Virus record (IMG/VR): IMGVR_UViG_3300025137_000133
Location: 1 to 34,376 of that record
Direction: 5' to 3' (one strand)
Source of the DNA: a virus
DNA length: 34,376 nt
Shown here: positions 1-34,376 of the stretch, piece after piece
Position numbering within the stretch: position 1 is the first letter of the stretch
Layout of the letters: each line of letters opens with the position of its first letter
Made by a program: the position numbers and the translations under genes
Notes under the pieces: model-generated
Databases searched by the model: none
What the model saw: only the letters and a program-made list of their open reading frames with translations
What the model was told of the DNA's origin: nothing

Positions 1-53
1 TAACAGTGACATTCATCGGAATGTCCTTTACAGAAACTCTAGACTTAGCGTAA
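1..53 (+). CDS. 3' end of an upstream gene (probably head/capsid protein), partial
   Basis: An open frame enters from the left edge (first full codon at base 3) and stops with TAA at 51-53. The visible tail reads TVTFIGMSFTETLDLA. The fragment is too short to assign by sequence. In phages with this order of adaptor and tail genes, the gene just before them is often the major capsid protein, so that is the best contextual guess. A strong hairpin follows directly, which fits the end of a highly expressed gene. The frame and stop are seen; the identity is inference. Confidence 0.45.
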   Translation, partial: TVTFIGMSFTETLDLA

Positions 54-62
54 TATAATACC

Positions 63-107
63 GTGGGTGGGAAACTTTGAGACTTTTTGATCTTGATACC
101 CACCCGC
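63..107 (+). terminator. Hairpin downstream of the upstream gene, possible partial terminator or mRNA-stability element
   Basis: Bases 63-71 (GTGGGTGGG) pair with 99-107 (CCCACCCGC) as a 9 bp stem with one G-U pair; 65-71/99-105 is perfect. The loop is 27 nt and T-rich, with no U-tract after the stem, so this is not a classic intrinsic terminator. The G/C run stands out in an AT-rich genome. It sits between the stop at 53 and the ribosome binding site (AGGAG near 114) of the next gene, a place where phages often reduce read-through from the capsid gene or protect its mRNA. Confidence 0.45.
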
Positions 108-124
108 ACTAACAGGAGAAAATT

Positions 125-433
125 ATGTATCAAGCTGATATAGCAAACACGAACGTAACCACTGAAGATAAAATTGTTATTGCGGGAAGAGCAAGAGCTT
201 ATGGTATTGTACTGAATACTACAGGAACTGCAGGAGACTTTCATTTAAAAGATGGCGGTGCTTCAGGAACTGTAAAATTTAAATACAAAACTACAGGCAC
301 AGCTTCAGGCGCATCACCTTTAGTAATTAATTTTCCACAACCAATTTTGTTTACTACAAATTTGTGTGTGGCGTTTGTAACGGAACATGTAACTGTTTGC
401 TCTATATTTCATAGTGGCGGAAATAATACGTAG
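125..433 (+). CDS. Small beta-rich virion-type protein, unknown function
   Basis: This 102-residue protein has an AGGAG ribosome binding site 7 bases before its ATG. It is rich in Thr, Gly and Val, with no transmembrane segment or signal peptide, and reads as alternating beta strands (for example KIVIAGRARAYGIVLN and PLVINFPQPILF). Placed between a likely capsid gene and tail adaptor genes, it could be a head decoration or head-tail completion protein. The N-terminal pattern (polar start, then an A-R-A segment followed by a hydrophobic strand) resembles the 111-residue protein at 13795-14130, suggesting a shared fold. I do not recognise a named family; the structural role is inferred from position. 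Confidence 0.55.
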   Translation: MYQADIANTNVTTEDKIVIAGRARAYGIVLNTTGTAGDFHLKDGGASGTVKFKYKTTGTASGASPLVINFPQPILFTTNLCVAFVTEHVTVCSIFHSGGNNT

Positions 434-444
434 GAGGCTAAATT

Positions 445-1386
445 ATGCCAAATACTACTTCAGGCACTAATGTTTTTGAGAAAACATTTTATATAGATGA
501 GATAATTGAAGAGTCTTATAATCGAATAGGACAATTCGATATGAGCGGTTATAATCTAAAAACTGCTCGGAGATCTTTAAATATTTTATTTTCTGAATGG
601 GGAAATAGAGGTCTTCATTATTGGGAAGTAGCAAATACAAATATCACTTTGGTAAATGGAACTAGCGAATATGTTTTGTTTAGATCCACGGGCGACGGTA
701 ATTCAAACGGAGTAACTACTACCTTATCCGCAGCCATAACTACAACTGCACAAACTACAGGAATTACATTAGCTTCAAAAACAGGAATGCCAACTTCAGG
801 CACGATTAATGTTGGATCTGAAAATATTAGTTATACAGGATTTAATAGTTTAGAATTAACAGGAGTTACAAGAGGAGTAAATGGAACTACAGCTGCCACT
901 CACAGTAGCGGAGCTGCAGCAACTAATTTTGTAAATGGTGCTGCTGAAGTTTTAGAAATGTCTTATAGAAATGCATCTAATGTTGATGCACCTTTAGAAA
1001 AAATATCTAGATCTCAATATCAAGCTTTATCTAATAAAACTGCAACAGGTCAACCATCACAATATTATATTCAAAGATTAATAGATAGAATTATAATTAG
1101 ATTATATTTAACACCTAGTAATACTGAAAATGGAAATGTAATTAATTTTTGGTATGAACAAAGAATACAAGATTCAGGTGCTTACACTAATGCAACAAAT
1201 GTACCGTACAGATTTGTTCCATGTATGTGTGCAGGATTAGCTTATTATTTAAGTTTAAAATATGCACCAGAAAAAACACAAAACTTAAAACTATTATATG
1301 AGGATGAGTTGAGTAGAGCTTTAGAAGAAGATGGTTCGTCTACGAGCACATATATTTCTCCTAAAACTTACTACCCAACAACTTAA
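445..1386 (+). CDS. Tail adaptor / head-to-tail connector-like protein
   Basis: This 313-residue protein starts after AGGAGG. Its N-terminal part (about 12-75) has the helical pattern of phage adaptor proteins: IDEIIEESYNRIG, then an R-x-L-N-x-L-F-x-E-W segment and a G-x-x-x-W segment before a beta strand, as in P22 gp4-like or T7 gp11-like gatekeepers. The C-terminal part (about 215-300) returns to helices with an Arg/Tyr-rich strand. Between them, residues 91-162 form a Thr/Gly-rich beta insertion ending LTGVTRGVNGTTAATHSSGA, which reappears in the next gene. It was probably a compact adaptor that gained a beta domain. Position beside 2198-2851, which has a similar helical architecture, supports a neck role. 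Family assignment is moderate. Confidence 0.65.
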   Translation: MPNTTSGTNVFEKTFYIDEIIEESYNRIGQFDMSGYNLKTARRSLNILFSEWGNRGLHYWEVANTNITLVNGTSEYVLFRSTGDGNSNGVTTTLSAAITTTAQTTGITLASKTGMPTSGTINVGSENISYTGFNSLELTGVTRGVNGTTAATHSSGAAATNFVNGAAEVLEMSYRNASNVDAPLEKISRSQYQALSNKTATGQPSQYYIQRLIDRIIIRLYLTPSNTENGNVINFWYEQRIQDSGAYTNATNVPYRFVPCMCAGLAYYLSLKYAPEKTQNLKLLYEDELSRALEEDGSSTSTYISPKTYYPTT

Positions 1387-1388
1387 TT

Positions 1389-2201
1389 ATGAGTAATTTA
1401 TCAAAAGGAAAATACGCATTATTTATTTCAGATCGATCGGGATTGGCTTTTCCTTATCGAGAAATGGTAAGAGAATGGAATGGTGCTAGAGTTCATACTT
1501 CTGAGTTTGAACCTAAACAACCACAATTAGAACCAAAACCGTACACTGCAGATCCTCAAGGTTTACCTCATCCAAGACCTGCAAGAGTAGAACCTCCAAC
1601 TGTAGATTTTTTAAACGATGATCCTTTTACAACTATTGGATCTTCAACTTTAGTTACTGTAGCTCAAACAAACAGCACAATGTTAACAGATGATGCTGTA
1701 AGATTTCAAGCAGTTAAAAGCCCTGTCGGAGGAGTTACAACAAACACCTTACAATTAGGGACAACTTTAAATGGAGATGTTACGACAACAGCCAACACTA
1801 TAGTTTTAAATGATACTTCTATTTTTCCAACTTCAGGATTTGTGGTAATTGAAAAAGTTCACGCTCAAGACGGTACAATTGATGCTGGAAGAATTGAAGA
1901 TGAAACTGTTCAATACACAGGAGTTTCAGGAAGCAGTTTAACAGGATGTATTAGAGGAACAGCTGCCCCGTTTAGAGGAAAAACTCCACCTAACACAACA
2001 GCTAGAACTCATTCAAGCGGAGCTAAAGTGTTTGGAAGCTATAAAATAACAATGATTGAATCTTCTATTCCTTACACAGGACAACCATCAACTTTACCTA
2101 GAACTAATAGTTTTACTTTTAATTTAAAATCTAACGCAACATCAACAGAAACGGGAGGCGGTCTTGAAGTTTTGGTAGGACCTGTTAATGTAAGAGCATG
2201 A
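1389..2201 (+). CDS. Virion protein with zinc-ribbon-like N terminus lacking the cysteines, plus beta domain
   Basis: This 270-residue protein starts two bases after the previous stop. Residues 9-49 (SDRSG...FPY.EM..EWNG.RVH..E.EPK.PQ) follow a pattern that in other phages is a zinc ribbon with CxxC pairs (C-D-R-C-G-F.., then C..C before EP.HPQ). Here the expected Cys positions are Ser/His/Thr-type residues, so the metal site appears lost. A Pro-rich linker (50-72) follows. Residues about 124-217 form a beta domain matching residues 91-162 of the upstream protein (PTSG, YTG, LTG..RG, THSSGA). The gene overlaps the next by ATGA. A role in the neck or tail is inferred from neighbours; the degenerate-ribbon comparison is from memory of related families. 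Confidence 0.6.
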   Translation: MSNLSKGKYALFISDRSGLAFPYREMVREWNGARVHTSEFEPKQPQLEPKPYTADPQGLPHPRPARVEPPTVDFLNDDPFTTIGSSTLVTVAQTNSTMLTDDAVRFQAVKSPVGGVTTNTLQLGTTLNGDVTTTANTIVLNDTSIFPTSGFVVIEKVHAQDGTIDAGRIEDETVQYTGVSGSSLTGCIRGTAAPFRGKTPPNTTARTHSSGAKVFGSYKITMIESSIPYTGQPSTLPRTNSFTFNLKSNATSTETGGGLEVLVGPVNVRA

Positions 2202-2851
2202 CATACGATGAATTAAAAACAAAAATTAGAGACTACACAGAAGTAGACAGTAATGTTTTTACTGATACTATTATAAATGGTTTCATTGAAGATGCTGAAT
2301 TTAGACTACTTAGAGAAGTTGATTCTGATAATAATAGATTTTATGCTACAGCTACTTTGACTGTAGATCAGAGATATGTTCAAACTCCCGACGATCTTTT
2401 AATAGTTAGATCTGCTCAAATTGTAGACTCGAGTGGTGTAGGAGCAGGTACTGAAAGAGACTTCCTAGACTATAGAGATACCAATTTTATGGCAGAATAT
2501 AACAAATCTGATGCTACAGGAGTTCCAAAATACTATAGCTACTGGGATGAAGAGCATTTGGTTTTTGCCCCGGTCCCTAATGCTACTTACTCAATTCAAT
2601 TAAATTATATCTTGAAACCACAAGGATTATCTAGTACAAATGCTACTACATACTTAAGTAAAAAATTTCCCAACGGCTTATTGTATGCTTGCCTAGTAGA
2701 GGCATATGGATTTTTGAAAGGTCCACTTGACATGCTCCAACATTATGATAAAAAATACGTTGAAGCAGTTAAAGGATTCTCAATTGAGCAAATGGGAAGA
2801 CGAAGACGAGATGAATATCAAAGTGGTGTTCCTCGAATTGGAAAACAATAA
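2198..2851 (+). CDS. Phage adaptor / tail-tube gatekeeper-like protein (P22 gp4 / T7 gp11 type architecture)
   Basis: This 217-residue protein starts with an ATGA overlap on the previous gene, pointing to translational coupling. The N terminus (TYDELKTKIRDYTEV, then a helix FIEDAEFRLLREVD) is typical of phage adaptor proteins that sit under the portal. A beta sheet follows (residues 50-140, including YYSYWDEEHLVFAPVP and a YSIQLNYILKP strand), then a helical C terminus with Arg-rich QMGRRRRDE before the end. A partner role with the 445-1386 protein in the neck is likely. The family is recognised by architecture rather than by any catalytic motif. Confidence 0.7.
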   Translation: MTYDELKTKIRDYTEVDSNVFTDTIINGFIEDAEFRLLREVDSDNNRFYATATLTVDQRYVQTPDDLLIVRSAQIVDSSGVGAGTERDFLDYRDTNFMAEYNKSDATGVPKYYSYWDEEHLVFAPVPNATYSIQLNYILKPQGLSSTNATTYLSKKFPNGLLYACLVEAYGFLKGPLDMLQHYDKKYVEAVKGFSIEQMGRRRRDEYQSGVPRIGKQ

Positions 2852-2860
2852 GGAGTTTTT

Positions 2861-3328
2861 ATGGCAATAACACAAGCAGTATGTAGCAGTTTTAAAAAAG
2901 AACTTTTAGACGGAGACCACAGTTTCAAACAAACAGGTGGAGACACTTTTAAATTAGCTCTTTACACATCTTCAGCAACTTTAAATGCAAACACAGCAAC
3001 TTACTCAACCAACCCAGGCGGCGGATCTAATACTGAAGTAGCAAACTCAGGTACTTACTCAGCAGGCGGTAAAGCATTAGTTAACACTGGAACTTCAGTA
3101 GCTTCAGCAGTAGCAATAACTAACTTTTCTAATTTATCTTTCACAGGAGTAACTATCACAGCAAGGGGTGCATTAATCTACAACACAACTATGGGAGCTG
3201 GTTCAGGTACAACTGACGCCGTAGTAGTTTTAGATTTTGGTAGTGATAAAACTGCAACTTCAGGAACTTTTACAATTCAGTTCCCAGCATTCACAACAGC
3301 AGCAGCGATATTAAGAATATCCGGATAA
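2861..3328 (+). CDS. Conserved small virion structural protein
   Basis: This 155-residue protein has an AAGGAG site ahead of ATG. It opens MAITQAVCSSFKKELLDG, a start seen in many marine phage and cyanophage virion proteins, followed by a DTFKLALYTSSATL strand and then a Thr/Ala/Gly-rich beta domain (NTEVANSGTYSAGGKAL; VTITARGALIYNTTM) ending in a strand-rich segment. It has no catalytic motif. By position between neck proteins and fibre genes it is probably a tail or tail-associated component. Family recognition is reasonable; the exact role is unknown. Confidence 0.65.
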   Translation: MAITQAVCSSFKKELLDGDHSFKQTGGDTFKLALYTSSATLNANTATYSTNPGGGSNTEVANSGTYSAGGKALVNTGTSVASAVAITNFSNLSFTGVTITARGALIYNTTMGAGSGTTDAVVVLDFGSDKTATSGTFTIQFPAFTTAAAILRISG

Positions 3329-3343
3329 TAGGAGAAACCTCCT

Positions 3344-4810
3344 ATGGCGGATAAAACTTACACAGTCACAGTCGCAACGGGGCAACTGTATAATGGCGGT
3401 GGCGCAACAGGTAATGTTTATTATCTCGACGGTGTTCGTGATATGGATATTGTGTGGACGCAAGGTGCTACATTAAGATTTAATCAAGACGCTTCATCAA
3501 ACGATAATCATCCATTATTATTTACAAATGATTCATCAAATCCTAACTCTGGAAGAATAGAAACAGGAGTTGTTTATAATTTAGATGGATCATCAGTTCC
3601 TTATTCTGATTACGCTAGTGGAACTTTTAATTCAGCAACAACTCGATATGTAGAAATTACACCCGCAAGCGCACAAGATCTCTTTTACTATTGTTATTAT
3701 CACGGAATAGGAATGGGAGGAGAACTAGATATTGTTAATGATGCATGGGGATCTTTAAGTTGGAGTACAGGTCCTTGGGGTAATCAAGATGATTTATCAT
3801 TAACACTTACAGGACTTCCATTAAGTTTAAGTTTACAAAATGTTACAGCCACAGCAGAAGTAAATTCTGGTTGGGGAAGATCTACATGGGGTGCTTTAAG
3901 TTGGGGTGTAAGTTTTGCTAACGAAACAGCACAGCCAACTGGAATAGGCATGACCGCCACTTTAGGTGATGAAACAACAGCTGGAGAAATAAATAAAGGT
4001 TGGGGCAGAGAAGCTTGGGGTCGACAGGTTTGGGGAGATAATGAAAATTTTGTAGATGTTGATGTAACAGGAATTAGTTTAACAGCTAACCTTGGATCAG
4101 TAACAATTAGTGGTGAAATAAATATTGGTTGGGGCAGAAAAGAATGGGGAGAATTAGGTTGGGGTGTAAATACAGCAACCGCCAATGCTTCACCAACAGG
4201 AATTGGTTTATCCTCTTCTTTAGGTTCAGTATCTTTAACAACTGAAGTAAACACTGGTTGGGGCAGACAAACTTGGGGTGATTTAGGTTGGGGTATACCT
4301 GGAACTACAATCGCTCAAGGTTTTAGTTTATCTGCTAGTCTTGGTTCTGTAACCGCAACTGCTGAAGTAAATGCTGGTTGGGGCAGAAAAACTTGGGGTG
4401 AAGGTTTATGGAATAACGATGGAGACAATGTTGGTGTAGCAACAGGATTTGGATTAACTTCAACAGTTGCTGATGTAGGAATATCTACTGAAATTAACGT
4501 AGGTTGGGGAAGATCTACATGGGGTGCTTTAGACTGGGGTGGAGTATCTGATTCTATACAAGTAGCACCTACAGGAATAGGTTTAACAGCCTCTTTAGGA
4601 TCTGGTATTTATACTCCAAATACTATTGCCTCTCCTACAGGAATAGCCTTGACAAGTGCAGTTGGTAGTGTAAGTTTAACAGGAACGGGGACGGTAAGTT
4701 TAACTGGAAATAACTTGACAACGTCTACTGGATCGCTTAATGCTTTAATCTGGGAAACCGTCAATACCGGCACAACCGCTACTTGGAAAGAGGTTGACAC
4801 CGCAGCTTAA
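3344..4810 (+). CDS. Virion protein: cupredoxin-like domain fused to six GWGR repeats
   Basis: This 488-residue protein has three parts. Residues 1-132 look like a plastocyanin/cupredoxin fold: a strand TLRFNQ, then H56 in NDNHPLLF, and a C-terminal loop YYCYYHGIGMGG giving C117, H120 and M124. Together these form a His-Cys-His-Met set as in type 1 copper sites. Residues 134-400 carry GWGR.xWG units at 176, 219, 262, 305, 345 and 387 (period 40-43), each preceded by a beta segment of the TGIGLTASLGSV...EVN kind. The C terminus is Thr/Gly-rich. A GGAG site precedes ATG. It is probably a tail or fibre component. Copper binding is a prediction; related loops occur in many marine phage virion proteins and may only keep the fold. 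Confidence 0.65.
   Translation: MADKTYTVTVATGQLYNGGGATGNVYYLDGVRDMDIVWTQGATLRFNQDASSNDNHPLLFTNDSSNPNSGRIETGVVYNLDGSSVPYSDYASGTFNSATTRYVEITPASAQDLFYYCYYHGIGMGGELDIVNDAWGSLSWSTGPWGNQDDLSLTLTGLPLSLSLQNVTATAEVNSGWGRSTWGALSWGVSFANETAQPTGIGMTATLGDETTAGEINKGWGREAWGRQVWGDNENFVDVDVTGISLTANLGSVTISGEINIGWGRKEWGELGWGVNTATANASPTGIGLSSSLGSVSLTTEVNTGWGRQTWGDLGWGIPGTTIAQGFSLSASLGSVTATAEVNAGWGRKTWGEGLWNNDGDNVGVATGFGLTSTVADVGISTEINVGWGRSTWGALDWGGVSDSIQVAPTGIGLTASLGSGIYTPNTIASPTGIALTSAVGSVSLTGTGTVSLTGNNLTTSTGSLNALIWETVNTGTTATWKEVDTAA
3743..4543 (+). repeat. In-gene tandem repeats coding GWGR.xWG units (six, about 120-129 bp period)
   Basis: Six repeat units lie inside the 3344-4810 gene, each with GGTTGGGG(A/C)AGA coding G-W-G-R. 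A degenerate unit (AWGSLSWSTGPWG) lies ahead of them. Copies 1 and 6 share an identical 30-base stretch at 3869-3898 and 4502-4531, while inner copies have diverged, which points to recent copying or recombination between distant units. Confidence 0.8.
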
Positions 4811-4822
4811 ATTTAATAAAAA
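4794..4822 (+). promoter_or_regulatory. Possible sigma70-like promoter ahead of fibre gene
   Basis: A perfect TTGACA at 4794-4799 is followed after 17 bases by TAAAAA (4817-4822, four of six matches). The expected start near 4829 leaves a short leader with CGGAG before the ATG at 4845. The -35 lies in the last codons of the upstream gene. Such matches are common by chance in AT-rich DNA, so this is tentative. Confidence 0.3.
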
Positions 4823-4844
4823 TAACAAATCGGAGTAAATAATT

Positions 4845-5918
4845 ATGGCGAATTCAACATCAAGTTTTTTAAAACTTACAGTTCAAGCAACCGGTGAAAA
4901 CTCGGGAACTTGGGGACAAATTACAAACACAAATTTATTAATCGTAGAACAAGCAATTGCTGGTTATGAAGCAGTAGCTCTTAATGCTACAACAGGTGCA
5001 ACATTAACAGTTTCTAATGGTGCGGTTTCCAATGGAAAAAATGCAGTATTACAATTAACTGGAACTATTACAACAAACGTTAACGTAGTTGTTCCTGTAG
5101 TAGAAAAAGTTTACATCGTAGACAATGCCACTTCAGGCGCTTATTCAGTAACAGTCAAAACATCTTCAGGATCTGGAGTAGTATGGGCTGCAGCTGACAA
5201 AGGCACGAAGATGGTCTATGGTGATGGTACGAACATTGTGGACACAGCTTTCACAGAATTATCTTCAGACTTCTCACCGCAACTTTCAGCTAACTTAGAC
5301 ACTAATGGTCAAAATATTATTATTGATAATACAAAAGCTATTTTAGATGAAAACTCTAATGAGCAAATTAAATTTGCTACAACAGGTTCAGCTGTTAACG
5401 AATTTTCAGTTACCAACGCTGCATCAAGCGGCAGTCCTGCACTTTCAGTAACAGGTGGTGACACAAACGTTGACATGACGTTAACACCAAAAGGAACTGG
5501 TAGAGTTACAATTAATGGTGGTGGAAAAATTCAACAAATAGCAGAAAAAGTAACTATAGCTGCAACGGGTACAACAGGCGTAACTAACTTTGATGTAGTT
5601 ACACAATCTGTTCTTTACCATACAACAGCAGCTGCTGGTAACTTTACAGTTAACATTAGAGGTGATGGTTCTACAACTTTAAACAATATTATGGACACAA
5701 ATGAGTCAATCACAGTTGCTTTCTTAGTAACAAATACAGGCTCACCATATTATCAATCAGCTTTTACAATTGACGGATCAAGTGTTACTCCAGAATATCA
5801 AGGTGGAGCTGCACCTTCAGCTGGTAACGCTAACTCTGTTGACATATATACGTACACTGTAATTAAAACTGGAAGTGCTGCTTTCACAGTATTTGCGGCT
5901 CAAACACAGTTCGCGTAA
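4845..5918 (+). CDS. Tail fibre / virion structural protein
   Basis: This 357-residue protein has a CGGAG site before ATG. The N terminus (SSFLKLTVQATGENSGTWG, then TNTNLLIVEQAIAGY) is a signature shared by fibre-like virion proteins of marine phages and cyanophages, where it is thought to attach to the virion. The middle (about 150-230) holds short beta repeats (NIIIDNTKAILDENSNEQIKF; MTLTPKGTGRVTINGGGKI) typical of trimeric fibre shafts. The C-terminal 120 residues are a beta-rich head-like domain. With the next two genes it forms the fibre cluster. The family is recognised; receptor and exact location in the virion are unknown. Confidence 0.7.
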   Translation: MANSTSSFLKLTVQATGENSGTWGQITNTNLLIVEQAIAGYEAVALNATTGATLTVSNGAVSNGKNAVLQLTGTITTNVNVVVPVVEKVYIVDNATSGAYSVTVKTSSGSGVVWAAADKGTKMVYGDGTNIVDTAFTELSSDFSPQLSANLDTNGQNIIIDNTKAILDENSNEQIKFATTGSAVNEFSVTNAASSGSPALSVTGGDTNVDMTLTPKGTGRVTINGGGKIQQIAEKVTIAATGTTGVTNFDVVTQSVLYHTTAAAGNFTVNIRGDGSTTLNNIMDTNESITVAFLVTNTGSPYYQSAFTIDGSSVTPEYQGGAAPSAGNANSVDIYTYTVIKTGSAAFTVFAAQTQFA

Positions 5919-5939
5919 TAACATAGGAGAAGAAAGAAC

Positions 5940-6857
5940 ATGCCAATAATTGGAGCAAGAGGCGCAGCCTCAGCAGCAGGATTCGGAGGAATAGGCGGCG
6001 GTGGAAAAAGTTTTATTGAAGCCACTGGTGGAACAGTAACTGAATTTGGTGATTATAAAGTTCATACTTTTACTTCATCAGATAATTTTGTCGTTTCAAA
6101 AGCACCTCCAACTGCAGGTATTTCTTATACTATTATAGCAGGTGGAGGAGGAGGCGGAGATGGATCTTCTTACACAGTAGGAGGTGGAGGCGGCGGAGCT
6201 GGCGGAGTTAGATCAGTTACTGACGATAGCCATCCTGTAACTGCCACAAGTTATCCAATAGTAATTGGGGGTGGAGGAGCTCCCGAAACAAATGGATCAG
6301 TTTCATCTGGTTTTTCAATAACTTCAGCAGGCGGAGGAGCAGGTCAAGGTGGATCTGGTTCTACAGGCGGATCAGGAGGCGGTGGAGGCGGCCCTTCAGG
6401 CACTGGAGCAGCTGGAAACACACCACCCGTAAGTCCACCTCAAGGTAATAATGGAGGAAATGGTGGCACAGTACCTAACTCTCCTGGAACTACATATAGA
6501 GGCGGTGGCGGCGGAGGAGCAACAGCAGTTGGAACTTCAGGCCCACCAGCAGGAGTTGGAGGAGCAGGAACAGATTTTGCACCCATATACGGCACACCCA
6601 TAGGACCAACAAATACAGTTTTTGGAGGCGGCGGAGGCGGCGGCGCATCTAGAAATACAGGAGCAAGACAACCATCTGGCGGCGGCGGAACTGGCGGCGG
6701 CGGAGGCGGCGGCGGTGCTAATACAGGCGGTGCAGGTACAGTTAATACAGGCGGCGGAGCTGGCGGCGGCGGAATGCAAAATGTTTCAGGTGACCCCCCT
6801 TATCCAGGTGGATCAGGTGGATCAGGTAGAGTTTTAATAAGGTATTTATTTAAATAA
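5940..6857 (+). CDS. Glycine-rich tail fibre tip / adhesin-like protein
   Basis: This 305-residue protein has AGGAGAAG before ATG. After a short N terminus, residues 27-60 (ATGGTVTEFGDYKVHTFTSSDNF) form the small beta module that precedes glycine-rich domains in many marine phage fibres. From about residue 68 to 292 the protein is runs of 3-8 Gly broken by Ala, Ser, Thr, Asn and short Pro segments (NTPPVSPPQ, GPPAGV, GDPPYPGG). It ends in a strand GRVLIRYLFK. Such sequences form polyglycine type II helix bundles in known phage adhesins. The run-rich DNA raises GC locally and creates long alanine- or serine-rich open frames in other frames, which are not genes. Role: probable distal receptor-binding piece. 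Confidence 0.75.
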   Translation: MPIIGARGAASAAGFGGIGGGGKSFIEATGGTVTEFGDYKVHTFTSSDNFVVSKAPPTAGISYTIIAGGGGGGDGSSYTVGGGGGGAGGVRSVTDDSHPVTATSYPIVIGGGGAPETNGSVSSGFSITSAGGGAGQGGSGSTGGSGGGGGGPSGTGAAGNTPPVSPPQGNNGGNGGTVPNSPGTTYRGGGGGGATAVGTSGPPAGVGGAGTDFAPIYGTPIGPTNTVFGGGGGGGASRNTGARQPSGGGGTGGGGGGGGANTGGAGTVNTGGGAGGGGMQNVSGDPPYPGGSGGSGRVLIRYLFK

Positions 6858-6861
6858 AATT

Positions 6862-7335
6862 ATGGCACACTTTTCAAAATTAACAGAAAATACCAACGAA
6901 GTATTAGGAGTAGTTGTTGTAGATAACAACGACATTTTAAAAAATGGTGTTGAAGATGAAGCTACAGGAAAAACGTTTTTAGAAAATGCAGTTAATTGGC
7001 CAGCTAATCTGTGGGTTAAAACTTCATATAATACAAAATACAATCAACATAAAGAAGGTGGAACACCATTTAGAGGTAATTTTGCTACAATTGGTTATAC
7101 TTGGGATTCTGAAAATCAAATATTTTGGCCCCCTAAACCTTATCCTTCTTGGGTAAAAAATATTGCTGAAGCAAGATGGCAATCTCCTATTGGAGATCAT
7201 CCAAATTTTAAATCAATTACGAGCCCTGAAGATATTTGGCCTGATAACGTAGATAATTCTGAAATGTTAACACCAAATGGTGATGGTAATTCCTATGAGT
7301 GGAATGAAACTACTTTGTCTTGGGATATAGCTTAA
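6862..7335 (+). CDS. Conserved virion structural protein of marine phages
   Basis: This 157-residue protein begins four bases after the fibre tip gene. The N terminus MAHFSKLTENTNEVLGVVVVDNND.., the central K(T)SYNTKYNQH and the F..IGYTWDSENQIFWPPKPYPSWV stretch are widely conserved in cyanophage and pelagiphage virion proteins. In those phages it is encoded beside fibre genes. The C terminus has Trp-rich beta segments (EDIWPDN, YEWNETTLSWDI). No catalytic motif is seen. It is probably a small fibre- or baseplate-associated protein; function is not established. Confidence 0.7.
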   Translation: MAHFSKLTENTNEVLGVVVVDNNDILKNGVEDEATGKTFLENAVNWPANLWVKTSYNTKYNQHKEGGTPFRGNFATIGYTWDSENQIFWPPKPYPSWVKNIAEARWQSPIGDHPNFKSITSPEDIWPDNVDNSEMLTPNGDGNSYEWNETTLSWDIA

Positions 7336-7344
7336 TACACATTA

Positions 7345-7373
7345 TTGAATTATATAATTAAATATTATATAAT
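7345..7373 (+). promoter_or_regulatory. Candidate promoter of the oxygenase cassette, over two palindromes
   Basis: TTGAAT (7345-7350), a 17-base spacer and a perfect TATAAT (7368-7373) lie in the 44-base gap before the cassette. The palindrome ATTATATAAT occurs twice (7349-7358 and 7364-7373), the second covering the -10 box. The expected start falls at about 7380, exactly on the first ATG of the next frame. The mRNA would then be leaderless for that ATG, or would have a leader of about 51 bases for the ATG at 7431, which has GGAAG ahead of it. Confidence 0.45.
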
Positions 7374-7379
7374 GATACT

Positions 7380-7934
7380 ATGAAGAAAGACTTACTCAAT
7401 AAGAAAGAGATATATTATGGAAGTATTAATATGCCTAAATATTTTGAAATAAATAGGTATGAATTAAAATCAGATATATTAATTTCTTTTATTGAAAAGA
7501 AAACAATTTCAAAAGATACTTTCAAATATGAATGTTTAGATTATGTTGTAAACCATTCAAAAACACATCAAACATTAATTAATTATATGATTGAACATTT
7601 ATATCTAAAATATAAATTAAATTTAATAAATGTATTAAGTTTTGCAAATGTTTTAGATAAAAACGAACAATCTTTTTCTAGAAAAATTAAAAATTCTAAA
7701 TATAAATTAGATAAGTCAAATTATGTTATGGTATATGGAATAGATGTTAATGATGATTGTTCTATTGTATTTGAAGATGAAAATTATTCAAACAATCAAG
7801 AACTACATCATTTTAATATAAATAATAATGAGTTTATATTATTTAAATCGACAGAAAGATTTTTTATTTCAAAAAATATTTCAAATAAAAAGAATATATT
7901 TTTGATAATAAATTTAGTAGATACATTATATTAA
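7380..7934 (+). CDS. Unknown protein, divergent double-stranded beta-helix (oxygenase-like) candidate
   Basis: This 184-residue protein has very AT-rich codons. The ATG at 7380 has no ribosome binding site. The ATG at 7431 (residue 18, MPKYFEINRYELKSD) has GGAAG seven bases upstream and may be the true start. The C-terminal 70 residues (acidic strand DCSIVFEDENY, a His pair H-H-F, then NEFILFKSTERFFISKNIS and IFLIINL) follow the strand order at the end of the 2-oxoglutarate oxygenases encoded next. However, no HxD motif and no clear distal His-Arg pair can be assigned. It is the first gene of the cassette and the two stop/start sites are two bases apart. It may be a catalytically inactive partner or an unrelated cupin-like protein. 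Confidence 0.45.
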   Translation: MKKDLLNKKEIYYGSINMPKYFEINRYELKSDILISFIEKKTISKDTFKYECLDYVVNHSKTHQTLINYMIEHLYLKYKLNLINVLSFANVLDKNEQSFSRKIKNSKYKLDKSNYVMVYGIDVNDDCSIVFEDENYSNNQELHHFNINNNEFILFKSTERFFISKNISNKKNIFLIINLVDTLY

Positions 7935-7936
7935 AC

Positions 7937-8581
7937 ATGAAATTAATTAATTATTACTGGTATTTTAAATCAGCTATTCCAGAGAGAATATGTGATCAAA
8001 TTGTTGAATATGGTAAAAGTAAAAACAAAAACACTCTTGGTTTAATAGGGAGTCTTGGTGCTAAAAGAAATACAAAGAAAAAACCTTTAACAAAAAAAGA
8101 AATTAAAGATTTAAAAAAGAAAAGAAATTCTAATATTGTTTGGTTATCAGAACCTTGGATTTATAACGAAATTCATCCATATATAAACATAGCAAATAAA
8201 AATGCAGGATGGAATTTTGAATGGGATTGGTCAGAGGCTTGTCAATTTACAAAATATGGAAAAGGTCAGTACTACGATTGGCATAATGATTGTTGGGAAA
8301 AACCCTATGAAGATCCTAATCCTAATCGAAACGGTAAAATTAGAAAATTATCTGCAACAATTAATTTATCTGATCCAAAAGATTATAAAGGTGGTGAACT
8401 GGAATTTGATTTTAAAAATCAAGAACCAAATAAAAAATCTAGTACCAGAACTTGTACTGAAATATTATCAAAGGGTTCTTTAGTTGTATTTCCGTCTTTT
8501 GTATGGCATAGAGTTAAATCAGTAACGAAAGGAGTAAGGTATAGTTTAGTGATGTGGAATCTAGGTTATCCCTTTAAATAA
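7937..8581 (+). CDS. 2-oxoglutarate/Fe(II) oxygenase, prolyl-4-hydroxylase/PKHD type
   Basis: This 214-residue protein spans a full single-domain oxygenase. Seen: H116-N-D118 in YYDWHNDCW (iron ligands), a strand KLSATINLSD, the GGELEFDF turn, GSLVVFPSFVWHRV with H191 (third ligand), and GVRYSLVMW with R201 (2-oxoglutarate carboxylate anchor). This order is the classic prolyl-4-hydroxylase alpha-subunit-like domain. A Lys-rich loop (44-63) lies N-terminal. The reaction would be hydroxylation coupled to 2-oxoglutarate decarboxylation in the cytoplasm. Substrate is unknown; proline or another protein residue is plausible from the family. The next ATG follows its stop by one base, and no ribosome binding site is seen, so the cassette is probably translationally coupled. 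Confidence 0.85.
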   Translation: MKLINYYWYFKSAIPERICDQIVEYGKSKNKNTLGLIGSLGAKRNTKKKPLTKKEIKDLKKKRNSNIVWLSEPWIYNEIHPYINIANKNAGWNFEWDWSEACQFTKYGKGQYYDWHNDCWEKPYEDPNPNRNGKIRKLSATINLSDPKDYKGGELEFDFKNQEPNKKSSTRTCTEILSKGSLVVFPSFVWHRVKSVTKGVRYSLVMWNLGYPFK

Positions 8582-8582
8582 A

Positions 8583-9110
8583 ATGATAAAAGAAGAACTA
8601 TTTAATATACCCATATGGTCAACAGAAATTGAAAATTTTATTGATAAAAAGAAAAAAATTGAAAAGATATTAAAATCTTTTCCAGAAGAAAGAACTGGAA
8701 TTCAAACATTTTTAACAAATAGGCATATGGTAAGAGAATTTCTTTCTGAAAATTTTTCTAAAGTTTTTAATGAAGAATTATCTAATTTAGTTAAAGATTT
8801 AAATAAAAATATAATCGTTGATGATGTTTGGTCCATTTCTTACAAAAAGGATGACTATCATATGACTCATAATCACGGAACCTTGGGTTTGACTGGTATT
8901 ATATATTTAAATATGCCAAAAAATGCTTCTAACACTTATTATATTCAACCTTGGAATAATTGGATTTCAGATAAAACAAATTATTTAACTTTTCCTATTA
9001 AAGAAGGAACCATGGTAATTATTCCAAAATTTATTAATCATTTTACTCTTCCAAATAAATCTAAAAAAATAAAAAGAGTTATATCTTGGGATATGAGTGT
9101 TGTGAATTAA
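8583..9110 (+). CDS. Putative 2-oxoglutarate/Fe(II) oxygenase (2OG-FeII_Oxy_5-like)
   Basis: This 175-residue protein begins LFNIPIWSTEI, the opening strand typical of this oxygenase subfamily, in which the domain fills the whole protein. Residues 93-109 carry H93, H96 and H98 followed by GTLGLTGIIYLN, matching the H-x-H..(S/T)G.(Y)YL motif. YYIQPW follows at 119-124. The distal half has GTMVIIPKFINHFTLPN with H153 and then R165 before a final strand. Ligands are therefore probably H96/H98 and H153, with Arg 165 for 2-oxoglutarate. This subfamily is mostly uncharacterised. It is coupled to its neighbours by single-base spacers. Confidence 0.72.
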   Translation: MIKEELFNIPIWSTEIENFIDKKKKIEKILKSFPEERTGIQTFLTNRHMVREFLSENFSKVFNEELSNLVKDLNKNIIVDDVWSISYKKDDYHMTHNHGTLGLTGIIYLNMPKNASNTYYIQPWNNWISDKTNYLTFPIKEGTMVIIPKFINHFTLPNKSKKIKRVISWDMSVVN

Positions 9111-9111
9111 A

Positions 9112-9729
9112 ATGAATTTTAAAAAACAAAAATATATAATTATAAAAAATATTATAGATGTTAAATTATGTAAATTTATTTTTAATTATTTTTTATTAAA
9201 AAGAAAGGTTGTAAAAACATTATTTGATCAGAAATTTATTTCTCCATTTTCAATTGAGTGGGGAACTTGGTCTGATAAACAAGTACCTAATACCTATTCT
9301 CATTATGCTGACATAGCTATGGAAACTTTATTACAAGAGGTTCAACCAATAATGGAAAAACACACCAAATTAAAATTAATCCCTACTTATTCTTATGCAA
9401 GAATATATAAAAGAGGAGATGTTCTACATCGACACAAAGATAGACCTAGTTGTGAAATATCTACTACTTTAAACTTGGGTGGCGATCTTTGGCCTATTTA
9501 TCTTGAACCTTCAGGTAAAAAAGAAAAAGCTGGAATTAAAATTAATCTAAAACCTGGTGACATGCTTGTATATTCTGGTTGTAAACTAGAACATTGGAGA
9601 GAAGCTTTTGATGGCAAAGATTGTGCTCAAGTATTCTTACATTATAATACATCTTCTAAAGAAGGTGAAAAAAATAAATTTGATGGAAGACCTTTTCTTG
9701 GATTACCTAATCAATTTAAAAAATTATAA
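9112..9729 (+). CDS. 2-oxoglutarate/Fe(II) oxygenase-like protein of marine phages
   Basis: This 205-residue protein carries YARIYKRGDVLHRHKDRPSC, with H108-x-D110 as probable iron ligands (H106 is a nearby alternative). It continues with a strand STTLNLGG, GDMLVYSGCKLEHWREAF with H161 as the distal ligand, and a strand AQVFLHYN in which Gln 173 stands where many relatives have Arg or Lys. The end KFDGRPFLGLP is characteristic of this phage-abundant subgroup. The Gln at the cosubstrate-anchor site is either a family feature or a sign that 2-oxoglutarate is held differently. The stop overlaps the next start as TAATG. Confidence 0.75.
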   Translation: MNFKKQKYIIIKNIIDVKLCKFIFNYFLLKRKVVKTLFDQKFISPFSIEWGTWSDKQVPNTYSHYADIAMETLLQEVQPIMEKHTKLKLIPTYSYARIYKRGDVLHRHKDRPSCEISTTLNLGGDLWPIYLEPSGKKEKAGIKINLKPGDMLVYSGCKLEHWREAFDGKDCAQVFLHYNTSSKEGEKNKFDGRPFLGLPNQFKKL

Positions 9730-10259
9730 TGAAAATTGTTAGTAACAAAAATTTTTTATTAACTGTCGATAATCTTTTTACAAAAAAAGAATGTGAACAT
9801 TTGTTAAACACATACAATAAAAATTGTATTTTACCTGAGAAAAATAGTAATTATAATTATTTATATAAGGATATTGAGGTAAATACTTTTCCCTTTTTGG
9901 AAAAGTTAAATAAAATAACTTGTTTGTATAGAGAAAAATATCCAGAATCAGATTTAGTAACAATGCCTTGGAAATTAAATTATTTAAGATTTAAACTATT
10001 TAAAAAAGGAAAAAGTTTTATTAACTTTCATTCTGAACTTTCTAAAAATTCTTTTCATAGATTTTTAAGTATTCAAATTTATTTAACAGATCATAAATGT
10101 GGTACTGAGTTTTTTAGGACCCATAAAACAATATCAAGTAAAATAGGAAGGGTGTGTATTTTTCCAGCTTATTTTACACATACACACAAAGGTCAACCTG
10201 ATATAAAAAAAGAAAGAGCAATAATAACTGGTTACTATACTTTTTATGAAAAAATTTAA
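9729..10259 (+). CDS. 2-oxoglutarate/Fe(II) oxygenase (prolyl hydroxylase-like, H-x-E variant)
   Basis: This 176-residue protein carries the motif NFHSELSKNSFHRFLSIQIYL with H101-x-E103, where Glu replaces the usual Asp ligand, then CGTEFF. The distal part IGRVCIFPAYFTHTHKGQ has H151 (or H153), and KKERAIITGYYTF has R163. The FP..FTH.H.G pattern is typical of phage-encoded prolyl hydroxylase-like proteins. Opening strands NFLLTVDNLFTKKECEHLL match the N-terminal helix/strand of these enzymes. An HxE triad is tolerated in some members of the superfamily. The gene overlaps the next by 14 bases. Confidence 0.75.
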   Translation: MKIVSNKNFLLTVDNLFTKKECEHLLNTYNKNCILPEKNSNYNYLYKDIEVNTFPFLEKLNKITCLYREKYPESDLVTMPWKLNYLRFKLFKKGKSFINFHSELSKNSFHRFLSIQIYLTDHKCGTEFFRTHKTISSKIGRVCIFPAYFTHTHKGQPDIKKERAIITGYYTFYEKI

Positions 10260-10839
10260 AATTAATACGCCTTGTGTTCTTTTTAATTTAAAAGAACATT
10301 TAAAAATAAAGAAAAAATTAATTACTTTAGTAAATATTACTAAAAATGATTCTCTTACTACAATTGATGAATATCACTCTGATTTAATACATAATTTAGA
10401 TTTTAATTATTCTACTGATTTTTCAAGAAAATGGGTTATTTTTTTATTAAAATATTTAAATAATTATTTTAAAGATATTGCATTTAATTTAGGCTATCAA
10501 AAACATCTGATTAAAAACATTTGGTTTCAACAATATAAAAATGGTGGACAACATGGATGGCATACCCACGGAGGTAATTACACTGGAGTTTATTATTTAA
10601 ATTTTTCAAATAAATGTGCAAGAACTGAAATTATTGATCCATTTTCTCAAAATAAAAAAATTACAATAAACGCTGTTGAAGGAGATGTAGTTATATTTCC
10701 TAGTTATGTTATACATAGAGCTACTAAACAAGTTAACAAAAGTACTAAAACAATCATATCTTTTAATTTAGATTTTGATAAACCTAATCAAAACATATTA
10801 AATAAAATTTCAGGTTTAAAACCTCATAACGCTTTTTAA
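10246..10839 (+). CDS. 2-oxoglutarate/Fe(II) oxygenase (2OG-FeII_Oxy_5-like)
   Basis: This 197-residue protein carries residues 92-120 IWFQQYKNGGQHGWH..HGGNYTGVYYLNF with H103, H106 and H108, followed by an acidic E..DPF loop. GDVVIFPSYVIHRA then gives H157, and TKTIISFNLDF gives K168 at the usual Arg position. This is the second member of the H-x-H subfamily in the cassette. It is only moderately like the 8583-9110 protein, so the two are either ancient duplicates or separately acquired. Its start lies inside the preceding gene (14-base overlap), again without a clear ribosome binding site. Confidence 0.78.
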   Translation: MKKFKINTPCVLFNLKEHLKIKKKLITLVNITKNDSLTTIDEYHSDLIHNLDFNYSTDFSRKWVIFLLKYLNNYFKDIAFNLGYQKHLIKNIWFQQYKNGGQHGWHTHGGNYTGVYYLNFSNKCARTEIIDPFSQNKKITINAVEGDVVIFPSYVIHRATKQVNKSTKTIISFNLDFDKPNQNILNKISGLKPHNAF

Positions 10840-11367
10840 ATGTATATGAACAAGAAAATAAAAATAATAGATAATTTTTTAAATAAAAATGATTTAAAAG
10901 CTAGTAAAGAATTTATTTTTTCAAAAAATTTTCCTTGGTATTTTAATCCTTTTCAAACATTAGAAAATAAAGATTCTTCTTATTTTTTTCATATTTTTTA
11001 TGTTAATTATAAAGTTAATTCAAATTATTTTAATTTAGTCGAACCTTTTATTAAAATTTTAAATCCACTATCTTTAATTAATATTAGAGCTAATTGTGTT
11101 ATAAATAGGAAAAAATCAAATTCTGATTTTCATACAGATTCATTTGATTGTACTAAATTAAATCATATGACTTCTATATTTTATTTTAATACAAATAATG
11201 GCCATACTTTGTTTAAAGACAAGTCTAAAGTTAAATGTGTTGAAAATAGAATGGTTATTTTTCCATCTAGTTTAGAACATAAAGCAGTTGCACAAACAGA
11301 TACCGAAAGAAGAATTGTTGTTAATTTTAATTTTTTTCCTCGTGATGATAATAAAAAAATTTTCTAG
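10840..11367 (+). CDS. 2-oxoglutarate/Fe(II) oxygenase
   Basis: This 175-residue protein starts directly after the previous stop (TAAATG); an ATG two codons in (10846) is an alternative start. Opening IKIIDNFLNKNDL is typical of single-domain phage oxygenases. Iron ligands are H98-T-D100 in SDFHTDSFD and H147 in MVIFPSSLEHKA; R157/R158 in ERRIVVNFNFF anchor 2-oxoglutarate. A short TSIFYFNTNNGHTLF strand pair lies between. The catalytic set is complete, so activity is expected. It is the last oxygenase of the cassette; its 3' end overlaps the next gene. Confidence 0.8.
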   Translation: MYMNKKIKIIDNFLNKNDLKASKEFIFSKNFPWYFNPFQTLENKDSSYFFHIFYVNYKVNSNYFNLVEPFIKILNPLSLINIRANCVINRKKSNSDFHTDSFDCTKLNHMTSIFYFNTNNGHTLFKDKSKVKCVENRMVIFPSSLEHKAVAQTDTERRIVVNFNFFPRDDNKKIF

Positions 11368-11674
11368 GTTTTTAACAGGAATAGAATATCCTAAAGAAAA
11401 AACCTCCTGGAATATTGCGGGTATGATAAAAGGTAGTAATGCTTTTTATAGATTTGATGTTAGAAAAATGTTTAAAATGCCGGATGGAACACCAGCACAG
11501 AGTGGACGTCTTGATACAAAAGCTCAAAAAATGGTTCTTGAAAGTGAAAAAGAATGGCTTATTCTAGATCTTGAAGAGCTTCATGAATATATACGTAGAG
11601 AAAAGAAGAAAGAACTCTACATAAACGATTTGATACCCAAGCTAGAATGGACTATATTTTTGACCAAAAACTAG
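11345..11674 (+). CDS. Conserved hypothetical protein
   Basis: This 109-residue protein starts at an ATG inside the end of the last oxygenase gene (23-base overlap); an upstream extension of the frame has no support. The sequence has an N-terminal FSRFLTGIEYPKEKTSWN, a central FYRFDVRKMFKMPDGTPAQSGRLDTKA and an acidic/basic helical C terminus (EEWLILDLEELHEYIRREKKK-like), ending PKLEWTIF. It has no known catalytic motif. Codon use is less AT-rich than in the oxygenases, so it probably belongs to the ancestral backbone at the cassette's right edge. Function unknown. Confidence 0.6.
   Translation: MIIKKFSRFLTGIEYPKEKTSWNIAGMIKGSNAFYRFDVRKMFKMPDGTPAQSGRLDTKAQKMVLESEKEWLILDLEELHEYIRREKKKELYINDLIPKLEWTIFLTKN
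11630..11658 (+). promoter_or_regulatory. Possible sigma70-like promoter before the gp10-like gene
   Basis: TTGATA (11630-11635), a 17-base spacer and TATATT (11653-11658) lie in the end of the preceding gene. The expected start near 11665 would leave a 24-base leader before the ATG at 11689. Both boxes differ from consensus and such pairs occur by chance in AT-rich DNA. Confidence 0.25.
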
Positions 11675-11688
11675 TATAGTGAGTTATT

Positions 11689-13638
11689 ATGGCATTAAAA
11701 AAAGTAAAATTCCAACCAGGTTTTGATAAACAAGGGACTCCCGCTGCCGCTCCAGGTAAATGGGTAGATGGAGACTTTGTTAGATTTAGATATGGCATCC
11801 CTGAAAAGACTGGGGGTTGGCAACAATTAACGAATGATCAAAATACTATACCTGGTGCTGCGAGAGCTCAACACACATGGACATCTTTAGCTGGAGAAAA
11901 GTATGCAGCCATAGGAACATCTCAAGGTTTATTTTTATATTACGGAGGTGCCTTTTATGATATTACGCCTTTGGACACTGCAATTACTGGAGGTACTTTT
12001 ACAACTTCAGCTGCAGCCGCTGCTACAGTAACGATCAACAAAGCGGGACATGGTTTAGAAGCAGGAAGATATATTACTTTATCTTCTGTTTCTATGGGAG
12101 CTAACACAACATTAGGATCTTCTGATTTTACTACTTACGCTTTTGAAGTTTTAACTACAGCAACCAATTCTTTTACTATCAGCTTAACTAATCCTGCAGC
12201 CGGTGTTACAACAACAGAGAACAATGGAACAGGAATGGCTGCAAGTGGAGCCTGTACCATTAATCCTTACTTTATTGTTGGACCTACAACTCAAACTCTT
12301 GGTTATGGTTGGGGCACTTACTTATGGGGCGACTCTACATGGGGCACGGAACGAGCAACTTCTAATGTTGTTCTAGAACCAGGTAATTGGTCGTTAGATA
12401 ATTTTGGAGAAACTTTAGTGGCTACAATAACTAACGGTAAATCTTTTACTTGGAATGCTGGAGCTACAAACGCTAGAACAATAAGAGCAGCTGTTATGAC
12501 AGGAGCTCCTACAGCTTCACGGTTAACAATTGTGTCTGAAAAAGATAGACATTTATTTCATTTAGGAACAGAAACAACAATTGGAGATAGCTCTACGCAA
12601 GACCCAATGTTTATTAGATTCTCTGATCAAGAGTCAACATCTGTATATCAGCCAACTGCTATTAACACAGCTGGAACATTTCAATTGGATAAGGGAAACA
12701 AGATTGTAGCCGCTGTGCAAGGTAAAGATTATATTTTAATTTTGACAGATCAAGCAGCTTATGTTGCTCAATTTGTTGGACCACCATTTACATTTAGTAT
12801 TAGACAAGTTGGAACCAATTGTGGTTGTCTTGGACAACACGCTGTAGCTTTTGCACAGGGTTCAGTATTTTGGATGGGTCGTTCAGGAGGCTTTTTTCAA
12901 TTTGATGGTACCGTTAAACAATTACCTTGTTTAGTTGAAGACTTTGTATTTACTACAGGTGATGGAAATTTAGGTTTAAATTTTAATGCCACTGAAATTG
13001 TTTATGCAGGTCATAATAGTTTGTACACAGAAGTGAAGTGGTTTTATCCAAAATCAGGATCTACACAAATTGATAGAGTTGTTACTTATAATTATGGTGA
13101 AGCAAGTTGGTATACAGGATCTTTAGATAGAACAACGTATCAAGATGCAGACGTCTTTAATGAACCTTACGCAACTGACTATATACCAAAAGATCAAAGT
13201 GGAACCAACGATCCGTCTGACGTTCCTTTATTTCCTATATCTGGAATTACTGACACTTACGGAGCAACTGTTTATTATTGTCACGAAAAAGGTACAGATC
13301 AAATTAATAGCACAGGTACGAGTGCTATTGCTGCGTTTATTAGATCCTCTGACTTTGATATTGACGATGGTGAATTTATAATGTCAATGAGTAGATTTAT
13401 TCCTGACTATAAACAAATTGTAGGTAACTCAAAAATCTCATTATTTATTAGTGATTTTCCATCTCAGACACAAACCGTATCACCCCTAGGGCCATTTACT
13501 ATTACAAGCTCAACTACTAAAATAGATACTAGAGCTAGAGGTAGATTGTTAAGTGTAAAAATAGAGAACGAATCAGTAGGAGAGACTTGGAGATATGGAT
13601 CTTTAAGACTTGATGCACAACCTGATGGTAGAAGATAG
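11689..13638 (+). CDS. P22 gp10-like packaged DNA stabilisation protein (tail hub)
   Basis: This 649-residue protein opens KVKFQPGFDKQGTPAAAPGKWVDGDFVRFRYGIPEKTGGW (residues 6-44 overall pattern: P-G, W.dgd.VRFR.G.PEK.GGW), the hallmark of the phage stabilisation family of P22 gp10. In P22, gp10 binds gp4 under the portal and closes the tail. Beta-propeller-like repeats follow (WTSLAGEKYAAIGTSQGLFLY). Residues 100-200 hold a Thr/Ala-rich beta insertion, and 206-219 has a GWGTYLWGDSTWG stretch resembling the repeats of the 3344-4810 protein. The C terminus has R-G-R and DAQPDGRR. Length is close to or longer than typical P22 gp10 (about 470), consistent with the insertion. The assignment is strong. 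Confidence 0.82.
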   Translation: MALKKVKFQPGFDKQGTPAAAPGKWVDGDFVRFRYGIPEKTGGWQQLTNDQNTIPGAARAQHTWTSLAGEKYAAIGTSQGLFLYYGGAFYDITPLDTAITGGTFTTSAAAAATVTINKAGHGLEAGRYITLSSVSMGANTTLGSSDFTTYAFEVLTTATNSFTISLTNPAAGVTTTENNGTGMAASGACTINPYFIVGPTTQTLGYGWGTYLWGDSTWGTERATSNVVLEPGNWSLDNFGETLVATITNGKSFTWNAGATNARTIRAAVMTGAPTASRLTIVSEKDRHLFHLGTETTIGDSSTQDPMFIRFSDQESTSVYQPTAINTAGTFQLDKGNKIVAAVQGKDYILILTDQAAYVAQFVGPPFTFSIRQVGTNCGCLGQHAVAFAQGSVFWMGRSGGFFQFDGTVKQLPCLVEDFVFTTGDGNLGLNFNATEIVYAGHNSLYTEVKWFYPKSGSTQIDRVVTYNYGEASWYTGSLDRTTYQDADVFNEPYATDYIPKDQSGTNDPSDVPLFPISGITDTYGATVYYCHEKGTDQINSTGTSAIAAFIRSSDFDIDDGEFIMSMSRFIPDYKQIVGNSKISLFISDFPSQTQTVSPLGPFTITSSTTKIDTRARGRLLSVKIENESVGETWRYGSLRLDAQPDGRR

Positions 13639-13802
13639 TGACTAAAATTACATCATACATACCGGAACCTACACCAGAATATAATCCACAAAATCAAAGA
13701 CAAATTCTAGAATCCTTGACAACAATGAAGCAACAGCTTAATACTACATTCTTGAATGAACAAAAGGAAGAACTAGAAAGGTTTAATTTTTTTAATGGCT
13801 AA
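13638..13802 (+). CDS. Small phage protein (54 residues, GTG start)
   Basis: An open frame begins with GTG at 13638, overlapping the gp10-like stop by one base (TAGTG), and ends with TAA overlapping the next ATG. It fills what would otherwise be a 156-base gap exactly. The protein reads TKITSYIPEPTPEYNPQN.., then QILESLTTMKQQLNTTF and EELERFNFF: a Pro-rich start and an amphipathic helix. Short proteins with this PEYNPQNQRQ pattern occur next to gp10-like genes in related marine phages. A small virion or tail accessory component is plausible; function unknown. Confidence 0.65.
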   Translation: MTKITSYIPEPTPEYNPQNQRQILESLTTMKQQLNTTFLNEQKEELERFNFFNG

Positions 13803-14130
13803 TATTTATCTAAACGCTAAAAAAGATTTAACTGATACAAACCTTACAATTTTGTATACTTGTCCTGCTAATTCTAGAGCTATTATAAAATCTTTGTTAG
13901 TAACTGAAGATGCTAACTCAGGAACAGAAATTAATATTACACTAGTCGATGCTTCCGCAAACATCTTTAACATTGTTAAAGATAAAACTATATCAGCTAA
14001 AGCTACAGAACAAATTCTTACAGAACCATTAATTATGATGGAGAATGAAATTTTAAAAGTTCAAGCAACTCAAGCAAATGAGTTATTTGCAATAGCGTCG
14101 ATTTTAGAAATGAATAGAGATGACAACTAG
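13795..14130 (+). CDS. Small beta-rich virion-type protein, unknown function
   Basis: This 111-residue protein overlaps the preceding 54-residue gene by 8 bases. The sequence TNLTILYTCPANSRAIIKSLLVTED, a strand EINITLVDAS and LTEPLIMMENEILKVQATQANELFAIASILE suggest an all-beta fold of the kind found in small tail or head-fibre proteins. The pattern A-N-S-R-A followed by a hydrophobic strand recalls the 125-433 protein. It has no catalytic motif. The position between the gp10-like gene and glycosyltransferases suggests a virion part. Overlaps the next gene by 11 bases. Confidence 0.55.
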   Translation: MANIYLNAKKDLTDTNLTILYTCPANSRAIIKSLLVTEDANSGTEINITLVDASANIFNIVKDKTISAKATEQILTEPLIMMENEILKVQATQANELFAIASILEMNRDDN

Positions 14131-14302
14131 AATAAAATGCAAAACTGTTTATACTTGGCGTAATACGAAAACAGGAGAAATTTTTAAAGAAGAGAAAGAA
14201 GGATCTGATATTGTAAAAGATTGTACAGTAGTGGTAGATCCAGAAGGATTAGAACTAATACAGAAAGTAATGAATCAAAAAAATGATGAACCAAAGTCCT
14301 AA
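14120..14302 (+). CDS. Small hypothetical protein
   Basis: This 60-residue protein has a start inside the previous gene (11-base overlap) and its end overlaps the next gene by 20 bases. The sequence is TRIKCKTVYTWRNTKTGEIFKEEKEGSD, then a hydrophobic TVVVDPEGLELI segment and an acidic tail. It has a single Cys pair neither of which forms a CxxC motif. No family is recognised. Tight overlaps on both sides in the same reading direction are the main support for a real gene. Confidence 0.5.
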   Translation: MTTRIKCKTVYTWRNTKTGEIFKEEKEGSDIVKDCTVVVDPEGLELIQKVMNQKNDEPKS

Positions 14303-15215
14303 AGGCGGAACTGAATTACAATTAGAATACCTGTCTAAATACGTTGATAAAGACTTATTAGATAAAGTACAGATTACAACATCTGTGCCTGAAAAGATTC
14401 CATTACATCCAACTAAACCGAATGTATTATGGCAAAAGAATTCTTGGGATCAGCCCAATATCTACCCCTGGTTTAATGATCCCAAGAATACCAACAAATA
14501 TGATATGTACGTATTTAATTCTCATTGGAACTTGGAACAATTTCGTAAAGTATTTAAGATGCCTTTAGATAAATGTACTGTAATTAAAAATGGTATTGAT
14601 GAAATACCTATGAGAAAACCCTATCAAAAAGGTGAACCCATAAAGCTTATTCATCATTGCACACCTTGGAGAGGACTATCTGTATTGCTTGGTGCTATGC
14701 AACTTGTAAAGAGTGATGTAACTTTAGATGTTTATTCTAGCTGTGAAGTATATGGAAAAGAATTTGCTGAAAAAAATGATCCTCTGTATCAAGGTTTATA
14801 TGATCAAGCTAAACAATTAAAGAATGTAAATTACATAGGATACAAACCCAATAGTTATATCAAAGAGCATTTAAAAGATTATCATGTATTTGTTTATCCA
14901 AGTATATGGGAGGAGACTTCTTGTATCTCGGCTATTGAATCTATGGCTGCAGGTCTTTACTGTGTGCTCACGGACTTTGGAGCTCTCTATGAAACTTGTG
15001 CTGAATATGCTTTGTACATTCCCTTTGATGATAACTACAAAGCTTTATCTCAAAAATTTGCTTATGCTATTGATGCGGTCGTACCAACATTATCTGACCC
15101 TTCTTTACATGAACATTTAATGTTACAATCAGAATACGCAAGAAAGTATTATGGTTGGTCTAAGCAATCTATCAACTGGAAACGAACATTGGAAGGATTA
15201 CTAAATGCAAAATAA
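14283..15215 (+). CDS. Glycosyltransferase, GT-B fold (GT4-like)
   Basis: This 310-residue protein starts with two Met codons (14283 and 14286). An N-terminal SPKGGTELQLEYL resembles the GGxE loop of GT4 enzymes, though the usual first strand before it is nearly absent, so the N-terminal Rossmann part is short. VLWQKNSW and YVFNSHWNLEQF follow; then CTVIKNGID (the V..NGID sugar-nucleotide loop), HHCTPWRGLSVLL, and PSIWEETSCISAIESMAAG at 206-224 with the E-x7-E pair E211/E219. It transfers a sugar from a nucleotide donor, location cytoplasmic. Acceptor unknown. It precedes a second glycosyltransferase in the same operon (11-base overlap), suggesting a joint glycan or virion modification. Confidence 0.8.
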   Translation: MMNQSPKGGTELQLEYLSKYVDKDLLDKVQITTSVPEKIPLHPTKPNVLWQKNSWDQPNIYPWFNDPKNTNKYDMYVFNSHWNLEQFRKVFKMPLDKCTVIKNGIDEIPMRKPYQKGEPIKLIHHCTPWRGLSVLLGAMQLVKSDVTLDVYSSCEVYGKEFAEKNDPLYQGLYDQAKQLKNVNYIGYKPNSYIKEHLKDYHVFVYPSIWEETSCISAIESMAAGLYCVLTDFGALYETCAEYALYIPFDDNYKALSQKFAYAIDAVVPTLSDPSLHEHLMLQSEYARKYYGWSKQSINWKRTLEGLLNAK

Positions 15216-16068
15216 TGAACCGATATGGTTTGGCGAAGGCGTTGAAACCATAGACTTAACTAATAAACCTACAATGGTAAACCCTAAATATAAAATTATG
15301 GTATGTACACCAATGCATGGTGGAGCAAGTATTCACTACGTACAAGCTATGCTTAAGTTTCAACAAGCTTGTATTATAAATAATATTGTAGTTAGCTTTA
15401 CCTTACTTAAATCATCATTAGTTCAACAAGGAAGAAATTTATGTGTGGCTGATTTTATAAGCCACAAAGATAATTATACTCATCTTTTATTTATAGATTC
15501 AGACATAGACTTTCAACACAAGACTATTTTTACTATGTTAGAAAAAGACAAGGATATTGTAGCTTGTCCTTATCCTATGAAATTTTTAGATTGGGATAAG
15601 ATGTTTAGAAAGCTTCAACGACATGGAGCTAAAGACGCTGATTATATGTCTAAACTAGGTTTTACTTTTCCAATTAAAATGAAAGATCCTAAGAAGTTTA
15701 ATGTAGAAGAAGGATTAGTAGAAGTTACACATGCTCCTACAGGATGTATGTTAATTAAAAGAGGTGTTATTGAAAAGATGATAGAAGCTCATCCAGAGTT
15801 AGAGATATATCAACCCACTTTTATTAACGGAAAAGAAACTAAAAAAGATAATATGTATAATTTATTTGAGTGTTTACATGACCCTAAAACTAAAAGATAT
15901 TTTGGAGAAGACTTTGGTTTCTGTCAAAGATGGTTGGAAATGGGCGGTAAAACTTATCTTTATGTGTTAGACTACATTACTCATGTAGGAGATCATCAGT
16001 ATTGTGGTCGTTTTTGGGATGAACTAACAGGCCTCAAAACAGTTGACCCTGTTAAAAAAATCAAATAA
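15205..16068 (+). CDS. Glycosyltransferase-like protein, GT-A fold with DxD motif
   Basis: This 287-residue protein overlaps the GT4-like gene by 11 bases. Residues 31-46 (IMVCTPMHGGASIHYV) form the first strand/loop; THLLFIDSDIDF at 92-103 holds D98-S-D100, the metal/nucleotide-binding DxD. ACPYPMK, THAPTGCMLIKRGV and YFGEDFGFCQRW (E235/D236, the usual base region) follow; THVGDHQY near the C terminus gives His residues typical of the metal site. This combination is common in marine phages and in GT-A enzymes (GT2-like). No membrane segment. It probably works with the preceding enzyme; donor and acceptor unknown. Confidence 0.75.
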   Translation: MQNNEPIWFGEGVETIDLTNKPTMVNPKYKIMVCTPMHGGASIHYVQAMLKFQQACIINNIVVSFTLLKSSLVQQGRNLCVADFISHKDNYTHLLFIDSDIDFQHKTIFTMLEKDKDIVACPYPMKFLDWDKMFRKLQRHGAKDADYMSKLGFTFPIKMKDPKKFNVEEGLVEVTHAPTGCMLIKRGVIEKMIEAHPELEIYQPTFINGKETKKDNMYNLFECLHDPKTKRYFGEDFGFCQRWLEMGGKTYLYVLDYITHVGDHQYCGRFWDELTGLKTVDPVKKIK

Positions 16069-16112
16069 AGTCTTATATTACAGGATTCTGCGCCTGCCTA
16101 ACAATTAATTTA

Positions 16113-17843
16113 ATGGAAATTATGGCTATATCAAGATCACAAATGCAAAGACAATTACAAAATCGGGGAGGTATTACTAACCTTTCACCGAGACAAAACT
16201 TTGGTTTAGGTAGTTCTTTGAAAAAATTTGTACGTAAAATTATACCTAACGAAGTTTCAAAAGTAGCCACAGCAGCAGCCCCCTTTGTTGCACCGTTTAA
16301 CCCTGCTCTTGCAGCAGGTATGGCAGGTATAGGATCCTTTGATCAAACAGGTAGTATGAGTGATGCATTTAAAAGAGGTGCATTAACTTATGGTGGTGGT
16401 CAAGCAGCAAGATATATTGGAGGAGCAGGCTTTCAAGGCAATCCTTTTCAAGGAAATGCTTTAAGTAATTTTACATCATTCTCAAGTCCATTAGGAACAC
16501 AAACAGGTTTAGGTAAAATGTTTGAACAAAGAAGAGTAGCTAATATAGGAAGAGATCTTAAAGAGATTGGTGAAGTTCAAGGATTAACAGGATCTGATGT
16601 AGGTGGAAATATAACTATGGCTGAATCAGCAGGAGGTAATATTGTTGATGAAGTTGCGTTAGATGTTACGGGAAATACTACTGAGAAAATAAAAGAAAAT
16701 GTATTTAAAAGAATAATGAACGACCCAAGTGTATCTAATATAGGTAATGAAGCTTTGAACGCTGCTAAAAAAGCAGGTAAAGCTATCTTCTTTGACAAAG
16801 ACGGTAACTTAGATAAAAATGTTTTATTAGGAACAATTGCTTTTACTGCTTCTTACGCAGAAGCAAAATCATTAGCGAATGATGTAGGTGTAGATTTAAC
16901 TGAGTCTGAATATGACGAAACAAGAAAAGCAGAAAAACAAGAACAATATGCAGCTGATTTACAAAACTTTTTTGGCGGAAGAAAAGATGGTGGTCGAATA
17001 GGTTTTGAAAACGGTGGTATTGATATGATGGCTTTAGAGAAAAGTGTTAGGGAAAACCCTGAAATGGTAAATGAAATTACAGACTTTGAGGCTGGTATCT
17101 TTGAACCTAGTGAGCCAACAGACCAAGGTCCTTTCCCTATAGATAATGAAAAAAGAGATTTAATAATTTCAATGTTAGAAATGGGGACAGATGTAGATAT
17201 AGTTAAACAAAAAACTAATGCATCAGATGAAGAAATGGGTGAAGCCATAGACGTTTTTAAATCTTTCAAAGCCGATGGTGGCAGAATAGGTTTAAGAGAA
17301 GGAACAGGTAGTAAAAAGAAATATGGTACGGGTATCCTGTCAGGAGTAAAACAAATAGATCCTTTGCAATCAGGTCTTAATGAATTGAAAATGGCAGGTG
17401 GTTTACCTATGGGCTTTACAAGATTAGAAAAATCTTTTTTATTTAAAAATTTAGCTAAGTTAGGCGGAGCAGATAGATCTTTTACAATGCCTCAACTATA
17501 CAGAATATTAAGTAATCCAGGTAGGTTTCCTAGAGATGCTCAAGCATTAAAAGCTTTTTTAAAAATTAAAGGTTATCAAAAAGGTGGGGATGTAGGAACA
17601 GGATCTGAAGTGCCTGTAAGAACAAATGAAGCAGGAGTTAAAGAATTAGATTATAGACAATCAGGTGGCTTTGTACCTGTAGGAGTTAAAGAAAAAGCAG
17701 ATGATGTCCCAGCAATGTTATCTAAAAATGAGTTTGTTTTAACAGCTGATGCCGTTAGAGGTATAGGCGGAGGCAGTGTTGAAAAGGGCTCAGAAAAGTT
17801 ATACAACGTAATGAAACAAGCAGAACAGGTAGGTAAAGCATAA
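16113..17843 (+). CDS. Internal virion / ejection-type protein with DGGR motifs
   Basis: This is a 576-residue protein. The ATG at 16122 (MAISRSQMQ, GGAA four bases upstream) is a better start than 16113. N-terminal Ala/Gly-rich hydrophobic stretch (50-110) is compatible with membrane interaction. DGGRIGF occurs at 292-298 and DGGRIGL at 388-394, each following an acidic helical segment; K-GGDVG lies at 490-495. The C terminus (528-568: DDVPAMLSKNEFVLTADAVRG..GG..EKG...LYNVMKQAE) is a conserved ending of marine phage internal or tail proteins. With the next three large genes it forms the block expected for ejection proteins. Named function unknown. Confidence 0.65.
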   Translation: MEIMAISRSQMQRQLQNRGGITNLSPRQNFGLGSSLKKFVRKIIPNEVSKVATAAAPFVAPFNPALAAGMAGIGSFDQTGSMSDAFKRGALTYGGGQAARYIGGAGFQGNPFQGNALSNFTSFSSPLGTQTGLGKMFEQRRVANIGRDLKEIGEVQGLTGSDVGGNITMAESAGGNIVDEVALDVTGNTTEKIKENVFKRIMNDPSVSNIGNEALNAAKKAGKAIFFDKDGNLDKNVLLGTIAFTASYAEAKSLANDVGVDLTESEYDETRKAEKQEQYAADLQNFFGGRKDGGRIGFENGGIDMMALEKSVRENPEMVNEITDFEAGIFEPSEPTDQGPFPIDNEKRDLIISMLEMGTDVDIVKQKTNASDEEMGEAIDVFKSFKADGGRIGLREGTGSKKKYGTGILSGVKQIDPLQSGLNELKMAGGLPMGFTRLEKSFLFKNLAKLGGADRSFTMPQLYRILSNPGRFPRDAQALKAFLKIKGYQKGGDVGTGSEVPVRTNEAGVKELDYRQSGGFVPVGVKEKADDVPAMLSKNEFVLTADAVRGIGGGSVEKGSEKLYNVMKQAEQVGKA

Positions 17844-18739
17844 TGGCAACAACATACGAAACACTTAGTAGACGAGCACCCTTTTTAGAAGCAGCTCAAG
17901 AAGAATACATAGATTTATTAACCAAACAGGTGGGTAGAGCACCTGGTACAACGGGTGTGCCTACATTGTCTGAATTAGGTCCACAAATAGCGGATCAAAA
18001 TGTTTTAACTCAACAAGCTCAACAAGCGGCGGCCACACAAGCTGGTTTAGGTCAATTAACTTTTGGAACAGAGGGACAATTAACAGGAGTTGGCACAGGT
18101 ACAGGCGTAGCTGGATTTCAACCTTTCTTAGATCAAGCAGCAGCTTATTCAGGACCAACAGCTTTTCAAGCTTTTATGTCTCCGTATCAACAACAAGTTA
18201 TGGATACAACACTACGAGAGTTTGATGTTCAAGCACAAAAAGGTATACCAGCACTTCAAGCCCAAGCGGTAGCGTCCGGAGCATTTGGCGGTGGACGAGA
18301 AGGTGTTGCATTAGCTGAGTATCAATCAAATTCAGATAGAAATAGAGCAGCACTACAAGCACAATTATTACAACAAGGTTTTACTCAAGGTAATCAATTA
18401 GCAGCGCAAGGTTTTCAACAACAAAAAGGATTAGCATCTTTACAACCATCTTTAATTGCAGCTAACGTTCAACAATTAGGCGCAGCAGGTACAGGCGGAT
18501 TAGCTTATAATCAAGCGTTATTAGATGCTCAACAACAACAATCTCAATTAGCTTATCAAGAACCTATCAATAGATTAAATGTTTTAGGCACAGGATTAGC
18601 TTCTCAAGCTGGTGGTATACCAATCTCAACTCAAACTGTACAACAAGGCGGAGGTGGTGGCGGAGCTGGACCATTATCACAAGCTCTTTCAACAGGCTTA
18701 CAAGCTTATGGCTTGGGAACAATATTTGGAGGTAAATAA
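17843..18739 (+). CDS. Gln/Ala-rich internal virion protein
   Basis: This 298-residue protein has a start overlapping the previous stop (TAATG). It is rich in Gln and Ala (AQQAAATQAGLGQ; QAQLLQQGFTQG), with a conserved core QAFMSPYQQQVMDTTLREFD and ASGAFGGGREGVALAEYQS at about 110-155, seen across marine podovirus internal proteins. A Gly run (QGGGGGGAG) precedes the C terminus, which is a small hydrophobic helix (LQAYGLGTIFGG). Alpha-helical bundles of this kind form cores or ejection channels in podoviruses (P22 gp7, T7 gp14 are functional analogies only). Spacing and context support a virion role. Confidence 0.65.
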   Translation: MATTYETLSRRAPFLEAAQEEYIDLLTKQVGRAPGTTGVPTLSELGPQIADQNVLTQQAQQAAATQAGLGQLTFGTEGQLTGVGTGTGVAGFQPFLDQAAAYSGPTAFQAFMSPYQQQVMDTTLREFDVQAQKGIPALQAQAVASGAFGGGREGVALAEYQSNSDRNRAALQAQLLQQGFTQGNQLAAQGFQQQKGLASLQPSLIAANVQQLGAAGTGGLAYNQALLDAQQQQSQLAYQEPINRLNVLGTGLASQAGGIPISTQTVQQGGGGGGAGPLSQALSTGLQAYGLGTIFGGK

Positions 18740-20301
18740 TGATTTTAAAAAGACCTTCTTTTAGACGTGGTGGTAGTTCAGGTATTGGCTCTATAAGATC
18801 TAATTATTCTATAGGTGGTGGAATTATTCAAGGAAATCCTATGGGAAGTAGAACAGGTTTTGTTTCTCCTTTTCCTGGAATGGAATACTACGGTGAAAAA
18901 CCTAATATAAGAACAAATCTACCTCAATCAACTCCTTTTGGAAATTTTATGAGAGGAGCCGTTTCTTATGGTGCACCTATAGTAGCTCAAACAGGATTAG
19001 CTTATCTTAATAAACCTAAAACATTAGAAGAAAAAAGAGTAATGCAACTAATTTCAGATGAAAATGCTCTTAGCGGAGAAGCAACAATGCCTAGCACACT
19101 TAAAGAACAAGATGCAAGAAGATTAAAAGCTTCTAAAGTAGGCGATGAGATTAGCTTTACAGACGCATTTTTCTTAGACCCTGAAACAAAAACATATCCT
19201 AAAATATTAGGTAGAAGCGAGGATAGAATAAAACTTGCACAAATAGAAAAACAAAAGAAAATAGATGAAGAACTAGATAAACCTCTAATGTCAGGAGATC
19301 CTACTCAGTTTACAGGTGAGGATGAACTTACCGATTTTGAAACACTAAAAGCGGCTCAAGGACCTGAAAGACCTGAAATAAATATTACTGAAGAGAGTTC
19401 TATTAGTTTAGATCCTAAAGAAGAGATTAGAAAAGAAGCAGATTTTTTAAAAGATTTATTAAAAAATGAAAGTCTTACAAGAGGGGAGAACGCTTTAATA
19501 ATAGCAGAGGCTATTAAAGGAGGTGGTTCATTAAGTGATAAAATATCCAAAGCTGCAGACCTAGCTTTACCAACTGTTAGAAGAAGAGATAAACAAGATA
19601 AAGCAATTACTTTAAAAGCTTATGAATTATATAAAAGAAAAGAAGCCGAAGCTATCAAAGCAGGTAAAGCTACTCCTGAGATGAAAAATATTAAAACAAT
19701 TGCTGAAGCAAGAAAAAGAAAAAACAATGATGAGAGACCAATAAGAGTTATTATGGATGAAGTTATTCTTGAACAACAAGGTGGTAAAGAAGGAACTAAA
19801 ATAGTAACAGCTGCAGCTAAAGAGATTATAGATATAACAACTAGCATTGATAAACAAAGAGGTTTATTAGCAAAAGAAACTAACGAAAACAAAAAGAAAA
19901 AAATATCAGAAAAAATTGTAGCACTTCAAAAAGAGTTAGGAAGATATGCTACGTTTGATGGCTTTGATGAAATATACAGAGGTTATAGAAAATTATATTT
20001 AGCGGATGGTGGTAGAGTAAATAGAGCAAACGGTTCACCAATGGAAGGAGAAACAATGGAGGTAGCAGAAACAATTGCTGATACACCAGGTGCTCCCACT
20101 CCTGAAAGACAAGTTCTTAAATTATCTTACGCTGAATTAAGAAATAAATTACCAAAAGAAATAACAGATGATGTTGTTGAGCTATTAGCCAACAGCACGG
20201 AGGCATTACAAGACTTTGCTTACATTACAACGCAAGATGATGTAGGTAACTTCAATGTTAAATATGGAGTCAACTTAGTCATTCCTCCAGCAACCGCATA
20301 G
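18739..20301 (+). CDS. Internal virion / tail-associated protein
   Basis: This 520-residue protein starts at the TAATG overlap. A Gly/Arg-rich N terminus (FRRGGSSGIGSIRSNYSIGGG) and a central charged helical part (150-405, Lys/Glu-rich, coiled-coil-like around 360-400) are followed by LADGGRVNRANG at 421-432, the same DGGR signal as the 16113 gene. The C terminus LSYAELRNKLPKEITDDVV.LLANSTEALQDFA (463-494) is a conserved ending found in related phage proteins. No enzyme motif. It lies between two ejection-type genes and its last bases are followed by GGAG for the next gene. Function unknown. Confidence 0.6.
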   Translation: MILKRPSFRRGGSSGIGSIRSNYSIGGGIIQGNPMGSRTGFVSPFPGMEYYGEKPNIRTNLPQSTPFGNFMRGAVSYGAPIVAQTGLAYLNKPKTLEEKRVMQLISDENALSGEATMPSTLKEQDARRLKASKVGDEISFTDAFFLDPETKTYPKILGRSEDRIKLAQIEKQKKIDEELDKPLMSGDPTQFTGEDELTDFETLKAAQGPERPEINITEESSISLDPKEEIRKEADFLKDLLKNESLTRGENALIIAEAIKGGGSLSDKISKAADLALPTVRRRDKQDKAITLKAYELYKRKEAEAIKAGKATPEMKNIKTIAEARKRKNNDERPIRVIMDEVILEQQGGKEGTKIVTAAAKEIIDITTSIDKQRGLLAKETNENKKKKISEKIVALQKELGRYATFDGFDEIYRGYRKLYLADGGRVNRANGSPMEGETMEVAETIADTPGAPTPERQVLKLSYAELRNKLPKEITDDVVELLANSTEALQDFAYITTQDDVGNFNVKYGVNLVIPPATA

Positions 20302-20308
20302 GAGAAAC

Positions 20309-24472
<4,164 letters not shown>

Positions 24473-24475
24473 ATT

Positions 24476-25027
24476 ATGATTAAACCAATAGAAGGACTAG
24501 AAGAGATATATCAAAGTAAATTTTTTTCTCCTGTGAAAACAGGGATTAATTTTATTGGTAAAAATTTAACAGGGATTCCTTTAGTTGGAACAATAGCATC
24601 GGGTATAGGATCTATGTTTCAACCTATGTCTCCAAGAGATAAACTTATGCAGTCACAATTTTCTGTTGGTGGTAATCCACAATTAGTTTCTACCTATGGT
24701 GATAACAGATCTGGTAACTTAGGAGGACAAGATCCTTACGGTATTAACACTGTTTCTATGTTTGGAAACTACCCTGTGTATGCTCAAGACAAAGTTGCAC
24801 AATTAGCAGCCAAAGGAAATCTAACACCTTTTCAACAACAGAAAATGCAATTTTACCAAGATGTTATTAACGAAGAGTCAGCAAGAATAGATAGAGATTA
24901 TCCAGGCGGAACAACTTTTGATTTTACAGACTATGAACAAGACACCGGAGGAGAGGTAGGAGGCGGAGGAGGATACAGTCAATCATCAGTAGATGCCGGA
25001 GTTCAATCAGCGGAGGACGATATATAA
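24476..25027 (+). CDS. Hypothetical virion-type protein
   Basis: This 183-residue protein begins three bases after the large internal protein. An N-terminal hydrophobic Gly-rich stretch (residues 22-48, INFIGKNLTGIPLVGTIASG) could contact a membrane. The centre has AQDKVAQLAAKGNLTPFQQQKMQFYQ, a helix, and the C terminus is acidic/Gly-rich (GGEVGGGGGYSQ). No named family. Shared direction and coupling (TAATG with the next gene) place it at the end of the late block. Confidence 0.5.
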   Translation: MIKPIEGLEEIYQSKFFSPVKTGINFIGKNLTGIPLVGTIASGIGSMFQPMSPRDKLMQSQFSVGGNPQLVSTYGDNRSGNLGGQDPYGINTVSMFGNYPVYAQDKVAQLAAKGNLTPFQQQKMQFYQDVINEESARIDRDYPGGTTFDFTDYEQDTGGEVGGGGGYSQSSVDAGVQSAEDDI

Positions 25028-25221
25028 TGACTAAAGACAATGCACTACAACGAATAGACTCACATGAAAAACTCTGCAGAATTATGCAGAAGCAGACTCA
25101 TGACAAAATTCATAAATTAGAATCACAAATTACAAGAGTAGAGAGAATATTATTAGTATCTATGGGAGCAGTCATTACAGGTATGGGTGGTGTTATTTTA
25201 GTTCTCTTACAAAAACTTTAG
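25027..25221 (+). CDS. Small coiled-coil plus membrane-helix protein, possible holin-like (XhlA-type)
   Basis: This 64-residue protein has N-terminal residues 1-38 that are charged and heptad-like (LQRIDSHEKLCRIM.., HDKIHKLESQITRVER), and residues 41-61 are a clear membrane helix (ILLVSMGAVITGMGGVILVLL). Short proteins with this topology (coiled coil, one helix, short basic tail) match the haemolysin/holin-accessory XhlA pattern found in phage lysis modules. No lysin is encoded next to it, so the assignment is tentative. It is the last gene of the + strand late block, and its stop overlaps the stop of the minus-strand helicase by four bases. Confidence 0.5.
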   Translation: MTKDNALQRIDSHEKLCRIMQKQTHDKIHKLESQITRVERILLVSMGAVITGMGGVILVLLQKL

Positions 25222-26651
25222 ATCCAATCTTTTAATTCTTCACCCATAATTTGATTAGCAATATTTATTTTTTTACGTAAGGCTTTTACAATTCTTTCAT
25301 CAACAGTCTTTTCACAAATAATATCTACATAAGTCATTTTTCTTTTTTGACCTATACGATTAATTCTAGCTTCTGACTGTGTTCTTTTCTCAAGGTCGTA
25401 ACCATTAGAATAATAAACCATAGTGTCAGCTTCAGTTAACGTGATACCATAACCACCCGTTTGAGGCGTACCAATAATAAATCTAACTTCGCTCTCAGGA
25501 TCTTGAATTTGTTTTATAGCTTTCTGTCTATCGTCTGTAGACGTGTCACCATAGTAAGTAACATAAGACTTATCCCCAAATGTTTTTTTAACATGTTTAA
25601 CTATTGTTGCTATATCGTTCCTCCAATGTGCCCATATTACAACTTTACCCTGTGCTTCGTTTAACACATCAATCAAAGCGTTGACTCGGTCATTTTTAAT
25701 CTCAGTAACTTTTCCTGTATCAGATTTAAAATGTCCGCAGGTAATTTGTTGTAAACGCATTAGCTGCACCAAAGCTGTAGCTGTACTCATGGTCTCTCCA
25801 TCTTGAATAGCCAAAGCCATTTTCTTCATTTGATCATATAATTTTTGTTGTTCCGGTGTGAGCTGTATAATTCTTTTTTGATAAGTATAAGCAGGTAGAT
25901 CTAAACAATCTTCTTTTAATACTCTGTAAGAAAAAGGTTTAATTTTTTCTGATAGTTCTTCTAGGTTCTTATACCCCACTACAATCTGTACGGATCGTCC
26001 ACCAAAATTAGCTGTAGCCATTTTAGCATAACGAGTTCTAAACGTGTAATAAGATGAATGGCCTAACAACCAAGGATCAAGGAACTCACATTGTTTATAT
26101 AAATCTAATGGTGATTTAGTTACAGGAGATCCTGTAAGTATTCTTCTATACTTAGACATCTCACCAAGCTTTACAATATTTTTAGTTCTCTTCGCATCAG
26201 GGTTTTTAATAGTAGTTGATTCATCTATAGCCATTAGCGTGCTGTGAGAGTTTAAAAATCTTTCTGCAAACTCTACACCTTTTGATGTACTAAAAGCTTC
26301 TACATTCATAATTAAAATATGAAGATCTTCACCTGTTTTAAATAAACTATTTAATAATAATTTTTGTCTCTGACTTTGAGTTGCTTTCCATAAGACTGTG
26401 TTAGTTTCTATATGATCAGGTAAATGAGTTGGTATCTCACTATCAAACCAATTTTTATACACACCCTTTGGTGCTATTAATAAAGCTCCATTGATCTTAC
26501 CTTTATCATAAAGCATAGCGATATTATCAAGAAGTACCTTAGATTTACCCGTACCCATTTCCATAAAGTACGCAAATACCTCTTTATTCCAAGACATTTC
26601 TAATGCCTCAAGCTGATGCCCGTAAGGTTTCGTTTTAAATTTATAATTCAT
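25218..26651 (-). CDS. SNF2-type SF2 DNA helicase/ATPase
   Basis: This is the only minus-strand gene, 477 residues from the ATG at 26651. A TTG at 26696 would add 15 residues but lies beside the promoter, so the ATG is preferred. Motifs: YGHQLEAL (Q motif), MGTGKS at 32-37, DEST at 143-146 (DEAD/H motif II), LTGSP at 172-176, and QSEARINRIGQ at 425-435 (motif VI). The R..RIGQ arrangement is typical of SNF2 proteins. It uses ATP to translocate on double-stranded DNA and may act in replication restart, recombination or removal of bound proteins. It is convergent with the late genes and divergent from the early ones. Codon use matches its neighbours. Confidence 0.85.
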   Translation of the reverse strand: MNYKFKTKPYGHQLEALEMSWNKEVFAYFMEMGTGKSKVLLDNIAMLYDKGKINGALLIAPKGVYKNWFDSEIPTHLPDHIETNTVLWKATQSQRQKLLLNSLFKTGEDLHILIMNVEAFSTSKGVEFAERFLNSHSTLMAIDESTTIKNPDAKRTKNIVKLGEMSKYRRILTGSPVTKSPLDLYKQCEFLDPWLLGHSSYYTFRTRYAKMATANFGGRSVQIVVGYKNLEELSEKIKPFSYRVLKEDCLDLPAYTYQKRIIQLTPEQQKLYDQMKKMALAIQDGETMSTATALVQLMRLQQITCGHFKSDTGKVTEIKNDRVNALIDVLNEAQGKVVIWAHWRNDIATIVKHVKKTFGDKSYVTYYGDTSTDDRQKAIKQIQDPESEVRFIIGTPQTGGYGITLTEADTMVYYSNGYDLEKRTQSEARINRIGQKRKMTYVDIICEKTVDERIVKALRKKINIANQIMGEELKDWI

Positions 26652-26660
26652 TTTTCTTTC

Positions 26661-26689
26661 TTGCAATGTCTTACAATAATTATTATAAC
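26661..26689 (+). promoter_or_regulatory. Divergent promoter region between helicase (-) and early genes (+)
   Basis: On the + strand, TTGCAA (26661-26666), 17 bases and TATAAC (26684-26689) precede the ATG at 26710, which has AAGAAAGG as its ribosome binding site. On the - strand, TATAAT reads from bases 26687-26682, giving a start near 26670 for the helicase; its -35 is weak. The two -10 elements overlap, so the promoters should compete. The -10 elements are good; the -35s are partial. Confidence 0.45.
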
Positions 26690-26709
26690 TAGTCAAGAAA
26701 GGTTATGAA

Positions 26710-27105
26710 ATGTTAGGATCTATAAACACACCTATGAACAAAGGTGTATCTTCAGTAGTCTACGTAATACAAGAATTACCAGGGACCAGAATAGGCGCTC
26801 CAAAATTTAATATTATGGGGGCAAGTAGGTATGGTAAAATAGTAACACTATTACCTGAAAATTCACAAATTATATTATCACCAGGACCATTGATTTATAA
26901 ATTAAGAAAATTATTAAAAGACTATAAATCCACAGACTATTTATTATTGACAGGAGATCCTGCAATTATAGGTGCAGCGTGTTCTATAGTTTCTGATCTT
27001 ACCAATGGTAGATTCAATCTATTAAAATGGGATAGACAAGAAAAAATGTACTATCCAATAGAAATCAATCTATACGAGAAGGGTGAGATTGAAGAAAAAT
27101 CTTGA
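26710..27105 (+). CDS. Conserved early phage protein, unknown function
   Basis: This 131-residue protein starts with ATG after AAGAAAGG. The sequence VVYVIQELPGT.. (residues 16-26), GKIVTLLPENSQIILSPGPLI (42-62 region), STDYLLLTGDPAIIGAACSIV and FNLLKWDRQEKMYYPIEINLYE is a strongly conserved arrangement in marine phages. It is consistently placed near replication genes. The LLP..Q..LS segment and GDP..IG loop suggest a small alpha/beta nucleotide- or nucleic-acid-binding fold, but no catalytic residue is assignable. It heads the early operon on the + strand; its stop codon (27103-27105) lies within the -35 of the next promoter. Confidence 0.65.
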   Translation: MLGSINTPMNKGVSSVVYVIQELPGTRIGAPKFNIMGASRYGKIVTLLPENSQIILSPGPLIYKLRKLLKDYKSTDYLLLTGDPAIIGAACSIVSDLTNGRFNLLKWDRQEKMYYPIEINLYEKGEIEEKS

Positions 27106-27131
27106 CATAGGATATTAATCCATTATATATA
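27102..27131 (+). promoter_or_regulatory. Strong sigma70-like promoter of the early/replication operon
   Basis: Perfect TTGACA (27102-27107) is followed by TATATA at 16- or 18-base spacing (27124-27129 or 27126-27131) in an AT-rich run. The TGA stop of the preceding gene (27103-27105) is inside the -35. An AAGGAG site at 27139-27144 then serves the ATG at 27155. This is the best -35 match in any intergenic region of the window. Confidence 0.6.
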
Positions 27132-27154
27132 ACTTATGAAAGGAGAAAACAAAA

Positions 27155-27700
27155 ATGATAAATCTCGAGGAAGACAAGTTAGAGTCGTTAGCGAATGTTA
27201 ATGACGCTAAATCTTTATCTGCGCAATGTGTAAAACTTCAGGCAACTGAAACAGATCTCAAAGCTGCAGAAGAACAAGTCAAAAAACTAAAAAAAGAGGT
27301 AGACCATTTGTCTGGTGAAGTCATCCCAACGATGATGCAAGAGATGAATTTAGCTACTTTAAAATTAGCAGACGGTTCCGCTGTTGAAGTGAAACCCGTC
27401 TACGGTGCTTCTATTCCTGTTGCAAAAAAGGAAGAGGCATTTAACTGGCTTCGTAGTAATGGCCTAGGGGACCTTATTAAAAATGAGGTAACCGTTTCCT
27501 TCGGTCGTAACGAAGATAACAAGGCAGCAGAATATGCTGGTCTTGCACAAGGTCAAGGGTATCAACCTGTCCAGAAGTTAAAGGTTGAACCTATGACACT
27601 TAAAGCATTAGTCAGGGAGCGTATCGAAGCTGGACAAGATATGCCCTCTGACCTATTTAACGTGTTCGCAGGAAACCGAACAAAAATAACAAGGAAATAA
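27155..27700 (+). CDS. Conserved phage protein with coiled coil, unknown function
   Basis: This 181-residue protein starts after AAGGAG. Residues 28-54 form a coiled coil (LQATETDLKAAEEQVKKLKKEVDHL), after which comes a compact alpha/beta region: VIPTMMQEMNLATLKLADGSAVEVKPVYGASIP, EEAFNWLRSNGLGDLIKNEVTVSFGRNED and a KVEPMTLKALVRERIEAG..P.DLF. ending. This layout is common in marine phages, adjacent to the gene found next here. No catalytic motif is seen; a role in DNA metabolism is inferred from its place at the head of the replication operon. Confidence 0.7.
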   Translation: MINLEEDKLESLANVNDAKSLSAQCVKLQATETDLKAAEEQVKKLKKEVDHLSGEVIPTMMQEMNLATLKLADGSAVEVKPVYGASIPVAKKEEAFNWLRSNGLGDLIKNEVTVSFGRNEDNKAAEYAGLAQGQGYQPVQKLKVEPMTLKALVRERIEAGQDMPSDLFNVFAGNRTKITRK

Positions 27701-27705
27701 GAAAA

Positions 27706-28488
27706 ATGAGCAAAGAACAGCTAATGAAAAAGTCTAGTGCAGGTGCACTAGCCGTATCTAACCTAGAGGCAGATGCGAATATGGGAATGGGAAACATAAC
27801 TCAAGAAGATCTTGCGTTACCATTTCTTAAGATCCTGGGACAGCTTTCACCGGAAGTTAACAAACGAGACGGTAAGTATGTCGAAGGGGCAACACCTGGC
27901 ATGATCTACAATACAGTTACAGGTGATTTGTTTGATGGTGAGAAAGGTATTCAAGTAATACCTTGTTACTACAAACTAGAGTATGTTGAATGGAAAGATA
28001 GAGGTAAGGATGGATCGGGTGCTCCGGTAAACATTTATCCTTCTTCAAGTGATATACTTTCAAAAACAACTAGAGGTGCAGACTTCAAAGATAGATTATC
28101 AAATGGTAATTACATTGAGAAGACTGCGCAACATTTTGTTATTGTTAGTGGAGACTCTCCAGCAACAGCGTTGATCGCTATGAAATCTACTCAGTTAAAA
28201 ACTAGTAGAACTTGGAATAGTATGATTCAACAAATTAAGCTGAAAGGTAAGGATGGAAAACTCTTTACTCCAGCTGCGTTTAGTCATCAATATCATTTAA
28301 AAACTGTGCAACAGTCTAACGACAAAGGCACATGGTTTGGATGGTCCGTAAGTAAAATTGGAACTGTGCAAGATGGTGCTCTTTACCAACAAGCCAAAGC
28401 GTTTGCGACTAGCATTTCTAAAGGAGATGTTAAGGTAAAACATGGTGAGGAAACTACAGCTCAATCCGATAAGGGAACGCATTACTAG
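27706..28488 (+). CDS. Conserved early protein, possible ssDNA-binding role by context
   Basis: This 260-residue protein begins five bases after the previous stop. Conserved features: LALPFLKILGQLSPEV and KYVEGATPGMIYNTVTG at 36-73, then VIPCYYKLEYVEW; a middle part with SHQYHLKTVQQ and GTWFGWSVSK, and an acidic/polar C-terminal tail (EETTAQSDKGTHY). Phage single-stranded DNA binding proteins often end in a mobile acidic tail and lie beside primase and polymerase, as here, but this tail is only mildly acidic and no OB-fold signature can be proved by eye. The gene ends where a strong hairpin begins. Confidence 0.55.
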   Translation: MSKEQLMKKSSAGALAVSNLEADANMGMGNITQEDLALPFLKILGQLSPEVNKRDGKYVEGATPGMIYNTVTGDLFDGEKGIQVIPCYYKLEYVEWKDRGKDGSGAPVNIYPSSSDILSKTTRGADFKDRLSNGNYIEKTAQHFVIVSGDSPATALIAMKSTQLKTSRTWNSMIQQIKLKGKDGKLFTPAAFSHQYHLKTVQQSNDKGTWFGWSVSKIGTVQDGALYQQAKAFATSISKGDVKVKHGEETTAQSDKGTHY

Positions 28489-28540
28489 TTTCTCCCTCGA
28501 GAGAAACAGGGTCGGTGACGGGAGACTTGATCCGGCCCTG
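28488..28540 (+). promoter_or_regulatory. Two tandem GC-rich hairpins between early genes
   Basis: Hairpin 1: GTTTCTC (28488-28494) pairs with GAGAAAC (28501-28507), 7 bp, six-base loop. Hairpin 2: CAGGGTCGG (28507-28515) pairs with CCGGCCCTG (28532-28540), 9 bp with one G-U, 16-base loop. Their arms abut at 28507 and are much more GC-rich than the surroundings. No U-tract follows. Candidate roles: RNA processing site, attenuator or protein-binding site controlling the primase gene, which starts 12 bases later without a ribosome binding site. Confidence 0.6.
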
Positions 28541-28551
28541 AATGATGACTT

Positions 28552-30180
28552 ATGGAAAAAAGATTTGTAGAGATATTTACAGGATTAAAAAGAGATTATG
28601 GGTATGCTGACCCTCAGTCTGCGTACAAAGATCCCTCTACGGGTAAATTAAAGATAGAACATTTTTGGGCAAAGCAACCAGTTACAGAACAAGATTACGA
28701 AAATCATTTAAAAGGAGTTAAGCCAATAGGTATTCAACCTTGTGATGATGAAGGTATGGCTAGGTTTGGTGCCATAGATATTGATTCAAAAGCTTATGAT
28801 CAATTTGATACAAGAAAATATTTAGAGATCATAGATAAAAATAAAATTCCTGTCATACCAGTAAAATCAAAAAGTGGTGGATTACATTTGTATGTATTTA
28901 CAGATAAACCTGTCAAAGCTACATTCATTAAATCATTTTTAGAAAAATTATTATATACATTTAATCTTAAGCCAAGCACAGAAGTTTATCCTAAACAAAC
29001 AGAACTAGACCAAGGTGCTAACAGTACATCAGGTAACTTTATTAATTTACCATACTTCAAGAAACAAGAACGAGTTGGTCTTAACTTAGACGGCACAACA
29101 TTTACATTTGAACAATTTATTAAAGTCATAGATGCAAATACAAAAACACAAGAAGAACTAAATGATTTTATCAATGGTCATATCAAAAATATTTTAACAG
29201 GTGGTAATGAAGAATTTGTAGATGGTCCACCTTGTTTGCAAATTATAACTAAAGACCTATCGGCCGATAATAAGTTGGGAGATTACAGAGACAGATTTTT
29301 GTACAACTATATGGTTTTTGCTAAGAAAAAATATGGTGACATTTGGGATAAAAAAGTATTGCAAGCAGCTAGAGATTATATTGTTTATGATAATGAATGG
29401 GGCGATGAAAAAGTTAAGAAAAAAATAAAAGCGTGGGAGAAAGAAACAGCAGGACATACTTGTGATGAAGAACCTATACATGACCATTGTATGAAATCAG
29501 AGTGTGCCAAACGGCAGTTTGGTTTCTTATCTGATAAGATAAAAAGATTCCCACCACTTACAGCTTTAATTAAAATTAATTATTCTCCTGATCCAGAATT
29601 TAGATTTACAATCACATATGTAGATAAGAAAGAAGGAGAAGTTAGTAAACAAGTTATAGCAAGAGACGCCACTTACTTTACCAACCAAGATAGACTTAGA
29701 ACATTGATAGCTGCACATACACCTATCTTCCCACCAAGAGTTACAAATAAGGATTATCAAATAATTATGGAGAACTTATATGAAACACAAAATGTAGAGA
29801 GTCCTCCACCTGGAACATCAGATAAAGAATTATTACAGAAACATTTAGAAGAATATGTAACAGGAGTACAAGCTGTGAGTGATACGTCTTTTAGAAATGG
29901 CAGCACATTGATTGATGATGGCTTTGCTTATTTTGTTTTAGAACCTTTCTTTAATCATCTTAAGAATAAAGAATGGAAAATTAAATTAACAAAGACAGGT
30001 AGAATGATGGAAGACTTTTTTAAAGCTGAGCTTAGTGTATCAAAAAGATATCCTAAAAAAGACTCAGATACTAAATCAAATAACCCTGTCAGATGTATAA
30101 AAATATCTATGCAATACTTTGATGAAGAAGATAACGAATTAGAAATCTTAGATATGAAAGATAAAGAGGATATTCTTTGA
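28552..30180 (+). CDS. Archaeo-eukaryotic type primase (Prim-Pol, AEP superfamily)
   Basis: This 542-residue protein shows catalytic-domain signs: FGAIDIDSK with D76-I-D78 (metal-binding DxD), VIPVKSKSGGLHLYVF with S108-x-G110-x-H112, and GNFINLPYF at 161-169, the third AEP motif with a polar residue before the hydrophobic core. C228 in GPPCLQ, C304, C313 (HDHC) and C318 (SEC) form a four-Cys set like the C-terminal metal or iron-sulphur part of primases, with YNYMVFAKKKYGD.W between. No helicase domain is fused, so helicase activity must come from other genes. It would make RNA or DNA primers for the polymerase encoded downstream. Its stop overlaps the next start (TTGA). Confidence 0.8.
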   Translation: MEKRFVEIFTGLKRDYGYADPQSAYKDPSTGKLKIEHFWAKQPVTEQDYENHLKGVKPIGIQPCDDEGMARFGAIDIDSKAYDQFDTRKYLEIIDKNKIPVIPVKSKSGGLHLYVFTDKPVKATFIKSFLEKLLYTFNLKPSTEVYPKQTELDQGANSTSGNFINLPYFKKQERVGLNLDGTTFTFEQFIKVIDANTKTQEELNDFINGHIKNILTGGNEEFVDGPPCLQIITKDLSADNKLGDYRDRFLYNYMVFAKKKYGDIWDKKVLQAARDYIVYDNEWGDEKVKKKIKAWEKETAGHTCDEEPIHDHCMKSECAKRQFGFLSDKIKRFPPLTALIKINYSPDPEFRFTITYVDKKEGEVSKQVIARDATYFTNQDRLRTLIAAHTPIFPPRVTNKDYQIIMENLYETQNVESPPPGTSDKELLQKHLEEYVTGVQAVSDTSFRNGSTLIDDGFAYFVLEPFFNHLKNKEWKIKLTKTGRMMEDFFKAELSVSKRYPKKDSDTKSNNPVRCIKISMQYFDEEDNELEILDMKDKEDIL

Positions 30181-31613
30181 TAACTAAGATCTATGGTCCA
30201 CCAGGCACAGGTAAAACAGAAAAATTAATTAGAAGAGCAATGGCCTATATTAGAATAGGCACCCCACTAGATCAAATAGGTTACTTTGCATTTACAAGAA
30301 AAGCAGCTAACACAGCAAAGGACAGAATGTTAGAAAAAAATCCGCAGTACAAAAAGAAAGATCTACCATACTTTAGAACGTTTCATTCTTTGGCTTTTCA
30401 AAAACTAAGCCTAGACGAAAGTAAAGTTATGCAAGACTATCATTATGCAGATCTAGGTAGGATCTTAAGTATTAGAGTTAATGTAAGAAAAGATGTAGAT
30501 GCATCACCTTATTTAACTTGTGATAACGAATACTTTCAAATTATTTTAAAAGCAAAAGAAAAATGTATTTCAGTCTGGGATGAGTATTGTTCTGGTGAAT
30601 ATTCTTCGTCGGTTAGATGGGGATTGTTAGAACACATTGAGGCTAATTATAATCAATACAAAAGAAAAAATACCCTACTAAATTACTCGGATATGATAAA
30701 TCAATTTGTAAACAAGCCTCATCTTTGTCCTAGTTTTAAAGTAGTCTTTGTTGATGAAGCTCAAGATCTATCACCCCTACAATGGAAAATGTATGACTTA
30801 TTAAAATCAAACTCTGACGATGTTTACTTAGCTGGCGATGATGATCAAGCTATCTATACTTGGGCAGGTGCAGATGTGAATAGATTTATTAATGAGCCTG
30901 CAAAAGAAAAAGTTTTATCTAGATCAAGACGTATACCTAAAAAGGTTCAAGAACTTTCTTCTGTTGTTATAAGTCGTATTCGTGGATTAAGAGCGACGAA
31001 ACATTATAAAGCAAGAGATGAAGAAGGTAAAGTAGAAAAGATAAGCACATTAGATCATTTAGATTTATTGTCTAACAAATGGTTAATCTTAACTAGAACT
31101 TTAAATAGAGCTGAAGAGATTTGTAAAATTTTAAAAGACAAAGGAATCTATTTTGAAACTAAAAAAGGTAAAAGCTATAATGTAAAATTATACAAGGCTA
31201 TCCTAACTCATATGCAATATATTAATGGCGAAGAGATAACAGAGATCTCTATGAAAGATCTTTTAGATTTTGCTGATAAAGACGATTTACAAGATAAGAG
31301 TTTAAAATGGTATGAAGTATTTAGTAAAGGTAATATTTTGGAACGGAATTATATACGATTAATGCTTTCAAATAAAGAAAAACTTAATCAAGAACCGAGG
31401 ATCAAAGTTTCTACAATACACGCAGCTAAGGGTGGAGAAGCAGCTAATGTTATTTTAGTTTTAGATAATGCTAATAAAATAAGACAAGCTGTGATGAGAA
31501 GTATAACAAAGAGTGACGAAGAGCATAGAGTATGGTATGTAGGAACGACGAGAGCAAAAAGAAATATTTATTTATTACAAGCAAAAATAGAAAGGAAGGG
31601 ATATCAATTATGA
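30177..31613 (+). CDS. UvrD/Rep/Dda-like SF1 DNA helicase
   Basis: This 478-residue protein uses TTG as start: no ATG lies between it and the Walker A motif GPPGTGKT at 7-14, and the overlap TTGA with the primase stop supports coupling. FAFTRKAA at 37-45 (motif Ia region), RTFHSLAF at 67-74, FVDEAQD at 191-197 (motif II), GDDDQAIYTWAGA at 220-232 (motif III), TIHAAKGGEA at 413-422 (motif V) and VGTTRAKRNIYLL at 455-467 (motif VI) are all intact. It is shorter than UvrD/Rep, like T4 Dda. It should unwind DNA 3'-5' or 5'-3' during replication; polarity cannot be read from sequence. Confidence 0.88.
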   Translation: MITKIYGPPGTGKTEKLIRRAMAYIRIGTPLDQIGYFAFTRKAANTAKDRMLEKNPQYKKKDLPYFRTFHSLAFQKLSLDESKVMQDYHYADLGRILSIRVNVRKDVDASPYLTCDNEYFQIILKAKEKCISVWDEYCSGEYSSSVRWGLLEHIEANYNQYKRKNTLLNYSDMINQFVNKPHLCPSFKVVFVDEAQDLSPLQWKMYDLLKSNSDDVYLAGDDDQAIYTWAGADVNRFINEPAKEKVLSRSRRIPKKVQELSSVVISRIRGLRATKHYKARDEEGKVEKISTLDHLDLLSNKWLILTRTLNRAEEICKILKDKGIYFETKKGKSYNVKLYKAILTHMQYINGEEITEISMKDLLDFADKDDLQDKSLKWYEVFSKGNILERNYIRLMLSNKEKLNQEPRIKVSTIHAAKGGEAANVILVLDNANKIRQAVMRSITKSDEEHRVWYVGTTRAKRNIYLLQAKIERKGYQL

Positions 31614-31858
31614 CAGATCCAGATGGATTAGAAAAAGCGTTTCCACAATCAAGACAAATAGGTGGTTCACATTATAAACATTTTCACATTCAGCCGTACG
31701 AATTTATTTCAAAAAATAATCTTTCGTTCTTTCAGGGCTGTGTTGTGAAGTACGTTTGTAGATATTTACATAAAGATAAAATTAAAGATTTAGAAAAGAT
31801 AATTCACTATTGCGAATTGGAGATATTAAAGTTAAAAGATACTAGAAATAAAAAATGA
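31610..31858 (+). CDS. DUF3310 (SaV-like) phage protein
   Basis: This 82-residue protein has its start at the ATGA overlap with the helicase stop and AGGAAGGG ten bases ahead; a longer upstream frame inside the helicase gene is not supported. Residues 18-70 match DUF3310: QIGGSHYKHFHIQPYEFI, FFQGCVVKYVCRY..KDKIKDLEKIIHYCELEI, with the conserved GG.HY, QP.E and KYV.R motifs. As I recall, the T7 gp1.7 nucleotide kinase contains a domain of this family, so a link to nucleotide metabolism is possible. It overlaps the polymerase start by four bases. Confidence 0.8.
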   Translation: MTDPDGLEKAFPQSRQIGGSHYKHFHIQPYEFISKNNLSFFQGCVVKYVCRYLHKDKIKDLEKIIHYCELEILKLKDTRNKK

Positions 31859-33711
31859 AAGTACCTTTATTTGAAGCACAAACAGAGTGGAACGAACCAG
31901 AAGAATATCCTGATCTAAGACAATATGATGAGATAGCAATTGACTTAGAAACTAGAGATCCTGATTTAAAATCTAAAGGATCTGGAGCTGTAATTGGTAA
32001 TGGTGAAGTTGTAGGTATAGCTGTAGCTGTGCCAGGTAGAAAATTTTATTTTCCCATAGCTCATGGCTCAGGACCCAATATGGACAGAAAGCGTACTTTA
32101 GAATGGTTCCAAGATACACTTAAAACAAAAGCTGTTAAAATATTTCACAATGCAATGTACGACGTGTGTTGGATTAGACAAATGGGTTTGAAGATTGAAG
32201 GACTTATTGTTGATACAATGATAGCAGCATCATTGGTTGATGAAAATAGATTTAGATATGATTTAAATAGTTTATCATGGGATTACTTAGGGCATGGTAA
32301 GTCAGAGGCTGCGTTGAATGAAGCAGCTAAGTCAAGAGGATTAGATCCTAAAGCAGATCTATGGCAATTACCAGCGATGGAGGTCGGATCCTATGCAGAG
32401 AAAGATGCTGAGTTAACTTTAGAACTTTGGCAAATATTTAAAAAAGAAATTATACACCAAGACATTGAATCTGTTTTTAATCTTGAGACAGATCTTTTTC
32501 CTTGTCTTGTTGATATGAAGTTTCTTGGTGTGAGGGTAGACTCAGATAAAGCTTCTCGCCTAAAGCAAGAACTAGAAACAGAAGAGAAGAAAATACTATC
32601 ATCGATAAGTAAACAAACCACATTAGAACCTCAGATATGGGCTGCACGAAGTATTGCGAAAATATTTGATAAACTTTCTTTGCCATATGAACGTACTGCT
32701 AAAACAGGTGCTCCTTCCTTTACTAAAAATTTTTTACAAGAACACAAACATCCTGTTGTGCAAATGATAGCTAAAGCTAGAGAAATTAACAAAGCCCACA
32801 CTACATTTATAGATACCATATTAAGATATGAACATAAAGGTCGAATACATGCAGATATAAACCAAATAAGATCTGACCAAGGAGGTACAGTTACAGGTAG
32901 ATTCAGTTATCAAAACCCTAACTTGCAGCAGATTCCAGCTCGTAATAAAGATCTAGGTCCTTTAATTAGATCTTTGTTTTTACCTGATGAAGGAAAAACC
33001 TGGGGATGTTTTGACTACAGCCAACAAGAACCAAGACTAGTAGTTCACTACGCATCTCTACATAAATTTCCATCTGTATATGATGTTGTAGATCAATATG
33101 AAAATGATACTTCAACAGACTTTCACCAAACTGTTGCAGACATGGCAGAAATACCTAGATCTCAAGCTAAAACAATTAACCTTGGATTATTTTATGGAAT
33201 GGGTAAAGCTAAATTACAAGCAGAATTAGGAGTATCGAAAGAAAAAGCTGCAGAATTATTTGATCAATATCATGCTAAAGTTCCTTTTGTAAAACAACTT
33301 ATGAACTCTGCTATGAACAGGGCTCAAGAACGTGGACAAATAAGAACTCTACTAGGTAGATTGTGCAGGTTTCATTTATGGGAACCTAACAGCTTCGGTA
33401 TGCATAAGGCAATGCCCCATGAAGATGCATTACAGGAACACGGACCAGGGATAAAAAGAGCATACACATACAAATCACTCAATAAACTTATACAAGGATC
33501 TGCAGCTGATATGACAAAAAAGTCTATGTTAGATTTATACAAAGAAGGTATAATTGCACATATACAAATACATGATGAACTTTGTGTTTCAGTTGAATCC
33601 GATAAGCAAGCTAAGAAAATTGTTGAAGTGATGGAGAATGCTGTTAAATTAGAAGTTCCCAACAAAGTTGATTATGAATCAGGAAAAAATTGGGGAACAA
33701 TAAATGATTAA
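31855..33711 (+). CDS. DNA polymerase I, family A, with 3'-5' exonuclease
   Basis: This 618-residue protein has proofreading motifs D30-x-E32 (AIDLETRD), N99...D103 (FHNAMYD) and Y180...D184 (YAEKD). Polymerase motif A is FDYSQQEPRL at 386-395 (D387, E392), motif B is RSQAKTINLGLFYGMG at 435-450 (R435, K439, Y447, G448) and motif C is HDE at 573-575. All catalytic residues are present and there is no 5'-3' exonuclease domain, as in phage replicative polymerases. The residue equivalent to E. coli Phe762 is Leu443 rather than Phe or Tyr. It overlaps DUF3310 by four bases and would use the upstream primase for priming. Confidence 0.92.
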   Translation: MKVPLFEAQTEWNEPEEYPDLRQYDEIAIDLETRDPDLKSKGSGAVIGNGEVVGIAVAVPGRKFYFPIAHGSGPNMDRKRTLEWFQDTLKTKAVKIFHNAMYDVCWIRQMGLKIEGLIVDTMIAASLVDENRFRYDLNSLSWDYLGHGKSEAALNEAAKSRGLDPKADLWQLPAMEVGSYAEKDAELTLELWQIFKKEIIHQDIESVFNLETDLFPCLVDMKFLGVRVDSDKASRLKQELETEEKKILSSISKQTTLEPQIWAARSIAKIFDKLSLPYERTAKTGAPSFTKNFLQEHKHPVVQMIAKAREINKAHTTFIDTILRYEHKGRIHADINQIRSDQGGTVTGRFSYQNPNLQQIPARNKDLGPLIRSLFLPDEGKTWGCFDYSQQEPRLVVHYASLHKFPSVYDVVDQYENDTSTDFHQTVADMAEIPRSQAKTINLGLFYGMGKAKLQAELGVSKEKAAELFDQYHAKVPFVKQLMNSAMNRAQERGQIRTLLGRLCRFHLWEPNSFGMHKAMPHEDALQEHGPGIKRAYTYKSLNKLIQGSAADMTKKSMLDLYKEGIIAHIQIHDELCVSVESDKQAKKIVEVMENAVKLEVPNKVDYESGKNWGTIND

Positions 33712-33713
33712 TT

Positions 33714-34364
33714 ATGGCTTATCTAAATGCAAATATACCCGTGCAATATGCACAAATAAAAAGGGAGTATCTTTATGATCTTAAAAAACATCATGGTGAA
33801 GTTGAAGACTGTATTATCTTTGGAATATCTGCAATCACAGGTAAAGCAATTCTCTTTCACGCAATCATGGAAAACGGTGCAATCTTTTATCGCTTACCAA
33901 TTACGGCTTTTATTCAACGTGGCTTTAAACCGGAAGCTGTTCCGCTTCGCAGACTTGACGAGCTTCAGTTATGGAATTGTTTTAGTTATTATCCTTCTGT
34001 TCATTCTTGGGATATCTTAGACGGACAAGCCGGTAAATATATTGGCAAAGATAAAAAATGGCATCCAGGACAGTATTTATTTACTGTTGACTTTGCCCAC
34101 CCCGAAAGTAATATCTTAGATACGGACCATTCAGAGATTCCGCACGAGCATAAATGCGCTCATATCATAGCCCTAGACGATGGGAACTATGCAGCACAAC
34201 CTAACAATAGATGTATTTGGGACATACCTTCTTTCACAGTGAAAGATAATATTCCAGATTGGAAAGTGCAAACTAATGAATGGAATGTGGAAAACACAAG
34301 TAAATGGAAGACCGAAGATACGGATAACTTCTTTTACGAAATAGAGGAGAAGAAACATGATTGA
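33714..34364 (+). CDS. Conserved phage protein, unknown function
   Basis: This 216-residue protein begins two bases after the polymerase stop. Residues 1-60 (MAYLNANIPVQYAQIKREYLYDLKKHHGEVEDCIIFGISAITG overall pattern) and the F..YYPSVHSWD, HPGQYLFTVDFAH and DHSEIPHEHKCAHIIALDDGNYAAQPNNR blocks form a conserved arrangement in pelagic phages. Many His, Asp and Glu residues (PHEHKCAH, VDFAHPE) could bind a metal but no known enzyme signature fits. GC content is slightly higher than upstream. Its stop overlaps the next start (GAGGAG precedes that ATG). Function unknown. Confidence 0.6.
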   Translation: MAYLNANIPVQYAQIKREYLYDLKKHHGEVEDCIIFGISAITGKAILFHAIMENGAIFYRLPITAFIQRGFKPEAVPLRRLDELQLWNCFSYYPSVHSWDILDGQAGKYIGKDKKWHPGQYLFTVDFAHPESNILDTDHSEIPHEHKCAHIIALDDGNYAAQPNNRCIWDIPSFTVKDNIPDWKVQTNEWNVENTSKWKTEDTDNFFYEIEEKKHD

Positions 34365-34376
34365 AAAATGTAAAAA
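34357..34376 (+). CDS. 5' end of next gene, partial
   Basis: ATG at 34357 with GAGGAG upstream opens a frame reading MIEKCK before the window ends. It overlaps the previous gene by eight bases. Too short to identify. Confidence 0.5.

Follow-up and report, generated by a model that had tools for sequence, protein, structure and literature searches.

A cassette of predicted 2-oxoglutarate oxygenase-fold genes is exchanged with an adhesin-like gene between pelagiphage backbones

Why would a phage carry seven consecutive small genes of apparently one enzyme fold, and on what might their products act? We addressed this question in the window, by which we mean an entire 34,376-base virus record (IMG/VR IMGVR_UViG_3300025137_000133). 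A first-pass annotation of this DNA had described seven near-abutting or overlapping genes, six of them with the iron ligands of 2-oxoglutarate (2OG)/Fe(II) oxygenases, and had proposed either a pathway that modifies several residues or substrates or a hot spot for gaining these genes.

Gene layout and predicted enzymes

The genes considered here are as follows.

5940-6857, + strand: Gly-rich adhesin-like protein of 305 aa (35% Gly) that marks the upstream edge of the exchanged block (PF21722 Gly_rich_2, 3e-12)
6862-7335, + strand: T, small protein whose gene always accompanies a Gly-rich adhesin-like gene (phrog_7759, 7e-29)
7380-7934, + strand: O1, predicted conserved pseudo-oxygenase, 2OG fold with iron ligands lost (hhalign, structure model, ligand columns)
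7937-8581, + strand: O2, predicted 2OG-Fe(II) oxygenase, PKHD-like; H116/D118/H191 (PF13640, 1e-16; phrog_61, 3e-36; PKHD hydroxylase PiuC, 4e-6)
8583-9110, + strand: O3, predicted 2OG-Fe(II) oxygenase; H96/H98/H153 (PF13759, 1.7e-9; phrog_81, 2e-25)
9112-9729, + strand: O4, predicted 2OG-Fe(II) oxygenase, named ferrochelatase elsewhere; H108/D110/H161 (phrog_2954, 5e-51; structure model; invariant triad)
9729-10259, + strand: O5, predicted 2OG-Fe(II) oxygenase; H101/E103/H151 (PF13640, 2e-4, sub-threshold; phrog_61, 4e-17)
10246-10839, + strand: O6, predicted 2OG-Fe(II) oxygenase, distantly related to O3; H106/H108/H157 (PF13759, 1.9e-10; phrog_81, 6e-30)
10840-11367, + strand: O7, predicted 2OG-Fe(II) oxygenase, named DNA endonuclease V elsewhere; H98/D100/H147 (PF13640, 3.5e-6; phrog_274, 5e-42)
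11689-13638, + strand: M, virion structural protein that marks the downstream boundary of the cassette site (phrog_3287, 4e-85)

The Gly-rich adhesin-like gene is thus followed by T, the abutting genes O1-O7, one small gene (from about 11366) and M, all in this order on the + strand. The coordinates originally assigned to the seven genes were correct, and their junctions measure, in turn, +2, +1, +1, -1, -14 and 0 nt. M is 56-60% identical to M of the Pelagibacter phages HTVC023P and HTVC027P. This homologous virion protein and a T-O1-O2-x-O4 order common with HTVC023P identify the phage, on sequence grounds, as an HTVC023P-type pelagiphage, and its relatives suggest a SAR11 host.

The compositional bias reported earlier also held up, with a GC content of 0.175-0.285 in O1-O7 vs 0.356 in the other genes, and the same bias was seen in 118/126 loci. 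Ribosome binding sites had been described as mostly missing; a Shine-Dalgarno-like site (AGGA, GGAG or GAGG) was found for 0/7 cassette genes vs about half of the other genes. We found no direct DNA similarity to annotated phages. PADLOC returned nothing beyond a generic 2OG profile and weak Cas5/HNH noise, and a defence-system reading was therefore dropped. An independent contig, L003, carries all seven genes in the same order at 89% DNA identity, which rules out the assembly artefact that the first-pass annotation had kept in view. Between the window and L003, dN/dS was 0.09-0.38 across all seven genes, O1 included, with the lowest value in O5 (0.09). Judging from these comparisons, the cassette genes are real and under purifying selection.

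All six ligand sets quoted in the first-pass annotation are present in O2-O7, the triads of O3 and O6 having HxH in place of HxD. Pfam matches above the cut-off were obtained for O2 and O7 (PF13640) and for O3 and O6 (PF13759), and each of O2-O7 matched a PHROGs family. O6 aligned with O3 at 28% identity (111 aa; 4e-10). Besides its triad, O5 was assigned solely from phrog_61 (4e-17) and the sub-threshold PF13640 match; an iterated O5 profile absorbed the O2 family, and strict profiles were therefore used for gene labels. O4 gave no Pfam match and was placed by phrog_2954, by an HxD...H triad that is invariant (33/33 sequences), and by a structure model (pLDDT 94.6) for which the 50 PDB matches listed were all 2OG oxygenases or uncharacterised proteins of that fold. 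The best of these was the prolyl-4-hydroxylase 4iw3 (solved with EF-Tu), with HIF hydroxylases among the leading matches; a PDB sequence search with the O4 profile gave no match, the matches coming from the fold search alone. The closest structural or sequence relatives are thus protein hydroxylases, namely prolyl-4-hydroxylase and HIF hydroxylases for O4 and PKHD hydroxylases for O2. Together, fold or profile matches and intact iron triads identify O2-O7 as predicted 2OG/Fe(II) oxygenases.

Two of these genes have homologues that carry other names. O4 homologues are labelled 'ferrochelatase' in GenBank records and PHROGs, and a published account treats them as true ferrochelatases partnering with oxygenases (PMC9599517). 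The ferrochelatase domain PF00762 matched 0/33 O4 sequences and nothing in six pelagiphage genomes, five of which have genes so named, while bacterial controls were positive. We therefore rejected O4 as a ferrochelatase, given its invariant HxD...H, its confident 2OG fold and the missing PF00762 match, and the published partnership is better read as one further oxygenase family within the cassette. O7 homologues are labelled 'DNA endonuclease V', and PF13640 is the family matched both by O7 and by the S-SSM7 gene that bears the name denV; PF03013 (Pyr_excise), the real denV domain, lies elsewhere in the S-SSM7 and Mosig genomes. O7 was accordingly rejected as T4 endonuclease V (denV), since it matches PF13640 and not PF03013. 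Both labels are wrong and recur in annotations and papers; the two names have shaped published interpretation and are corrected here.

O1, a predicted pseudo-oxygenase beside O2

The first-pass annotation had counted six enzymes and one unclassified gene, a tally that changes with O1. As a single sequence, O1 had no Pfam match, and just 1/32 family members gave PF13759 (at 0.2). The profile of the O1 family (32 sequences) could nonetheless be aligned from end to end with the PF13759-type family (hhalign 93%, bridging sequences removed), vs at most 0.2% for seven control families, and gave no signal with the O4 profile. The O1 structure model (pLDDT 88) matched 2OG dioxygenases in the PDB and among viral models, with 7vbq among its best PDB matches; as for O4, a PDB sequence search with the profile found no match, and the fold search alone gave matches. 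Structure prediction therefore returned the 2OG fold for both O4 and O1, the latter without an Fe site. In the ligand columns of a first set, the distal His was replaced by Tyr/Phe in 31/38 sequences. In a set fetched with O1 itself, the same replacement was present in 69 of 73 distinct relatives and both ligand His were kept in none (0/73), which is why we class O1 as a pseudo-oxygenase rather than an oxygenase, that is, as a predicted degenerate member of the 2OG fold that lacks the iron site.

O1 also appears to be a fixed neighbour of O2. Among independently sampled loci fetched with O1, O2 was directly downstream on the same strand in 68/75, and the downstream junction of O1 was an overlap or a gap of at most 10 nt in 71/75; T was upstream of O1 in 76/80 of the O1-fetched set. 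Its dN/dS of 0.28 (window vs L003) points to purifying selection. A possible counterpart is TlxI, a 2OG-fold subunit held dysfunctional as an oxidase, which in a heterodimer raises the efficiency of TlxJ (PMC12141560, PDB 7VBQ). O1 and O2, whose genes are adjacent, would likewise set a predicted inactive 2OG-fold subunit beside an active one. TlxI and TlxJ belong to a fungal natural-product pathway, and TlxI is described as lacking the arginine that binds 2OG, whereas in O1 it is the iron ligands that are missing. By analogy, O1 may assist O2 without being catalytic itself, much as TlxI assists TlxJ.

Occurrence of the cassette and its exchange with the adhesin-like gene

We fetched 80 loci around M homologues regardless of 2OG genes, and counted the 59 that extended at least 2.9 kb upstream of M (including the window and three cultured phages). 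All 59 have 2OG-fold genes at one shared site that is flanked by tail/adhesin genes and virion genes, with 1-10 genes of differing content and no empty site, in agreement with the earlier suggestion of a hot spot for gaining these genes. Among relatives outside the named classes, the triad motif was present in 211/211 vs 95/396 background ORFs, and the O1-O2-x-O4 order recurs among loci. The density of the cassette, which had been singled out as notable, is not unusual: at least five 2OG genes occur in 27/59 loci and at least seven in 14/59, eight non-orthologous 2OG genes are reported for HTVC023P-type phages (PMC9599517), cultured SAR11 myophages have runs of five (HTVC008M) and six (Mosig), and cyanophage S-SCSM1 has 24 (PMC9602691). 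Host-recognition regions have moreover been described as variable islands with Fe(II) oxygenases among their genes (PMC3909814). Marine phages were thus known to carry dense 2OG clusters, and a run of seven is ordinary for this phage group.

The closest described system is HTVC023P (gp63-gp67, 023Pt_psg01; PMC9599517), which resembles the window in phage group, in the site upstream of M and in T-O1-O2-x-O4 order. According to that report the oxygenases of HTVC023P-type clusters are nearby but not adjacent, whereas the seven genes of the window are contiguous; the report also calls O4 a ferrochelatase where we predict an oxygenase, and O1 is now recognised as a likely pseudo-oxygenase. HTVC008M and Mosig EXVC030M likewise have 2OG runs adjoining tail genes, with O2 and O4 homologues included, but on an unrelated virion backbone and in the opposite orientation, and Mosig EXVC030M has, in addition, genes with the annotations heme oxygenase and phycocyanobilin:ferredoxin oxidoreductase. 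T4-like cyanophages (S-SCSM1, PMC9602691; PMC3037559) share the PF13640 and PF13759 subfamilies and the same wrong names; they differ in having far larger genomes, and the roles proposed there are metabolic or in DNA repair. We found no functional test of phage 2OG genes in the literature.

The Gly-rich gene, whose product probably serves as an adhesin, was upstream of T in 64/66 loci, and in 63 loci T was immediately followed, on its own strand, by a 2OG gene. Three loci (L090, L093 and L095) differ from the window in adhesin, T and cassette, and the window adhesin has no match in them. Yet their backbone is close to that of the window on both sides, with genes 4845, 11689, 14283, 15205 and 17843 at 84-98% and gene 20309 at 97-99.6% where covered (genes 3344, 16113 and 18739 are more diverged). 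Conversely, L003 is similar to the window in adhesin (79%), T (84%) and cassette (88-96%) but just 60% in M. Across 43 loci, the divergence of O2 and O4 correlated with that of T (0.58 and 0.55) and of the adhesin (0.34 and 0.39), vs -0.16 and -0.04 for M and -0.03 and 0.12 for the gene upstream of the adhesin. None of 200 permutations attained the partial correlations of O2 and O4 with T or the adhesin given M. Simple linkage was rejected as the cause of O4-T co-inheritance, because O4 is often nearer M yet tracks T: in the 19 loci where this is so, the correlation was 0.75 with T vs 0.12 with M. All these effect sizes are approximate, because the loci lack phylogenetic independence and include near-duplicates. 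Together, these results demonstrate that the adhesin, T and 2OG-fold genes are exchanged together between phage backbones, independently of the backbone.

The association has exceptions on both sides. In HTVC027P-like phages the site is occupied by a reversed 2OG cassette, with neither a Gly-rich adhesin nor T; the adhesin therefore cannot be the sole substrate, and we rejected it as such. The Gly-rich adhesin and T are also present in phages without a nearby 2OG gene, so such adhesins do not need the cassette, and T (6862-7335) was rejected as a dedicated substrate, because many phages that have no 2OG genes also carry it next to Gly-rich genes.

What the cassette may do

The reading we favour, while putting it somewhat short of an even chance, is that the genes form a swappable module for finishing the adhesin, in which a hydroxylation cassette is matched to the tail adhesin and O1 is a non-catalytic partner of O2. 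O1 and O2 would form a heterodimer in which O1 helps O2 to bind substrate, and O2-O7 would hydroxylate candidate tail proteins, either the tail adhesin or others, during virion assembly, with the side chains of proline, lysine, asparagine or aspartate as possible targets. Each enzyme would serve different sites, so that the cassette would have to match the adhesin and would travel with it. This is the simplest account, and it is favoured by where the genes lie, by their inheritance with the adhesin, by the diversity of the members, and by the resemblance of O4 and O2 to prolyl and PKHD hydroxylases, respectively. The earlier proposal, a pathway that would modify several residues or substrates, fits the data as a possibility, to which inheritance with the adhesin module is now added.

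A receptor-side role, or another host-specific one, would explain the co-inheritance just as well. Together with the phage glycosyltransferases encoded downstream of M, the oxygenases could change the glycans on the host surface (in superinfection exclusion or receptor masking), or they could hydroxylate proteins that are then glycosylated; such receptor-side modification would likewise be co-inherited with the adhesin, and a glycosyltransferase (14283-15215; PF00534) lies downstream of M in 15/18 loci with enough sequence. This gene is, however, 97% conserved in phages with wholly different cassettes and therefore belongs to the stable backbone; we rejected it as a cassette member and consider the glycan reading unlikely. 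Similarly low is our estimate for a passive hot spot, in which a variable, AT-rich island next to the tail genes collects mobile accessory genes without joint function. The content and number of genes do vary (1-10) at one site, the site is AT-rich in most loci, and islands of this kind are known to include Fe(II) oxygenases (PMC3909814), but a single fold dominates, all seven genes are under purifying selection, the O1-O2-x-O4 order recurs and none of the 59 loci is empty.

Two further readings strike us as improbable. Consumption of 2OG by the enzymes could shift host nitrogen/carbon status, as already proposed for cyanophages (PMC3037559), and genes for iron uptake go up in the host in the course of HTVC027P infection (PMC12753301). 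One enzyme would suffice for this, yet up to ten diverse members are kept; nor does a metabolic role sit well with a cassette inherited with the adhesin, or with O1, a conserved member that, lacking an iron site, would not turn over 2OG. An AlkB/TET-like oxidation or repair of nucleic acids, protecting or modifying phage DNA, has equally little in its favour: 4/33 O4 relatives match PF13532 weakly (best 0.011), and DNA repair has been suggested for cyanophage members (work cited in PMC3037559), but protein hydroxylases head the structural matches of O4 and a DNA role does not predict co-inheritance with the adhesin. None of these alternatives accounts as well as adhesin-matched hydroxylation for both the co-inheritance and the conserved iron-less partner.

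As far as we could find, the O1 pseudo-oxygenase family and its possible partnership, the corrected names of O4 and O7, and inheritance with the adhesin are new. Marine phages often carry accessory genes for 2OG oxygenases, for which the published ideas are a 2-oxoglutarate/nitrogen switch and DNA repair; a cassette inherited with the adhesin and not with the backbone points instead to host recognition, and O1 adds a large family of predicted phage pseudo-oxygenases. More speculatively, and with greater reserve than for this one phage, marine phages may possess dedicated, adhesin-matched hydroxylation cassettes that mature the receptor-binding tail protein, one enzyme of which would be heterodimeric with an iron-less pseudo-oxygenase, with adhesin and cassette swapped together as one host-recognition module.

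T and the adhesin-like gene

6862-7335, + strand, T, a small gene matching phrog_7759

In unrelated phages, whose hosts are SAR11, Roseobacter, OM43, Synechococcus and Pontimonas, members of the T family lie immediately 3' of a gene for a Gly-rich adhesin-like protein, whether or not 2OG genes are present. T is thereby a candidate for a chaperone of the adhesin or for a tip protein.

Small gene beside M and the minus-strand ORF

11366-11674, small gene between O7 (the last 2OG-fold gene) and the virion structural gene M, on the downstream border of the exchanged block
25218-26696, - strand, ORF of 492 aa with a TTG start

The gene at 11366-11674 shares 65-75% identity with its counterparts in L090 and L093, two relatives with a window-like backbone, while M is 94-95% identical there, indicating that the small gene evolves faster than M. 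Profile searches of Pfam and PHROGs returned no family match for it. The ORF at 25218-26696 is the sole long minus-strand ORF retained in the window's gene order, and a local reversal of GC skew coincides with it.

2OG genes and island orientation in other phages

In the SAR11 myophage Mosig EXVC030M (L088, 1651-2887), the genes that come after the 2OG run bear the annotations heme oxygenase and phycocyanobilin:ferredoxin oxidoreductase, which is odd given that the host lacks phycobilins.

Where a phage has neither T nor the Gly-rich adhesin, its cassette runs antisense to the tail and virion genes. Among loci fetched around M homologues, those without T that showed an opposite-strand cassette included L130, L145, L147 and L160, among others, and HTVC027P likewise carries its cassette on the opposite strand. 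Two lineages seem to be marked by the two island orientations.
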